64,000 bases of DNA. It comes from Acidobacteriota bacterium. Lineage in GTDB: Bacteria > Acidobacteriota > Holophagae > Thermotomaculales > Thermotomaculaceae. Positions within the stretch are counted from its first letter, which is position 1. Every line of letters begins with the position of its first letter. Made by a program: the position numbers and the translations under genes. Below are positions 1-64,000 of the stretch, piece by piece. Below the pieces are notes generated by a model. The model was not told the DNA's origin and did not search any database. It was given only the letters and a program-made list of their open reading frames with translations. Where the stretch lies: the NCBI GenBank assembly GCA_013152385.1, contig JAADGL010000025.1:30713-94712 (forward strand), written 5' to 3'.

Positions 1-366
1 GAGCCGGGTATCTATTCCGCCCGCTATTTTGACGAAGCAATGCCTTACAGTGAACGCTGTTCCCGGATTCTGGAGAAACTGTCGGGATTTCCGAATCCGA
101 AACAGCGCACGGCCCGGTTCCGCTGTGCAGCCACATGCGCCATGCGCGGTGAGATTATTGCCTCGGGAGAAGGTGCCGCGGAAGGCCGTATTGCGTTACG
201 CGCAGCAGGGCAGGGCGGCTTCGGTTATGACCCGATTTTTTATTATCCTCCCTTTCACCGGACATTTGCAGAATTAACACCGGAAGAGAAAAACCGCATC
301 AGCCACCGGAAAAAAGCCTTTGAAATTTTAGCCGGACAGATCCTGCTTCGTCTGGCAGCAAACTGA
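1..366 (+). CDS. rdgB: XTP/dITP pyrophosphatase, 3' part (RdgB/HAM1)
   Basis: RdgB hydrolyses non-canonical purine nucleoside triphosphates (XTP, dITP, ITP) to monophosphates, keeping them out of DNA and RNA. Only the C-terminal ~121 residues are in the window; the frame is open from base 1, so the start lies upstream. Visible family motifs are PGIYSARY at the edge, GFGYDPIF in the middle, and TFAEL..EEKN.ISHR near the end, which form the substrate pocket. The family is usually ~195-200 residues, so about 75 are missing. It converges on icmF with a 13-base gap and no clear terminator between them. Identification is secure. Confidence 0.93.
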   Translation, partial: EPGIYSARYFDEAMPYSERCSRILEKLSGFPNPKQRTARFRCAATCAMRGEIIASGEGAAEGRIALRAAGQGGFGYDPIFYYPPFHRTFAELTPEEKNRISHRKKAFEILAGQILLRLAAN

Positions 367-379
367 TTTTTCAACAGAA

Positions 380-3300
380 TCACATATTTCTACGATATTC
401 TCCCCCCACATCAAAGAGAGAAAATGTGATTTGCCCGAGTGAACAATAGTTGACACAATCCATCAGGTAATCAAATATATTTTCTCCGGAGCCGGCAATT
501 TCAGTTAATTTTTTCAGTTTTTCCGCCCCGATATCCCGGTTCCGTTCATGAAACAGTTCCAGATTGTGAATCTGACGCTGTTTTTCTTCTTCTGTGGAAC
601 GGATAAGTTCGGTGGGTTCCTTTTCCAGCCCTGCAAGGTGCGCCGGGCGTTCAAACGTATTTACGCCGATAATCGGCAGTTCACCGGTGAATTTTAAACG
701 TTCATAGTGCATGGATTCTTCCTGAATTTTGCTTCTCTGGTACATACTCTCCATTGCGCCGGTCACGCCGCCCCGTTCGGAAATCCGTTGAAATTCCAAC
801 AGTACGGCTTCTTCCACCAGATTTGTCAATGTTTCAATGATAAATGAGCCCTGTAACGGGTTTTCATTTTTGGTCATCCCGAATTCACGATTGATAATCA
901 TCTGAATTGCCAGTGCCCGGCGGACCGATTCTTCCGTCGGAGTGGTAATGGCTTCGTCGTATGCGTTTGTATGAAGAGAGTTACAGTTGTCATAAATTGC
1001 GGTCAGCGCCTGCAATGTTGTGCGAATGTCGTTAAAATCAATTTCCTGTGCGTGAAGAGACCGGCCGGAGGTCTGAATATGGTATTTCAGTTTCTGGCTC
1101 CGCTCATTGGCACCGTAGCGGTATTTCATTGCCACAGACCAGATTCTTCTCGCCACCCGGCCGATAACGGAATATTCCGGGTCCAGCCCGTTGGAAAAGA
1201 AGAAGGAGAGATTGGGCGCAAAAGTGTCAATTTTCATTCCCCGTGACAAATAGTATTCCACATATGTGAATCCGTTTGCCAGAGTAAATGCGAGCTGTGT
1301 GATTGGATTTGCACCCGCCTCCGCGATATGATATCCGGAAATACTGACCGAATAGTAATTCCGGACCTGATTCCGGATAAAATAGTCCTGAATATCGCCC
1401 ATCATTTTCATGGCAAAGTCGGTGGAAAAGATGCAGGTGTTCTGCGCCTGGTCTTCTTTCAGGATATCAGCCTGAACCGTTCCCCGGACAGACTTTATGG
1501 TGTCGGCTTTGATTTTATCGTACACTTCCCGGCCGATCAGTTCATAACCGGGAATCCCGAGGGTGAAAAGGCCGAAAGCCCGCTCTCCTTCCAGGGGTAT
1601 TTCCGAGCTGTAAACAGGGGGAACAACCCCTTTTGCCTTGAAATAAGCTTCTCTGGTTTTGGCAGCCTGTTTCAGTTTTCCTTCTTTTCTGAGATAGTGT
1701 TCCACCTGCTGATCGACTGCCGTGTTAAAAAACATCGCCAGGAGCATGGGGGCCGGGCCGTTGATGGTCATGGATACGGATGTTTTGGGGTCACAGAGAT
1801 TGAATCCGCAATACAGTTTTTTCATGTCGTCAACAGTGGCAATGGAAACTCCGGCATTTCCGATTTTCCCGTAAATATCCGGGCGGATAGCAGGGTCATA
1901 ACCATAGAGAGTTACCGAATCAAAAGCAGTGGAAAGCCGGGCAGCATTCTGTCCGGAAGCAAGGTAATGAAACCGTTTATTGGTTCGTTCGGGACAGCCT
2001 TCACCGGCAAACATCCGGGTCGGGTCTTCTTCTTTCCGTTTGAAGGGAAATACACCTGCGGTAAACGGAAACATTCCCGGAACATTTTCCTTTGATTTCC
2101 ATGTCAGAATATCCCCCCAGTCCCGGTATGAGGGCAGGGAAATCCGGGGAATTTTCAAACCTGAAAGAGACTCGGTATACAGATGGTTCGTAATTTCCCG
2201 ATCCCGGATTTTTGTCACCAGTTTTTCCTGTCGGTAAAGGGAGCGGAAGTGGTCCCATTCCTGAAGTTCCCGAAGCAGAGCCGGGTCAATCTTGCTTTTA
2301 ATTCTTGAAATTGCGGTTTTCAAATCTTCCAGTGTTTTTTCCGCCGGGTGAAAGTGAGCCAGTTTAACGATGGATTTTCCGTCACTTACCTTTGTATCGG
2401 CAATATTGCCTGCCGTATCAAAATGTTCCGGTTGCTGAAGAGAAGTGAGGGCAGTTTCCAATGCCTGAAGCCGGGAAGCCAGAGCAGCCTGTTCTTTTAC
2501 CCGGTGATGATATCTTGCCTGATTATCGGCAATCTCACTTAAATATCGAACCCTTTCCGGTGGGATAATGCTGTAGCTGCGGGGGTAAGAAAAAGAAAGT
2601 TCTTCCGCAACCGGAAACGAGGTTCCCACTTTGCTGTTGACGATTTTCATCAGGTGCCGGAAAAAGGAATCCACCCCCTCATCGTGGAACCGGCTGGCAA
2701 TTGTGGGGAAAACCGGAAGTTCTTCGTCAGGTGCATCCCATAGTCCGTGGGCGCGCCGGTACTGCTTGCGGATATCCCGCAGGGCATCTGCAGAGCCTTT
2801 CCGGTCAAATTTGTTCAGTACAATGGCGTCGGCATAATCAATCATATCGATTTTTTCAAGCTGGGTGGCGGCGCCGTAATCGGAGGTCATTACATAAACA
2901 TGGACATCGGAAATATCCACCACTTCGGTGTCACTCTGGCCGATACCGGAGGTTTCCACAATAATCAGGTCGGTGCCGGCAATTTTTAAAATGTCACAAG
3001 CCTGGTGAACAGCAGTGGATATGGATTTATTGCTGCCTCTCGTTGCCATGGAACGCATGTAAATATCGGGGTGGGGCAGGGTGTTCATCCGAATCCGGTC
3101 GCCGAGGAGCGCTCCGCCGCTTTTTCGTTTTGTCGGATCAATGGATATAATTGCGATTTTCATCTCCGGATACCCAGCGACAAAACGGCGGAGCAGTTCA
3201 TCCAGCAGGGAAGATTTTCCTGCGCCTCCGGTTCCGGTAACTCCGATAACCGGTACGGTTTTTACTGTGTGTTCCGAAAGCGCTTTGGCAAGAATTCCAT

Positions 3301-3925
3301 TTAAGGTGTTGTCTCCTCCTGAATTTCGAAGGCTTTCCCCCTCAATAATTGAAATCGCTCTGGAAATTGCCGCTTTTTCTCCTTTTCTTGTCCGCCGGAT
3401 CAGTTCTTCATTGAAATCTTCTGCCGGGTTTTCCTCATGAAACAGCGGGAAGTTACTCTGTTCCATCATATAGCGTACCATCCCTTCCAGTCCCATTTTC
3501 TTTCCGTCCGCGGGGGAAAATATCTTTGTTATACCGGAGGCTTCCAGTTCTTTGATTTCGTCCGGAACAATAACACCGCCACCGCCGCCGAAAATCTTCA
3601 CATGGTTCAGGCCGGCCTCGTCAAGGCGCTGACGACAGTATTTGAAGTATTCCATATGTCCGCCTTGATAGGATGAGATGGACACACCGTGTACGTCTTC
3701 TTCCAGTGCGGTCTGCACCACCTCATCAACCCCCCGGTTGTGACCGAGATGCACCACTTCCGCCCCCTGAGCCTGCAAAATCCGGCGGATAATGTTTATG
3801 GACACGTCATGACCGTCATACAAACTTGCCGCTGTAACAAAGCGTATTTTCCTGCTCAAAACTTCCTCCCGTAGCGCTGCTTTTTCACATATTTTCATTA
3901 TAGCGGAAGTTTTGCGCTGTCTCAT
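380..3925 (-). CDS. icmF: Fused isobutyryl-CoA mutase IcmF (B12 domain, G-protein chaperone, mutase)
   Basis: IcmF interconverts isobutyryl-CoA and n-butyryl-CoA by adenosylcobalamin radical chemistry and carries its own GTPase chaperone. In this 1181-residue chain the order is: B12-binding domain (~27-155; DGH with His39, and the GGGGG loop near 113), MeaB/MeaI-type GTPase (~225-440; P-loop GVTGTGGAGKSS at 229, ETSGIGQSD, NKFD), linker, then the large mutase domain (~600-1150; PFTAGVFPFKR, SVSMTINGPAPM, RSLHAQE, NENPLQGS). This order is specific to IcmF and differs from methylmalonyl-CoA mutase. Met10 (3898) is an alternative start; neither has a clear Shine-Dalgarno. No acyl-CoA pathway partner sits beside it, so the physiological substrate (isobutyryl-, isovaleryl- or pivalyl-CoA) is open. 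Confidence 0.94.
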   Translation of the reverse strand: MRQRKTSAIMKICEKAALREEVLSRKIRFVTAASLYDGHDVSINIIRRILQAQGAEVVHLGHNRGVDEVVQTALEEDVHGVSISSYQGGHMEYFKYCRQRLDEAGLNHVKIFGGGGGVIVPDEIKELEASGITKIFSPADGKKMGLEGMVRYMMEQSNFPLFHEENPAEDFNEELIRRTRKGEKAAISRAISIIEGESLRNSGGDNTLNGILAKALSEHTVKTVPVIGVTGTGGAGKSSLLDELLRRFVAGYPEMKIAIISIDPTKRKSGGALLGDRIRMNTLPHPDIYMRSMATRGSNKSISTAVHQACDILKIAGTDLIIVETSGIGQSDTEVVDISDVHVYVMTSDYGAATQLEKIDMIDYADAIVLNKFDRKGSADALRDIRKQYRRAHGLWDAPDEELPVFPTIASRFHDEGVDSFFRHLMKIVNSKVGTSFPVAEELSFSYPRSYSIIPPERVRYLSEIADNQARYHHRVKEQAALASRLQALETALTSLQQPEHFDTAGNIADTKVSDGKSIVKLAHFHPAEKTLEDLKTAISRIKSKIDPALLRELQEWDHFRSLYRQEKLVTKIRDREITNHLYTESLSGLKIPRISLPSYRDWGDILTWKSKENVPGMFPFTAGVFPFKRKEEDPTRMFAGEGCPERTNKRFHYLASGQNAARLSTAFDSVTLYGYDPAIRPDIYGKIGNAGVSIATVDDMKKLYCGFNLCDPKTSVSMTINGPAPMLLAMFFNTAVDQQVEHYLRKEGKLKQAAKTREAYFKAKGVVPPVYSSEIPLEGERAFGLFTLGIPGYELIGREVYDKIKADTIKSVRGTVQADILKEDQAQNTCIFSTDFAMKMMGDIQDYFIRNQVRNYYSVSISGYHIAEAGANPITQLAFTLANGFTYVEYYLSRGMKIDTFAPNLSFFFSNGLDPEYSVIGRVARRIWSVAMKYRYGANERSQKLKYHIQTSGRSLHAQEIDFNDIRTTLQALTAIYDNCNSLHTNAYDEAITTPTEESVRRALAIQMIINREFGMTKNENPLQGSFIIETLTNLVEEAVLLEFQRISERGGVTGAMESMYQRSKIQEESMHYERLKFTGELPIIGVNTFERPAHLAGLEKEPTELIRSTEEEKQRQIHNLELFHERNRDIGAEKLKKLTEIAGSGENIFDYLMDCVNYCSLGQITFSLFDVGGEYRRNM

Positions 3926-4036
3926 GTTGAAAGTAAGAAAAATTAATCAAAATCATGGAGAATTTATGGATTTCTACCCGAATCTGCTTCTTTCCGGCAG
4001 AGCATCTGTAAAAAGCTCCGAATCGCTCCCTCCCGG

Positions 4037-4065
4037 TTGACAGAAATAGACAATTTTGTAACAAT
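4037..4065 (+). promoter_or_regulatory. Candidate sigma-70 promoter for the accA operon
   Basis: A perfect -35 box TTGACA (4037-4042) is followed after 17 bases by AACAAT (4060-4065; 4 of 6 match the -10 consensus). It lies 31 bases before the accA ATG in the icmF/accA divergent gap. The weak -10 keeps confidence moderate. Confidence 0.45.
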
Positions 4066-4095
4066 TCCATGTAAAGTGATCGTTGAGAGGTATTG

Positions 4096-5049
4096 ATGAG
4101 TATTTATTTTCTTCCCTTTGAAAAAGAGTTGGCCGGTATCTACAACAAACTGGAAACCGCACTGGCTTTTGATAAAATTGATGAGGCCAATCAGCTTGAA
4201 GATAAAATTAACCGGTTGAGAGAGAATATTTACAGTAATCTGGATGAATGGCAGGTGGCACAGGTGGCCCGTCACCCGAATCGCCCGTACACCATTGATT
4301 ACATTGAGGGGCTGATTGAAGATTTCACAGAACTGCACGGAGACCGCAATTTTGCCGATGATCCGGCAATTGTCGGCGGAATCGGACGTTTTCATGGTAA
4401 AACCGTCTGTGTGATCGGGCACCAGAAGGGACACGATACAAAAGAAAAAATTGCCCGGAATTTCGGGATGCCCCGCCCGGAAGGATACCGGAAAGCCCTT
4501 CGCCTGATGAAGCTGGCTGAAAAGTTTTCCATCCCGATTATTACCCTGGTGGACACACCGGGGGCGTATCCCGGAATTGATGCGGAAGAACGGGGACAGG
4601 CTGAGGCTATTGCCAGGAACTTGCGGGAGATGGCTACATTGGAAGTTCCGGTTATCACCGTGATCATCGGGGAAGGGGGGAGCGGCGGAGCTCTGGGAAT
4701 TGCGGTGGCAAACCGGGTACTGATGCTCCAGTACTCCATTTATTCGGTGATTTCACCGGAGGGGTGTGCTTCAATTCTCTGGAAAGATGCGGCAAAGGCG
4801 GAAGAGGCTGCCAAGGCACTGAAATTTACAGCGGGACCATTAAAAGAATTCGGCATCGTTGACGAGATTATACCGGAACCGGTGGGTGGTGCCCATGCCA
4901 ACCCGAAGGAAATCATCCGGACAACCGGAGAATATTTACACAGGCAACTGGAAGAGTTAAACCATTTAAAAATCAAAGAACTGCAGGAACAAAGATATAG
5001 AAAATTCAGGCAGATCGGTAAAATTATTAAAGTTGAACAGAATGTATAA
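4096..5049 (+). CDS. accA: Acetyl-CoA carboxylase carboxyltransferase, alpha subunit
   Basis: AccA pairs with AccD to move the carboxyl group from carboxybiotin to acetyl-CoA, giving malonyl-CoA, the first committed step of fatty acid synthesis. The 317-residue product matches the family length and shows [11 protein letters not shown], the [10 protein letters not shown] loop, [11 protein letters not shown] and [12 protein letters not shown]. The ATG at 4096 is chosen over the in-frame TTG just before it because GAGAGG at 4085-4090 is correctly spaced. It heads the long plus-strand operon; recJ starts inside its last codons. accD is not in the window. Confidence 0.96.
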
Positions 5050-6736
5050 ATGGTCTCTGAAAAAGTTTGATCCCGAATTGGTTTCCAAGCTTACGACAGA
5101 AAAAAAAATTCCTGAATTCATTGCAAAATTACTGGTTATCCGTGGGATTGACAGCCCGGAAAAAGTAGACCGCTTTTTTAACGGCACCATGGAAAATCTT
5201 CATGATCCCTTTTTGATGAATGGAATGGAAGAGGCTGTTACCCGGATTCTTGATGCGGTTAAACAACATGAAAAGATTATGATTTACGGAGATTATGATG
5301 TGGATGGAATCTCTGCTATCGTAATTTTGAAACAATTTTTAACAGAAGCAGGCGGAGATGTTTCCTATACCTTGCCCAACCGCTTCAAAGACGGCTATGG
5401 CGTAAAAGTAGAAAAACTTCTTGAGGAGAGAAAAACCTTTCCTTTTAAACTTGTGATAACGGTGGATTGCGGAATTAAGGCTGTTGAAGAAGTAAATGAA
5501 CTTGCTGCAAAGGGGATTGATGTTATTATTACCGACCATCATGAACCGGATCGGGAACTCCCGAAAAAAGCGGTGGCGATATTAAATCCGAAAGTTCCGG
5601 GAAGTGGATTTGAAACCGAACCGCTGGCCGGAGTAGGGGTTGTCTTTAAGCTTGTGCAGGCTTTGTCAATACGTACTTCTCTTGAAGAGTCGTTGGATTT
5701 TGCTTTAAAAATAGTTTCCATCGGTACGGTTGCCGATTTGGTTCCATTGCTGAGTGAGAACCGTATTCTCGTCAAAGAAGGGTTGAAAGCAATTCAAAAA
5801 ACAACAACAAGAGGGTTGGAAGCGATGATAGAGAGCTGTAACATTGACCGCTCAAACATGGCTTCCGTGGATATAAGCTACAAAATTGCTCCGAGAATAA
5901 ACGCCCTGGGAAGGCTGGGAGATGCCAGCAACGCAATTGAAATGTTTACGACAAATACGGAAACCGATGCCCGGGAGTATGCCAAATACATGAACCGAAA
6001 AAATGCGGAACGGCAACGGCTGGAAAAGACCCTTGAAACAATGGTTATGCATCAGATCGAACAGGAAGATATGGAGAATACCCGTTTTTTACTTCTCTCC
6101 GGGACAGACTGGCACAAAGGGGTAATCGGAATTGTGGCCTCCAAAATTCAAAAAAGACATTATCGTCCCGTTGGGATCGTCAGTATTGAGGGTGATATGG
6201 CATTCGGATCAATCAGAAGTATTGACGGAATCAACATTATTGATGTTCTGGAGAATTTTGAATCCCTGCTGACCAGCTATGGCGGTCATCAGCAGGCTGC
6301 CGGCATTACTCTGAAAAAAGAGAATTTGGATAGCTTGAAGACAGGTGTGAATGAATATTTGTTCAATCATTTCCCGGATGAGTTCTTTACACCGAAAATT
6401 GAGATTGACTGTGAAGTGGAATTCAGCCTGATTGATGATGCTTTTTATGAACAGCTGAAGCAAGTAGAGCCTTTTGGTATCGGGAATCCCCAACCGGTAT
6501 TTCTTGTGAGAGATGTGATTATTGAAACAGAACCTGAACTGATTAACAACCGCCATATAAAATTTGAAGCCAGTGACGGCCTGCACCGCTTTGAAGTAAT
6601 CGGATACAATAAATCTCATCTTGCGGAGAAAATCCAGAAGTTTGATTCAGCCGATATTGTTTTCAGTGTCGAAAAGGTCAGATGGAATCATCGAATGTAT
6701 TTTCAATTGAATCTTGTTGATTTGAGACGGAGATGA
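5042..6736 (+). CDS. recJ: Single-stranded-DNA-specific exonuclease RecJ
   Basis: RecJ degrades single-stranded DNA 5' to 3' in recombinational, mismatch and base-excision repair. The 564-residue product carries the DHH phosphoesterase motifs YGDYDVDG (~82-89), VDCG (~141-144) and TDHH (~164-167), then the DHHA1 region with [10 protein letters not shown], and a C-terminal OB-like part. Length is typical. An in-frame TTG at 5033 would add three residues; the ATG at 5042 is preferred. It overlaps accA by 8 bases and the next gene by 4, so translation is probably coupled. Confidence 0.96.
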
Positions 6737-8439
6737 ATAGAATACGAAAAATTCAATTTTTTCTGCTCCTTGCGATGCTTTTTTTGATTGCTGTTGTTAT
6801 TTTGAATTTTGATCGCGGAAAGCAGAAAATCGTCACAGAAAAAACAGCCGAGAAAGAAATCAATAAAGCTCGAAATTTGGAAGCCGGCAGTACGAAAATG
6901 GAAAGTGGCGTTCATGTACTCTATCGAAACGGGGTGCCCTTTGCAACTGTACATTTCAAAGAAGCGGTTCAGAAAAAGAATCAGCTTCATCTGACTTCTC
7001 CGGTGGTGAAGATGTCAGGTTCCCCTGAAAAACTGATCTCGGATTCTGCCGATTTGAAGAATGATATCATTGTATTAAATGGAAAAATTTCCCTGTTGTC
7101 GCCGGAAAACAGGATATCCGTGTCATTGACACCTCCCGCGATATTCAAAAACGGAATCCTGACAGGGGGAAACAGTTTCAGCTTAAAATTAAACGGCGGT
7201 GTCTTCAGCGGAACCAACTACACCCTGAAAGTTCATGAAGGCAGACTATTGGGAAAGGAAAATGTGAAATTCATCAACGATAAAAAGAACTTTTGTATTC
7301 GTTCAATGAGAGGTGTTGCCGACCTGAAAGCGAAGACGCTGGCCTTTGTCCGGGATGTACGAATAACAGAAGAAAACGGATCCGGAAATGTCACTTTGTC
7401 CGACGCTGCTTATTGGGACACACCTTCAAGATGCATGTTTCTCTCGGGAAAAGGAAAGTTACAATTGTCGTCCGGAGCCGCAATCTTTTTTGCGGAAGCA
7501 GTTCTCCGTAAAAACGGAAATAAATGGGACGGCAATTTCCCAAGCCCCCTGAATCTTAAAGAAAATGGCCGCATTCTATATCTTCCGAATGCGGTATTGC
7601 GCGGCGGCGACCTGCATTTCCCATGGTCGATTCTCAGATCCGGAAATATTCTGATGACCTCGGCGCAGGGGAATTTCAATCTTCAGAATTCTGCCTACAA
7701 TGCAAAATCTCCTGTTTTCAGAAAAAAAAACCTGAATGCATCAGGGAGAATACTTCTGGGGAAAATTTCAGATGGAAAGGCGGAAATTCAATGGCCCTTT
7801 CTTTCCAACCCGGGTATTGGGTGGATTTACGGAAGGAAGGGGGAAATTACATCACTGCGCCGGTTTTTCATAAACGGGAATATAACCGGCAGAATTCACA
7901 GCCGGATTTTCACAGCTGATCGTGCAAAAACTTCGAAGGGGACAATTGTACTTGAAAACAGCACAATCTGGGATGAGGACACCCGCTCGTTTTCCTGTGC
8001 GAACCGGTTTGTCATTCGTGGCAAACAGTTTTCGGCAGATGGAAATTATCGGATGAAACAATTGCAGGGGCACGGTACCGCTCCGTTGAAACTTTCCGCT
8101 TCAACCGCAACAGGGGCGGTAAACAGCCCCATTCATCTCCAGGGAAAAGTTCACGCCGAAATTGATAAATTATCAATTTCCGCCTCGGAATCGTATGTTT
8201 ATGAATGGGGTGCCGTGTTTTTTCATTCTGTTTTTTCAGGAAAGCAGATCAAACAGGGGAAAGCTGATTTTCTGATAATTTTAAAGAAAGACCATTCCGC
8301 CCGGATGCTGGGAAATGCGGAAGTAACTGATCTGAAAGGGAACCGTATCCAGGGGCATAAATTGACTTTATCTACAATTACCGGTAGAATTTCCGTGTAC
8401 AGCGGTAAAAAGAAAGTAAGGATAAAACTGGCACTATGA
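6733..8439 (+). CDS. Membrane-anchored LptC/LptA-type LPS transport protein (extended, probable fusion)
   Basis: LptC (inner-membrane anchored) and LptA (periplasmic) build the beta-jellyroll bridge that carries LPS from LptB2FG to the outer membrane. This 568-residue protein starts with a short basic tail and one hydrophobic helix (~7-25), then only periplasmic-type sequence rich in short beta-strand repeats (forms such as GKISLLSPENR, ADLKAKTLAF). The last ~50 residues (AEVTDLKGNRIQGHKLTLS) read like an LptA/OstA repeat. Separate LptC and LptA are each under ~200 residues, so this is about three times longer. It overlaps recJ and lptB by ATGA, and the lptB linkage is the main support. Sequence similarity is weak, as usual for the fold; fusion is an inference. 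Confidence 0.7.
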   Translation: MNRIRKIQFFLLLAMLFLIAVVILNFDRGKQKIVTEKTAEKEINKARNLEAGSTKMESGVHVLYRNGVPFATVHFKEAVQKKNQLHLTSPVVKMSGSPEKLISDSADLKNDIIVLNGKISLLSPENRISVSLTPPAIFKNGILTGGNSFSLKLNGGVFSGTNYTLKVHEGRLLGKENVKFINDKKNFCIRSMRGVADLKAKTLAFVRDVRITEENGSGNVTLSDAAYWDTPSRCMFLSGKGKLQLSSGAAIFFAEAVLRKNGNKWDGNFPSPLNLKENGRILYLPNAVLRGGDLHFPWSILRSGNILMTSAQGNFNLQNSAYNAKSPVFRKKNLNASGRILLGKISDGKAEIQWPFLSNPGIGWIYGRKGEITSLRRFFINGNITGRIHSRIFTADRAKTSKGTIVLENSTIWDEDTRSFSCANRFVIRGKQFSADGNYRMKQLQGHGTAPLKLSASTATGAVNSPIHLQGKVHAEIDKLSISASESYVYEWGAVFFHSVFSGKQIKQGKADFLIILKKDHSARMLGNAEVTDLKGNRIQGHKLTLSTITGRISVYSGKKKVRIKLAL

Positions 8440-9164
8440 AGCATTTTCTGAAAACAGAACATCTGAGTAAAAGCTACGGCGGAAAAGCTGTTGTGAATGA
8501 CGTTTCTCTTGAAATTGAGTCGGGAAAGATAGTTGGGCTTCTGGGGCCGAACGGAGCCGGAAAAAGTACGACATTTTATATGATTGCCGGAATCATTGCT
8601 CCTGATGAAGGTACTGTCATTCTTGACGAAAAAGAACTCACCAATGAACCGATGTACATGAGAGCCAGAAACGGAATCGGTTATCTCCCCCAGGAACCTT
8701 CCATTTTCCGGGGCCTCACCGCAAGACAAAATATTCAGGCGGTTTTGGAACTCTTGAATTTGAATGAAAAAGAACTCCGGAAAAAGCTGGAAAATTTGCT
8801 GGAAGAGTTCGGATTGAAACGTGTGGAGAATACCAGAGGTTCTCTTCTCTCCGGAGGAGAGCGCCGCCGGGTGGAAATTGCCAGAGCACTTGCCGCAAAT
8901 CCGCTTTTTATTCTTCTGGACGAACCTTTTGCCGGTATTGACCCGATTACTATCAATGAATTGCAGGAAAATATCCTGAAACTGAAGAAGAAAGGGATCG
9001 GGATTATCATCACCGATCATAATATTCAGGAAACCTTGCGAATTACGGACAACGCCTATATATTATCAAGGGGCAGGGTTCTGAAAGAAGGAACTCCTGC
9101 CGAAATTGCTGAAGACCCGTTAATTCGGGAAATTTACCTTGGAAAGGAGTTTATACTGAACTGA
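8436..9164 (+). CDS. lptB: LPS export ABC transporter ATPase LptB
   Basis: LptB is the cytoplasmic ATPase that powers LPS extraction from the inner membrane by LptFG. The 242 residues include Walker A GPNGAGKST, a Q-loop at YLPQEPSIF, the signature LSGGERRRVEIARAL, Walker B FILLDEP followed by FAGIDP, and the switch His in TDHN. These match the LptB subfamily rather than a generic ABC ATPase, and the length is typical. It sits between the LptC/A-type gene and rpoN, the classical position, with overlaps on both sides. Its membrane partner is probably the LptF-LptG fusion at 18523. Confidence 0.96.
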   Translation: MKHFLKTEHLSKSYGGKAVVNDVSLEIESGKIVGLLGPNGAGKSTTFYMIAGIIAPDEGTVILDEKELTNEPMYMRARNGIGYLPQEPSIFRGLTARQNIQAVLELLNLNEKELRKKLENLLEEFGLKRVENTRGSLLSGGERRRVEIARALAANPLFILLDEPFAGIDPITINELQENILKLKKKGIGIIITDHNIQETLRITDNAYILSRGRVLKEGTPAEIAEDPLIREIYLGKEFILN

Positions 9165-10633
9165 TGGGTCTTTTTGAGCAGAAATTAAATCTGAAATTAA
9201 CGCAGAAACTCACCCTTACACCCGCATTGCAACAGGCGATTAAACTTCTGCAGATGACGGTTCCGGAACTCCAGAACGAAATACGTGAAGAACTGGTTTC
9301 CAACCCACTTCTTGAGGATGTTTCAATCTCGGACAGTGTCGGAGAGCAAACCGCACCGGAACAGATTGAGAAACCGGAAGATGATTTCCATTCGGATGAG
9401 CTAAATCTGGATGATTATTTCAGAAATGCGGTTGACGAGCAATATATCCCATCCTCAAGGTCGTTGAAAAACCTATCCGAGAATAATGAATTTTCATATG
9501 AAAATTATGTTTCAAAACCCATTTCTCTTTATGAACACCTGGAATGGCAATTGCAGATGAACCCCATGGACAACAAAACACTTGAAACAGCCAAAAGTCT
9601 GCTTCGTTACCTGGATGAAGACGGCTATTTAAAAACGCCTCCGGGAACGGATGACCGAAATGCCTGGTTTGCCTCGGAACTGGAAAGTGACATTGAGACC
9701 GTTGACCGTGCCATTCGGGTTATTCAGGAGCTGGACCCTTCAGGAGTCGGAGCCTCTACTTTGCAGGAATGTCTGATTTTGCAGGCACGCCAACTTGGCT
9801 TTGAGGCCGACGAAGTCCTGAACCGCCTGATCTCCGATCATCTTCAGGATATCGGGGACCAGAGAAACGAACGCATCTGCAGGGATTTGGGGCTGACTGA
9901 AGACGAACTTTCCGTTTATGTCGCTTTTATACGGAAACTGGAACCGAAGCCCGGCCGAAAATTCAATACTTCACATCCTCAATATATTGTACCGGATGTT
10001 TTTGTTTACAAGGTCGGTGATGATTACCAGATTCAATTGAATGATGACGGCTTACCGCATCTTCGAATCAACCGGAACTATTCCGCAATTGTTAGTAATA
10101 AAGGGAAATTAAATGCTGAACAGCAGGCAACGAAGCGTTATGTGAAAGAAAAACTGAAATCCGCGATCTGGATTATCCGCAGTATTCAAAACCGGCAGCA
10201 TACGATTTTGAAAGTTGCCAGGAGCATTGTTTCCCGGCAGCGGGAATTCCTTGATTTCGGAATTGAAAAAATGAAGCCCCTGACTTTAAGGGAAGTGGCC
10301 GAAGATATCGGTATGCACGAGTCCACTGTGGCACGGGTGGTCAAAAACAAATACATGCATACTCCGAGGGGCCTGTTTGAATTCCGATTCTTTTTCAGCG
10401 CGCGGATATCTTCCGTCAGTGGAGATGATGTTTCATCCCTTGCAGTCAAAGAAAAAATCAGAAAAATCGTGGAAACAGAGAGTCATTTGAAACCCTACAG
10501 CGATTCCGGAATCGCAAATATATTGAAAGCGCATGGTATTGATATTGCGAGGCGGACAATTGCCAAGTACAGGGAAGAACTTGGCATCGCCTCTTCATCG
10601 GAACGAAAAAAAATCTATAGGAGGAATTCATGA
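9164..10633 (+). CDS. rpoN: RNA polymerase sigma-54 factor
   Basis: RpoN directs RNA polymerase to -24/-12 promoters that need an enhancer-binding AAA+ activator. The 489-residue product has the Gln/Leu-rich region I (LTPALQQAIKLLQM, SNPLLED), an acidic region II, the core-binding domain, a helix-turn-helix around LREVAEDIGMHESTVARV, and the C-terminal RpoN box ARRTIAKYRE. Its ATG overlaps the lptB stop (TGATG). No enhancer-binding activator is present in the window, so its regulon cannot be read from here. Confidence 0.97.
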   Translation: MGLFEQKLNLKLTQKLTLTPALQQAIKLLQMTVPELQNEIREELVSNPLLEDVSISDSVGEQTAPEQIEKPEDDFHSDELNLDDYFRNAVDEQYIPSSRSLKNLSENNEFSYENYVSKPISLYEHLEWQLQMNPMDNKTLETAKSLLRYLDEDGYLKTPPGTDDRNAWFASELESDIETVDRAIRVIQELDPSGVGASTLQECLILQARQLGFEADEVLNRLISDHLQDIGDQRNERICRDLGLTEDELSVYVAFIRKLEPKPGRKFNTSHPQYIVPDVFVYKVGDDYQIQLNDDGLPHLRINRNYSAIVSNKGKLNAEQQATKRYVKEKLKSAIWIIRSIQNRQHTILKVARSIVSRQREFLDFGIEKMKPLTLREVAEDIGMHESTVARVVKNKYMHTPRGLFEFRFFFSARISSVSGDDVSSLAVKEKIRKIVETESHLKPYSDSGIANILKAHGIDIARRTIAKYREELGIASSSERKKIYRRNS

Positions 10634-11160
10634 ACATTGAATTTACCGGCCGAGGCACAGATGTAACTGACGCGTTGAAGCAATACACAATGGATAAAAT
10701 GAAAAAGATTTCCCGTTTTGTGGACAACATTCTGGATGTTTCCGTCACATTTTCCGTTGAGAAACACCGGCATACCGCGGAAATCATCGTAAAAGCGGGT
10801 GGAGACAAGATCGTGGCAAAAGAAACCACAAACGATATGTACAACTCCATTGGCGGAGCATTGGATAAAATTGAGCGTCAGGCAAAAAAATTGAAAACAC
10901 GGATTTCAAGAAAACGGAAAGACTCTCTTTTGCCGGAAGGCGAAGAAAGGATTGAAGAATACTCCGGCCTGGAAAACGGGACAAAAATCATCCCTCTTTC
11001 TTTGACCCGTTTTAAACCGATGACTGTCCAGGAAGCGGCTCTTGAAATTGAAAACGGACCCAATCCGTTTGTAATTTTCAGAAATCATGAAGAAGGAGAA
11101 GCACTGACAGTTCTGTTTCGACAAGATGACAACACAATGGGAATTGTCTCTCTCCAGTAA
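10630..11160 (+). CDS. hpf: Long-form ribosome hibernation-promoting factor
   Basis: Long HPF binds the 30S decoding centre and dimerises ribosomes through its C-terminal domain in stationary phase. The 176 residues split into the S30AE/YfiA-type N domain (~1-100) and a C-terminal dimerisation domain (~118-176: RFKPMTVQEAALEIE, FVIFRN, VLFRQDDNTMG). This two-domain form joins 70S into 100S without RMF. A strong AGGAGG precedes the ATG, which overlaps the rpoN stop by 4 bases. The rpoN-hpf-ptsN order is widely conserved. Confidence 0.95.
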   Translation: MNIEFTGRGTDVTDALKQYTMDKMKKISRFVDNILDVSVTFSVEKHRHTAEIIVKAGGDKIVAKETTNDMYNSIGGALDKIERQAKKLKTRISRKRKDSLLPEGEERIEEYSGLENGTKIIPLSLTRFKPMTVQEAALEIENGPNPFVIFRNHEEGEALTVLFRQDDNTMGIVSLQ

Positions 11161-11177
11161 GCAGACCGGAGGAGAAT

Positions 11178-11663
11178 ATGGCACACACGCTTCTTTGTCT
11201 CCGGGACTATGTCCCGGACGGAAACATTTTTGAGCTGAAGGAAACAACAAAAACAGAGGTTTTGCGGGAGATAACAGACCGGGCAAATTCTCTTTCAATA
11301 TTACCCGATGAATCGGCGGCAACGGATGTGTTTAACCAGCTGTTAAAACGGGAACAGTTGGGAAGTACAGGCATTGTTAATGGAATTGCTATCCCTCACT
11401 GCAAAACCGACCGGATTCAGCCGGAAATGACAATTCTCATCGGCTATTCATTAAGTGGAATTGAATTTGACGCCCATGACGGCAACCCCGTATTTCTCGT
11501 ATTCACCGTACTGACACGAAAAAAATCCGGAACCATTCATCTGGCTGCCCTTGCGGCGATTTCCAGGATGATCAGTAAATATGGTTTGGCGACAAATATT
11601 CAGGATTATCTGAATCCGGAATCTCTTCGCCGAATTATTGACGAATGTGAGTATGAAATCTGA
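11178..11663 (+). CDS. ptsN: PTS EIIA domain protein, nitrogen-regulatory type (PtsN-like)
   Basis: PtsN-type EIIA proteins accept phosphate from HPr or NPr and regulate other proteins instead of feeding a sugar channel. The 161-residue chain shows the EIIA(Ntr/fructose) pattern: LKREQLGSTGIVNGIAIPH with the phospho-acceptor His74, then FDAHDGNPVFLVF and HLAALAAISRM. It is a stand-alone EIIA with no EIIB/EIIC beside it. A GGAGGAG ribosome site precedes the start. Position after hpf and before hprK supports a regulatory role; its targets cannot be seen here. Confidence 0.9.
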   Translation: MAHTLLCLRDYVPDGNIFELKETTKTEVLREITDRANSLSILPDESAATDVFNQLLKREQLGSTGIVNGIAIPHCKTDRIQPEMTILIGYSLSGIEFDAHDGNPVFLVFTVLTRKKSGTIHLAALAAISRMISKYGLATNIQDYLNPESLRRIIDECEYEI

Positions 11664-12660
11664 ATTGACGCTGCAGGCGCTTTTGCATCCGGGGTTGAAT
11701 TTCCCACTTGAAGAGATTCCGTTTCGAAAACTTACGGACGCGGCAGAGCCGGATAAAATTTCGCTTGCAAGTCCTGTCGAAATCTTCAGATTCCGCCGTG
11801 TTGTTGAAAAAAGAATGGAGGAAAACTTATCCGGTACGATTATAATTATGGTTCCGGAAGACTGCGACCGGGTTCTCAATCCGGATTTTAATCCGGATTC
11901 CATTGCAAAAATGCTGAAAAATTCTCAGATCGGCTGTATTTTTATTGCCGGGAACTGCCCTGTTTCTCAAAAATGGACAGCCGCGTGTCAACAGGCGGGA
12001 TTACCATTGTTCAGCACGGACATGAATGATAGAATACTTACAGACTTGTTGCTGGAGTCATTTCATCTGTTGACGGCGGCCACCCGAACAATCCATGGAA
12101 ACATGATGGATTTGTTTGGGGTGGGCATATTGATTCTCGGACGCAGCGGTATCGGAAAAAGTGAATGCTGCCTGGATTTGATCATGAAAGGCCACCGGCT
12201 GGTAGCAGATGACAGCACCTTGTTGTACAAAAATCGGCAAGGTGGTATTACTGCGACAGCTTCCAAAAATTTTGCCGGAGGCTGGATGGAAATCAGGGGT
12301 GTGGGAATTATTGATGTGGACATATTGTTCGGTATCTCGGCACTCCGAAAGAAAAAGGATTTGCATTTGGTTGTAGAATTGATGAGTTGGTCGGATTGGG
12401 AAGATGAAATGAAAAAACAGGGCAGGGGGCGCCTTTCTCCAAAAGATCTTGGCCGTTTCCTTGAGAGAGAATTGAAAAATTCCGAAAATCCGATGGAAAG
12501 GGATCTGGTGAAATCGTATTTTGGAATTGATATTCCTCTGGTCCAGATTCCGGTCGGGCCGGGCAGGAGCATTGCCAACCTGATCGAAGTTGCAGCAAGA
12601 AAACAAATGCTGGAGTTTTCCAGATCCCGATTCAGGCCGGAACCGGCTGCCGGGAATTGA
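11653..12660 (+). CDS. hprK: HPr kinase/phosphorylase
   Basis: HPrK phosphorylates HPr on Ser46 with ATP or pyrophosphate and removes that phosphate, linking carbon status to regulation. The 335-residue protein has a variable N domain (~1-135) and a C-terminal catalytic domain with IHGN (~147), P-loop GRSGIGKS (163-170), GHRLVADD, and the HPrK signature MEIRGVGIIDV. The ATG at 11653 is preferred; in-frame TTG (11638) and GTG (11647) lie upstream. It overlaps ptsN by 11 bases. Its likely substrate, HPr with Ser46, is encoded 420 bases downstream. Confidence 0.95.
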   Translation: MKSELTLQALLHPGLNFPLEEIPFRKLTDAAEPDKISLASPVEIFRFRRVVEKRMEENLSGTIIIMVPEDCDRVLNPDFNPDSIAKMLKNSQIGCIFIAGNCPVSQKWTAACQQAGLPLFSTDMNDRILTDLLLESFHLLTAATRTIHGNMMDLFGVGILILGRSGIGKSECCLDLIMKGHRLVADDSTLLYKNRQGGITATASKNFAGGWMEIRGVGIIDVDILFGISALRKKKDLHLVVELMSWSDWEDEMKKQGRGRLSPKDLGRFLERELKNSENPMERDLVKSYFGIDIPLVQIPVGPGRSIANLIEVAARKQMLEFSRSRFRPEPAAGN

Positions 12661-12669
12661 GAGGGTAAA

Positions 12670-13080
12670 ATGATTGGAATCATGATTGTAACCCATGGAA
12701 GTTTGGCTGATGAAATAATGAAAACTTGTTTCAAAATTATTGGAGAGCGGGACAATGTCGGAGCATATTCAATTCAATGGGATGATGACCCCGGTGTCGC
12801 CACACGAAAAATAGAAAAAATCTTGAGAAGACTGGACAAAGGCGACGGGGTTCTGGTGCTGACCGATATGTTCGGAGGAACCCCCACGAACATTATGATT
12901 TCTCTATCAAAGAAATTCACTGTTGAAATTGTAACCGGTGTAAACCTGCCAATGTTAATTAAAGCTGTAACAACAATGGGCTCTTTCAATGATTTGTCGG
13001 ATTTTGCCGAAAAGGTCAAACAGCAGGGACAGAAAAACATCTATAAAGTCAGTGATATTCTGTCAATGAAAAGGGTATAG
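12670..13080 (+). CDS. PTS mannose-family EIIA domain protein
   Basis: EIIA(Man) domains accept phosphate from HPr on a histidine near the N-terminus. The 136-residue protein has the diagnostic VTHGSLADE with His9, and VLTDMFGGTPTN in the middle. The family normally feeds EIIB/C/D of mannose-type permeases, but none is in the window, so a regulatory role is likely, as for ptsN. It sits between hprK and ptsH. In several proteobacteria a lone EIIA(Man) accompanies hprK and ptsH in just this arrangement. Confidence 0.92.
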   Translation: MIGIMIVTHGSLADEIMKTCFKIIGERDNVGAYSIQWDDDPGVATRKIEKILRRLDKGDGVLVLTDMFGGTPTNIMISLSKKFTVEIVTGVNLPMLIKAVTTMGSFNDLSDFAEKVKQQGQKNIYKVSDILSMKRV

Positions 13081-13081
13081 C

Positions 13082-13351
13082 ATGCTTGAGAAGAAATTAA
13101 AATTGTTAAACAAGCTTGGCCTCCATGCACGTGCAGCCGCAAAACTGGTTCAATTGGGAGAATCATTTAAATCGGAAATAAAAATTTCAAAAGATAATGT
13201 GGAAGCAAACGGAAAAAGTATATTAAGTGTTCTTCTTCTTGCTGCTCCGGTTGGAACAGAACTTATTTTTAAAATTAACGGCCCTGATGAACAGGAAGCA
13301 ATGGCAGCCATCCGTTCGCTAATCGAAAGAAAATTTGATGAGGGAGAATAG
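13082..13351 (+). CDS. ptsH: Phosphocarrier protein HPr
   Basis: HPr relays phosphate from EI to EIIA domains through His15 and is a regulatory target of HPrK at Ser46. Both sites are present in the 89 residues: LGLHARAA puts a histidine at 15, and EANGKSILSV puts a serine at 46 in the right context, followed by LLLAAPVGTE. It starts one base after the preceding stop and lies three bases before ptsI. The retained Ser46 context agrees with the hprK in the same operon. Confidence 0.96.
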   Translation: MLEKKLKLLNKLGLHARAAAKLVQLGESFKSEIKISKDNVEANGKSILSVLLLAAPVGTELIFKINGPDEQEAMAAIRSLIERKFDEGE

Positions 13352-13354
13352 GCT

Positions 13355-15148
13355 TTGACTCCCCAAATCTTATTGCGCGGAACCGGCGTTTTCCCGGATG
13401 TCGGTGTCGGCAGGGTGGTTTTATTGAACAACAGCCAGGTTATTCGGGAACTGATCCCGTTTTACTGTGTGTTGGAAGAAGAAGTTCATGACGAAGTCGA
13501 ACGTTTTCTGAAAGCTGTGGAAACAACAAAACAGGAAATCGAAGAACTGAAAACTTCAATGGCTGAGAAATTGTCCGCAAGCCACTTGGCGATTTTCGAT
13601 GCTCATCTCTTGGTTCTGGATGATTCCATGCTGATGAACAGAACCATTGACCATATCAAAAAACACAAACATAATGCGGAACATGCATTTCATACCATCA
13701 TGAATGAACTGCTGAAGCAGTTTTCGGGATTGGAAGATGCCTATCTTAAAGAAAAAAGTGAAGACTTGCATGATATCTCCAGCAGAGTCATTCACAATCT
13801 CATGCACAAGGATAAACTGAAAGAGATTGATACCATCGTCATTACCGAGCCTACCGTCCTTGTGGCACAAGTAATTCATCCGTCTGATCTCAAACTTCTT
13901 TCCAATCCGAATGTAGTTGGAATTGCCACAGACCTTGGCGGAAAAACCACACATACGGCCATTATTGCCAAAGCGCTGGAATTGCCTGCTGTGGTGGGAC
14001 TCCATGATGTGACGACCCGAGTAACAGACGGAGAAATAATTGTCGTGGATGGTGCGGAAGGCCAAGTGCTGCTCTCCCCTTCCGAAGAAGAGGCCCGATT
14101 CTATCGGCGTAAACACGAAATGCGCCTTCAACTGATGGATGAGCTCAAGTCTTTATCTGAATTGCAATCCATAACCACCGATGGAACAGCTGTTCGTTTA
14201 CTGGCAAATATTGAACTGGAAGAAGAGAGTGAGAAAGCTCAATTTTTTAATGCGGATGGAATTGGGCTATACCGCTCCGAATTTATTTTTTTAACCGTTG
14301 CGCCTTCTCTTCCCACAGAGGAACAGCACTTTTCCGTTTACAAAAGATTAATTAAAGAAATTAAAGGTGAAATTGTAATCCGGACTCTCGATTTGGGAGG
14401 AGAAAAATTTTTTCACGAAGTTCTGGAAACATTTTCACAGCAAAACCCTGTTCTTGGACTTCGGGCAGTTCGCTTCTGTATGAAAAGAAAAGATATTTTC
14501 CGAACGCAATTGAGGGCGATTCTCCGGGCTTCCGCGTTGTCCGACAGGGTCCGTCTGATGTTTCCCCTGATCAGCGGGGTGGACGAACTTAAATCCGTAC
14601 TGCAATTTTTGAATACGGTTAAAAATGAACTGGATAAAGAGAAAATCGACTATAACCATAATTTGAAAACCGGCATTATGATTGAAGTCCCCGCGGCAGC
14701 GGCAATCCCTGATCTTCTGGCAGAATATGTTGATTTTTTCAGTATCGGAACCAATGATTTAATTCAATATTTTTTAGCCATTGACCGTACAAATGATGAA
14801 GTCAACTATCTATATCAACCTCTTCACCCCGGATTAATTCGGACACTTCGGGATATTTTTCGTATCGGAAAAGAACGTAGCGTCAAAGTTTCTGTCTGTG
14901 GTGAAATGGCTGGAAACCCGAGATTTACATTGCTTTTGCTGGGTTTGGGACTGCGGGAATTCAGCATGACTCCGTCTTCAATCCCTGTTATCAAGAAAAT
15001 TGTAAACTCTGTCAGCCTGGCAAGCTGCGAGGCCCTTGTGACAGAAGTTCTGAGCATGGAGGCTTCAAAGGAAATCGAAGCATTTGTTACGGAAAAGAAT
15101 CGGGAAATAATACCCGAATTCGATAGAATTCTGAAAAGCCTGTTTTAG
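13355..15148 (+). CDS. ptsI: PTS enzyme I (phosphoenolpyruvate-protein phosphotransferase)
   Basis: Enzyme I takes phosphate from PEP and passes it to HPr His15. The 597-residue chain has the N-terminal HPr-binding domain, the phospho-His motif GGKTTHTAI (His200), and the PEP-binding barrel with GIGLYRSEF, FSIGTNDLIQY and VCGEMAGNP (catalytic Cys). It lacks the N-terminal GAF domain of EI(Ntr), so it is the sugar-PTS type. The start is TTG at 13355, eight bases after GGGAG; no better ATG exists. It is the last gene of the operon begun at accA. Confidence 0.96.
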   Translation: MTPQILLRGTGVFPDVGVGRVVLLNNSQVIRELIPFYCVLEEEVHDEVERFLKAVETTKQEIEELKTSMAEKLSASHLAIFDAHLLVLDDSMLMNRTIDHIKKHKHNAEHAFHTIMNELLKQFSGLEDAYLKEKSEDLHDISSRVIHNLMHKDKLKEIDTIVITEPTVLVAQVIHPSDLKLLSNPNVVGIATDLGGKTTHTAIIAKALELPAVVGLHDVTTRVTDGEIIVVDGAEGQVLLSPSEEEARFYRRKHEMRLQLMDELKSLSELQSITTDGTAVRLLANIELEEESEKAQFFNADGIGLYRSEFIFLTVAPSLPTEEQHFSVYKRLIKEIKGEIVIRTLDLGGEKFFHEVLETFSQQNPVLGLRAVRFCMKRKDIFRTQLRAILRASALSDRVRLMFPLISGVDELKSVLQFLNTVKNELDKEKIDYNHNLKTGIMIEVPAAAAIPDLLAEYVDFFSIGTNDLIQYFLAIDRTNDEVNYLYQPLHPGLIRTLRDIFRIGKERSVKVSVCGEMAGNPRFTLLLLGLGLREFSMTPSSIPVIKKIVNSVSLASCEALVTEVLSMEASKEIEAFVTEKNREIIPEFDRILKSLF

Positions 15149-15237
15149 ATTTATTCAATAAAAGTTTTAAGGTACTATGTCCTTGTGTCATTACAAGCTG
15201 CTCAGGCAATAAAATTGTGTCGGGAGAATTTGTTGAG

Positions 15238-16545
15238 ATGATAAAGTTTAAAATAGAAACCTGGGGCTGTCAAATGAACGAATATGACAGCCAGAAAATG
15301 GCCGGTATTTTGAAAAAAGCCGGATACATTGAAACACAATCGGAAAAAGATGCTGAAATCATTATCCTGAACACCTGCAGTGTGCGGGAAAAGGCTGTAC
15401 ATAAAATTCATTCCCGTCTGGGGGTATTAAAGAAACGCTTCAAAGGAGAAAAAATTCTCGGCGTCTGCGGTTGTGTTGCTTCGCAGGAGGGCAGGGCGCT
15501 ACTGGAAAAAGTACCATATCTGCAATTTGTACTGGGTACCCGAAGCACACACTTAATTTCCAAAGCTGTTGAGCAGGCACAAAACGGGATGAGATTTCTG
15601 GATGCAGATGACCACGAAAGCGAAATGGATCACCCCGTCACATTTGCCGAACGGTCCGGACAGACAAAAGCGTACATATCCATCATTGAAGGCTGTGATA
15701 ATTTCTGCACCTATTGCGTTGTCCCTTACACACGGGGGAGGGAGCACTCCAGGCCACTGCAGACGATTCTTGATGAGGTTCGGGATGTCGTACAAAACAA
15801 AAACATCCATGAAATCGAACTTCTGGGACAGAATGTAAACTCATACAACTATCGGGGAACACGTTTCCCGGATTTGTTGGAAGCCGTTTCGGCTGAACCC
15901 GGCGTTCAGCGGCTCAGATTCTTAACCTCCCACCCCAAGGATTTCAGTGAGCGTCTGGTACGGGTAATTGCAGCCAACAGCAATATTTGCAGAACAATTC
16001 ACTTGCCGATGCAATCCGGTTCCGATGTGATACTCAGAAAAATGGGCAGAAAATATACCAGGGCAGAATATCTCGAAAAAATTGAAATGATTCGGGAAAT
16101 TTTACCGGAAAACTGGCTTTCATCTGATTTTATTGTCGGCTTTCCGGGAGAAAGCGAAAAGGATTTTATGGAAACCATGGATGTGATTCGATCGGTAAAA
16201 TACGACAACCTCTTTTCCTTTAAATACTCTCCCCGGCCGGGGACAGCCGCATTGAAGCTGAAAGAACCTGCTGTCCTGAACTCTGCCGCTTCCAGACGGC
16301 TGTCCATTCTCCAGCATACCCAGGAACAAATACAACTGAACAAACACCTGCGTATGATCAATCGGATTTTCCCCGTGCTGGTGGAAAGCGTCAGTAAGAA
16401 AAATCCTGATTTCTTAACCGGACGGACCGAAGGAAATCATGTGGTTCATTTTAAAGCGGGAAGAGGAGCTCAACTTATAGGTAGAATTGTGAATGTAGAA
16501 ATCAAATCAGTCACAATGGCCAGCCTGAAAGGGGTATTGATTTAG
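15238..16545 (+). CDS. miaB: tRNA-2-methylthio-N6-isopentenyladenosine-37 methylthiotransferase MiaB
   Basis: MiaB is a radical-SAM enzyme that adds the methylthio group to i6A37 of tRNAs reading UNN codons. The ~435-residue protein has the N-terminal UPF0004 domain (ETWGCQMNEYDS, NTCSVREKA, CGCVA; three cluster cysteines), the radical-SAM motif CDNFCTYC, GQNVNSY, and a C-terminal TRAM domain. ATG 15238 is chosen because family members begin a few residues before TWGCQMN; a GTG at 15217 is also in frame after GGGAG-poor sequence. The gap after ptsI is ~90 bases with no obvious terminator. Confidence 0.94.
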   Translation: MIKFKIETWGCQMNEYDSQKMAGILKKAGYIETQSEKDAEIIILNTCSVREKAVHKIHSRLGVLKKRFKGEKILGVCGCVASQEGRALLEKVPYLQFVLGTRSTHLISKAVEQAQNGMRFLDADDHESEMDHPVTFAERSGQTKAYISIIEGCDNFCTYCVVPYTRGREHSRPLQTILDEVRDVVQNKNIHEIELLGQNVNSYNYRGTRFPDLLEAVSAEPGVQRLRFLTSHPKDFSERLVRVIAANSNICRTIHLPMQSGSDVILRKMGRKYTRAEYLEKIEMIREILPENWLSSDFIVGFPGESEKDFMETMDVIRSVKYDNLFSFKYSPRPGTAALKLKEPAVLNSAASRRLSILQHTQEQIQLNKHLRMINRIFPVLVESVSKKNPDFLTGRTEGNHVVHFKAGRGAQLIGRIVNVEIKSVTMASLKGVLI

Positions 16546-16585
16546 TTTTGCCATTCGAAAATTTTACAGGCCGACAGAAACTTTT

Positions 16586-16615
16586 TTGACATTTTTATAA
16601 GAGGGCTTATATTGT
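16586..16615 (+). promoter_or_regulatory. Candidate sigma-70 promoter upstream of the BFN-family gene
   Basis: TTGACA at 16586-16591 (perfect -35) is followed after 18 bases by TATTGT at 16610-16615 (4 of 6). It lies 31 bases before the chosen TTG start and suggests the gene is transcribed separately from miaB. Confidence 0.5.
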
Positions 16616-16645
16616 GAATTGAGCAAAGTTCCATGGAGGTTTCAA

Positions 16646-17131
16646 TTGTTTGTGGAAATTGAATTGAAAGATGTAATTGATACACCGCTTTCGGATGCAC
16701 CTTTCCTGATACTGAAAGAAAAAAAAGGGAACCGCTGCTGTACAATTCACATCGGATTTATGGAAGCACAAAATATTGTAAATCAATTTGAGGGAATTTG
16801 TCCTCCCCGTCCGATGCCCCACGATCTGATTCTGGACATGCTTGAAAAAGCAGGTGCCCGCATGAAAGCCGTCCATATTGTCAAGGAACAGGCGCATACT
16901 TACTTTGCAACCGTTCAAATTGAGAACATCAACGGCAATATCGAAAGAGTTGACGCACGTCCTTCAGATGCAATTACCCTTGCATTGAAGAATAATTGCC
17001 CGATTTTCATCAAAGAAGAACTGTTTTCAAGAAGCAAAAACAATCGCAAACAAAACGAATCTACACTTGAGCAAATATTAAATCCAATTCTAATGAAAGG
17101 ACGTACACATTCGAGACGGAAACACAGCTGA
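16646..17131 (+). CDS. Bifunctional nuclease (BFN/DUF151) family protein
   Basis: Members of this family have DNase and RNase activity in the few cases tested, notably plant BFN; bacterial roles are mostly undefined. The 161-residue product shows the core pattern: RCCTIHIGFMEAQ, the helix with RPMPHDLILDML, then RVDARPSDAITLAL, the conserved DARPSDA block. A basic C-terminal tail (RKQNESTLEQ onward) is variable. Start choice: TTG at 16646 stands 6 bases after a clear GGAGG (16635-16639), while the longer TTG at 16619 has no such site. miaB precedes it. Confidence 0.85.
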   Translation: MFVEIELKDVIDTPLSDAPFLILKEKKGNRCCTIHIGFMEAQNIVNQFEGICPPRPMPHDLILDMLEKAGARMKAVHIVKEQAHTYFATVQIENINGNIERVDARPSDAITLALKNNCPIFIKEELFSRSKNNRKQNESTLEQILNPILMKGRTHSRRKHS

Positions 17132-17152
17132 GTTGTTTCATTTTTCCGGCAC

Positions 17153-17205
17153 AAAAAAACGGAGATGCATTACTCTGAAATACAATCTCCGTTTCAATTG
17201 TTTTT
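17153..17205. terminator. Bidirectional intrinsic terminator
   Basis: A 10-bp inverted repeat, AAACGGAGAT (17157-17166) and ATCTCCGTTT (17185-17194), has an A run on its left and a T run at 17201-17205 on its right. It lies between the convergent BFN-family gene and serC and can end transcripts from both sides. The 18-base loop is rather long. Confidence 0.75.
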
Positions 17206-17222
17206 GAATCAGCATCTGTAAA

Positions 17223-18308
17223 TTACGCTCTGGAACGGAACTCCTTCATAAACTCAACAAGTTTTTCAACACCTTCAACAGGAAAGGCATTGTAAATAGA
17301 TGCCCGAATACCACCGACACTCCGATGTCCTTTCAGCCCGAGCATATTTATTTCTCCCGCCTCCTGTACGAAACGTTGCTCAAGTTCCCTGTCCGGAAGG
17401 CTGAAAGTAACATTCATCAAAGATCTGGAATTCTTATCCGTTACCGTACCTGTGTAAAAATCACTCATCTCATCAATGGCACCATATAAAAGCCCGGCCT
17501 TTTTCCGGTTTTCCGCTTCAATGGCACCCAGGCCGCCGGACTCAATAATCCATTTAAGAACCAGATGAACAACATAAATTGAGAAAACCGTGGGCGTATT
17601 GAACAGTGAATCTTTATCCGTATGCGTTTTATACCGGAGAAGGGTAGGGGTGGATTCGGATGCGCGCTGAACAAGCTCATCTTTAAGAATTACAATCGTT
17701 GTGCCGGACGGCCCCATATTTTTCTGAGCGCCTGCGTAAATCAAATCAAAATCCGTGAAATTTAATCGTCTGCACAACATATCCGAGGACATATCCGCCA
17801 CCAGAGGAATACCGCTCTTCTTTTGTGGAAAGTGGTGAAATTCAGTGCCGAAAATCGTATTGTTTGTTGTGATGTGAAGATAACTTGCATCATCATTTAC
17901 CGGTAATTCACGGGGAATATAAGAAAAATTGGTATCTTCCGAGGATGCAACAACCCGGGTTTCTCCGAGAAGTTTGGATTCTTTAATGGCTTTCTTTGAC
18001 CATGCTCCGGTATTTACATAATCAGCAGGTCTTCCATCCAGCATAAGATTCAGCGGAATCATATGAAATTGAAGGCTGGCGCCGCCCTGAAGGAAGAGAA
18101 CATGATAATCATCGCTTAGCCCCATGATTTCCTTTAAATCTTTCTGGGCTTCCTTAATAACATTATCAAAATCTTTTGCCCGATGACTGATTTCAAGAAT
18201 AGACAATCCCAGTCCGTTAAAGTCCAATGCAGCCTGAGAGGCCTTTTTCACTACACTGTACGGGAGTGTGGCCGGGCCCGCATAAAAATTGTAAACTCGG
18301 TGAGTCAT
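17223..18308 (-). CDS. serC: Phosphoserine aminotransferase
   Basis: SerC converts 3-phosphohydroxypyruvate and glutamate to phosphoserine in serine synthesis, and can serve pyridoxal phosphate synthesis. The 361 residues match the family: NFYAGPATLP at the start, LFLQGGASLQF, ADMSSDML, and the PLP lysine in AGAQKNMGPSG. A perfect AGGAGGT precedes the ATG. It is a single-gene unit between a terminator and the divergent lptFG gene. An extended -10 (TGCTACAAT) lies about 40 bases upstream. serA and serB are not in the window. Confidence 0.96.
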   Translation of the reverse strand: MTHRVYNFYAGPATLPYSVVKKASQAALDFNGLGLSILEISHRAKDFDNVIKEAQKDLKEIMGLSDDYHVLFLQGGASLQFHMIPLNLMLDGRPADYVNTGAWSKKAIKESKLLGETRVVASSEDTNFSYIPRELPVNDDASYLHITTNNTIFGTEFHHFPQKKSGIPLVADMSSDMLCRRLNFTDFDLIYAGAQKNMGPSGTTIVILKDELVQRASESTPTLLRYKTHTDKDSLFNTPTVFSIYVVHLVLKWIIESGGLGAIEAENRKKAGLLYGAIDEMSDFYTGTVTDKNSRSLMNVTFSLPDRELEQRFVQEAGEINMLGLKGHRSVGGIRASIYNAFPVEGVEKLVEFMKEFRSRA

Positions 18309-18349
18309 TGCGACCTCCTGAAACAGAATTGAATAAACTGCGCAAATTG

Positions 18350-18358
18350 ATTGTAGCA
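18350..18358 (-). promoter_or_regulatory. Extended -10 element upstream of serC
   Basis: Read on the minus strand, TGCTACAAT combines the TGn extension with a 5-of-6 -10 box, about 42 bases before the serC ATG. A TTGACA lies only 11 bases upstream of the -10, too close to be its -35, so an extended -10 promoter is the better reading. Confidence 0.35.
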
Positions 18359-18522
18359 GAAACAGTTGTCAAAAGAATACTGATTTTTAATTTTCATTTT
18401 TTGAAAATCCGGGTTTCGGAACAGCCGCCATGCGCAAGTTTACATAATGTATATTATCGGAAGTTAATAAATCGGGATTTCTTTTAGCGAAACAGATTCC
18501 CTTTTGTTAGAATGGTTTTCGT

Positions 18523-20835
18523 ATGAAGAAATATGATATATATTTGTTTAAAAAGCTTTTTCTGGCATTTATCGGTGGTTTGTTCATTTATACCGTCTTG
18601 TTTCTAATCCAGAACCTGTTTGTACTTTCTGAAATAATTGTTGAGAAAAAAGCTCCGATTCAATTGTCACTTCTTTTTATCTCCACTTTTTTCCCCAAAA
18701 TAATTGCGATGACATTTCCATTCGCCATTTTGTTCGCAGCATTGTTCATTGGTACCCAGTCTGCGTCAAACAGCGAGCTGGTGGCAGTAACTGCCACCGG
18801 AGTCAGCCCGGCAAGGCAGCTAAGGCCCTATTGGTGGTTTTCGGGAATTATTGCCGTATGCTATGTTCTCTTATTGTTTCAGATTGTACCTGTCTCAAAA
18901 ACAGAAAGAAATGCTGTTTTCAACAGAATCAGTCGCCTCTCCGTCACCAGCACATTTCTGCCTGGAAAATTTACGGCCATCGGAGAAAATACTTACCTGA
19001 TGGCAAATAACAAAACCGAGAACGGTTTGCTGAAAAGTGTAGTTCTATTTAAAGAAATAGGCAGAAAAGAACACGTCCTTTACTCAATTGAAACAGCTGA
19101 AGAAGCTTTTTTCCCCAAAGCGAATGCAAATGAAAAAACCCTTACATTAGTAATGAGAAAAGGACATGCATACATTCTCGGAGGGAAAAAACAGGGAACT
19201 TCCACATTAAGCTATGAAGAAAAGACCGTCACAATAAATGCGGAAGGCTTTGCCTCCGCCCCCGCGTCCGATTCTGTTCAATTCTTGAATCAACTGCCAT
19301 GGTCTCAATTCAGTCGGAAACTTTTTGCAGGTTCCCATAAGGCCTGGGTGCTGTTTTTTAAACGGTTGCTTCTTTTGCTATTTGTGCTTCTGGCCCCCAC
19401 CCTCGCCTATTGCATGTCTTTTGATCTGGCCCGCGGAGAAGGAAAATCCGGAGCTTTTGTGGCAAGCTTCGGAATTGCTTTTGTCTTTCTGATTGTCACG
19501 AAACTTTTCGAAGGGCTTTCTCTGAGTCACTTCCCGACAGTTTCGGTATCAGTCCCACTTATCACATTCATTTTCTTACTGTTAGTGTATAAATATTATG
19601 TAAAAACAGCCCGGCTGGAGCGAGTGGGCAAAAAAAGAAAGGGGACCTTATCGAAAGGATTAATTAAGTTGGCTAAACAACTGATAAAGAAAATAAACAT
19701 AATATCAAATGCGGTCGATTACAGCAAGGGAGAAACGCTGACCGGCTATATCAGATTGCAATTTATAAGAATATTTTTAAGTACAATGATTGCAATGGAA
19801 GGAATTTATATATTAAGTATCGCATTGGTTAATTTACCTAAATTCATGAATAAAAATGCAAATATTTCACAAATATTTAATTTTCTTGCTTTTTCTTTGC
19901 CCCCTACCCTCCCCTATGTGCTTCCGTTCTCATTTGTGATTGCCGCAATGTTTCATTTTTCATGGATGGATTCAAAAAGCGAACTTGTGGCAATCAAATC
20001 CCTGGGAATTAGTGTGTTCAAGGTTGCGGCGCCTGTTCTGCGACTCGCCCTGATTCTGTCGGTTTTGATGATTTTCGTGAACACCTATCTCTCTCCCGTT
20101 TTTCTGGGGAAAGCGCGCGCCAGCCGTCCTCAGGCAATTTCAAGAGAAAATCGGGGAAAGACAACCGCTTCCGGAAACTTAAATCAACTGATTCGAAGCT
20201 CAACGGATCCTCTTTTAACTTATTACTATGAAAATTATGGACAAACAGAACATTTTCCCGTAGAGCTTTCCCGGCTTCTTGCTTTTAGACTTGCTCCGAA
20301 TTCTCATTCTGTACAATGGGCCTTTTCTGCGGAACGTGTGGATTTTTCCAAAGAAGGCATCATCCATGCTCATGGAATAAAACGATTTAATTTTTCTTAT
20401 GATGAGAGAGTGAGAACTGCCGAACCTTCTTTTTTTATCCCGGACAATGCTTCATTTTTCAAATTGCATCGGCCGGAGGCGGATGAAATGACATCTTACC
20501 AGTTAAGGCAGTATATCAGTGAGCAGAAGAAAATCGGGATTCACCCTTACCGGTATATTACAAGTTACTACAATCGCTTTGCATCTTCGTTTTCACCACT
20601 TATTCTGCTTCTGGTGGGATTGCCGTTCGTTTTTATGGGAAAGGGCGGAAGAAAAAAGAATCCTGCCGCAGGAATTGCCGCCGGTATCGTCCTCGTGGTT
20701 GTGTATTACGCTTTTGCCTCACTTTTCCACAGCTTCGGTTCAGCACATTATCTGCCGCCTTTCCTTGCCGCATGGATGATAAATCTTCTTTTCCTTCTCG
20801 GCGGTCTTTTTCTGTTTACCGAGGTACAGACATAA
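18523..20835 (+). CDS. Fused LptF-LptG LPS export permease
   Basis: LptF and LptG are YjgP/YjgQ-family permeases that, with LptB2, extract LPS from the inner membrane. They are normally two proteins of ~360 residues. Here one 770-residue chain holds two tandem copies: copy 1 (~1-370) and copy 2 (~405-770), joined by a basic linker (KKRKGTLSKGLIKLAKQ). Each has the family loop after TM2: SNSELVAVTATGVSP (~83) and SKSELVAIKSLGISV (~484). Each has three N-terminal helices, a periplasmic beta domain and three C-terminal helices. The frame runs without a stop through the linker. lptB and the LptC/A-type gene lie ~10 kb away. The ATG has no strong ribosome site. Confidence 0.9.
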   Translation: MKKYDIYLFKKLFLAFIGGLFIYTVLFLIQNLFVLSEIIVEKKAPIQLSLLFISTFFPKIIAMTFPFAILFAALFIGTQSASNSELVAVTATGVSPARQLRPYWWFSGIIAVCYVLLLFQIVPVSKTERNAVFNRISRLSVTSTFLPGKFTAIGENTYLMANNKTENGLLKSVVLFKEIGRKEHVLYSIETAEEAFFPKANANEKTLTLVMRKGHAYILGGKKQGTSTLSYEEKTVTINAEGFASAPASDSVQFLNQLPWSQFSRKLFAGSHKAWVLFFKRLLLLLFVLLAPTLAYCMSFDLARGEGKSGAFVASFGIAFVFLIVTKLFEGLSLSHFPTVSVSVPLITFIFLLLVYKYYVKTARLERVGKKRKGTLSKGLIKLAKQLIKKINIISNAVDYSKGETLTGYIRLQFIRIFLSTMIAMEGIYILSIALVNLPKFMNKNANISQIFNFLAFSLPPTLPYVLPFSFVIAAMFHFSWMDSKSELVAIKSLGISVFKVAAPVLRLALILSVLMIFVNTYLSPVFLGKARASRPQAISRENRGKTTASGNLNQLIRSSTDPLLTYYYENYGQTEHFPVELSRLLAFRLAPNSHSVQWAFSAERVDFSKEGIIHAHGIKRFNFSYDERVRTAEPSFFIPDNASFFKLHRPEADEMTSYQLRQYISEQKKIGIHPYRYITSYYNRFASSFSPLILLLVGLPFVFMGKGGRKKNPAAGIAAGIVLVVVYYAFASLFHSFGSAHYLPPFLAAWMINLLFLLGGLFLFTEVQT

Positions 20836-20952
20836 TAATCCCAATATTCCTTTGAGGGTGTTGTCATGTCAAAACTGTTATGCCGCAAAAAGACCGGCAG
20901 GAAAGAAATTACTTCCTCTCCAGCCGGCACCGTAAAACTGTGTAGTAATTTG

Positions 20953-23283
20953 TTACTGAAAACGCCGCTTCAACCGGCTCACAGAGGCCACAAAAGGTTC
21001 ATTGTTATCTTCATAAAATACCTGAGGCAGGTTGTTTAATGCCGTCATGGCTTCCTGATTTGAATTGTACAGGCCGAAACAGACAATTACGCAATCCGAA
21101 TCTCCATAACGGAAAGGAACAAGATATAGCCTGCCCCCACCCTTCAAGAGATGGATTGCCTGTTCGATTGTTTCCGGTTTGCATGCAATTTCCAGTTGAA
21201 GGGTGACGGTTTTCTCTCCGGCGGCGTTAAAAACCTTTTTTGCCATGGCAAGGTTCAACGCATATCTGTCATACAAGGATTTTTCCGCTGTTATGGATTC
21301 TGTTGTGGGTTGTGATTGTTTTTTTACTGTCCGGACGGTATTCGTATTCTTTCGGACAGCTTCTTTTCTCTGTGCGGAAACCTTATCCCCGGTTAATTGA
21401 GGTTTCACTGCTACCGGATTTGTTTTCCCTGGCTGCAGCGATTTTTTTTCCGTAGATTTTATTTTAGCAGGCAAAGTCTCATTTTTTTCTTTTGTTCTCA
21501 TGGGTGCATGTGTAATCGTTTTCTGTTGCAAGCCGGCTGTTTCCGCCGCTTTTGATACTTCTTTTGTTTTCTTTGCCTCTATTTTCGCTTTGTCATTTTT
21601 TTCCGGAACAACCGTATTGTTTACTGATGAAGATTGCCCCGCCTCATTGCCGGTCAGTTCGGATTTTTCTTTTATTGAAACAGTGGAGGGTGCTTTTTCC
21701 AGTGAATTGATTGAGGTTGTGGTTACATCTTCTTCTCCTGATATGGCTTTGGTAACCTGAATGGGTTTTGTAGACATTATTTTTGTATTTTTCTGTTGGG
21801 GAAGCCAAAATTGGTAATAGTACATTGTTCCCGCAAATAGAATAACTGAAATAATAATGAGAGAAACCAGAAGCCATTTTCCTCCGCCGCCGCTGCTGGC
21901 GTTAATCACCTCTTCCTCGCTGAAGGATTCACTGTCTTCAAGCTGTTCAACAACGGTTGCATCACCGTCGGAAGCCTGATGGCCGCTCTCAGATGGTATC
22001 TGCTCTTCTGATCTTTCCAGCCTTCGAGTTTCCTGTTCCATTTCAGGAGATTCTTCATCCTGGTCCATAATAACGGAGTCAATATCCTGCTCTGTCAGAG
22101 CAAAGTCCCCCCGAAGGTTCTGAAATTCCGTTTTTTCAGAATTCTCTTCCGTTTCCGCATCAGATTCAAATTCCAGGGCATTTCCGGATTGGAGTTCCTT
22201 CTCAGCTGATTCTTCTTCATAGGATAATTCATCTTCCTGAAGCTTAAATTCAACAAATACATCTTCACTCTTTTCCCGGGGTTCGGTACGTTCCTTCGGT
22301 TCTGAAAACTCAATTTCAGGTTTAAAATCACCGGCAAGATCAAGCTTCTCGGTGGGTTCTTCTTCCCGGTCAAGAGGAGAGTTGTCATCTTTTTTGGGAA
22401 AAGGCAACTGATCCTGTTCAAGACGTTCGGTCGGTTCCTCTTCGGGTGCTGTTTCTGCCGGAGCAGCCGATGTATCACCCAGCTGAACAAATGCCTCTTC
22501 AGCCAGTTCAAGATCTTCATCCGGTTCGTCCTGAATTTCAAAAATATCTTCACTTGCCGGCAAAGAGGTCTCCGGCATTTTTTCCTCAATCAATGTAAGG
22601 AATTTGAGAGCATAGAGGAGTTTAAACACTTTAAAGTCTTCCAGTGTTGTCATATCGGTTAATTCGGACAGAGAGCGTTTGCCGTCGATGGCTTCGGCGA
22701 CTTCCAGCAAATCCGGGTTGGTAATCAGCCGGGTTTTTCCTTCTTCAAACAGGAGTGTCTTTTTGTAGACAGTGTCGGGTTGCTGAATCTTTTCCGCAAT
22801 CCATTCACGGTCCTGAAACATTATAATGGAATCAAAAATCACCTTCATTGTATTGAGCGGCAAATTGATAACACCGTCGGGAAGCGGCCCTTCAGAAAAC
22901 AGGAAGTCTCCCTGTTTCAAAACGATAATTGAATGGATGATGCTGATCACCTGAACTTTAACAGCCCAGATCAGTTCCTTATGGGTAATAAAGCCCATGT
23001 TTACAAGATTTCGGCCCAGCGATATGTTTTTATCCATCTGGCGCAAGGCAGCGTCCAGCTGTTCCTGAGTCAATTTTTTATATTTTATGAGAATGTTGAT
23101 CAGTTTGTCTTTTTCCCCGTTGGAGGATGCATAGACAATATTTCCTTCTGAAAAATAAACGGTTTTCACCACAGAATCGGGGAAATAAACTTTCAGTACC
23201 CCTGTCCTGGCATTGGAATAAACATCATAAAAAAACCGGTGCATTTCGTAGTTTTCAAAATAATCACGCTTGGCTTGATCCAT
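20953..23283 (-). CDS. PATAN/DUF4388 domain protein with transmembrane helix and SPOR-like C-terminus
   Basis: Function unknown. The ~776 residues contain an N-terminal DUF4388/PATAN-type region (~5-235: TGVLKVYFPD, VYFSEGNIVYASSNGEKDK, GDFLFSEG), an acidic low-complexity stretch (~240-450) with repeats of the type EEPTERLE/EEPTEKLD, one transmembrane helix (~465-487: WLLVSLIIISVILFAG), a Lys/Thr-rich extracytoplasmic linker, and a C-terminal ~75-residue SPOR-like fold (VTLQLEIACKPETIEQ to FVASVSRL). PATAN domains occur in signalling proteins of deep-branching bacteria; SPOR domains bind denuded peptidoglycan. This suggests a cytoplasm-to-wall signalling or scaffold protein. ATG 23283 is chosen over GTG 23289 because AAGGAG lies 7 bases upstream. 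Confidence 0.75.
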   Translation of the reverse strand: MDQAKRDYFENYEMHRFFYDVYSNARTGVLKVYFPDSVVKTVYFSEGNIVYASSNGEKDKLINILIKYKKLTQEQLDAALRQMDKNISLGRNLVNMGFITHKELIWAVKVQVISIIHSIIVLKQGDFLFSEGPLPDGVINLPLNTMKVIFDSIIMFQDREWIAEKIQQPDTVYKKTLLFEEGKTRLITNPDLLEVAEAIDGKRSLSELTDMTTLEDFKVFKLLYALKFLTLIEEKMPETSLPASEDIFEIQDEPDEDLELAEEAFVQLGDTSAAPAETAPEEEPTERLEQDQLPFPKKDDNSPLDREEEPTEKLDLAGDFKPEIEFSEPKERTEPREKSEDVFVEFKLQEDELSYEEESAEKELQSGNALEFESDAETEENSEKTEFQNLRGDFALTEQDIDSVIMDQDEESPEMEQETRRLERSEEQIPSESGHQASDGDATVVEQLEDSESFSEEEVINASSGGGGKWLLVSLIIISVILFAGTMYYYQFWLPQQKNTKIMSTKPIQVTKAISGEEDVTTTSINSLEKAPSTVSIKEKSELTGNEAGQSSSVNNTVVPEKNDKAKIEAKKTKEVSKAAETAGLQQKTITHAPMRTKEKNETLPAKIKSTEKKSLQPGKTNPVAVKPQLTGDKVSAQRKEAVRKNTNTVRTVKKQSQPTTESITAEKSLYDRYALNLAMAKKVFNAAGEKTVTLQLEIACKPETIEQAIHLLKGGGRLYLVPFRYGDSDCVIVCFGLYNSNQEAMTALNNLPQVFYEDNNEPFVASVSRLKRRFQ

Positions 23284-23314
23284 TGCCACACTCCTTGCAT
23301 ATATCCTTTACATC

Positions 23315-23344
23315 AATATACACGAAATCGGTTCAAAAGTGTAA
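23315..23344 (-). promoter_or_regulatory. Candidate promoter of the PATAN/SPOR gene
   Basis: On the minus strand TTACAC (4 of 6) and TATATT (5 of 6) are separated by 18 bases, with the -10 about 30 bases before the start codon. This suggests transcription independent of the XRE regulator upstream. Confidence 0.4.
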
Positions 23345-23434
23345 GAAAAAAAACAGAACTTGTCCTTTCGTAACATCATAGCGTCATTACGATTAAAACA
23401 GTAAACTGTCGAAACAATGAGACAGTCCGATTTG

Positions 23435-23833
23435 TCAGTCTGTTTTTGCTTTTCTTCTTTTGATACCGACGGTCAATTTGTCAAGCAATTGGATCACAAG
23501 GTCAATATCATCCTTTTCCGCAAGATCCAGCTGGGATACAACTTGTTTGATTTTCAATTTTTTCGGAGTATCAATGCGGTCCAGAATTTTGTAGATTCCG
23601 GTATCATCCAAATCACCGGGTTCATCAAAAAACCAGCGCATGGGGATTTGAAAAGTTTCACTTATTCTCCTCAATAAGCGAAGGGTGTAATTTTGACGAT
23701 AACTTTCCGCCTGCGCGATTGTGTTGATGTTAATACCGAGGATGTCTGCGAATTCTCGCTGGGTTAAACCCTTGGACTTCCGTAATTCCTTGATCTTGTC
23801 TGTCAGTGCCGTGTCACAATATCCTTTTCTCAT
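23435..23833 (-). CDS. XRE-family helix-turn-helix regulator
   Basis: A 132-residue DNA-binding protein. The N-terminal HTH_3/XRE domain (~10-70) reads IKELRKSKGLTQREFADILG, then NINTIAQAESYRQNYTLR, with the recognition helix in the second part. PMRWFFDEPGD and a helical ~55-residue tail (PKKLKIKQVVSQLDLAEKDD) follow, probably for dimerisation. Targets are unknown; the adjacent PATAN/SPOR gene is an obvious candidate. No Shine-Dalgarno precedes the ATG: the space is filled by a direct repeat of TGTAAT, which might be an autoregulatory site. Confidence 0.85.
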   Translation of the reverse strand: MRKGYCDTALTDKIKELRKSKGLTQREFADILGININTIAQAESYRQNYTLRLLRRISETFQIPMRWFFDEPGDLDDTGIYKILDRIDTPKKLKIKQVVSQLDLAEKDDIDLVIQLLDKLTVGIKRRKAKTD

Positions 23834-23848
23834 ATTACAAGTATTACA
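23834..23848 (-). promoter_or_regulatory. TGTAAT direct repeat next to the XRE start codon (possible operator)
   Basis: ATTACA occurs twice with a 9-base period (23834-23839, 23843-23848) and abuts the ATG of the XRE gene. Such repeats next to XRE genes can be autorepression sites. No biochemical support can be read from sequence. Confidence 0.25.
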
Positions 23849-23919
23849 GATTTCGGAACGAATTGCAAGAGAAAATATGTTTTTTCTAATATAACCCTTT
23901 CCCCGGCAGAATAAGTGTA

Positions 23920-25233
23920 CTATTTTAATACAAAAAAAGAAAATTCAGACAATAGGTGAGATGTAAATTCTCCAATGGAGGCGCCTGTGGAATCCATAAT
24001 CAGATTTGATGCTGATATATATGCAGGAGTCCTTGTACGCAGCATCTTTCTGAATGATTCTGTTGAGAAAAGCGGCCGGCCTCTGTGGGTGGAACACCTT
24101 TTTTCAATAACTTCCGGCGGTTGATAGAGCCAGACGGTAAACGCGGACTTTTGCAATTCTCTTGTGATTTCCGGGGTGCAGACAGCTCCCCCTCCAAGGG
24201 CAATAACTCTTTTTCTACCGGAGAGTGCTTTCAATGTCTGCTCTGTCTCCAGTTTTCTGAATTCTCTTTCTCCGTTTTCAATAAACATCTTTTCAATGCT
24301 TTTGCCGGCTTTGTTTTCACACATCTTGTCTGTGTCAAAAAAATCCCAGCCCAGCCCGGCTGCCAGGGCACGGCCAATGGTTGATTTTCCCGCCCCCATG
24401 AAACCGGTCAATGCAATAATGCCGGGGGCAGGCCTCATCACTGTATTCAGGCGATTTCGAATCACAGCAAAATCGGGAAACAGTTTTGACGGTTCATTCC
24501 CCGTAAAAGCGCAGAATGATTTCCAGCCCTGGTGCACCAGCCAATGGAGGCCGTCCAGCCGCTTTGCCTGTCCGAAATAAGAGCTGTCGGGAGAGATTCT
24601 GTAGTTTGCGTCCAGTACCAGCTGGTGACTATGGAGCTCCAGTTTCAGCCCCGGAGGATAAGCGGGAATTGTCCAAATCAGGATATCAAAACCGGACAAA
24701 GCAGATGAAATTTCCTTCAACGGATGGAAAGGAACCGAGAACAGGCGGGAAACAGTATGTCCCCTGCCGGGATTTCTGTTGGTTATGTGTACCGATGCCC
24801 CCGCTTTTTTCAGTGAAAACACGGCTGCTCTGGCCGATCCGCCAGCCCCGGCAACAAGAACGGTTTTCCCCATGAGAGTCATTGTCCTGCCGGAAATGAG
24901 TGGTTGCAACACACCGGAACAATCGGTATTGCTTCCGGTGAGAATTTTCCCGGCCCCATTGAGGGTTACGGTGTTTACCGCCCCGATTCCACGGGCATCT
25001 GGTGTCAGGGAAGATAATTGGGGAATAATTGACTCTTTATAGGGCTTTGTAACATTAAATCCGCAAACATTAAGCTCTTTCAGCATTGCCAGGAGCCCGG
25101 ACAGCTGATAACCGCCGGCCCGAATGTATGAGCCGCCTGTTATTCCCGTTTCATCTGCGAAAGCACGGAACAGTTCAGGGCTCAAAGAATGGGAAACCGG
25201 ATGCCCGATAACGGCAAAGAAATCAGTTTTCAT
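23920..25233 (-). CDS. Fused shikimate dehydrogenase - shikimate kinase (AroE-AroK)
   Basis: One 437-residue chain carries two consecutive shikimate steps. AroE part (~1-265): shikimate-binding SHSLS (Ser14, Ser16), catalytic Lys66 in NVTKPYK, Asp104 in SNTDCSG, and NADP-loop GAGGSARA (129-136). AroK part (~272-437): P-loop GFMGAGKST (~277), FDTD, REFRKLE, ALGGGAV and the lid RGRPL. AroE would reduce 3-dehydroshikimate with NADPH and AroK would phosphorylate the shikimate. The usual NPxxT loop of AroE is poorly kept (DANYRISPDSS), so cofactor contacts may differ. It overlaps aroD by 11 bases and ends the aroB-aroD-aroEK operon. Confidence 0.92.
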   Translation of the reverse strand: MKTDFFAVIGHPVSHSLSPELFRAFADETGITGGSYIRAGGYQLSGLLAMLKELNVCGFNVTKPYKESIIPQLSSLTPDARGIGAVNTVTLNGAGKILTGSNTDCSGVLQPLISGRTMTLMGKTVLVAGAGGSARAAVFSLKKAGASVHITNRNPGRGHTVSRLFSVPFHPLKEISSALSGFDILIWTIPAYPPGLKLELHSHQLVLDANYRISPDSSYFGQAKRLDGLHWLVHQGWKSFCAFTGNEPSKLFPDFAVIRNRLNTVMRPAPGIIALTGFMGAGKSTIGRALAAGLGWDFFDTDKMCENKAGKSIEKMFIENGEREFRKLETEQTLKALSGRKRVIALGGGAVCTPEITRELQKSAFTVWLYQPPEVIEKRCSTHRGRPLFSTESFRKMLRTRTPAYISASNLIMDSTGASIGEFTSHLLSEFSFFVLK

Positions 25234-25873
25234 GAAGCAATTCCTTCAGATTGTCGATAATATCACGCATTTTTGAATACGGCAGCTGGCCGGGCGCTGT
25301 GTTTGATTGTGCGTCCGGATAGGCAAAGGTAAACGGGCTTCCGGATAATGGTGCCAATATGCGGCTGATTCTACCGGCTTCTCCCATGCCGATGACAATC
25401 AAATTCTGACATTCGGAGCAAAGTGAAAGCAGCGTGCAGTTGTCTTGCGGATTTCTGACCATGCACGCGATTTTAACCAAATCGGCGTGCCGTTTCCTGG
25501 CTGTTTCATAAATTTTCATCAAACCCGACATCTCCGGTGTTTCTTCGTAGTTGTGGTATGAAACAATTAGTTTTGAGGCAGACTGCCTGATATTTTTTTC
25601 CATTTTCTTCAATAATTCATCTTCGGCATCAATCTCGATATCAACAAAATCGGCGCCATTGCGCAATGCGTTTTCCAGCATCAGGATGCGCCGGTCCTCC
25701 ATGCCGGGAACCGGACGGCAGGTTGCGATGCATTGCTTTGCAATTGAAAAAAGTTCTGTACTCTCTTTAAGCGAGACCGGAAGCCTGTCCAGCCTGAATT
25801 CGACAAAAGGATATCCGGCAGCCAGCGCCGCAGCTGTTTCCGCCGTCACATCGGCAATACTAACGCAAATCAT
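25223..25873 (-). CDS. aroD: Type I 3-dehydroquinate dehydratase
   Basis: AroD dehydrates 3-dehydroquinate to 3-dehydroshikimate through a lysine Schiff base. The ~216-residue protein shows FVEFRLDRL, the catalytic His in VSYHNYEE, the Schiff-base Lys in DLVKIACM, IGMGEAGRISRI and a C-terminal loop with TAPGQLP. The open frame could begin 16 codons earlier, but ATG 25873 with GGAGAG upstream puts MICVSIAD at the N-terminus, as in the family. It overlaps aroB by 14 bases and aroEK by 11. The type I enzyme is unrelated to the dodecameric type II AroQ. Confidence 0.93.
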   Translation of the reverse strand: MICVSIADVTAETAAALAAGYPFVEFRLDRLPVSLKESTELFSIAKQCIATCRPVPGMEDRRILMLENALRNGADFVDIEIDAEDELLKKMEKNIRQSASKLIVSYHNYEETPEMSGLMKIYETARKRHADLVKIACMVRNPQDNCTLLSLCSECQNLIVIGMGEAGRISRILAPLSGSPFTFAYPDAQSNTAPGQLPYSKMRDIIDNLKELLHEN

Positions 25874-26891
25874 GCAGGAAACTCTCCAGTTGCCGGATTG
25901 GAACAAACTTCCGGACTGCATTTCCGATACCGGCCAGCAGAATCACCTCAATTCGGTCTTTGTTTTTCTTCTTGTCGTGCCAGAGGGCGGCCAAAAGGGA
26001 TTCCGGCGAAACCGGGTTTTGGACCGGAAGCCTGTACCGGGACAGAAGCCGGATGATACGTTCGGTTTCATTTTGTGTCAAAATGCCCATTTTTTCAGAC
26101 AGGCGCCCTGCCAGCACCATGCCCGCAGCCACGGATTCGCCATGGGACAAACCGCTGACAGCTTCGATGGCATGGCCGAAGGTGTGGCCGAAATTCAGCA
26201 GCTTCCGTTCGCCGGCTTCCTTCTCATCCTGAATGACAATATCCAATTTAATTGAGATTGATTTTTCAATCAGAGCGGCACATTCAGGTTCCGCCGATTT
26301 AAATTTATTCAGGAATCCATCAAAAGATTCCAGCTGTTCAAACAGAAGTGTGTCCCGGATAGCGGCATGTTTGATTATTTCGGCAATCCCGTTTCGGATT
26401 TCTCTATCCGGCAGTGTCTGCAGGAAATGATAGTCCAGAACCAGATTTTCAGGATGTGAAAACGTGCCGATCAGGTTTTTGAATCCTTTGAAATTTACAC
26501 CGCATTTTCCGCCGATTGCAGCATCCACCTGTCCGAGCAGTGTAGTGGGAACAAGCGCGAACGGCATTCCGCGCATATAGGTAGAGGTTGCAAAAGCCGC
26601 CGTGTCGGTTGTAATTCCGCCGCCGACACACCATACAAATGTGTTCCGGTCTGCGTTCAGTTCGGTAAACCGTTTATAAATGAAATTGACGGTTTCCATT
26701 GTTTTCTGTTTTTCATCGGCAGTGATTGGGATGGCAGGTATCCGGGGAAGGCGGTGCCGGTGAAGCTGCAAAACGCTTTTGTCCACAATCATCAGCTGCT
26801 GTTTCCCGGATTCGAAATTTAGGTTTTCAATTTCCGCACAGAAATGGATTTTTGTTTTGTGCAGTTTCCATGAAATGATTTTTTCTCTCAT
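25860..26891 (-). CDS. aroB: 3-dehydroquinate synthase
   Basis: AroB cyclises DAHP to 3-dehydroquinate using NAD+ and a divalent metal. The 343-residue sequence has CVGGGITTDTAAFATSTYMRG for NAD binding, PTTLLGQVDAAIGGKCGVN, EIIKHAAI and the metal His motif LNFGHTFGHAIE. Length is typical. It is first in the aro operon and diverges from the ferredoxin gene. aroA, aroC and DAHP synthase are not in the window, so the pathway is split over the chromosome. Confidence 0.95.
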   Translation of the reverse strand: MREKIISWKLHKTKIHFCAEIENLNFESGKQQLMIVDKSVLQLHRHRLPRIPAIPITADEKQKTMETVNFIYKRFTELNADRNTFVWCVGGGITTDTAAFATSTYMRGMPFALVPTTLLGQVDAAIGGKCGVNFKGFKNLIGTFSHPENLVLDYHFLQTLPDREIRNGIAEIIKHAAIRDTLLFEQLESFDGFLNKFKSAEPECAALIEKSISIKLDIVIQDEKEAGERKLLNFGHTFGHAIEAVSGLSHGESVAAGMVLAGRLSEKMGILTQNETERIIRLLSRYRLPVQNPVSPESLLAALWHDKKKNKDRIEVILLAGIGNAVRKFVPIRQLESFLHDLR

Positions 26892-27007
26892 TCGCCCTTC
26901 CCTCTCCGGATTTCCCGAACTCCCGAAATCAAAATCACAGTGAATGCTATCATATTCGTGTCATTCCATGTGCGATTAACTGAATGCGGTTCGGAGAAAT
27001 TAACTGA

Positions 27008-27036
27008 TTGACAATGGAATTGCCGTGACATATATT
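27008..27036 (+). promoter_or_regulatory. Strong sigma-70 promoter of the ferredoxin gene
   Basis: TTGACA (27008-27013, perfect) and TATATT (27031-27036, 5 of 6) are separated by exactly 17 bases. The predicted start of transcription near 27043 gives a short leader with GGAGGG before the ATG at 27066. This is the best sigma-70 promoter I found in the window. Confidence 0.8.
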
Positions 27037-27065
27037 AGGTTGGATATTGATTTAGGAGGGTAAAC

Positions 27066-27242
27066 ATGGCTCATTACATTGATGATGAATGCATTTCATG
27101 TGGTGCATGCGCGGCAGAGTGTCCGGTTGAAGCAATCAGCGAAGGTGATGATAAGTACATAATTGACGCTGATGTATGCACAGATTGCGGGTCCTGCGTA
27201 GAAGTGTGCCCCACCAGTGCGATTCATGCTCCGGAAGAATAA
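27066..27242 (+). CDS. Small 2[4Fe-4S] ferredoxin
   Basis: A 58-residue clostridial-type ferredoxin, a soluble low-potential electron carrier. It has two cluster motifs in tandem: CISCGACAAECP and CTDCGSCVEVCP, each CxxCxxCxxxCP, with the pseudo-twofold symmetry of this family (AIS and AIH after each motif). GGAGGG lies 5 bases before the ATG. It is a monocistronic unit with a near-consensus promoter and a strong terminator, which suggests high expression. Such ferredoxins serve oxidoreductases of anaerobic metabolism; the partner is not in the window. Confidence 0.95.
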   Translation: MAHYIDDECISCGACAAECPVEAISEGDDKYIIDADVCTDCGSCVEVCPTSAIHAPEE

Positions 27243-27260
27243 GCAGACCTTATAGACCAG

Positions 27261-27289
27261 AAAAAGGAGGCTTTCGCCTCCTTTTTTTT
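27261..27289. terminator. Bidirectional terminator between ferredoxin and thioredoxin genes
   Basis: Stem GGAGGC (27266-27271), loop TTTC, stem GCCTCC (27276-27281), flanked by five A on the left and eight T on the right, so the A and T runs extend the stem. It serves the ferredoxin on the plus strand. Read on the minus strand it begins at the last base of the thioredoxin stop codon. Confidence 0.9.
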
Positions 27290-27620
27290 ATGAATCGGAA
27301 ATTTCTTCCAATAAAGAAAGAATTTTCAACCGGATTGTTTTCATCGGAAATGCGCCGATAATTTCCGCCACAGGCTTTCCCCGATGCAGAAACAACAGAG
27401 TAGGCACGGAAAACAGACTGAACCGGCCCATTAAATCGGGATTATCCACAACATTCAATTTAAAAAAAGTCACCTGATCTGAAAACTCTGTTTTCAGTTT
27501 TTCCAATACCGGTTCCAGGGTTTTACAGGGGGCGCAATTTTCCGAGTAACAATCCACCAGAACCAGCCCTGCCGCCCCGGAAACAAGTTCATCAAACGTT
27601 TTGTCAGTTAATTCCAGCAT
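27288..27620 (-). CDS. Thioredoxin-like protein with CAPC active site
   Basis: A 110-residue thioredoxin-fold protein without signal peptide, so probably cytoplasmic. The redox site is CAPC (Cys29-Cys32) instead of the usual WCGPC: the Trp is Asn and the Gly is Ala, which should shift the redox potential. The cis-proline loop FSVPTLLFLHRG is intact, as is the FxKxNVD-type strand (FFKLNVVDNPDL). It overlaps the end of dsbD by 17 bases, which suggests it may supply electrons to DsbD. A start at Met1 is supported by family alignment. Confidence 0.88.
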   Translation of the reverse strand: MLELTDKTFDELVSGAAGLVLVDCYSENCAPCKTLEPVLEKLKTEFSDQVTFFKLNVVDNPDLMGRFSLFSVPTLLFLHRGKPVAEIIGAFPMKTIRLKILSLLEEISDS

Positions 27621-29280
27621 CTTTTTTTGCCTCGTTAAACAATTTCAGAAAAGGCGACGGTTTTAGAAAACCGGAAAACCGTTTCAGTTCTTTTCCGTTT
27701 TTATTCAGGATAATCACGGTGGGCAGGCCTCTTACGCCGTATTTTTGCTGCAATTCGGACCCGGATTTTGAAGTTTGCGTAAAATCAAGTTTTATCATAA
27801 CCCCCTCCGCCGTCAATACCTTTTTTACCTCTTTATTTGACCACGTGGTTTCATCCAGTTCCTTGCAGGCAGCACACCAGTCCGCGTAAAAATCCAGGAC
27901 AACCAGGCGATTGCCCGTAACGGCGGCGCTGAAACCATTTGATATCTGTTTTTGATATTCGGGAATTGTTTTCGTCCGAAGCTGCGTTCCGGCAATGAAA
28001 GCTATCAGAAAAATAACAAGAAAAGCGATACCGGTTTTACCGTTTACCCATTTCTTTCTGAACAGCATGAAAAGGAAAGGCAAAAGCCCCAGTGCGGCAA
28101 TAATGTAAAGAACGCTGCTTTGGAGAAGCGGTTTTAAAAACCACAGCGCTACACCAATAAAAACAATACCGAAAATCCCCTTTACCCAAAGCATCCAGTT
28201 GCCGGACTTCGGCAAGGCGCTTAACAGGCCGGTAAAAGTTCCGATAAGAATAAACAGCATCCCCATTCCAAGGGCAAATACGAACATGTACAGAAAACCG
28301 AGGAAAGGAGACCCCGTTTTAGCAATCCAGGTGAGCAGCACCACAACTATTGGCCCCACGCAGGGAGCGGCAAGAACACCGGTGGCCATTCCCACAAGGT
28401 ATGCCCCCAGCAGCCCTTTCCGTTTCACCTGCAGTTTTGAGTTGAATTTTGAAGGGAGCTGAATTTCATAGTACCCGAACATTGAAAGCCCCATGGCAAT
28501 AAAAATCAATGAAATCGGGATGATAAACCCCGGTTTCTGCGCAATGGAACCAAATGCCATATGACTTTCCGCAGAAAGAACGCCAAGCACCGAATAGGTT
28601 GTGGCAATACCCAGCACCAGAAAAATCGACAGAATAAATCCTTTCAATTTTTTGTCATCGGACCGGGCCCCGATAAAAGCAACAGTAAGGGGAATCACCG
28701 GATATACACAGGGGGTCAGGCTGGCACCGATACCGCCGAGAAAAATAATCAGAAGAGCCAATAACATACTTGAATTCAGTGCATTGCTGAGCCGCTGTTC
28801 CAGCGTGAGTTTTCCTGAATTGACATTTATTTTCAGTTCTTTCTGCACAGTTACGGGGGGGAAACACATGGCGTTTTCTCCGTCAGAACAGGCCTGATAC
28901 GTGACTTTGAACGGAATATTCTTCATTTCCCGGTTTGCAATGATTGTTAATGAAACAGGGATTTCCCCGCTGAGCACTTCCCCGATGATGTTTTTTTTAC
29001 CTTCCGGAAGTACGGTTTTTACTACGGTAAAGTCGTTTTTTACCGATTCTACCGAAAAAAGTTCTTTTGTAATATGATATCCGTCCGGCACCGAAACCAG
29101 CAGTTTCAGTTGAAATTCTTCGTTGGTACGTACTGTTCCGGGCGCAGAAATCACTTTAACCGTAATGTCTGTCCGGGGATTAAAATCGCCTGTGCCGAAA
29201 GACGGGGCGCCGGGGAGCCCCTGACTGAATACCAGTGTAGCAAAGGGCAGCAGAAACAGCAGGAAAACTCGTTTAATCAT
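27604..29280 (-). CDS. dsbD: Thiol:disulfide interchange protein DsbD
   Basis: DsbD moves electrons from cytoplasmic thioredoxin across the inner membrane to periplasmic reductases. The ~558-residue protein has a signal peptide (~1-20), an N-terminal immunoglobulin-like domain with Cys131 and Cys139 (YQACSDGENAMCFPP), an eight-helix core with the pair SLTPCVYPVIP and LAAPCVGP, and a C-terminal thioredoxin domain with WCAACK. ATG 29280 is chosen over an upstream in-frame start because GGAGGA precedes it and MIKRVFLLFLLPF is a good signal peptide. It overlaps the upstream Fe-S gene by 8 bases. Confidence 0.95.
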   Translation of the reverse strand: MIKRVFLLFLLPFATLVFSQGLPGAPSFGTGDFNPRTDITVKVISAPGTVRTNEEFQLKLLVSVPDGYHITKELFSVESVKNDFTVVKTVLPEGKKNIIGEVLSGEIPVSLTIIANREMKNIPFKVTYQACSDGENAMCFPPVTVQKELKINVNSGKLTLEQRLSNALNSSMLLALLIIFLGGIGASLTPCVYPVIPLTVAFIGARSDDKKLKGFILSIFLVLGIATTYSVLGVLSAESHMAFGSIAQKPGFIIPISLIFIAMGLSMFGYYEIQLPSKFNSKLQVKRKGLLGAYLVGMATGVLAAPCVGPIVVVLLTWIAKTGSPFLGFLYMFVFALGMGMLFILIGTFTGLLSALPKSGNWMLWVKGIFGIVFIGVALWFLKPLLQSSVLYIIAALGLLPFLFMLFRKKWVNGKTGIAFLVIFLIAFIAGTQLRTKTIPEYQKQISNGFSAAVTGNRLVVLDFYADWCAACKELDETTWSNKEVKKVLTAEGVMIKLDFTQTSKSGSELQQKYGVRGLPTVIILNKNGKELKRFSGFLKPSPFLKLFNEAKKDAGIN

Positions 29281-30478
29281 GGGATTCCTCCATATATTCA
29301 ATAATTACATCAACAATATGTTTTACCGGAACATGTATTCCGTTTCGTTTCAGACTGTCTGACAATTGAAGTATACACCCCGGGCATGAGGTGACCAGGA
29401 CTTCCTCCTTTATACCGGTTTCGGCAAAGGATTGTTTTATCATCTCCGCTTTTTTGTCGCCGATTCCCCGGGACAATTCACCTTCAAAAACAGAAAAGCT
29501 CCCGCCGAATCCGCAGCAGAAATCGGCACCTTCCATTTCACCGAAATCGGAAATCTCTTTCAGAATGTCTTCCGGCTGGTCTTTGACATGCTGATGTTTC
29601 ATCAAATGGCAGGGGTGATGAAACCGGGTAACAGGACGCTTCTTGTCACTTTTCAATTGAAAATGCGCATCCAGTACATCTACGAGAAGTTCATTTATAT
29701 CCAGTATTTCAACCGGAAGTTCATAATTATTTTTAAGGGCTGATCCGCAGGTGGCGCAGGCTGTGACAATATATTTTATTTTATCTTTAAATGCCGAAAA
29801 AGTCTGATTATTGTGAGACATTAACTGCTCAAATGTTTTGGTATCGCCTGCAGTCAGATGGGGAAATCCGCAGCATTTCTGCCCAAAATCCAGAAAAACA
29901 CCGACTCCCAGCCGATTCAGCAGAGTTACAAGATTTTTCGCAGTTTCAGTATACAAATACCGCATGGCACAACCGGGGAAATAAAGTACGTCAAAACGGT
30001 ACCGGCCCAGAGGCGGGGAAAAAGGAGGAAGCAGTGAATCCAAAGATTTACCGGGTTTGGGAATGTGGCGCTTAATCAGCGGAAGTTTGTATTGAAGCCC
30101 ACTGTCTCCCGGCAATAACCGTCCCAGCCCGGCGGCAGCGGATATCCCTCTCTTCCCCGATATCAGTTTTAATGCAATCTTTTTTGACAGGGAAATCTGT
30201 CCGTCCCGCAGCGCCTTCGCCCGGGCGTTTTCAATTATCTGCAGAAAAGGAACGTCTCTCGGGCAAACAAATTCGCAGCTGCCGCAGGTCACACATTGAT
30301 TCAAAAAATCCAGTGTTTCCTCGGAAAAACGGGTATTTCCCCGATACAGCGCCTGTAAAATGGAAATTTTCCCCCGGGCAACGCCGCCTTCTTCTCCGGT
30401 AACCCGGAAGACAGGGCACATTGTCCTGCACGTACCACATTTTACGCACAGGTCCAGCTGGCGGTCATCATCTTTCAT
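29273..30478 (-). CDS. Two-cluster Fe-S oxidoreductase with two CCG domains (GlcF/HdrD-like)
   Basis: This 401-residue protein has the layout of glycolate/lactate oxidase Fe-S subunits: N-terminal tandem [4Fe-4S] motifs CVKCGTCRTMCP (~11-22) and CVTCGSCEFVCP (~62-73), then two CCG (cysteine-rich) domains with CCGFPHL, CATCGS, CCGFGGSFS and CPGC. Such subunits pass electrons between a flavoprotein and quinones or disulfides. The usual FAD partner (GlcD type) is not beside it; instead it lies between rsmB and dsbD, overlapping both. That context allows, but does not prove, a link to thiol redox. The exact substrate is unknown. Confidence 0.85.
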   Translation of the reverse strand: MKDDDRQLDLCVKCGTCRTMCPVFRVTGEEGGVARGKISILQALYRGNTRFSEETLDFLNQCVTCGSCEFVCPRDVPFLQIIENARAKALRDGQISLSKKIALKLISGKRGISAAAGLGRLLPGDSGLQYKLPLIKRHIPKPGKSLDSLLPPFSPPLGRYRFDVLYFPGCAMRYLYTETAKNLVTLLNRLGVGVFLDFGQKCCGFPHLTAGDTKTFEQLMSHNNQTFSAFKDKIKYIVTACATCGSALKNNYELPVEILDINELLVDVLDAHFQLKSDKKRPVTRFHHPCHLMKHQHVKDQPEDILKEISDFGEMEGADFCCGFGGSFSVFEGELSRGIGDKKAEMIKQSFAETGIKEEVLVTSCPGCILQLSDSLKRNGIHVPVKHIVDVIIEYMEESHD

Positions 30479-31776
30479 GACTTTTTCTGAATCATGGCCG
30501 CAAAAAAGCCATCAAGATATTTGTCCGGGAAAATACGCAGAGTATTTTCCCGGGTCAGAAAAGATTGAAAATTTTCTTTTACCCGTTCAGCGGCAAAGGA
30601 AAAAGGATGAAGCAGCCTGGCTCCGCTTTCCCCGGCAACAAAATTTAAGACCACATCTTCCCCCTCCTCTCTTTCAAGAGAACAAGTTGAATAGACCAGA
30701 ATTCCACCGGGTTTCAGCAGTTGAAAAGCATTTGTGATCATTCGATTTTGAAGTTTTGCCCTTCCCTGGATTTCACCGGGTTTTCGAATCCATTTCAGCT
30801 CGGGATGGCCGGAAATCGTACCGGTTCCGGTACAGGGCGCATCCAGTAAAATTCCGTCAAAAGATTCCTTCCGAAATGCCGGACTCAAAAAATCACTTTG
30901 AACGGAAAATGGCACCGGTACGGCAAGGTCTTTGCTGTTTTCCAGCACTTTTTGCAGGCGTTTATCGGAAATATCATTGAAGATGACGTTTTTAATACTG
31001 TCAAAGCTTTGTAGAATGAACCCCTTCCCACCCGGAGACGCGGCGGCATCCAGCACCCATTCCCCTGAAAAATTCCGCAGCAGTTCAGCCACGAGCTGGG
31101 AAGATTCATTCATAACATAGCAGCTTCCGGCCCGCATCAGATAAATAGGCACATTGGCCTCAAAAGAGTTGTCAAGATGCGGTGTCGGGTGAAAGCGGTA
31201 GTTCGAACCAAAGGAATCAAGGCCGTTAAAACAGCGGAATACCACTGGTTTACGGAAATTCAGAGCTTTCATGATTTGAACCGCCCGTTCCCGGCCGTAA
31301 TCCGCGGCCCATTTCATTCCGAGCCAATAGGGAAAAGAAAGATTATGTTCGACAAATTCCCGGAAGTTTTCCGGGGAAGGAAATGTCAGCGTGTCTTTTT
31401 CACGTGAAAGCTTTTTTAATACGGCATTGATAAACCCGCTTTTTTTCCTGTTTCCCTGAAAAGCCTGTTTTGCGATGGTAACGGTTTCATTTATTATGGC
31501 ATAATCAGGTGTACGCGTTAAAAAAAGAATCTGGTAAGCCGCACTGGACAATAAAAGCCAGATTTCCGGCTCTGTCCGTTTCCGGTCGGCATAACGACTC
31601 AGAACATAATCCAAGCGCCCCTTGAAACGGCAGGTTCCATAGACAATTTCGACCACAAGCCGGCGGTCCCGTTCATCCCGGACATTCTCAAACAGAAAAG
31701 GGTAATTATCGGTAATCAGTTTGCGCTCATTAAAAACTTTTTTCAGAATATGCCAGGCAATCCCGCGGGGGTTCAT
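30475..31776 (-). CDS. rsmB: 16S rRNA (cytosine-967-C5)-methyltransferase RsmB
   Basis: RsmB methylates C967 of 16S rRNA in the 30S P-site region. The 433-residue protein begins with a NusB-like RNA-binding domain (~1-145: VYGTCRFKGRLDYVLSRY) and continues with a Rossmann methyltransferase: VLDAAASPGGKGF (SAM loop), the catalytic motif LDAPCTGTGT and the second cysteine in YSTCSLE. AGAGG precedes the ATG. It is the first gene of the rsmB - Fe-S protein - dsbD - thioredoxin run. The NusB fusion marks RsmB rather than RsmF. Confidence 0.95.
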   Translation of the reverse strand: MNPRGIAWHILKKVFNERKLITDNYPFLFENVRDERDRRLVVEIVYGTCRFKGRLDYVLSRYADRKRTEPEIWLLLSSAAYQILFLTRTPDYAIINETVTIAKQAFQGNRKKSGFINAVLKKLSREKDTLTFPSPENFREFVEHNLSFPYWLGMKWAADYGRERAVQIMKALNFRKPVVFRCFNGLDSFGSNYRFHPTPHLDNSFEANVPIYLMRAGSCYVMNESSQLVAELLRNFSGEWVLDAAASPGGKGFILQSFDSIKNVIFNDISDKRLQKVLENSKDLAVPVPFSVQSDFLSPAFRKESFDGILLDAPCTGTGTISGHPELKWIRKPGEIQGRAKLQNRMITNAFQLLKPGGILVYSTCSLEREEGEDVVLNFVAGESGARLLHPFSFAAERVKENFQSFLTRENTLRIFPDKYLDGFFAAMIQKKS

Positions 31777-31941
31777 ATCAACCTCTTTGTTGTATTCTTA
31801 TCGATTCATTCTATAATATGTTATTACACTCTATCCCTTTTCTCACAGCCATCCGGCTTCCCCTGGATTTTAACACAGTTTTACTCCGGCTTAAGATAAT
31901 GTAAAGTGTCTTTTATACCGGTTTCTCACCGAAGGCATAAT

Positions 31942-33156
31942 TTACCCGTTCCGTGCCAGGGCACCGACACCGGACCTGAAACGCCCTTTCAGGCGAATAA
32001 CCGTCCCGGAACGGCCGAAATCCAGCGAATCCCCCCCGAAATCCACAATATTCTCCACCGTAACGGTTTCACGGGTGTAGGGGCTGTCGCATAATTCTAT
32101 TTTATCTCCGGGGTAAACAGGGTTTTTTAATTTCAGTAGCAGTCCGCCGTCATATTCCCCGACAATTTCACCGATAAAGGCATAGGGATTCAATATACGA
32201 CATTCGGCAACATTGTAATCATCCGAGCCCGGTTTTCCTTTAAAAAAGTTTGTTGTAAAACCTCGGTTACTTACCCGTGCCAATTCGGTTACAAGTTCCG
32301 GGGCAATTTTTCTGAATGCCGCAGTTCCTTTTTCTTTCAATATGTCCAGCCCCTTCCGGTAGACATCCACTGAAATTGCAACATAATGGGCCGATTTCAT
32401 CCGTCCTTCGATTTTGAGAGAATCCACACCGGAAGAAACAAGTTCAGGCAGCAGAGGAAGCGCGCATAAATCCTTTGAATTAAAAATGTAGGTTCCGCTT
32501 GAGCCTTCCTCTATCGGGAAAAACTCGCCTTTCCGCTCCGCCTCTTCCAGTACCCGGTATTTCCAGCGGCAGCTCTGGGCGCATTCTCCCCTGTTTGCAT
32601 CTCTTCCGGACATGTACAGGGAAAGAAAGCAACGCCCGGAATATGAAATGCAGAGCGCTCCGTGAATAAAAACTTCCAGTTCAATGTTACTGTTCTGAAC
32701 CAATTCAGAAATTTCATCAAGGGAAAGTTCCCTTGCCAGTACAATTCGGCTGATCCCGGCGTCAGCCCAGAAACGCACAGAATCACTGTTCATTGTATTG
32801 GCCTGTGTACTGAGATGAAGTTTCAATTCCGGTGCTTCCCGTTTCAACAATGCGACCATTCCGGGATCCGCAATAATTATGCCGTCCGGCCCAATTTTCC
32901 GAACCAGAGGTATGATTGTTTTTATTTCTTTAATATCAGAAGATAATGGAAACATATTCAAGGTAAGGTAGACCTTTTTTGAAAGGGCGTGAGCGTAGCG
33001 GACCGCTTCTTCGAATTCTTCAACCGTAAAATTTTCCGCGAAATTTCTCAAAGAAAATTGTTTCAGTCCGAGATAGACAGCATCCGCGCCGAAATGGAAG
33101 GCGGTTTCCATTTTATCAAAGTTTCCGGCCGGTGCCAGAAGTTCGGGAATCTTCAT
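31942..33156 (-). CDS. U32 family peptidase / tRNA 5-hydroxyuridine hydroxylase-like (TrhP/YegQ)
   Basis: The U32 family includes TrhP (prephenate-dependent hydroxylation of U34 in tRNA), RlhA and UbiU/V, and few members are genuine peptidases. The 404 residues start with ELLAPAGNFDKMETAFHFGA and have the signature LEVFIHGALC, followed by CISYSGRCFLS and GECAQSCRWKY, whose cysteines form the Fe-S site in TrhP-type proteins, then DLCALPLLPEL and SLKIEGRMKS. The C-terminal small domain is present, which favours TrhP/YegQ. Its ATG overlaps the mltG stop by 4 bases. Confidence 0.85.
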   Translation of the reverse strand: MKIPELLAPAGNFDKMETAFHFGADAVYLGLKQFSLRNFAENFTVEEFEEAVRYAHALSKKVYLTLNMFPLSSDIKEIKTIIPLVRKIGPDGIIIADPGMVALLKREAPELKLHLSTQANTMNSDSVRFWADAGISRIVLARELSLDEISELVQNSNIELEVFIHGALCISYSGRCFLSLYMSGRDANRGECAQSCRWKYRVLEEAERKGEFFPIEEGSSGTYIFNSKDLCALPLLPELVSSGVDSLKIEGRMKSAHYVAISVDVYRKGLDILKEKGTAAFRKIAPELVTELARVSNRGFTTNFFKGKPGSDDYNVAECRILNPYAFIGEIVGEYDGGLLLKLKNPVYPGDKIELCDSPYTRETVTVENIVDFGGDSLDFGRSGTVIRLKGRFRSGVGALARNG

Positions 33157-34175
33157 TGCCGGTGTTTTTTCCTACGCCAATATTGAATTTGATAGCGCCG
33201 GACATTTTTCAAATGTTCACTGTAGTGACTGGCAAACACATGGGTTCCGTCATTCCGGGAAACAAAATAAAGATAATCGGTCCGGGCAGGATGAAATACC
33301 GCATAGAGCGAAGCTTCGCCGGGGTTTGCGATGGGGCCAGGCGGCAAGCCCCGGTGCACATATGTATTGTATGGATCTTCCATTGAAATATCCGCTTTGC
33401 GAATGTTTCCATCCCATCTCCCCTCCCGCATCAGGGAATAAATGATTGTCGGATCGCAATCCAGTTTCATATGAATTTTCAGCCGGTTTAAAAAAACAGA
33501 TGCAACCAGGGGCCGTTCCCCTTCCCTGCCGGTTTCTTTTTCAATGAGAGATGCGAGAATCAGCCGTTCAAACGGGGTTAAGTTCCCGGACGCCGAAACA
33601 CCTGCAGAGGCTTTGTGAAAATGTCCGATAAACTGTTGGATCATCTGATACAGGATTTCGCGTTCAGTTGCATGTTGGGAAAAGAAATAAGTATCCGGAA
33701 AAAGAAACCCCTCCAATGTCACGGCCCCGCTGAATCCGGGAGGAACCAGTCCGTCCGGATTACTGAAGAGTCGAAGATACTTTTTTTCCTCTCCAAGGCC
33801 TTTTGAAACAAGAATCCGGAACATCTCGTGGCAGGTCAGCCCCTCGGGGAAAGTTACCCGGACCAGCCGGTCCCGGCCGGTGGTCAGTTCCATAATGATT
33901 TGATACAGGGTCATTTTCCCGTCAAAACGGTAAAATCCGGCCTTAATCCTTTTCTCGACATGAAAAATACGGGTTCCGAGTTTGAAAAAATCCTTAGACT
34001 TAATGACCTGATTCTCATATAAAATTTCTGATATCCGGCCGATACTTTCGCCTTTTTTTACCGGAATTGTTGCGGAAACCGGATATTCTTTAAAAAAAAT
34101 ATAGATAAAAAGCGTTCCCAGAATCATGACAAGGGTAATCAACAGGGTGATGCAAGCAAAAAAACGTATTTTCAT
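33153..34175 (-). CDS. mltG: Endolytic murein transglycosylase MltG
   Basis: MltG (YceG) cuts nascent glycan strands in the periplasm and sets their length. The 340-residue protein has an N-terminal membrane anchor (~5-28), a LysM-like segment (VKKGESIGRISEIL), and the catalytic domain with GFLFPDTYFF, the catalytic Glu in ASLIEKET, and YVHRGLPPGPIANPG near the end. Length and layout are typical. It lies between lepA and the U32 gene in a minus-strand run. Confidence 0.95.
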   Translation of the reverse strand: MKIRFFACITLLITLVMILGTLFIYIFFKEYPVSATIPVKKGESIGRISEILYENQVIKSKDFFKLGTRIFHVEKRIKAGFYRFDGKMTLYQIIMELTTGRDRLVRVTFPEGLTCHEMFRILVSKGLGEEKKYLRLFSNPDGLVPPGFSGAVTLEGFLFPDTYFFSQHATEREILYQMIQQFIGHFHKASAGVSASGNLTPFERLILASLIEKETGREGERPLVASVFLNRLKIHMKLDCDPTIIYSLMREGRWDGNIRKADISMEDPYNTYVHRGLPPGPIANPGEASLYAVFHPARTDYLYFVSRNDGTHVFASHYSEHLKNVRRYQIQYWRRKKHRQ

Positions 34176-34190
34176 GGTAATTCCAATACC

Positions 34191-35996
34191 TCAGTTCTCA
34201 TCATTGATTTTCAGAATTGCCATAAACGCATCCTGCGGAATCTGTACCCTTCCCACTGCTTTCATCCTTTTTTTGCCGGCTTTCTGCTTTTCCAGCAATT
34301 TGCGTTTACGGGTAATATCGCCCCCGTAACATTTGGCGAGAACGTTTTTCCGCATCGCTTTCACTGTTGTCCGGGCGATAATCCGCCGGCCGATGGCAGC
34401 CTGTATCGCAACTTCATACATTTGTCTCGGGATCAACTCTTTCATCTTCCGGGTCAGGGCCTGAGCCCGCTGAAAAGATTTGTCCTGATGCACAATCACG
34501 GAAAGCGCATCAATGGGATCGCCATTCACCAGAATATCCAATTTCACCAGTTTTGACTCCCGCATGCCACAGATGGTGTAATCGAAAGAAGCATAACCTT
34601 TTGACATTGACTTTAATTTGTCGTAAAAATCCAACACAATTTCATTTAACGGCAATTCATATTCAATCAAAACCCGGTCTTCGGAAACATATTCCAGCCG
34701 TTTCTGAATCCCCCGGCGTTCTTCACAGAGTTTCAGAATGTTTCCGACAAAATCGGAGCGGGTAACAATCGTTGCGGTAACAATCGGCTCTTCAATTTTA
34801 CGGATGTACTGGGGCTCCGGCACCTTTGACGGGTTTGATATAAACTGTACGGTACCATCGGTCAATTCCAGTTTGTACTCAACCCCCGGAGCCGTGGAAA
34901 TCAGTTCAAGGCCGTATTCCCGTTCCAAACGTTCCTGGGTGATTTCCATATGAAGAAGGCCGAGAAAACCGCACCGAAACCCGAATCCAAGCGCGTCTGA
35001 GGTTTCCGGTTCATAAACAAAAGCGGAATCATTCAGACGGAGTTTTTCAACAGCGTCCCGCAAGTCTTCGTACTGCGCGTTGTCTGTGGGAAAAAAAGAA
35101 GAGAAAACAACCGGTTTCATTTCCTGAAACCCCGGCAACGCCTTTCCGGTCTCCCTGCCCACTTCAGTGATCGTGTCTCCGATTTTCGAATCCTGAATTG
35201 TTTTGATTCCGGCAACAATATAACCGACTTCACCGGCAGACAAGGTGGATTTCGATGTCATTTTCGGTGTAAAAACCCCCACTTCATCCACGTCAAATGT
35301 TTTTTCACTGGCCATCAGACGAATTTTCATCTTTGGAGTGATTGTTCCTTCAAAAATTCTGGCCAGAATGATGACACCGCGGTAAGAATCAAACCATGAA
35401 TCAAAGATAAGGGCGGATAGCGGGGCATCCGGATCCCCGGCCGGAGCGGGAAAGACGGAAACCATCTGTTCCAGAACCTCATCTATGCCTTCTCCGGTCT
35501 TTGCCGATACCAGACATGCACTGTCCGTATCCAGCCCGATTACCTGTTCAATCTGGTTCAGAATCCGTTCCGGTTCCGCAGAGGGGAGATCAATTTTATT
35601 CAGGACAGGAAGAATTTCAAGGTCATTCTCTATCGCCAGATAAGTGTTTGCCAGGGTTTGGGCTTCAACGCCCTGGGACGCGTCCACAACAAGCAGCGCC
35701 CCCTCGCAGGCTTTGAGGCTTCGGGACACTTCATAGGAAAAATCCACGTGTCCCGGAGTATCAATAAGATTAAAAATGTATTCTTCTCCGTCTTTAGAAT
35801 GATACTTTACCGTAACCGCATGTGCCTTGATGGTAATTCCCCGTTCTCTCTCCAGATCCATATCATCCAGAATCTGAGCTTTCATATCCCGCCGGTTAAC
35901 CGCTTCCGTTTTTTCTAGAATCCGATCCGCAAGGGTGGATTTTCCGTGGTCGATATGTGCAATAATCGAAAAATTGCGTATATGTGAAATTGACAT
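34191..35996 (-). CDS. lepA: Elongation factor 4 (LepA)
   Basis: LepA is a ribosomal GTPase implicated in back-translocation and in initiation and 30S assembly. The 601-residue sequence has the G-domain motifs [25 protein letters not shown] and [10 protein letters not shown], the EF-G-like domains II, III and V, and the LepA-specific C-terminal domain ending [27 protein letters not shown] precedes the ATG. Length is as in other bacteria. No regulatory structure is evident in the 154 bases upstream. Confidence 0.97.
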
Positions 35997-36150
35997 TCAA
36001 ATCCTCCGTCTTCAGAGGCAAACTATAGCAGAAAGAAGAGAAGCGGTCAATGAAAAGGCAACCCCAATTCAATTCTAACTACAACAGGCTTCAGATACAT
36101 ATTACCTTTCCGGCCGATTGAAACGGCCTTTTTCCGATTCTTTCGGGCAT

Positions 36151-37926
36151 TCAGTGCATCTGCAGCTTCTGATAGGCAATCCTGAATCTCATGTTGCTGT
36201 TCATGGTGGACGGCGAAATGCCGTGTTCACCGGCTTTACGAATAACTTTTTTTGCTTCGCCGTATGCCTTTAAATCCACAAGTGTGGCAACGAGCCATGC
36301 ATAGCCGTCTTTGTTCCCGGGCTGAAGAATTGTGGCCCGGTAAAAGTGAACGGCAGCCGGAATTTTGTTGCTCTGGGACAATGCCATCCGTCCCATATTC
36401 ATTTCCCGATTAAACATACCCCTTCTCTGGGCAAACGGCATATTGGCAACACGTTTCTTAAATCGGGCAATTCGCTCCCCGTAAGCGGAAAAAATTCCAT
36501 TTAATGCCAGAACCCGGCGCCCCTGTCCTTCTTTTTTGAAGACAGTTTCAGCAGTCGGATAAGTTCCGGAATGTGTTTCCGGCTTTGATTTCGGTACCGT
36601 TTTCTTTTCCGGTTGCGTTTTCGGAACAATTGAGGATCTTTTTGCCTGCACTGTTTTCTTTAAAACCGGCTCCAATTTTTGCGTCCGCGGAGGTTCGGTG
36701 CGGGCCGTTTGAACAGGTTTTGAATTTTCAGCCTGTTCCGTCTCTGTTCCCCGGCCGGCTTGACGCAAAGTGTTTTCGTTTTCCGTGTTCTGACTGTTTT
36801 TCGTATCCGTTCCCACAGTGTTTTCTTTGTGCCGGGAAATTTTGGAAAGAGAGTCGTCAACGGGCGGAACCACTTTATTTTCATACTGATTCACATGCTG
36901 AATTGTTTTCCGGGGCCGGATAAATCGTTTATACCCCCAGAATCCGGCAACTCCCAGGACTGCTGCAAAGAGCAGCAACACCAGTAAAATTACCGGAATA
37001 TTCTTTTTTCTCCGCGGAACGGAAACCGGAGTCGACGGAGGAATGGGAGGAATTCCGACAGCCGTTTGATCCGGCGCCCCTGTATCTGTTTCAATCAGAA
37101 CCGTTGGAGCCTCACCATCTCCTTCAAGAAACTGTATCTCCTGACGCAGAAGCCCGGAAACCTCTCCGCAGGTTCTGAATCGTTTTTCCGGATCCGGATT
37201 CATCATTTTCTGCACAATTTTTTTCAACACCGTAGGAGTGCCCGGAAGCTCCAGAGTGTTCACATTGAAAGAAATAATCTGATAAATCACATTGGTAAGA
37301 TTATCTCCTCCAAATGGTTTTTTTCCTGTCAGCATCTGGTAAAAAACCACCCCGGCGGAAAACTGGTCACTCCTCGGGTCCAGGGGTTTTCCCTGCACCT
37401 GCTCGGGAGACATATAAGACAGGGTACCCACAACCAGCCCGGTACGGGTAAAATCGGAATCCTGTTTCTTTGCAATGCCGAAATCCATAATTTTTACAGT
37501 ACCGTCAGGTAATATCCGTATGTTTCCGGGTTTAATATCCCGATGGATGACCTCTTTTAAGTGAGCAAAATGCAGGGCATCGCATAACTGCGCCATGATG
37601 GAAAGTTTTTCTTTCAGAGATTCGGGTTCTCCCTTTTTAACCAGCCGGGTAAGATCCTGGCCTTCCACATATTCCATCGCAATGTATGGGGTGTCCCCTT
37701 CCATTCCCATCTCGTAAATTGTAACAATATTCGGATGCTGCATCGCGCCGGCAGACCGGGCCTCCCGCAAGAACCGCTGCTTCTGCTCTTCTTCTTCAAA
37801 TGCTTCAGCATTCATGGTTTTGATGGCAACAGAACGCTCAATGACAGGATCGTAGCCGAGATAAACAATCCCCATTGCACCCCGGCCGAGCTCAGACCTG
37901 ATTTCATATTTCCCGATCTTATTCAT
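36151..37926 (-). CDS. Transmembrane Hanks-type Ser/Thr protein kinase
   Basis: A ~591-residue receptor-like kinase. The N-terminal kinase domain (~5-265) has GRGAMGIVYLG, the ATP lysine in VAIKTM, the catalytic loop HRDIKPGN, DFG (MDFGIAKK) and SPEQ for the APE motif. A proline-rich stretch, a single transmembrane helix (~330-355: IPVILLVLLLFAAVLGV) and a charged linker follow. The outer C-terminal ~120 residues look helical and TPR-like (AVHFYRATILQPGNKDGYAW); there are no PASTA repeats. ATG 37926 is chosen (AAAAGG upstream) over TTG 37941. It starts 11 bases after an FHA gene, whose domain reads phosphothreonine. Confidence 0.93.
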   Translation of the reverse strand: MNKIGKYEIRSELGRGAMGIVYLGYDPVIERSVAIKTMNAEAFEEEEQKQRFLREARSAGAMQHPNIVTIYEMGMEGDTPYIAMEYVEGQDLTRLVKKGEPESLKEKLSIMAQLCDALHFAHLKEVIHRDIKPGNIRILPDGTVKIMDFGIAKKQDSDFTRTGLVVGTLSYMSPEQVQGKPLDPRSDQFSAGVVFYQMLTGKKPFGGDNLTNVIYQIISFNVNTLELPGTPTVLKKIVQKMMNPDPEKRFRTCGEVSGLLRQEIQFLEGDGEAPTVLIETDTGAPDQTAVGIPPIPPSTPVSVPRRKKNIPVILLVLLLFAAVLGVAGFWGYKRFIRPRKTIQHVNQYENKVVPPVDDSLSKISRHKENTVGTDTKNSQNTENENTLRQAGRGTETEQAENSKPVQTARTEPPRTQKLEPVLKKTVQAKRSSIVPKTQPEKKTVPKSKPETHSGTYPTAETVFKKEGQGRRVLALNGIFSAYGERIARFKKRVANMPFAQRRGMFNREMNMGRMALSQSNKIPAAVHFYRATILQPGNKDGYAWLVATLVDLKAYGEAKKVIRKAGEHGISPSTMNSNMRFRIAYQKLQMH

Positions 37927-37937
37927 TATTTGCCTTT

Positions 37938-38903
37938 TCAATTGCTAAATCGAAGCTCAATATCCCCGATCTGAATATTATCCCCATTTTGAACAAGGCG
38001 TTCTGAAACCCGCTGGCCGTTAACCAGTATGCCGCCCGGAGTATTGTAATCGTAAATTGTAAATCCATCGGGACCGAAAGTGATCTGGGCATGCTTTTCC
38101 GCAATGGAAGGGTCAGACATAACGATATCGTTTTCTTTAGCGCTTCCGATATTGGTAACACCCATTTTCAATCGAAATTCCGTACCCTCCTGTTCTCCCG
38201 AAACAATTGTCAATGTTGGAGGACGGAACAATAACGTACTGCCCTGCTGAACTTCCTCTCCCAGGTCCAGAATTGTTTTCTCAGTATCACCCGTCACAGC
38301 ATTGCGGGGGGGAGGTGGAGGCATAAGTTCGGCATCCGGAACATCTTCACTCAGGGTTGAGGGAGGGACAGGGGAGCTGGTTTCTTCCTGAATATCATCG
38401 GGAACCGCATCAGGCAGTCCGGCTTCTTTCGACTGAGATAAAAGCGGTGACGGCATATCCTGCTCTCCCACTTCCGCAGCCAGGACTTTGTTCACTTTTT
38501 CCAGTTCGGATTTCAGTTTGTTCAATCGGTCAAATTTGTCCTCGTTCTCTTTTTCCAATGCCTCAATTTTTGAAGCGGCCTTTTTCTGGCTGAATTCACC
38601 AAGCTCTGCTCGGACAGAAATCTCTTCTTTTTCAACCATATAAGCCTTAAGGTCTTCTTCAACTTCACTGACAGATTCTATGAGTTCTGCTTTTTTTAAC
38701 CTTAACTGGTCGTAAAGCGGGCCTAATTCCATATTCAAGGTATCCAGTTTTTGCTGATAATCCCCCATGATCCGCGCAAAGACAACTTCCGATACCGTAT
38801 CGGCCTTCTCGGTCAATTTCTCGATTCGCTCCAGCAGTACGGTCTGCTGCTTCTGAAGGCCGTTTATGTCTTTTGTCAATTTCCCGAGAACTTCGAAATC
38901 CAT
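37938..38903 (-). CDS. FHA domain protein with coiled coil
   Basis: A ~321-residue cytoplasmic protein. Residues ~1-150 are heptad-rich coiled coil (LTKDINGLQKQQTVLLERI; EALEKENEDKFDRLNKLKSE), a Pro/acidic linker follows (ELMPPPPPRNAV), and the C-terminal ~90 residues form an FHA domain: TNIGSAKENDIVMSDPSIA, KHAQITF, GGILVNGQRV. FHA domains bind phosphothreonine, and the kinase encoded next is a likely source. The ATG at 38903 has a clear GGAGG; an upstream in-frame extension of 48 codons looks non-coding. The transcript may start from the tRNA promoter at 39264. Confidence 0.88.
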   Translation of the reverse strand: MDFEVLGKLTKDINGLQKQQTVLLERIEKLTEKADTVSEVVFARIMGDYQQKLDTLNMELGPLYDQLRLKKAELIESVSEVEEDLKAYMVEKEEISVRAELGEFSQKKAASKIEALEKENEDKFDRLNKLKSELEKVNKVLAAEVGEQDMPSPLLSQSKEAGLPDAVPDDIQEETSSPVPPSTLSEDVPDAELMPPPPPRNAVTGDTEKTILDLGEEVQQGSTLLFRPPTLTIVSGEQEGTEFRLKMGVTNIGSAKENDIVMSDPSIAEKHAQITFGPDGFTIYDYNTPGGILVNGQRVSERLVQNGDNIQIGDIELRFSN

Positions 38904-39092
38904 GGTACTTCCTCCCGATTTCTTGTTGCTGTTATCTATAGTATAGCAACTACTCTTCTTTTTTCCACTTAAATTTCCCTTTTTCACAAAGTCCGGATGA
39001 ATGCATAACATTTTCAGGGGAAGGACAACAGCCTGTCTCACGGTCAATTATTGGAAAGGATAAAAATACAAATTTGAAAGGAATGAAAATCC

Positions 39093-39167
39093 TGGTAGGG
39101 CATAGGGGAATTGAACCCCTGTTTCCGGCGTGAGAGGCCGGCGTCCTAACCCCTAGACGAATGCCCC
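39093..39167 (-). tRNA. tRNA-Glu (anticodon CTC)
   Basis: On the minus strand the cloverleaf is complete: acceptor GGGGCAT with ATGCCCT, D-arm GTCTAGGGGTTAGGAC, anticodon stem CCGGC/GCCGG around loop CTCTCAC (anticodon CTC), T-arm AGGGGTTCAATTCCCCT, discriminator A and an encoded CCA. The first acceptor pair would be G-U. It lies 9 bases after tRNA-Gln, in a pair next to glnS and gltX. Confidence 0.95.
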
Positions 39168-39176
39168 ATAAAAAAA

Positions 39177-39250
39177 TGGCTGGGAGACAGGGAGTCGAAC
39201 CCCGATAACCAGATCCAGAGCCTGGCGTCTTGCCATTAGACGATCTCCCA
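39177..39250 (-). tRNA. tRNA-Gln (anticodon CTG)
   Basis: On the minus strand: acceptor TGGGAGA with TCTCCCA, D-arm GTCTAATGGCAAGAC, anticodon loop CTCTGGA (anticodon CTG) between CCAGG and TCTGG, T-loop TTCGACT, discriminator G and an encoded CCA. The U1-A72 pair is a known GlnRS identity element in E. coli. glnS starts 155 bases away on the other strand. Confidence 0.95.
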
Positions 39251-39263
39251 ACCGGTCTTGTGC

Positions 39264-39292
39264 ATTATAGCCACACCTTCATACAAAATCAA
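39264..39292 (-). promoter_or_regulatory. Sigma-70 promoter of the tRNA-Gln/tRNA-Glu pair
   Basis: On the minus strand TTGATT (39292-39287) and a perfect TATAAT (39269-39264) are separated by 17 bases; transcription would begin near 39257, seven bases before the tRNA-Gln 5' end. It probably also feeds the FHA/kinase genes. Confidence 0.75.
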
Positions 39293-39332
39293 GAACTTTT
39301 GATGAAAAAAACCGAGCATGGGAAACAAAAGC

Positions 39333-39365
39333 TTCGGTATAACCGAAACAGGCCTGTGGTAGAAT
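39333..39365 (+). promoter_or_regulatory. glnS upstream region: extended -10 and a 15-base palindrome
   Basis: TTCGGT-ATA-ACCGAA (39333-39347) is a perfect inverted repeat. Ten bases on, TGGTAGAAT (39357-39365) is an extended -10 with no good -35. The palindrome covers the place of the -35 and could be an activator or repressor site for glnS, or a hairpin read on either strand. Confidence 0.35.
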
Positions 39366-39405
39366 ATCGAACTGACATTGAATGTGTGAGAGAAAGGAGA
39401 AGTGA

Positions 39406-41115
39406 ATGACAAAAACTGTTCATGACGATTCGGCAAAACCGAAAGATTTTATTCGCAGTATCATAGACCATGACCTGGAGACCGGTAAATACGGCGGCCG
39501 TGTCCATACGCGGTTTCCACCGGAACCCAACGGCTATCTGCATATCGGACACGCGAAAGCCATCTGCCTCAGCTTCGGGATTGCGGAAGAATATCCCGGC
39601 GGAAAATGCAACCTTCGCTTTGATGATACGAATCCCGCAAAGGAAGAAGATGAATATGTAAAATCCATAATTGAAGACGTATCCTGGCTGGGATTCAGTT
39701 GGGAAGACCGGCTTTTTTATGCATCGGATTATTTTGAACAGATGCTGGAATACGCTTTTCAGCTGATTAAAAAAGGGAAAGCCTACGTTTGTGACCTGTC
39801 CGCCTCAGAAATGGTGGAATACCGGGGCACATTGACAGAGCCGGGGAAAGAAAGCCCGTACCGGAACCGTTCCATTGAAGAAAACCTGGACTTATTTCAA
39901 CGGATGTGCGACGGAGAGTTTCCGGACGGTTCCAGAACACTGCGGGCAAAAATAGATATGGCACATCCGAATCTGAATATGCGGGATCCTGTTATGTACC
40001 GCATCCTCCATGCCCATCATCATCGGGCCGGAGACAAATGGTGTGTGTATCCCATGTACGACTGGGCCCACGGGCTGGAAGATTCAATTGAGCGGATTAC
40101 CCATTCCCTCTGTACCCTTGAATTTGAAGCGCACCGCCCCCTTTATGACTGGTTTCTGATTGAATTGGGTGTGTACCGTCCCCAGCAGATTGAATTCGCG
40201 AGATTAAACCTCAGCTACACAATCATGAGCAAACGCAAACTCCTTCAATTGGTGGAAGAAAAAATTGTAGATGGCTGGGATGACCCGAGAATGCCTACAA
40301 TTTCCGGTTTGAGGCGCCGGGGCTATACACCGCAATCCATTCGTGATTTCTGTGACCGGATCGGGATTGCAAAACGGGAAAGCACGGTGGATGTGGCATT
40401 ACTGGAACATTGCCTCCGGGAAGATTTGAATAAACGGGCAAATCGTGTAATGGCGGTTTTGAATCCACTGAAAATTGTGGTAACAAACTACCCGGAAGGA
40501 AAAGTTGAAATGATGGAAGCGGAAAACAATCCGGAAGACCCGGCAGCCGGAAAACGGGAAATTCCCTTTACCCGTGAAATCTATATTGAAAAAAGTGATT
40601 TCCGGGAAGACGCCCCGAAAAAGTATTTCCGGCTCGCTCCCGGAAAAGAAGTCCGGCTGAAACATGCGTATTACATCACCTGTGAAAAAGTAATCCGGGA
40701 CGAAACCGGGGAAATTACGGAACTTCGCTGTACCTATGACCCGAAAAGCAGAGGCGGATGGACCGATGACGGACGGAAAGTACGGGGAACACTGCATTGG
40801 GTATCGGCCACAGAAGGGATTTCAGCTGAGATTCGTCTTTTCGACAAACTTTTTTTGAAGGAAAATCCGGAAGATACGGCGGAAGGGGAAACCTTCCTCT
40901 CAAATCTCAATCCGGACTCCGTCGTAACACTGGGAAATTGCATTGTAGAACCTTCCCTTGGAAACGCAAAATCCGGTATTCCCTACCAGTTTTTAAGGAC
41001 AGGTTATTTTTGTCTCGATGAAAAACTCAGCAGACCCGGCAAACCCGTTTTTAATCGTTCTGTTTCGCTTCGGGATTCCTGGGCAAAGCTGGAAAAGAAG
41101 CTTTCCGGTTCTTAA
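39406..41115 (+). CDS. glnS: Glutaminyl-tRNA synthetase
   Basis: GlnRS charges tRNA-Gln directly. The 569 residues are class [16 protein letters not shown] carries the HIGH motif, MSKRK is the KMSKS motif, and the C-terminal two-barrel anticodon-binding domain (~340-560) is present, which separates it from GluRS. Many bacteria lack GlnRS and use GatCAB amidation instead, so its presence says this organism can use the direct route. AAAGGAG lies before the ATG. It converges on gltX and diverges from a tRNA-Gln gene, and its terminator overlaps the gltX stop. Confidence 0.96.
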
Positions 41116-41142
41116 TTTAGCGGTTTAATCGGAAAATACCCG

Positions 41143-41171
41143 GGGCCGGGATTTATTCCCGGCCCTTTTTT
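41143..41171 (+). terminator. Intrinsic terminator of glnS
   Basis: Stem GGGCCGGGA (41143-41151), loop TTTAT, stem TCCCGGCCC (41157-41165), then six T. This strong GC-rich hairpin lies over the last codons and stop of the convergent gltX (stop at 41153-41155), so it sits within gltX coding sequence. Confidence 0.9.
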
Positions 41172-42577
41172 GTCTGAATAAAGCGAACGGCATTTTCAAT
41201 ACGCCGGACACATTCATCCCGGCCGATGAGTACAATGGTTTCAAAAATCCCCGGGCTTGCCGTACTGCCGGTCAGTGCCAGCCGAAGGGGGTGAATAAAC
41301 CGGGCGGCCTTTTCCCCTTCCCTTTCCGCCATTGCCCGGAGACGGGTTTCCAGTTCCTTTTCGATAAAAGGCTCACAGGATTGAATCAAATCTGCGTCCG
41401 CTTCCAGAATTTTTACCGTATTTTCAGGGGAAAAATGCTTTCGGACCCCTTTTTCATCATATGCTTGCGGTTGTTTGAAGAAAAACACCCCGGCATCCCA
41501 CAATTCAACGGTGGTTTTGACTCTGGGCCGCAATAAATTTGCAATTCGGATAATGCGCTCCGACATCTCAATATTCACACCTTTATTTCTATACAGTTCA
41601 ATAAAAATATCCACCAGCTCATTATCCGGCAGAGCGGCAATATATCGGCTATTGAGCCAGAGCGCTTTTTCAAAGTCAAAAACCGCTGCATTTCCGGAAA
41701 TCCGTTCAATGGAAAATTCGCGGACCAGTTCTTCCATTCCCATTATTTCCCTGTCGTCACCGGGATTCCAGCCAAGGAGCGCAATAAAATTCGTCAACGC
41801 TTCCGGAAGAAACCCCATACGCCTGTACTCTTCCACAGATGTCGCTCCGTGGCGTTTACTCAACCGCTTCTTGTCCGGCCCGAGAATCAGCGGAATATGG
41901 GCAAATTCAGGGGCCGGAATCCCCAGCGCCCGGTATAGAAAAATCTGTTTCGGCGTATTGGACAGGTGGTCATCCCCCCGAATCACATGTGTAATCCCCA
42001 TGTCATAGTCGTCCGCAACCACTGTCAAGTGATAAATCGGGGAACCGTCCGAACGGACAATAATAAAGTCCTCAAATTCTTTTGAATCGAACCGCATGTC
42101 CCCCCGGACCATATCCTTGAATTGAACAACCGTCTCCGGAATTTTCAACCGGACCACAAAAGATTTCCCGGCATTTATATTTTCATTGATTTCATCTTCT
42201 GAGAGAGAGGCGCACTTTCGATCGTATTTCCAACCCGGGTCAGTGCCCCGTCTTGCTTCAATTTCCTCACGGGTACAGAAACAACGGTAGGCTTTGCCGG
42301 TTGCCAACAATTTTTCAACCGCGTCCCGGTAGTACTCTGTTCTTTCCGACTGAAAAATAATTTCTCCGTCCGGTTTCAGCCCCAGCCACGCCATAGCAGA
42401 CAGAATCTGATCGGTGAACTCCTGCCTGGAACGGTTCTTGTCCGTATCTTCTATCCGCAACCGGAACATCCCGCTGTGGTGTCTGGCAAACAGATAATTA
42501 AACAAAGCTGTCCTTGCGCCTCCGATATGAAGAAACCCTGTCGGGCTGGGTGCGAACCGTACAACAATTTTTTCCAA
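41153..42577 (-). CDS. gltX: Glutamyl-tRNA synthetase
   Basis: GluRS charges tRNA-Glu. The 474-residue class I protein has RFAPSPTGFLHIGGART (HIGH motif), KRLSKRHGATS (KMSKS motif), DDHLSNTP, and an alpha-helical C-terminal anticodon domain typical of bacterial GluRS. The start is TTG at 42577, seven bases after AAGGGG. Only one gltX is visible. A short leader with a 17-base perfect hairpin lies upstream. It may be discriminating or non-discriminating; glnS nearby favours discriminating. Confidence 0.95.
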   Translation of the reverse strand: MEKIVVRFAPSPTGFLHIGGARTALFNYLFARHHSGMFRLRIEDTDKNRSRQEFTDQILSAMAWLGLKPDGEIIFQSERTEYYRDAVEKLLATGKAYRCFCTREEIEARRGTDPGWKYDRKCASLSEDEINENINAGKSFVVRLKIPETVVQFKDMVRGDMRFDSKEFEDFIIVRSDGSPIYHLTVVADDYDMGITHVIRGDDHLSNTPKQIFLYRALGIPAPEFAHIPLILGPDKKRLSKRHGATSVEEYRRMGFLPEALTNFIALLGWNPGDDREIMGMEELVREFSIERISGNAAVFDFEKALWLNSRYIAALPDNELVDIFIELYRNKGVNIEMSERIIRIANLLRPRVKTTVELWDAGVFFFKQPQAYDEKGVRKHFSPENTVKILEADADLIQSCEPFIEKELETRLRAMAEREGEKAARFIHPLRLALTGSTASPGIFETIVLIGRDECVRRIENAVRFIQTKKGRE

Positions 42578-42611
42578 TGCTAAACCCCTTCAATATTCAG
42601 AATTTCAGATT

Positions 42612-42628
42612 ACGGCCGGTGCGGCCGT
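42612..42628 (-). other. Stem-loop in the gltX leader
   Basis: ACGGCCG-GTG-CGGCCGT is a perfect 7-bp stem with a 3-base loop just downstream of the predicted gltX transcription start. It could stabilise the 5' end of the message or act in regulation. No T-box features are seen. Confidence 0.4.
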
Positions 42629-42637
42629 CTTCATCCG

Positions 42638-42666
42638 ATTGTATTCTAACCTTATTTACATGACAG
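42638..42666 (-). promoter_or_regulatory. Candidate gltX promoter
   Basis: On the minus strand CTGTCA (4 of 6) and TACAAT (5 of 6) are separated by 17 bases; the start point would be near 42631, just before the leader stem-loop. Confidence 0.45.
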
Positions 42667-42710
42667 GTAAACCACGCTGTCTTTTCCTGTCTGTACAGCC
42701 TCATGATGTG

Positions 42711-42716
42711 TATAAT
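42711..42716 (+). promoter_or_regulatory. -10 box upstream of the isomerase-like gene
   Basis: A perfect TATAAT stands 23 bases before the start codon of the isomerase-like gene. No convincing -35 is present; CTGTACAG (42691-42698), an 8-base palindrome, occupies that position and might bind an activator. Confidence 0.4.
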
Positions 42717-42739
42717 AGGCCCTGAACAGGAGGTGCACA

Positions 42740-43561
42740 TTGATCTATGGCATTTCAACACACATTGTCGCAGGAGAACCTCTCACCGGCGAACACCTGG
42801 ACCGTATCGCAGATGCCGGTTTTGATACCATTGAACTGTTTGCCAATTCCAGGCAGATCGATTTTAACAATCCCGCCGTACTCCGGGAAATTACCGGAGC
42901 CATCAACCGGAACCAATTATACGTCAACTCTGTTCATACCCCATTTTATGCGTCCATTGAAGAATTATACAGGGGGCGGTTTCTGGACATCAGCTCAAGC
43001 GATGAAGCACTGCGAAAACAATCCGTGGAAGAAATTATCAAATCTCTGGTGCTGGCTTCCTATATTGATGTAGACTATTTTATTCTCCACTTTCCCGGAA
43101 CGGAAAATTCAGACACTTTAATGAAAAGCATTGACCGGCTCCACACCGTTTCCGAACAGCTCAAAACAAAGTTATGTTTCGAAAATGTCCCCGGGAAAAC
43201 CACAGGCATTCCGGATATTGTTCATTTTCTCGAAGAAAAAAAAATTCCATTCGGAGTCTGTTTCGACATCGGACACAGCCGCATTGCCGGACGCATGTTA
43301 AAGGATATTGAAGAATTCGGCGTGCATTTTTACACCGCGCACATCCACGATAATGACGGCAGCCGCGACCTCCACCAGATTCCCTTTGAAGGCGGTATCC
43401 CCTGGGAAAAAGTGATGTCAGCTTTTCGGAAGGTAGATTATAAATGGGGATTTATGATGGAGATTAAACGTCCGGGAGATACAGAACTTGAACCTGTTCT
43501 TGAAAAAATATACAGGACAGTGGCAAAATTTGAACAGCTGGAAGGGACAGCAGATTCATGA
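42740..43561 (+). CDS. Sugar phosphate isomerase/epimerase family protein (AP endonuclease 2-like TIM barrel)
   Basis: A 273-residue xylose-isomerase-like TIM barrel. Visible barrel motifs are DTIELFANSR, VNSVHTPF, YFILHFPGTE, LCFENVPGK (metal Glu), GVCFDIGHSRIAG (metal Asp/His), AHIHDNDGSRDLH and FMMEIKRPG (last Glu). These are the metal ligands of sugar isomerases, epimerases and endonuclease IV, and they cannot be told apart by sequence reading. The start is TTG at 42740 with CAGGAGGTG just upstream. It overlaps the IspH-UbiA gene by 4 bases (ATGA), so the two probably act together or at least are translated together; the substrate is unknown. Confidence 0.85.
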   Translation: MIYGISTHIVAGEPLTGEHLDRIADAGFDTIELFANSRQIDFNNPAVLREITGAINRNQLYVNSVHTPFYASIEELYRGRFLDISSSDEALRKQSVEEIIKSLVLASYIDVDYFILHFPGTENSDTLMKSIDRLHTVSEQLKTKLCFENVPGKTTGIPDIVHFLEEKKIPFGVCFDIGHSRIAGRMLKDIEEFGVHFYTAHIHDNDGSRDLHQIPFEGGIPWEKVMSAFRKVDYKWGFMMEIKRPGDTELEPVLEKIYRTVAKFEQLEGTADS

Positions 43562-45273
43562 AAATTATCGTGGCCGAATCCGCCGGATTCTGCTGGGGAG
43601 TCCGGCGGGCAATGGAAAAAACGCTGCATCTTGCAGGCTCAGCTGAAAAGCACGAAATTCACACCCTCGGCCCGCTGATTCACAACACACAGGTGGTGGA
43701 GTTTCTTTCTTCAAGAGGCGTAAAAGAAATTCATTCGCCGGATGAAGCAGGGAAAGAAACCGTCATCATCCGGGCCCACGGCACCACACCTGAAACCCTT
43801 GATACATTGAGAAAAAGCGGAGCCCGAATTGCAAATGCAACCTGTCCAAGGGTTGGCAGAGTTCAGGCGCTGATCAAAGGGCATCTTGCAAAGGGATATG
43901 AAATTATTATCATCGGTGATCCGGGGCATGCGGAAGTAAAAAGCCTCATGGGATATGCACAGGGAAAAGCACACTTGATCCAAACGCCTGATCAGGCCGG
44001 AAATCTCGCCCCTCTTCAAAAGGCAATTGTTGTGTCGCAAACCACCTTTGACAAAAAAATTTTCAACGACATCACGGAACAACTGCGGAAAAAGGTGGAA
44101 GAGTTGGAAGTATTCTGCACTATCTGTGATTCCACCGCCAAAAGGCAGGATGAAGTAAAAAAACTGGCATTGAAAGCGGACTGCATGGTAATTGTCGGCG
44201 GACACCACAGCGCAAACACAACCAGGCTGGCTGAAATCTCCGCACGTTACTGTAAAAATGTTTATCATATTGAAACGGCATCGGACCTATCGGATATTGA
44301 CATAAACCCATACCAGACAATCGGAGTATCCGCCGGAGCATCCACCCCCAACTGGATAATTAACAGCGTGGTTCAGACACTGCGATTCAAAAACAAGGAA
44401 AAATCATTATCCTTTCGCCTCTTCGGATGGATGATTTACGGAGGAATCTTCCGGGCTCTCGCAGCCTTTCTGCTCTGCCTTGGAATCCTGAATATATTTC
44501 AGCTGCCCCTTTCATGGAAATTCCCCCTGATTGCGTTCTGCTATCTTTTTTCCGTCACAAATCTCAATGGAATTGTCAGCGGGCAAACCCTCCTTTTCAG
44601 TGATCCGACCCGATACAATTTTCTCCAGCAACGGCGGAAACAACTGATTATTTTTTCAATTGCTTCAATCTTTTTTGTTTTGGCTCTGGGCCTGTCCCTG
44701 TCCATCTGGGGCTTTGTTATGCTTATTTTTGCCGTACTCCTCGGGGTTTTATATCGGATCCGAATTGGTTTTGCCGGAAAACCGTTTCGAATCTTCGATA
44801 TTCCCGGTTCCAAAAATCTATTTCACGGACTTGCCTGGTCCATTGTTATTGCAATTATCCCACTTCTCGAAAATGGTGTCCGCTCATGGCACTCTTTCAT
44901 TACGGGGCCGGGACTTGTCTTCATGATTGTCTTTTCCGGAACTGTACTTTTCGACTTTAAAGATTATCAGGGAGATCAGTTTGCAGGAAAAGAAACTTTA
45001 CCGATTCTTCTTGGCCGAAAACGTGCGGCTCGCATTGTATTTCGCAGCGTTGTGGTTTTGGGCTGCATTTTTACCGGAATTGCCCTTCTTGCCGGTTCTG
45101 TGAAGACCGGAACGGTGCTGATGCTGTCTTTTATTTACATACTTCTGGTTTTCCACCGTTACGCAAACAAAAGTACAATTCCTTCCGACGGACGGTTTGA
45201 GTTTATTGTGGACGGACTTGCTTTGGCACCATGGCTGATCTCTCTGTTCATTTCTCTTCTTCTCCGGGCATAA
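43558..45273 (+). CDS. Fusion of IspH (HMBPP reductase) and a UbiA-like membrane prenyltransferase domain
   Basis: N-terminal part (~1-280) is IspH, which reduces HMBPP to IPP and DMAPP, the last MEP-pathway step: Fe-S cysteines at 12 (AGFCWGVRRA), 96 (ATCPRV) and 190 (CTICDST), His42, His74 and Glu126 (GHAEVKS), and SAGASTP. The C-terminal ~285 residues form about eight helices of the UbiA type, with the second Asp-rich motif DFKDYQGDQFAGKETLP. The first UbiA motif (NDxxD) is replaced by TNLNGIVSGQ, so catalysis is uncertain. No stop separates the parts; IspH alone is ~290-310 residues. A UbiA next to a prenyl-diphosphate-forming enzyme hints at channelling. It is followed by a terminator. 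Confidence 0.9.
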   Translation: MKIIVAESAGFCWGVRRAMEKTLHLAGSAEKHEIHTLGPLIHNTQVVEFLSSRGVKEIHSPDEAGKETVIIRAHGTTPETLDTLRKSGARIANATCPRVGRVQALIKGHLAKGYEIIIIGDPGHAEVKSLMGYAQGKAHLIQTPDQAGNLAPLQKAIVVSQTTFDKKIFNDITEQLRKKVEELEVFCTICDSTAKRQDEVKKLALKADCMVIVGGHHSANTTRLAEISARYCKNVYHIETASDLSDIDINPYQTIGVSAGASTPNWIINSVVQTLRFKNKEKSLSFRLFGWMIYGGIFRALAAFLLCLGILNIFQLPLSWKFPLIAFCYLFSVTNLNGIVSGQTLLFSDPTRYNFLQQRRKQLIIFSIASIFFVLALGLSLSIWGFVMLIFAVLLGVLYRIRIGFAGKPFRIFDIPGSKNLFHGLAWSIVIAIIPLLENGVRSWHSFITGPGLVFMIVFSGTVLFDFKDYQGDQFAGKETLPILLGRKRAARIVFRSVVVLGCIFTGIALLAGSVKTGTVLMLSFIYILLVFHRYANKSTIPSDGRFEFIVDGLALAPWLISLFISLLLRA

Positions 45274-45299
45274 AAAAGGAGGCCGAAGCCTCCCGTTTT
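45272..45299. terminator. Bidirectional terminator after ispH-ubiA
   Basis: Stem GGAGGC (45278-45283), loop CGAA, stem GCCTCC (45288-45293), with six A before and CGTTTT after. The left A run makes it best for the minus-strand operon ending at 45321, but it can also serve the plus-strand gene. It uses the same stem sequence as the terminator at 27261. Confidence 0.8.
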
Positions 45300-45320
45300 A
45301 ACAAATTAAAAATAACGAAA

Positions 45321-45782
45321 TTATTTTGGCGTTTCTTCTTTTGCCGGTGCCGGTGCCTCTTGCTCCATACCGAAGATGATTGACTCCACCCGATCCAGCC
45401 CCTGTCTAACCTCAACATCTTTTTTCTTCAATAAGTTTGTTTCGATTTCATCAAAAACCGGTGTCAGTTCCGCAAGTTTTTTGCAGCCGGCTTTGTTCAG
45501 AAAATCCTTGAAAGCGGCAAGCTTGTCTTTTGCGTTTCCAAAATTGCTTTCAGCCACTTCCATACGGATGTCCTGAAGTTCCAACTTAATCTCAATGCCG
45601 CGCTTTTCAGTTGAAAGTGTTTCGATTTTTTTGTTTAAATCTGCAATTTTCTGCGTCATTGCCTGTTCTTTTTTGCTGAATTCCGTTTTTACACTTCTCA
45701 TTGCCATTAAATGTGCGCCGAGAAGCACGATCAGAATGATAACGAACAGGATTCCAATTGCTTTCGTTGAACCTCTTTCCAT
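45321..45782 (-). CDS. Membrane-anchored coiled-coil protein of unknown function
   Basis: I do not recognise this 153-residue protein. It has a short N-terminus, one transmembrane helix (~9-28: IGILFVIILIVLLGAHLMA), a coiled coil (~35-85: KIADLNKKIETLSTEKRG), a helical region (AAFKDFLNKAGCKKLAEL) and a Pro/Glu-rich tail. No enzymatic motif is seen. It follows the HD-GYP regulator by 22 bases and probably shares its transcript with the PilZ gene, so a role near c-di-GMP signalling or a membrane complex is possible. Confidence 0.75.
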   Translation of the reverse strand: MERGSTKAIGILFVIILIVLLGAHLMAMRSVKTEFSKKEQAMTQKIADLNKKIETLSTEKRGIEIKLELQDIRMEVAESNFGNAKDKLAAFKDFLNKAGCKKLAELTPVFDEIETNLLKKKDVEVRQGLDRVESIIFGMEQEAPAPAKEETPK

Positions 45783-45804
45783 TTTTTGTCTCCTTTTTAA
45801 AAAA

Positions 45805-47325
45805 TTAAGGGGTTAATGCCAGATCAAGGTCAAGGCCGAGATTTTCCGTATTGACTTGCTTAAATTCTTCGTAACATTCCAGAAATATTTTTACCACAAA
45901 CGGGTCAAACTGACGGCCGGAAAAATCCTGAATCTCCCGATAAGCACGGTCGGGAGGAAGGCCCTCGCGATACGGACGGGAACTTGTCATGGCATCGTAT
46001 GTGTCCGCCACCGCCATCATTCTGGATTCCAATGGAATTTCCTCCCCTTTCAGGCCGTCCGGATAACCATTGCCATCAAACCATTCATGATGATGACGAA
46101 TAACCGGGCTTAACTTGAATCCATACAAATTCTTCACAATTTCCGCCCCAATTACCGGATGACGGTCCATAATTGCTTTTTCCTCAACAGTGAGTTTCCC
46201 CGGCTTGTTCAAAATAGTTTCCGGAACACCGATCTTTCCGATGTCGTGGAGAATACACGCAACGCTTAAGGCAAAAAGCCGATCCGAATCCGAAATGACT
46301 TTTCTCGCCAAAATCATCGTATACCGCTCCACCCGCTCGCAATGACCTTTTGTATAAGCATCCTTGGCTTCAATGGTGTAGGCATGTGTACGAACAGAAG
46401 ACAGAAACATCTTCCGCATCTCGTCTTCATGATGCTGTACAAGGAAATTATTGTATAGAATCACTTCCAGTTCCGAAAGCAAAAGTCCGAAAGTATTATC
46501 GTCAATGATAAACCCGCTGTCGCCCGGGAAACCGAGATAGACCATTCCAAAAATCCGCTCCCGTTTGATTTCAATGGCAATATGCCCTTTGTCTCCGGGA
46601 AAAAGATGCTCGTTCAGCTCAAGCATACCGTCTTCGTCGCGTTTGATTTCGTTTACTGAAAATACACTTTTTTCCGGTAATCCGGGCGCGCAGCTTTCAG
46701 TATTCAGACGAAAGAGTTTCAACTCATCGTCATAAGGCAGAAAAGCAAAACTGGAAGCATGAAAAGCTGAAAAACAATATTCCCGAATATGCCGCATTTT
46801 TTCATTCAATTCCAATGTTTCCCGGGTTTTTCGCGCCATAATCTGAAGTTGAATCAATTGAGTATTCAACCGGCGCAGATCCGTCGTGCGCGCTTCTACC
46901 TCCGCTTCAAGATTCTTCCGGTAATTCTCTTTTTCAACAAGAAAAATATGTTTTTCCAATGCCCGGCCAACTGTTAAATAAATCGTGTCCAGTTTAAACG
47001 GCTTGGAAATAAAATCATATGCGCCTACCCGAAGAGATTCCACCGCTGCCTGAGTGTCCGCATAACCGGTTACAATCACCGGCACTACAAAGGGATATTT
47101 TACCGCCACTTGCCGGATCAGCTCTATTCCGCCCATTTCCGGCATGTTGATGTCGGCGATAAGAACAGAATAAACATCATCGCCTACTTTTTCCATCAGT
47201 TTGAGAGCTTCTTTTCCATTCCCGGCAGTATCTACTTCAAACCCCCGGGATTCCAGAATATCCTGGAGGACTTCGCAGAATTCGGCTTCATCGTCCACAA
47301 CCAGAATGCGCTTATTTTCTGCCAT
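45805..47325 (-). CDS. Response regulator with HD-GYP cyclic di-GMP phosphodiesterase domain
   Basis: HD-GYP proteins hydrolyse c-di-GMP. The 506 residues contain a receiver domain (~1-125; acidic pocket at VVDDEAE, phospho-acceptor Asp58 in IADINMPEMGG, Lys in SKPF), a coiled-coil linker, a GAF-like middle part (~165-315), and a C-terminal HD-GYP domain (~325-490) with HDIGKIGVPE, the HHHEWFDGNGYP motif and DTYDAMTSSRPYR. All metal and GYP residues appear intact, so it should be active. The cognate histidine kinase is not in the window. A PilZ effector gene lies just upstream. Confidence 0.95.
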   Translation of the reverse strand: MAENKRILVVDDEAEFCEVLQDILESRGFEVDTAGNGKEALKLMEKVGDDVYSVLIADINMPEMGGIELIRQVAVKYPFVVPVIVTGYADTQAAVESLRVGAYDFISKPFKLDTIYLTVGRALEKHIFLVEKENYRKNLEAEVEARTTDLRRLNTQLIQLQIMARKTRETLELNEKMRHIREYCFSAFHASSFAFLPYDDELKLFRLNTESCAPGLPEKSVFSVNEIKRDEDGMLELNEHLFPGDKGHIAIEIKRERIFGMVYLGFPGDSGFIIDDNTFGLLLSELEVILYNNFLVQHHEDEMRKMFLSSVRTHAYTIEAKDAYTKGHCERVERYTMILARKVISDSDRLFALSVACILHDIGKIGVPETILNKPGKLTVEEKAIMDRHPVIGAEIVKNLYGFKLSPVIRHHHEWFDGNGYPDGLKGEEIPLESRMMAVADTYDAMTSSRPYREGLPPDRAYREIQDFSGRQFDPFVVKIFLECYEEFKQVNTENLGLDLDLALTP

Positions 47326-47378
47326 TAATTTTGTCCTCTTCCCGAAGAATTTCCGCAGTTTCTCCGGGAATTTTCCAA

Positions 47379-47777
47379 TTATTCCATTTCATCCGTCATA
47401 CTCTCTATATATTCAATCAGTGCGCGGTGGTCATTTTCATAAATATTTACAAAATGAACACCGATTTCAAACCCGCCATTGTCAGCAGATTCGACCCGCA
47501 CAACCTCGGCCACGGTAATTAATGCATGTTTCTCATTGTCTTCTCTGCGCTTAAAATTACGAATGTAACCACCCCAGCCGGGAACCATTGCCTGGATTTT
47601 CAAAAGAGTGCCGGTCTCATAAGGAACCTTACTTTCAAAAAGCATTCCTCCGCCCCCGAGATCTCTGTAACAACTGACATTCTGAATCGGTTCATCCTGG
47701 TAAGAAAGCACTTGGACTTTCAAAGAGGCACTTTTGGAAAGCCGTTTAAATTTTCTCCTCTCCTTTCCCTTTGCCAT
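47379..47777 (-). CDS. PilZ domain protein (c-di-GMP effector)
   Basis: PilZ domains bind c-di-GMP through an RxxxR motif and a D/NxSxxG motif. This 132-residue protein has RRKFKR near the N-terminus (Arg8 and Arg12 fit RxxxR). The second motif appears as YRDLGGGGM, a departure from the classical NxSxxG, so affinity may differ. The rest is beta-barrel-like (AEVVRVESADNG, FEIGVHFVNI). A promoter with perfect TTGACA lies upstream. It is first in the operon with the HD-GYP enzyme. Confidence 0.85.
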   Translation of the reverse strand: MAKGKERRKFKRLSKSASLKVQVLSYQDEPIQNVSCYRDLGGGGMLFESKVPYETGTLLKIQAMVPGWGGYIRNFKRREDNEKHALITVAEVVRVESADNGGFEIGVHFVNIYENDHRALIEYIESMTDEME

Positions 47778-47805
47778 CTTTAATCACTCCTGTTTTTGTG
47801 AGTTC

Positions 47806-47834
47806 AGATTAGCAAACAACCCGACAAGTGTCAA
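47806..47834 (-). promoter_or_regulatory. Promoter of the PilZ/HD-GYP operon
   Basis: On the minus strand a perfect TTGACA (47834-47829) is followed after 17 bases by TAATCT (47811-47806), with TGC just before it (extended -10). Confidence 0.6.
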
Positions 47835-47897
47835 GAAAGCTTCGGTCTTTGCCGGTCCAAATTTGACTTTTTTTTCTGGTGATTAGAATCTTGCTCC

Positions 47898-47925
47898 TTG
47901 CCAGACAGGCACACCGGAGTATAAT
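47898..47925 (+). promoter_or_regulatory. Promoter of the CLC gene
   Basis: TTGCCA (47898-47903) and a perfect TATAAT (47920-47925) are 16 bases apart. The predicted start near 47932 leaves only a short leader, with GGGAGGTGG before the ATG at 47944. Confidence 0.65.
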
Positions 47926-47943
47926 GACCTCTTGGGAGGTGGC

Positions 47944-49716
47944 ATGCAGTCACTATACGCATATCTGAAACGTTTTAAAATCGGCAACACGACTTTCTTT
48001 CTCGTAATTGCAGCACTGGTAGGCCTGCTTGCAGGTATCGGAAATATTATTTTTGTGGAAGCGGTTGAACATTCGCAATGGTTCTTTTTTGATGTAATCG
48101 GCAAAAATCTCCTGCATCTGCAGCAGGGAGACTGGCACCGTTTTTTAATCATTCTCCTCCCTGTACTCGGAGCAATTCTACTGATTCCGCTGGCAAAGCT
48201 TTTCCCCGGACTGGTAAGCGGATATGGATTTCCAAAATTCCTGGCTGAAGTGCATTTAAAAATGGCCAGAATCAATCCTCTTCGCCTGATTGCCAACACT
48301 CTTGGTGCCGCCATTACAATCGGTTCCGGTGGTTCGGCCGGCCGGGAAGGCCCCATCGGACAGATCGGCGGCACAATCGGTTCCGTTGTCGCCAAATGGC
48401 TGAAACTATCGACAAAACGCACTCAGGTTCTGGTCGGGTGTGGTGCGGCGGGAGGAATTGCCGCAACTTTCAATGCCCCTATTGCCGGGGTCCTTTTTGC
48501 AGAAGAAATTGTTTTTCTCGGTGAAATGAAATTAAACACATTTTCACTCTTTGTTATTTCTTCCGTTGTTGCCACCGCTGTTTCAAGAACGTATTACGGC
48601 GCAGAATCCATCTTTCATGCCCCCAATTACATTATCGGCGGTCCGACGGAATTTGTGCTTTATGCGATTCTTGGAGTTTTAATTGGCGCCCTCGGTGCTT
48701 TGTACAAACGCAGTTATTACACCACATGGACATTTTTCCAGTCACTGGAAATACCAAAACCTCTAAAACCTGTTATCGGTGCGCTTCTTGTCGGAATCCT
48801 CGGCATTTTTATGCGGGACGTTCTAAGTGACGGATATGATGTCATTCGAGGCCTCATTAACGGGAACCTGATGGATTACAGCCTGATTTTTCTTGGATTT
48901 CTTGTGTTTGGAAAGATTTTGGCCACTTCTTTGACACTGGGTTCCGGCGGAGCGGGAGGCATGTTTGCCCCATCTCTTTTTGTAGGTGCCGCACTCGGGG
49001 CTTTCTCGGGAAAACTGTTTTCAATCCTTTTTCCCGCAATGCATATTTCACCCGGTGCATATGCCGTTGTTGCCATGGGCGCTTTCCTCTCGGCGACAAC
49101 GCATGCCCCACTGATGTCCATCTTCCTATTAACTGAAATTACGGGAAATTATTCGGTTATGCTGCCGATCATGATTGCTTCAATTATCGGAACAACTGTA
49201 TCACAAAAGCTCTTTCATGATTCAATTGATACCCACTATTTTACGTTAAAGAAAATCCCCATCAAACATGCGCTTGAAACTGCTGCTCTGCATGGATATA
49301 GAGTACGTGATATTATGGACCCGAAACCTGCCAGTATCTATGAAGGCGCATCCCTCCAGGCGTTTGTGGACGGTTTAAATACGCATCAATTGACAAATCT
49401 TCCCGTAGTAAACGACGAAAACGTTGTGGTCGGAACGCTCTCCATCAGCGATGTAAAATCATTTCTGTTTCATGACAATCTGTGGCGGCTGCTTGTCGTA
49501 TCCGACATCATGCGGGAAGACTTTACTTATCTTACAGAATCGGAAGATGTCCTTTCGGCTCAGGAAAAATTTGATTTCCTTGATATCGAAGATCTTCCCG
49601 TACTGGACGAAAACCGAAAGCTGAAAGGAATGTTAACACTGAACCGGCTGACCCGGTTTGTTCGGAAGAAAACACTGGAAGACCGCTCCTACGAAGCATC
49701 CATTTCCGAATTATAG
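47944..49716 (+). CDS. CLC-family chloride channel/transporter with CBS pair
   Basis: CLC proteins carry Cl- (often Cl-/H+ exchange). The ~590-residue protein has the CLC core (~12-430) with the anion-site motifs GSGGSAGREGP (gating Glu135), GCGAAGGIAATFNAPIAGVLFAEE (proton-side Glu near 188), and GSGGAGGMFAPSLFVGA, followed by two CBS domains (~460-580: RVRDIMDPKPASI, VVSDIMREDFTYL) that bind adenosine nucleotides. The retained Glu135 favours a gated transporter; the channel alternative cannot be excluded. ATG 47944 has a fine ribosome site; an upstream in-frame TTG is inside it. It is a single-gene unit, convergent with hemW. Confidence 0.95.
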   Translation: MQSLYAYLKRFKIGNTTFFLVIAALVGLLAGIGNIIFVEAVEHSQWFFFDVIGKNLLHLQQGDWHRFLIILLPVLGAILLIPLAKLFPGLVSGYGFPKFLAEVHLKMARINPLRLIANTLGAAITIGSGGSAGREGPIGQIGGTIGSVVAKWLKLSTKRTQVLVGCGAAGGIAATFNAPIAGVLFAEEIVFLGEMKLNTFSLFVISSVVATAVSRTYYGAESIFHAPNYIIGGPTEFVLYAILGVLIGALGALYKRSYYTTWTFFQSLEIPKPLKPVIGALLVGILGIFMRDVLSDGYDVIRGLINGNLMDYSLIFLGFLVFGKILATSLTLGSGGAGGMFAPSLFVGAALGAFSGKLFSILFPAMHISPGAYAVVAMGAFLSATTHAPLMSIFLLTEITGNYSVMLPIMIASIIGTTVSQKLFHDSIDTHYFTLKKIPIKHALETAALHGYRVRDIMDPKPASIYEGASLQAFVDGLNTHQLTNLPVVNDENVVVGTLSISDVKSFLFHDNLWRLLVVSDIMREDFTYLTESEDVLSAQEKFDFLDIEDLPVLDENRKLKGMLTLNRLTRFVRKKTLEDRSYEASISEL

Positions 49717-49740
49717 AATTTCAATTACCCGGAAAACAGG

Positions 49741-50823
49741 TTATCGGGGAGAAATCAATTCCTGAAATATTTCATTTGAAACGAGCATACCTTCACGGGA
49801 TAGAGAAATTCCATCCTGATCCTGAATTACATAATGGGGAAATTTTTCGGCTAACCAGCCGAAACGGCCAAATAAATCAATATGATATCGTTCTTTAAAC
49901 TCACGCTGTTTTGCACCCCGGCGCAATCGAAGTGACAACATCACCATTTCACTGACAAAAGCGTTCCGGGTATAGTGTTCCCTGCCCTCTCTGAATTCAC
50001 CTTTCATAAACCGATTCAGCCCGCTTCGGTCCCATATCCGGTATGGGTATAGAAAAGAATGGGCAGACGGCCCCAGCCCGATATAGGAATTTCCCGTCCA
50101 GTAATGAAGATTATGAACAGACTCCATTCCCGCCCTTGCAAAATTTGAGATTTCATACTGTGACAACCCCGCCTCTTCCAGCAAAACACACACGTCCATA
50201 TATAAATCGGCGGTATGGTCTTCTCCGGCTGCAAGCTTCCTGTTTTTTTCCCCATCCAGCATGTACAGAGAAAGATGGGACAATGCCGCCAATGGCAGAG
50301 AACCCAGAATTATATCGGCAGATGTTTTTTCCCCTTCAATTCCGATGATCAGATCGCATGAAACATTGTTAAAAACAGACCGCGCCTGTTTGACGGCCTC
50401 TTCCGCTTTTTCTGCGGTATGGGAACGTCCGAGTTTTTGAAGAATTTTATCATCTGTTGACTGTACACCGATACTGATTCGGTTCACACCCACAGATTTT
50501 AGAGACTTTAAATAATCAGTTGAAATATCTTCGGGATTCAGTTCCACAGTAATTTCCGAGATTGTGTTCTTTTGCAACATGCCGGAAAGGATATCAAGTA
50601 CCCGGGCAAAAAAAGACGCCGGCATTAAACTGGGGGTGCCACCTCCAAAATAAACCGTGTTAAATGCAATCGGAACCGGTAGCTGAAAAGAACGGAAATG
50701 TCGAATCAATGCCTCGGCATATTCCTGCGGCCCGGGAACAGTGCCGCCGGTTACACTGTAAAAGGAACAATAGCGGCATCTGGAACGGCAAAACGGTACA
50801 TGAACATAGATGCCTCCGTTCAT
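49741..50823 (-). CDS. hemW: Radical SAM heme chaperone HemW
   Basis: HemW resembles oxygen-independent coproporphyrinogen oxidase but is a heme-binding chaperone. The 360-residue protein starts with IYVHVPFCRSRCRYCSF (radical-SAM CxxxCxxC), then VYFGGGTPSLM, ELNPEDIS, RISIGVQSTDD and a C-terminal HemN-like domain. The cysteine after CxxxCxxC that marks true HemN is replaced (CSFYSV), in agreement with HemW. Its ATG overlaps the DUF4124 gene by 4 bases. It is the last gene of the long minus-strand run. Confidence 0.9.
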   Translation of the reverse strand: MNGGIYVHVPFCRSRCRYCSFYSVTGGTVPGPQEYAEALIRHFRSFQLPVPIAFNTVYFGGGTPSLMPASFFARVLDILSGMLQKNTISEITVELNPEDISTDYLKSLKSVGVNRISIGVQSTDDKILQKLGRSHTAEKAEEAVKQARSVFNNVSCDLIIGIEGEKTSADIILGSLPLAALSHLSLYMLDGEKNRKLAAGEDHTADLYMDVCVLLEEAGLSQYEISNFARAGMESVHNLHYWTGNSYIGLGPSAHSFLYPYRIWDRSGLNRFMKGEFREGREHYTRNAFVSEMVMLSLRLRRGAKQREFKERYHIDLFGRFGWLAEKFPHYVIQDQDGISLSREGMLVSNEIFQELISPR

Positions 50824-51443
50824 TTTTGAACCCGGGCAACTTTTTGAATCTCCCGCAATTCCAAAAGCTGTGAATAAATATTCACCGGAATCAACGGCAG
50901 CTCTTCCGTGTGAATTCTGTAAGACAACACTTTATACCGGATTTCGGCTGATACAGGAAAGGAAATGCCCCGAACATGCCTCAACACTCCTGAAAATCGC
51001 TGCGTCCGTCGCTGCAACCCCGGAACAAAAACAATCAAATGGAAAAGCAGAAAGAGGAAAAGAGTACCGAAAAAAGCATTCAGTCTTGACAGCGGATGCT
51101 TAAAAAAAAGAGGCAATAGAAAAGTCAGAAAAAAAAGCGCCACCAGGACAGCGGTTCTGCGGGTCTTAAAAAGATAGCGGTCAAAAAGTTTATTAACACT
51201 GTCCGCACCCGAATGACGCAGAACAAGCCTCGTCAGTTCAGCGTTCAACATCTCCGCCTGTTTCCCCGATGGAATCACTTCAACACAGGTTCTGTACCGT
51301 TTTGGAACCTTCTCAAGTGAATCCACCAGAACCAGTCTCCCCTGGTCATCTTCATACCGCAGCACATCAGAAGAAAAAACAGTGCGGTACGAAAACAGAA
51401 ACACAAAAAGAAACGGGATATATAAAAAATATTTCGGTTTCAT
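50820..51443 (-). CDS. DUF4124-like membrane protein
   Basis: A ~207-residue protein of unknown function. A signal-type hydrophobic segment (~7-22) is followed by a short DUF4124-like domain (LRYEDDQGRLVLVDSLEKVP, an extracytoplasmic module with the YxDxxG pattern), then two hydrophobic helices (~97-117, ~125-145) and a basic C-terminal part. ATG 51443 is preferred over an in-frame TTG at 51452. It fills the gap between metH and hemW with overlaps on the hemW side. Its role cannot be read from the sequence. Confidence 0.65.
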   Translation of the reverse strand: MKPKYFLYIPFLFVFLFSYRTVFSSDVLRYEDDQGRLVLVDSLEKVPKRYRTCVEVIPSGKQAEMLNAELTRLVLRHSGADSVNKLFDRYLFKTRRTAVLVALFFLTFLLPLFFKHPLSRLNAFFGTLFLFLLFHLIVFVPGLQRRTQRFSGVLRHVRGISFPVSAEIRYKVLSYRIHTEELPLIPVNIYSQLLELREIQKVARVQK

Positions 51444-51448
51444 GTCAG

Positions 51449-53854
51449 TCAACCTGTTGAATTGTCACCGTCATTACCGTTGATTTTCAGGTTTCGAATC
51501 ACATGTACCGCTTCAAACGCGGTTTTACCATAACCGTCCGCTCCGATTTCTTCTGCAAACCGGCGGGTGACCACCGCACCTCCAACCAGAACGGGAAGGC
51601 CGGGCATCTCGGTTTTCAACCGGAGAATGGTCTTCTCCATTGAAGCAAGACTGGTGGTCATCAAAGCGGAAAGCCCGACAGCCCCGGCTTTTTTTGCACG
51701 CGCGATTTCCACAATTTCATCCGGACTTCTGTCCACTCCACCGTCCTCCGCCGGAATTCCAAATCCCTGAAGCACCGACATCACAATGTTTTTCCCAATA
51801 TCATGAATATCATTCTGGACCGTAAACAAGAGTACGGGCTGCTCTGTTTGACCCTTTTTCCGTGAAGGCACGCCTCCGCTTTTAAGGTTTTTCAACAGCT
51901 TTTTCATTGTTTCACCGGCTACAATCAATTGCGGAAGATAAAGTTTCTTTTCTTCAAATGCCTCGCCAATTGCTTCCATTTTCGGTGAAACAACTTTTTC
52001 AAGAAAAACATACGGTGAATCAAATTGCTTCCTGTTTTGTTCCAGGATATCCAGAATCGCATCCGGATCCGCAGAAAGAAGCGCCCCCCCCACTTCAGGA
52101 AACGGTTCTGAAAATGTAATTTTCTCACCTTCCTCCCGAATCAGAGGCTCCCCGTGAAACAATGCGTTTCCAAGGCGGATAGCGGCACAGATATTGGGGT
52201 CACTGGTATCGGCAATTGCGGCGGAAAGACCGTTTTCTGTCAATTGCCCGAGCAAAAATGCGTTCATCCGGCTGCGGTCAGCCAGTCCATGGGAAAAATT
52301 AGAGAGTCCGATTATGGTTTTATAAGCCGTTTTCTCCACAATTTTCCGGACCATATTAAACTGATCCACTCCGGTCGCAAGGGACAAGGCAAGGGGGTCC
52401 ACAAGGATCTCTTCCGCCGGAATACCATAACGGCTACGCAAACGCTCCAAAATCTCAAGGGCCTCCAGCCGCTGCTCGTAACTCTTGGGCAGGCGGTTTC
52501 CCGTCATCAACAGGGCTACGATTTTTCCCCGGTGACGATGATACAGCTCAGCCATCCGGGAAAACCGTTTTTCTGTCAGGTCGGTTGAATTATAAATCGG
52601 CTTTCCAACCGTAAAACGGGCGGCGGCGTCCATCAGGTCGGGATACAGGGTGTCAATGGAAAGAATCGGTGCATACTCTCCCCGCTCAATGGAAAGCAGC
52701 GTTTCCTGCCAGACCGAGGGGCTTTTTACAGCAATAGGGTCCAGATTAATGTCCACCGCATCGGTATACCCGGTAGAAAACTGACGCTCCAGTTCCCCTT
52801 TGACCGCAGACTCCGAATCATTCCGAAACCGCCTCAGGAATGTACGGTTGCCGGATAAATTCAACCGTTCGCCAACGGCACAGAACGGCTGGCTGCGAAA
52901 ATCATAAAGCCGCCTGCCGGAACTGATAACATCGGGAATGTCCCGTTTTACGGCAGAAAGACGGCGCCCCGGGATTCCATCAACCGCAGTGCGCAAAGAA
53001 GCTGTATACTCCGGTGTTGACCCGCAGCAGGTTCCGACAATCCGAACGCCAAGTTCCAGCGCCCGGGGAAGCAGTTCCAGCATTTCGCCCCTGACGTCCG
53101 GATAAACGGCGGTTTGGCCCTGAATCTGCGGAAGCCCCGCATTGGGGGCCATTGAAAGAAAACCGTCCGAAAATCGGCTGAGTTCAGCAACATGGCCCAG
53201 AATTCCCGACGGGCCGGTAGAACAGTTTACACCTATCACGTCCGCATGGAGAGAATGCAACATTACCGCGGCATTGGCGGCGGGAGAACCGCTCAGGGTC
53301 AAACTTCCGTCTTGAAAAGTAAACTGGCAAATCAGCGGAATGTCAGTTGAAACCATACGGACGGCATGAATTGCAATACTCATTTCCAGCAAATCGGAGA
53401 AAGTTTCAAACAGTATCCCGTCAATACCGCATGACAATGCCTGTTCCGCCGCCATGCGATAAGTCGTGGTGATGGCTTCCGCCTCTTCCGGGGTATAGCC
53501 CCACATGCCGGGTGTCATCGGCCCGAAACTGGCAATTTTAATCAAATTCCGGACAGATTCAACATCTTTAAGAATCCGGACACCTGCCCGAATCAGGGAA
53601 AGGCCCTGTTCACGTTCCAGTTTCCCCTTGAAAATCGAATGAAATATTCCGAATGTGTTGGACTTGACAATGTCGGCTCCGGCATCCGCATATTTCTGAT
53701 GCGTTGCTTTCACGATATCCGGTTTCCGTATATTCAGCTCTTCAATGGCAAATCCGTCCGCGTGTGGGGACAGAAACGTGCCATAGGCGCCATCCATGAC
53801 CAGAATCTCTTCTTTGAGCAGGTTGTGAAATGATTTTCGGCTGGAGACAGTCAT
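51449..53854 (-). CDS. metH: Cobalamin-dependent methionine synthase, short form (no reactivation domain)
   Basis: MetH moves a methyl group from methyl-THF through cobalamin to homocysteine. The 801 residues hold: homocysteine domain (~1-300; zinc cysteines in GVNCSTGP ~209 and GTCCGS ~275), pterin domain (~310-570; AVGERLNLSGNR, LVDPLALSLATG), B12 cap (~580-660) and B12 domain (~665-800; DIHDIGKNIV carries the cobalt-ligating His). The C-terminal AdoMet reactivation domain of E. coli MetH (~1227 residues in all) is absent, as in several anaerobes. It overlaps mcp by 4 bases. Confidence 0.93.
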   Translation of the reverse strand: MTVSSRKSFHNLLKEEILVMDGAYGTFLSPHADGFAIEELNIRKPDIVKATHQKYADAGADIVKSNTFGIFHSIFKGKLEREQGLSLIRAGVRILKDVESVRNLIKIASFGPMTPGMWGYTPEEAEAITTTYRMAAEQALSCGIDGILFETFSDLLEMSIAIHAVRMVSTDIPLICQFTFQDGSLTLSGSPAANAAVMLHSLHADVIGVNCSTGPSGILGHVAELSRFSDGFLSMAPNAGLPQIQGQTAVYPDVRGEMLELLPRALELGVRIVGTCCGSTPEYTASLRTAVDGIPGRRLSAVKRDIPDVISSGRRLYDFRSQPFCAVGERLNLSGNRTFLRRFRNDSESAVKGELERQFSTGYTDAVDINLDPIAVKSPSVWQETLLSIERGEYAPILSIDTLYPDLMDAAARFTVGKPIYNSTDLTEKRFSRMAELYHRHRGKIVALLMTGNRLPKSYEQRLEALEILERLRSRYGIPAEEILVDPLALSLATGVDQFNMVRKIVEKTAYKTIIGLSNFSHGLADRSRMNAFLLGQLTENGLSAAIADTSDPNICAAIRLGNALFHGEPLIREEGEKITFSEPFPEVGGALLSADPDAILDILEQNRKQFDSPYVFLEKVVSPKMEAIGEAFEEKKLYLPQLIVAGETMKKLLKNLKSGGVPSRKKGQTEQPVLLFTVQNDIHDIGKNIVMSVLQGFGIPAEDGGVDRSPDEIVEIARAKKAGAVGLSALMTTSLASMEKTILRLKTEMPGLPVLVGGAVVTRRFAEEIGADGYGKTAFEAVHVIRNLKINGNDGDNSTG

Positions 53855-56379
53855 TTGCGGTCCGGCAGTCGGAATTTTGCGATTTCAGTTGATAACGAGG
53901 AAAGTTCGGCGGAAAAATCGTCCACAACAGCCCTCAGCGTATCGGATTTCGAACGAATTTTCTCAGAGTTCTCTTCAATTGTCCGAATCAACCGGACAAT
54001 ATCCTCAACCGCTTCCTTAACTTTCTCCGACGCACTTTTTGCATCGCCCGATAAATCACGAATAGATTCGGATGCAGCCGCGATCTGATTTGCGCCCACT
54101 GTCTGCTCCTGTGCCGCAACCATTACCTGCCCGGCCATTTCCTTCATTTCATCAGATGTTTCCATAGACTTTTCCGTTACTGTCACCTGTTCATTCAGGA
54201 CGTCTTCTGTCTTTGCCAAAAGCAGTTTCAGCATCCGGGTTCCGTCCAGTAATGTGCCCACCCGGCTCTTTTCCTGTCCGGCGTCATCCAGCATAAATTG
54301 TATCCGGCCGGATTCTTCCCGGAGCCTCTCTACCCCGTCAAGCTGGATGGAAAGTATTTTTTTTAATATCCCCTTTGCCCGCCTGAATTCGATTCCCGCA
54401 CCCTTTGTGCCTTCCTCAAGGTTTGAAAGTTGATGAATTGTATTGTTTACAATTGTCCGAATCTCTCCCGTGGAATCCCCGGTTCGTTCAGCCAACTCCT
54501 TGATTTCATCGGCGATTACACCAAATCCGGAGTCAAGGGAATCATTTCGTGCGGCAAGAATTGCCGCATTCAATGCCAGAATACCCGCCTGGTCAATAAA
54601 ATCGTCCATTATGCGCGCAATGGACTCAATCCTGGCAATTTCTTTACCGAGAACAATCCGGGAATCCTGATAATCTGCATACATTGCGGATAATTTGTCA
54701 AGATGAGTTTCAATTTCTCCGAAACCCTGATGAATCCCCCCTGCGGCATCCAGCTGTTTCTCGATTTCAAAATGAACTTCTCCCAACTCTGAAATTCTTT
54801 TCCCAAACGAATCATGAAGCTGTGAAACACTTCCCTCAATCTGTTCCACCATTCCAAAAGCTGTTTTGAGTTCGGAAGAAAAAGATTTCAGCGAAGATGT
54901 GTTTTCCCGCACATTTCCGGCAATCATGTCAGCGAGTCCGACCAGTTTCCCCATCGAATTTTTTACCTCGCTTATTGATGCGGCAAATTCAATTGCAGTG
55001 CTGGAAGTTCTCTCTGAAATCAAAAATAGTTCAGAAATTGCTTTTTGAAGATTGTCCGCAAATCCCTCCACAAAACTGACCGCATCCCCTGCATTTCTCA
55101 CCAGCGGCCGCTGGCCGCCGGCCAATTCCTGAAGAAAATGACTGACTTCTTCCACCACACGGATATTCAGGTTCAACAAACGGGCATGCTCACGAATATC
55201 TCCGATTACTTTACCGGCATTGTTCTTGACAACAATCAGCTTCTGATACAAATTCCAGAACTCGTCAGTCGCATACAATCTTTCCGCATCACCGAGGTTT
55301 CCATCCGCCATCTCATCCGTAATTCTGTTAATGACCGATAATGTTCCTTTAAATTCCTTATTTACCTGAAAAACAACAATAATCCCGACACCAAGGAGCA
55401 TCACCAGCAGAACAATTCCCCCCTTGGCAACCACCCCGGAAATAACTTTTGAACGCAATTTTGCCCTATCGGTTCGGAACACCAGCGTTCCGATTCCCAC
55501 ATCTTTTTTTACAATCACCCAATTCTTTCCCTCATGGGCAGGAACAATCATCTTTTGTTTCGATCCCGGAGATCCGGACATCAAAACAAGCTCCGAACCA
55601 ATCAATTTCGGAAACTCCCTGATGATGGCCCGGGCATGTTCCGGGGATTCCCGGGTTTCAGGGTTTGCCTGAATCCGATAGGCAATTTCATCCAATTGAA
55701 GTTTGCCAAATTCCTTCAATTGGCCTTCCAGCATGGAATTAAATGAATTTACACTTCCAATCAGGGTAAAAAAGATTGCAAGTAAAAAAAGATAAAACAC
55801 CGCCAGCGCACTTTTGTTCAAGCTGGACATCCGGTAGAAATTCAATCCGGAAAGTGCATTTTCAGGAAAAGTCGAGAGATAGCGCCGGATCGTGGACATC
55901 AGCAAACGCCGGACAACAATTGTGTCCACAAGCCAGGTTACCGGTGCCATCCCTACGAAAGTAATCAACGCCAAAAGGCCCATCAACCTGGAAATCCCAG
56001 GTGTATTTATACTGAAATAATAGGCAAAGCCCCCGGCAACCGCCCACAAAATCACAATGGTAAAAATTCCACTGGTTGCGGCGGAAAGAAGTTGTTTTAA
56101 TTTATAAATCCTGGATTGCAGATCCATCTCGGAAAACCGGTCCTGCGGCATCCATGCTTTTTTCAGCTTTAAATAGAAAAAAACCAGATGCAATACATAA
56201 AAAGGAAAAAGCAGAACCGTTCCTCTGATTATAAAATGGATGAGATTTTCCCATTGTATTACATCAAGATAGAACAAAATCAATGCGGCGGCAAAACCGG
56301 AAACGAGATTCACCAGAAAATCATTGATAACTACCCTTAAATAGAGATTTTGAAATTGAAATAACTTATTTTGTTTCAT
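53851..56379 (-). CDS. Methyl-accepting chemotaxis-type receptor with divergent signalling tip
   Basis: An 842-residue membrane sensor. Hydrophobic segments at ~22-40, ~45-70, ~100-122, ~131-155 and ~188-212 precede an extracytoplasmic domain (~215-315), a final helix (~320-340), a HAMP-like segment (ITDEMADGNLGDAE), and a long coiled coil. The tip reads IDQAGILALNAAILAARND then SGFGVIADEIKELAE, so the core LALNAAxxAAR is present but the tip Glu after NAA is Leu and the AGExGRG segment is replaced by NDSLDSG. CheA/CheW contact may therefore differ. No che genes are near; it overlaps metH by 4 bases. Confidence 0.88.
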   Translation of the reverse strand: MKQNKLFQFQNLYLRVVINDFLVNLVSGFAAALILFYLDVIQWENLIHFIIRGTVLLFPFYVLHLVFFYLKLKKAWMPQDRFSEMDLQSRIYKLKQLLSAATSGIFTIVILWAVAGGFAYYFSINTPGISRLMGLLALITFVGMAPVTWLVDTIVVRRLLMSTIRRYLSTFPENALSGLNFYRMSSLNKSALAVFYLFLLAIFFTLIGSVNSFNSMLEGQLKEFGKLQLDEIAYRIQANPETRESPEHARAIIREFPKLIGSELVLMSGSPGSKQKMIVPAHEGKNWVIVKKDVGIGTLVFRTDRAKLRSKVISGVVAKGGIVLLVMLLGVGIIVVFQVNKEFKGTLSVINRITDEMADGNLGDAERLYATDEFWNLYQKLIVVKNNAGKVIGDIREHARLLNLNIRVVEEVSHFLQELAGGQRPLVRNAGDAVSFVEGFADNLQKAISELFLISERTSSTAIEFAASISEVKNSMGKLVGLADMIAGNVRENTSSLKSFSSELKTAFGMVEQIEGSVSQLHDSFGKRISELGEVHFEIEKQLDAAGGIHQGFGEIETHLDKLSAMYADYQDSRIVLGKEIARIESIARIMDDFIDQAGILALNAAILAARNDSLDSGFGVIADEIKELAERTGDSTGEIRTIVNNTIHQLSNLEEGTKGAGIEFRRAKGILKKILSIQLDGVERLREESGRIQFMLDDAGQEKSRVGTLLDGTRMLKLLLAKTEDVLNEQVTVTEKSMETSDEMKEMAGQVMVAAQEQTVGANQIAAASESIRDLSGDAKSASEKVKEAVEDIVRLIRTIEENSEKIRSKSDTLRAVVDDFSAELSSLSTEIAKFRLPDRK

Positions 56380-56392
56380 ACCGCTTTATATC

Positions 56393-56962
56393 TTACCAGA
56401 AATCCGGAATTGTTGTAAATGCGGTAATCCATTTGCTTCCGTAACGCCTCTCCTTCCACAGGTGTAAATGAAGCAGTTCCGGCACGTCAAGGGGGAAGCC
56501 GTGTTCGACAAAGAAAATCAGATTTTCCGGTTTTTTCCGGTCAAAAGCGGAAAAAACCTGTCTGTAGAGCCTTTGATCCCGGTATGGCGGATCAAAATAA
56601 ACAATCATCCGTCCGCGCTCCGGCTTTTCCCTGAAAGTAGAGAGAAAACGGAGAACATCACTTTCAATAATCCGAATAATACCCGAACCGGAAAGAAATT
56701 CAGTATTTCGTTCCACAAGACGGCAAGCCTCCCGGCTTTTATCAACAAATAAAACCCGGCTGGCCCCCCGGCTCATTGCTTCCGCCCCCATAATTCCGGT
56801 TCCGCAGCAGAGGTCAAGAAACAGGGAGCCTGAAACCTCTCCCTGAAGGATATTAAAAACCGCCTGCCGGATTTTATCGGTAGTCGGCCGTATTTCAAGG
56901 CCGGACGGGACTTTCAGCCAACGGCCGCGGAATTCACCGCCGGATATGCGTATTCTTCCCGT
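56393..56962 (-). CDS. rsmD: 16S rRNA (guanine-966-N2)-methyltransferase RsmD, start codon unconventional
   Basis: RsmD methylates G966 of 16S rRNA. The open frame reads RIRISGGEFRGRWLKV, LEIRPTTDKIRQAVFNIL, LDLCCGTGIMGAEAMSRGA (SAM loop) and YFDPPYRD (catalytic NPPY-type motif), a full RsmD of ~185 residues. But no ATG, GTG or TTG occurs in frame before the internal ATG at 56791, which would drop the SAM loop. AAGGAG (56974-56969) is ideally placed for an ACG at 56962; an ATA at 56953 aligns with the usual MRI start. I give the ACG as start provisionally. A sequence error is an alternative. fabH precedes it. Confidence 0.8.
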   Translation of the reverse strand, partial: TGRIRISGGEFRGRWLKVPSGLEIRPTTDKIRQAVFNILQGEVSGSLFLDLCCGTGIMGAEAMSRGASRVLFVDKSREACRLVERNTEFLSGSGIIRIIESDVLRFLSTFREKPERGRMIVYFDPPYRDQRLYRQVFSAFDRKKPENLIFFVEHGFPLDVPELLHLHLWKERRYGSKWITAFTTIPDFW

Positions 56963-57016
56963 ATCTGTCTCCTTTTACATTTTTCGGTCATACAATAATA
57001 AACATTCAAATTTATC

Positions 57017-58003
57017 TTACCAGCGGATCAGTGCACTTCCCCAGGTAAACCCGGCACCAAAAGATGCAATGACAACCAGATCTCCTTTTTTCAGCCGCCC
57101 GCTCTCCACCGCTTCGTCCAGACAGGTGGGAATGGTGGCAGCAGTGGTATTCCCGAATTTATGGATATTGATCATTACTTTTTCTCTTGGGAGTTTCATT
57201 CGTTTGGCAACAGACTCAATAATTCGAATATTGGCCTGGTGGGGGACAAAAAGATCCACATCTTCAAGTGAAAATCCATTCTTTTCTACAATCTCAACAG
57301 CTACATCCGCCATTTTTGTTACCGCATGTTTGAAAACTTCCCTTCCCTCCTGATGAACCGTGTGAAGATTCTTTGCAACCGTTTCGGCAGAAGTCGGATT
57401 CAAAGAGCCGCCCCCTGCCATATAGAGATATTTCCCGCCGCTTCCGTCCACATGCTGAATGGTATCCAGCATACCTTCATCCGGGCCGGCCGGTTCAAGA
57501 AGAACGGCACCTGCCCCGTCACCGAAAAGGACACATGTATTTCGATCATTCATGTCCAGAAAAGAAGTGCAAACGTCGGCACCCACGACCAGGACCCGGT
57601 CATAGCGGCCGCTTTCGACCAGCATTACCCCTGTGGTATATGAAAATACAAACCCGCAGCACCCCGCGGATACATCGAAACCATAGGCATTCTTTGCCCC
57701 CAGCTTGTCTTGGAGAAGACAGGCACTTGAAGGGTACATCATGTCAGGAGTTACCGTTCCAAATACGATTGCATCAATTTCATCCGCGCTTATTCCCCGT
57801 TTTTTCAGCAGCTTTCGACAAGCCTCAAGAGCCAAATCCGATGATGCCACTCCCTTTTCCACATAGTGGCGTTCACTGATTCCCGTGCGGGTCTTAATCC
57901 ATTCATCAGACGTATCGAGATACCCTTCAAAAAAACTATTGGGGATTACTTTCGGCGGGAAATAACTGCCTGTGGCGGTAACAACTGCATGTCTCTTTTC
58001 CAT
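57017..58003 (-). CDS. fabH: 3-oxoacyl-ACP synthase III
   Basis: FabH condenses acetyl-CoA with malonyl-ACP to start fatty acid chains. The ~328-residue protein has the catalytic triad regions: Cys in SAGCCGFVF (~115; Ser of the usual ACSG is Cys here), His in VPHQANIRI and Asn in HKFGNTTAAT, and the motif SDEWIKTRTGISER. ATG 58003 is chosen: GGAGGAG lies just upstream, while the longer frame overlaps lapB. It lies between lapB and rsmD rather than with other fab genes. It complements accA at 4096. Confidence 0.95.
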   Translation of the reverse strand: MEKRHAVVTATGSYFPPKVIPNSFFEGYLDTSDEWIKTRTGISERHYVEKGVASSDLALEACRKLLKKRGISADEIDAIVFGTVTPDMMYPSSACLLQDKLGAKNAYGFDVSAGCCGFVFSYTTGVMLVESGRYDRVLVVGADVCTSFLDMNDRNTCVLFGDGAGAVLLEPAGPDEGMLDTIQHVDGSGGKYLYMAGGGSLNPTSAETVAKNLHTVHQEGREVFKHAVTKMADVAVEIVEKNGFSLEDVDLFVPHQANIRIIESVAKRMKLPREKVMINIHKFGNTTAATIPTCLDEAVESGRLKKGDLVVIASFGAGFTWGSALIRW

Positions 58004-58020
58004 TATTCTCCTCCAGAAAA

Positions 58021-59175
58021 TTAAATCTTTGATTCCACAAAGGTATTCCATCCAAAACAAGATGGGCATTTCCACAAAAATTCAGATGACTTATACCGGC
58101 AATCCACGCACATGAACGGTGCGTTAAACACCATAATCTTATCCGTCTGAATAGCATATTCTTTCAGATATTCCTGTTTTTTCGGATATTGCATGAGGAA
58201 TTTCCATATCTCCTGATGAACCAGCAATACATGGGGCATACTCTGCATTGCCTTAATCAGTTCGGGAAATGCCGCATCGGGACGGTCCTGCTGAATGTAA
58301 TAACGGGAAAGATGCAGCCGGGTACGCCAGTCATCGGCATTGCGGTTTAAAAGTGAATGACACAGTTCCTCAAATTGCCCCGGAGAAATCCGGAGATACA
58401 AATTCATTCCGAGAAACGCTTTGTCCGGAACCTGACGGAATAATTCTTCAAGATGCTTCCGGGCAAGGCCGATCTTGTCCCCTTTCTCCACAGAAAGTTT
58501 TGCCAGATTCAAGTATGCGGGGTATACTTTGGCGTTTAATTTCAGCGCTTTCCTGAAATTTGTCTCCGCTTTTGAGAATTCTCCTTCTTTCGCAGCCTGT
58601 TCACCCAGTTCATTGTAGATAAACGCTACTTCCATCCGGTATTTTTCTTCATTGAGGATTTTTCCTTTTGCCATCACATCCATTAAACTCAACAGCTTTT
58701 CATAATCCCCCACCTGCTTACAGAGGTGCGCATAACGCCGGAGAAGGCCGGAGTCCCCCGGATTCAGGTTAAAGGCATCCCGATAAGTTCGTACCGCCCT
58801 CTCCAACATGCCTGCAAGCCGAAAATCCTCGGCAAGGGAGGATAGCGCCCAGCCCTTAAATTTATTTTCGAGATTCGGCCGGTGCAACACTGATTTATGG
58901 ACTTTAATGGCTTCCGCAATATAACCTTTTTCCCGGAGAACATTCCCGAAAATTACGTAAATTTCTTTTTTCTCGGAATCCGCTTCCATGATGGATGCGA
59001 GAATATTTTCCACACCTGCGGTCTCACCTGACTGCAGAGAATCAATCAGTTTTACTGCCTGAACATAAAAATTGGCGGATTCGCTGCCGTTTTTCACATC
59101 CCCGGCCCTGCCGTGGAGTAAAAAAAGAAGAAGCAGAACGATAAGAACAAAAAACAGTAATATAATCGGCAGCAT
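58021..59175 (-). CDS. lapB: LPS assembly regulator LapB (YciM)
   Basis: In E. coli, LapB is an inner-membrane TPR protein that, with LapA, directs LpxC to FtsH and couples LPS supply to transport. This ~384-residue protein has an N-terminal helix (~3-22: MLPIILLFFVLIVLLLLFLL), TPR repeats (e.g. AKVYPAYLNLAKLSVEKGD), and the diagnostic C-terminal rubredoxin-like zinc knuckle CVDCRYKSSEFLWKCPSC. ATG 59175 lies one base after the lapA stop; an earlier in-frame TTG has no ribosome site. Pairing with lapA and location after kds genes support the assignment. Confidence 0.92.
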   Translation of the reverse strand: MLPIILLFFVLIVLLLLFLLHGRAGDVKNGSESANFYVQAVKLIDSLQSGETAGVENILASIMEADSEKKEIYVIFGNVLREKGYIAEAIKVHKSVLHRPNLENKFKGWALSSLAEDFRLAGMLERAVRTYRDAFNLNPGDSGLLRRYAHLCKQVGDYEKLLSLMDVMAKGKILNEEKYRMEVAFIYNELGEQAAKEGEFSKAETNFRKALKLNAKVYPAYLNLAKLSVEKGDKIGLARKHLEELFRQVPDKAFLGMNLYLRISPGQFEELCHSLLNRNADDWRTRLHLSRYYIQQDRPDAAFPELIKAMQSMPHVLLVHQEIWKFLMQYPKKQEYLKEYAIQTDKIMVFNAPFMCVDCRYKSSEFLWKCPSCFGWNTFVESKI

Positions 59176-59176
59176 T

Positions 59177-59515
59177 TCAGGAAGCCCCGTTTCCCCCGTT
59201 GGATTCGGAATCAATGAACTCTTTTACCGCAATATTCCGGTGTGTGTCCAATTCCTTTTTCAATGTGGACAGTTCTGCGTCTTTTGCCCTGCATTCTTTT
59301 TTTCGCTGCATAAGCTCTCCGAGAATAACCAGCACTCCGAGGAAAAAACCGCCGGCCATTGAAAAGAAAATGACCACAAAGAGCGGAATTTCCTTGAAAA
59401 CATCGTCTGTACCGTAAAAATACCGGAAATCCACACTTTGATAAACATTAAGGGTGAATAACACAAATAAAACGATGAAAAGAATTGTCCAGAATGAAAT
59501 TTTAACGTACTTCAT
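59177..59515 (-). CDS. lapA: LapA-like inner-membrane protein (DUF1049)
   Basis: LapA is a small two-helix partner of LapB in control of LpxC/LPS. The ~112-residue protein shows helix 1 (~5-25: ISFWTILFIVLFVLFTLNVY), helix 2 (~44-66: LFVVIFFSMAGGFFLGVLVI) with the GGFxxG pattern of DUF1049, and a C-terminal charged coiled coil (AKDAELSTLKKELDTHRN). ATG 59515 follows GGAGG; it overlaps kdsC. The next gene, lapB, begins one base after its stop. Confidence 0.88.
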   Translation of the reverse strand: MKYVKISFWTILFIVLFVLFTLNVYQSVDFRYFYGTDDVFKEIPLFVVIFFSMAGGFFLGVLVILGELMQRKKECRAKDAELSTLKKELDTHRNIAVKEFIDSESNGGNGAS

Positions 59516-60047
59516 GTGTTCCTCCAAAATGAGTCAGCACTTTTTCCCACTCTCCACGGGAACGAATCAGTAACTCTACCAGTTCTCTGAACGCCCCTTT
59601 CCCGCCGGAATGCGTGGTAACAAAGTCCACTTCATTCCGGACATCTTCCGGTGCTTCCGGTACGGTTGCGGAAAATGCAGCGTAGCGAAGTATAGGCAAA
59701 TCCACAAGGTCATCACCAATGGCCGCAGTTTCCTCCCGTGACACCTGCAATGTATCACAGATTTCACGAACCCGGGCCATTTTATCTGTTATGCCGTCCA
59801 GACAAAAATCAACCCCCAGCTCTGCCCCGCGTCTGCGAAGGGCTGGTGACGCTTTCGCAGAGACAAAAGCCACACGAATTCCGGCGTATTGCGCCATCTT
59901 CACAGCCAAACCATCCCGAACATGAAATGCTTTCAAATGACTCCTCATTTCCGGCGCGTAGTATAATTTCCCATCTGTCAGCACGCCATCCACATCTGAA
60001 ACAATGAGGCGTATCTTTTTCATTCTTAGAATAGTTTGGTTTTCCAT
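59502..60047 (-). CDS. kdsC: KDO-8-phosphate phosphatase KdsC
   Basis: KdsC removes phosphate from Kdo-8-phosphate, the step before CMP-Kdo formation. The 181-residue C0-type HAD phosphatase has DVDGVLTDG (nucleophile and acid/base Asp), FVSAKASPALRRRGAEL with the conserved Lys/Ser region, and GDDLVDLPIL. Met9 (60023) is an alternative start that would place the gene two bases after kdsD; neither has a strong ribosome site. It overlaps lapA by 14 bases. Confidence 0.93.
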   Translation of the reverse strand: MENQTILRMKKIRLIVSDVDGVLTDGKLYYAPEMRSHLKAFHVRDGLAVKMAQYAGIRVAFVSAKASPALRRRGAELGVDFCLDGITDKMARVREICDTLQVSREETAAIGDDLVDLPILRYAAFSATVPEAPEDVRNEVDFVTTHSGGKGAFRELVELLIRSRGEWEKVLTHFGGTHEVR

Positions 60048-60988
60048 AAGTCATGCAGATGAATCAGGCCAAGCAATTCATCTTCTCCATTCACCACAGC
60101 CAGTGAAGTAATGCGGTGTGTCTCCATCGCATGGAGCGCCTCCACCCCCAGTTTATCCGGCGAAATGCATTTCGGGGATCGAACCATGCAATCCGAAGCC
60201 GGTTGAAGCAGAAGATCAGAACCTTTTTCTTCGAGAAGACGCCTCAAATCCCCATCTGAAATTACACCGAGAAGTTTAGCATTTTCCACGACCAGAGCAA
60301 TTCCCAGCCGTTTACTGGACATCACATAAATCACATCCTGCATCCTGTCAACCGGTGACACCACAGGCAGTTCATCTCCCTTGTGCATCAATGCACTTAC
60401 CAGAAGAAGTTTCCTGCCCAGTTTTCCACCGGGATGACGGGCGGCAAAGTCTTCCGGAGTAAATGATTTTACAGCCAGCAGCACCATGGCAATGGCATCA
60501 CCCATGGCAAGGGTTGCCGTTGTGGAAGATGTCGGCGCAAGCCCCAGGGGGCAGGCTTCCTTCTCCACATTCAGCTTCAGTGTAACATCACTATGAGTTC
60601 CCAGGGTGGAATCCGGATTTGCAGTCATTGCCACAATGGGAACTCCGATTCTTCTGATAAACTCTATTAACCGTACAATTTCCTCAGTCTCACCGGAATT
60701 GGAAACCGCAATTACAGAATCCCCCTCCACAATCATTCCGAGATCCCCGTGAATGGCTTCAGCAGGATGCACAAAAAAAGAAGGGGTTCCGGTGGATGCC
60801 ATTGTTGCGGCAATTTTCCGGCAGATAAGCCCGGATTTTCCCATCCCGGTAACAATCACCCGCCCCTTCGTGTTTTTCAGAATCTCAATTGCCTGTTCGA
60901 AATTTTTCCCAAGGCATTTAACCTGGTCCGAAACGGTTTTAGCCTCAAGTTCAAGGACTTCCCGGGCGATTTCAATCCATTTCGACAT
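60026..60988 (-). CDS. kdsD: D-arabinose-5-phosphate isomerase KdsD/KpsF
   Basis: KdsD converts ribulose-5-phosphate to arabinose-5-phosphate for Kdo synthesis. The ~320-residue protein has an N-terminal SIS domain ([49 protein letters not shown]-type HPGGKLG) and two CBS domains (~200-320: [19 protein letters not shown]). ATG 60988 is preferred; a GTG six bases upstream is possible. It overlaps kdsA and is followed by kdsC. Confidence 0.94.
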
Positions 60989-61808
60989 CGGCACCAGCCC
61001 TCCAGATGTTCAGCAATTTTCGCAGAAGATTGGAAAACTGCTCCAGCGGATAGAGATTCGGGCCGTCGGAAAGTGCCTCCTCCGGATGTTCATGCACCTC
61101 AAAAAAGAACCCGCTCACCCCGAGGCCGGCGGCAGCTTTGGCCAAAGCCGGAATAAACTCCCGCTGCCCTCCGGTGGCGTCACCGAGCCCTCCCGGCAGT
61201 TGCACCGAATGCGTCGCATCAAACATGACCGGATACCCGAATGCCGACATTACCGGAAAAGATTTGAAATCCACCACAAGGTTGTTATACCCGAAGGAAG
61301 ACCCCCGTTCCGTCAGAATGATTTTCCGATTTCCGGTGGATTCAATTTTTTTTACCGCATTTTTCATGTCCCAGGGCGCAAGAAACTGGCCTTTTTTCAC
61401 ATTCACAATTTTCCCGGTTTCTCCGGCGGCAACCAGCATATCCGTCTGCCTGCACAAAAATGCAGGAATCTGGAGAATATCCGCGACGCCGGCAACAACC
61501 TCGGCCTGAGACGGCAAGTGGAAATCCGTTAAAATCGGCACATCCAGCTCTTCCTTTACACGCCGGAGGATATCAAGACCTTTCCCCAGCCCGGGGCCGC
61601 GGTAACTTTCAATGGAAGAGCGGTTTGCTTTGTCAAAAGAAGCCTTGAAAACGAAGGGGATGTCCAACACCTCGGTAATACTCTTTAATCTTGAAGCGAT
61701 ACTATAAACAATCTCCTCCGTTTCAATGACACAGGGGCCCGAAACCAGAAAAAAACTCTGCCCCCCCTCTGAAATTCGGTTATAAAGCTTCTGTGTATCG
61801 TCACTCAT
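60972..61808 (-). CDS. kdsA: KDO-8-phosphate synthase
   Basis: KdsA condenses PEP with arabinose-5-phosphate. The 278 residues show [51 protein letters not shown] and [14 protein letters not shown], then [11 protein letters not shown], matching the family. The Cys in SGPC and His/Glu metal positions are present, so either a metal or a non-metal class is possible. Its ATG overlaps the pyrG stop by 4 bases. Confidence 0.96.
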
Positions 61809-63418
61809 TTGTTTTTCTCCGTCCGGTGTCTGTAGGATGCCCGGATAAAATCTACAAATAATGGCTGTGGCTTCAGTGGTTTAGACTTAAATTCGGGATG
61901 AAATTGACAACCGAGATACCAGGGATGATTGTCCAGCTCCACAATTTCAACAAATTTACCGTCAGGGGAAATACCGGTAAATTTTAACCCGGCTTCCTCC
62001 AGCTGTCCCCGATAAGCCATATTGAACTCATACCGATGCCTGTGACGTTCCTGAATGTTTTTTTCGCGATATGCCTTGAATGCGAAAGAATCCCTGCTCT
62101 GAATTGTACACGCATAAGCACCGAGGCGCATATTCCCCCCCATTTCTTCAACATCCAGCAACTCTCTCAACTTATAGATAATGCGATGGGGCGGTTTTTC
62201 GTCAAACTCAGTGGAATTGGCATCTGCCAATCCGGCCACATTCCGGGCAAATTCTATTGTCGCCAGCTGCATACCCAGGCAAATCCCGAAAAACGGAATT
62301 TTATTTACCCTTGCATACTCAATCGCCAGCAGCATTCCCTCAATTCCCCGGCCGCCGAATCCTCCCGGAATCAAAACACCGTCCACTTCGTTTAACAGTG
62401 CAAGGCTGGATTCGTCTTTCTCAAACATCGAAGAATCAAACCATCGGAGTTTTACCCGAAGTCCGTTGGCAAAACCCGCATGGGCAAGCGCTTCATTCAA
62501 CGACTTGTAAGAATCCGCGTATTCCACATATTTTCCTACAATGCCGATTTCAACTTCATCGGTGGGGTTTTCAATCTTCGTCCGCAGTTCCTTCCATTTT
62601 TTCAGTCCTCTGCCCTGCTTTCTTAATGCAAGATAGCGGCAGATCGCATTGTCCAGCCCCTGCTGCTCAAACATAATGGGAACAAAATAAATGTTCGTAA
62701 CATCCCTGGCCTCGAAAACCGATTCCCTTCTCACATTGCAGAAAAGGGCAATTTTATCCTTAATGCTCTCCGGCAATTCACGTTCCGTCCGGCAGAGAAT
62801 AATATCCGGTTGAATTCCGATCTCCCTCAGTTGTTTAACACTATGCTGAGTCGGCTTACTCTTCAATTCTCCGGCCGCTTTGATATAGGGAACATACGTT
62901 AAATGAATGTACAAAACCTCATCCCGGGCATGTTCCAGGCCGAACTGCCGGATTGCTTCCAGAAACGGAAGAGATTCGATATCACCCACAGTACCGCCGA
63001 TTTCAGCAATTAAAACATCCACATCATCCGCAATCCTCTTTATACTGTGTTTAATTTCATCCGTCACATGTGGAATCACCTGCACTGTTTTTCCGAGATA
63101 ATCCCCCCGGCGTTCTTTTGTCAGTACAGAGTTGTAAATCTTCCCTGCTGTCTGATTGTGAAACTTTGTCGAATGAGAAGATGTAAACCGTTCATAATGA
63201 CCGAGATCCAAATCCGTCTCCGTACCGTCATCCGCCACATAGACTTCCCCGTGCTGGAACGGGCTCATTGTTCCGGGATCCACATTGAGATAAGGGTCAA
63301 ATTTTTGAAGTGTTACCTTATACCCCCGATCCTCCAGCAGCGCGCCGATGGAGGCGGCGGCAATCCCCTTCCCCAGCGACGAAAGAACCCCCCCCGTCAC
63401 AAAAATAAACTTCGTCAT
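61805..63418 (-). CDS. pyrG: CTP synthase
   Basis: PyrG makes CTP from UTP and glutamine; CTP is the substrate of KdsB encoded just upstream. The 537-residue protein has the synthetase domain ([13 protein letters not shown] at the start, [31 protein letters not shown]) and a C-terminal glutamine amidotransferase domain ([19 protein letters not shown] with the catalytic Cys, and [15 protein letters not shown] with His/Glu). It overlaps kdsB and kdsA by 4 bases each. The kdsB-pyrG-kdsA order is found in many Gram-negative bacteria. Confidence 0.97.
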
Positions 63419-64000
63419 TCAATATCTCCCAATAAGGCTTTCAGTTGAAGATAATCTTCATTTGTGTCAATACCAATTCCGGAATAATCCGTCTGCTCGA
63501 CATGAATCCGGACGCCGTTTTCCAATGCCCGCAATTGCTCCAGCCCTTCAATTTTCTCCAGCATACCTTCCTTCATCCGGGCAAAAGCCAGAAGAAATTC
63601 CCGTTTATAACCATAAATTCCCACGTGTTTAAACCAGTGGCCCATCTCATCATTCTTTACATCGAACTTAAGGTTCATTCCCGGACTTTTGCGAAACGGA
63701 ATCGGGCTGCGGGAAAAATAAATTGCGTTTCCGTTACCGTCGGATACCACCTTGACCACATTGGGGTTAAAAAGCTCCCGTTTATCCATAATCCGGGCCA
63801 TCACCGTGGACATCTGCAACTTTGAATCCCTCTGAAAAGGCCGAATCAATGCATCAATCACTTTGTTTGTGATCAGCGGCTCATCACCCTGCACATTCAC
63901 AATCACATCTGCATCCAGCCCCTCGGCAACCTCCGCAATCCGGTCGGTACCGGAACGGTGTTCCGTGGAGGTCATAACCGCTTTTCCGCCGAAAGAAATC
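63415..64000 (-). CDS. kdsB: 3-deoxy-manno-octulosonate cytidylyltransferase, 3' part
   Basis: KdsB makes CMP-Kdo from CTP and Kdo, activating it for LPS core synthesis. The window contains ~195 C-terminal residues; the frame runs to base 64000, so the N-terminal ~50 residues with the CTP-binding LPA(S/T)R motif lie beyond. Visible: [59 protein letters not shown], and [10 protein letters not shown]. These are diagnostic. The Met at 63975 is internal, not the true start. Confidence 0.95.

Follow-up and report, generated by a model that had tools for sequence, protein, structure and literature searches.

An IspH–UbiA fusion of Holophagae that carries the sole IspH of its genome and a UbiA-fold domain with an altered first aspartate motif

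The window, a stretch of 64,000 nucleotides from an acidobacterial (Holophagae) contig, contains a gene that joins IspH to a polytopic membrane domain of the UbiA type. This raises the question of whether the membrane domain is a working prenyltransferase beside IspH, or a tether or sensor for it.

Gene, domains and neighbourhood

The fusion gene (43558..45273, forward strand) starts with ATG and encodes 571 residues in a single frame with no internal stops, the UbiA domain being C-terminal to IspH. The full-length protein, modelled by AlphaFold2 from 65 sequences, gave a pLDDT of 90.6 and a pTM of 0.83. The IspH (LytB) domain (43558..44388, forward strand; about residues 1–277) matched Pfam LYTB over residues 3–275 (E 4.2e-88) and TIGR00216 (ispH_lytB) with 272.7 bits (cut-off 187.85), and a Foldseek search with the N-terminal half returned E. 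coli IspH, P. falciparum IspH and 3dnf. As a preliminary description of the locus had stated, all cluster cysteines (C12, C96 and C190) and active-site residues (H42, H74, H124, E126, T163, S218, N220 and S262) were present; they were also invariant across the fusion family.

The host genome, which is 99.3% complete, contained one LYTB match, and this was located in the fusion. In 25 further genomes the strong LYTB match likewise lay in a fusion-length frame; 24 of these had no other match and one had an extra weak match. Thus, across the 26 genomes examined, the fused protein carried the sole full-strength IspH. The host genome also encodes IspG and two polyprenyl synthases, which an operating MEP pathway would lead one to expect. 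Since the fusion holds the only LYTB match, the IspH half must work if the pathway does. That this half is a working HMBPP reductase is, together with membrane tethering, the most secure part of the functional interpretation, the activity being deduced from the sequence.

The UbiA-fold membrane domain (44407..45270, forward strand; residues about 284–571) has nine predicted membrane helices. Residues 360–537 matched Pfam UbiA (PF01040; E 5.1e-12; 46.1 bits, above the curated threshold of 34.2), and the domain modelled alone by AlphaFold2 had a pLDDT of 92.1. Foldseek with the C-terminal half gave AfUbiA (4tq3) as the best match, and also returned ApUbiA (4od4) and DGGGP synthase. These profile and structural matches, both to UbiA, bear out the polytopic UbiA-type domain of the preliminary description and exclude the unrelated membrane family that it had allowed for. 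Of the checks that it had proposed, AlphaFold modelling returned the UbiA fold at high pLDDT, and profile comparison succeeded at the level of PF01040 but not at that of subfamilies: no NCBIfam UbiA subfamily model reached its cut-off in a search with the fusion, so that the acceptor cannot be named from sequence. Searching solved structures by sequence with the single domain yielded no useful match, and with the family profile only weak matches to DGGGP synthase and chlorophyll synthase; a PHROGs search gave no match. The fusion domain is similar to AfUbiA and ApUbiA in its nine-helix fold and its second-motif aspartates, and has a tyrosine that may correspond to theirs. It differs from them in its low identity (12–16%), in the replacement of D72 by serine, in the attached IspH and in a short β-hairpin, predicted between TM4 and TM5, ahead of an invariant P-x-SK. 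Within the genus, dN/dS was 0.06–0.14 for the UbiA half and about 0.07–0.09 for the IspH half, with dS near saturation; both halves of the gene are under constraint.

Directly upstream lies a gene for a xylose-isomerase-like TIM-barrel protein (42740..43561, forward strand; AP_endonuc_2, E 1.7e-24), the stop codon of which overlaps the ATG of the fusion by four bases (ATGA). In the genus and the sister genus it occupied this position in every case with available upstream sequence. The TIM-barrel protein showed a weak similarity to CbiR, below the cut-off. Between the fusion and the convergent downstream gene is a terminator-like hairpin (45277..45294) with T/A runs on both sides, recognized by consensus match only. 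Farther neighbours differed by lineage, and no isoprenoid gene context around the fusion was conserved across lineages. The neighbourhood, which indicated no specific pathway, was therefore rejected as a functional clue.

A search for a separate ubiA or menA had also been proposed. The host genome encodes four further UbiAs, whose probable types were read from their sequences and neighbours. One looks like MqnP and adjoins UbiX and a radical-SAM futalosine-type gene, one is MenA-like and one resembles decaprenylphosphoryl-ribose synthase. In a longer membrane protein, a 549-residue frame (L003:592-2241, G000:C62), a long additional membrane region precedes the UbiA domain, and both Asp motifs are kept as judged by eye. 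With separate MqnP-like and MenA-like proteins present, quinone prenylation need not depend on the fused domain alone.

Spread and origin of the fusion

The preliminary description took the IspH–UbiA pair for a new arrangement, which is incorrect: Rao et al. reported 47 such fusions in 2015, all stated to be in sulfate reducers, described them as 'Rosetta stone' proteins and suggested membrane tethering and a local supply of IPP/DMAPP, with no full-length active protein obtained (PMC4746011). The present protein has the same domain order and a similar size, and we accept it as a member of that group, in which the UbiA part is assigned to PT_UbiA_5; it differs in its host, an acidobacterium of the Holophagae that is not a sulfate reducer, and in a first motif without D72. 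IspH–RPS1 fusions of Clostridia also have a second domain joined to IspH, but there the partner is soluble ribosomal protein S1.

The same full-length frame was found in three congeneric species (69–78% identity), in five species of a sister genus (47–49%) and in the majority of the third-family members sampled (33–39%). The preliminary description had suggested looking for the domain pair in other genomes, and about 95 distinct fusion proteins were obtained in total. Named matches assigned these three groups to Acidobacteriota (Holophagae, including Geothrix); further ones came from Nitrospinota, Zixibacteria, Glassbacteria and numerous Desulfobacterota. The merging of two genes by an error of sequencing or assembly, for which no point in favour was found, is excluded, given that the frame recurs in the three congeners and in about 95 distinct proteins, one of them in the finished genome of Desulfosarcina widdelii. 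Geothrix is not a sulfate reducer, and the range of the fusion is therefore wider than Rao et al. stated.

In the phylum of Desulfosarcina widdelii, matches above 60 bits were found in 93 of 247 genomes, nearly all of them in frames longer than 500 residues, candidate fusions by length. When these 247 genomes were searched for close but unfused relatives of the UbiA domain, one match only, contig-edge fragments apart, lay in a short frame (G379:C6, 76 bits); it is a distant paralogue. A tree of IspH domains placed 43 fused rows on one side of a branch and 26 unfused acidobacterial rows on the other (SH-aLRT 97). This supports a single origin of the fusion, which we favour short of proof because the unfused IspHs in the tree came from Acidobacteriota only. 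The architecture was published in 2015, but the fusion now proves to be old and present in several phyla. What is new is that it is frequent beyond the sulfate reducers (in Holophagae/Geothrix, Nitrospinota and Zixibacteria), that it carries the sole full-strength IspH of the genomes checked, and that its Mg2+/diphosphate ligands have been recurrently lost.

Mg2+ ligands and the conserved pocket

In AfUbiA two Mg2+ ions are held by N68, D72, D198 and D202; each of the mutations N68A, D72A, R22A and K146A abolishes GPP binding, and D198A and D202A weaken it 45-fold and 21-fold respectively (PMC4106721). The preliminary description had noted both TNLNGIVSGQ and DFKDYQGDQ, which are present as described. 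The first motif of the fusion, NGIVSGQTL (44566..44592, forward strand), is degenerate. In place of the pattern NxxxDxxxD, which contains the N68 and D72 ligands, N337 is kept at the position of N68, Ser341 replaces D72 and Leu345 replaces D76. Alignment to the host MqnP paired N337 with N58 and S341 with D62, and these two residues were kept in all three ordinary UbiAs of the host genome that were compared. The absence of the first aspartate of 'ND' was rejected as evidence, as the host MqnP itself reads NRxxD there; the informative loss is that of D72 to serine, which strengthens the doubt already voiced over this motif. The second motif, DFKDYQGD (44953..44976, forward strand), is kept and includes D466; its DxxxD pattern is provided by D469 and D473, equivalent to D198 and D202. 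Between TM4 and TM5 (44752..44814, forward strand) lie Y399, the hairpin (residues 402–411) and IPGSK (415–419). Y399, just after predicted TM4, was matched to the catalytic tyrosine Y139 by position only.

We then compared these positions among 95 distinct fusions, a set made up of the best-scoring 80 named loci and close relatives, so that the proportions are not unbiased frequencies. The equivalents of N68, D72, D198 and D202 were kept in 50, 63, 73 and 95 fusions respectively, and all four together in just 14. The D72 equivalent was lost in 32 fusions, a pattern that requires five or more changes on the tree, and that of D198 in 22. At the D72 position all four species of the host genus have serine, whereas four of five in the sister genus have aspartate; in the sister genus and Nitrospinota, most members retained all four ligands. 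The D72 equivalent was missing from most sampled Desulfobacterales, and the N68 equivalent from most Holophagaceae. Y399, P416, S418, K419, D473, G477 and T480 were invariant in all 95 fusions, and IPGSK as a whole was nearly so.

The 'two DXXXD' of Rao et al. fits neither the present protein nor most sampled fusions. It is not general: three Desulfobacula loci (L066, L105 and L113, a sample that excludes the exact D. toluolica protein of Rao et al.) have lost D72 and have alanine at the D198 position of motif 2. Inspected by eye, a Holophagaceae genome encodes a second, diverged IspH–UbiA paralogue (L189:3054-4601) with the three IspH cysteines but eroded UbiA motifs.

Enzyme, tether or sensor

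The combination of an invariant pocket and eroded Mg2+ ligands moderately favours binding over ordinary transfer in the host genus. We give about an even chance to the interpretation that the UbiA-fold half acts there mainly as a membrane tether and prenyl-diphosphate-binding module for local supply or feedback, and not as a conventional Mg2+-dependent prenyltransferase. The C-terminal domain would fix the sole HMBPP reductase at the cytoplasmic face of the membrane, where the IspH half would produce IPP and DMAPP. The membrane side is suggested by AfUbiA, in which the UbiA motifs face the cytoplasm (PMC4106721), in keeping with an N-terminal cytosolic IspH. With its pocket retained (the tyrosine, Pro-x-Ser-Lys and the last aspartate of motif 2), the UbiA-fold half probably still meets a prenyl-diphosphate-like ligand, and loss of the aspartate that coordinates the first Mg2+ would probably preclude standard transfer in the host genus. 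Against this interpretation, motif 2 and the putative catalytic tyrosine are intact, a neighbouring residue might substitute for D72, and there is no isoprenoid gene neighbourhood to back a specific role.

Possible, if doubtful, is an active UbiA prenyltransferase that uses prenyl diphosphates with C5 units channelled from the attached IspH, as proposed by Rao et al. (PMC4746011). The UbiA fold, the retention of motif 2, Tyr399 and Lys419, the strong purifying selection and the 14 fusions with all four Mg2+ ligands argue for such an enzyme, and the losses of the D72 equivalent in the host genus and most sampled Desulfobacterales, of the N68 equivalent in most Holophagaceae and of the D198 equivalent in 22 fusions argue against it. 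IspH yields C5 units, but the usual substrates of UbiA enzymes are longer chains, and ordinary UbiAs are encoded separately in most of the genomes. The ancestral UbiA-fold domain was probably a catalyst, considering that motif 2 and the tyrosine are intact and that the four ligands persist in the majority of the sister genus and Nitrospinota; fusions with all four may still be enzymes.

A more specific alternative, which we consider unlikely, is that the domain is a degenerate prenyl-diphosphate sensor through which the attached IspH, the final step of the MEP pathway, receives feedback. In mammals, HMG CoA reductase is controlled by UBIAD1, which responds to geranylgeranyl isoprenoids (PMC4374513); a UbiA fold is thus capable of regulating the supply of precursors. 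In both cases a UbiA-fold protein is physically linked to an isoprenoid-precursor enzyme, but UBIAD1 belongs to another pathway and acts as a separate protein through degradation control, so that the likeness is an analogy and not evidence. If true, the sensor domain would be a built-in bacterial counterpart of that control.

It is quite unlikely that the UbiA half is a plain membrane anchor, which has no specific ligand and just keeps IspH close to enzymes of lipid synthesis or to an electron donor in the membrane. Such a role would suit the persistence of the fusion while catalytic ligands were repeatedly lost, and two distant fusions (L187:1651-3468 and L190:2019-3713) look eroded in both Asp motifs by eye, without alignment; however, the invariance of Y399, S418, K419, D473, G477 and T480 exceeds the needs of an anchor.

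The survey provides a natural series of proteins, with four ligands kept, one lost or several lost on a conserved pocket, which makes the choice between an enzyme and a sensor or tether directly testable. The answer would reveal how isoprenoid supply and the membrane are coupled in some bacteria.
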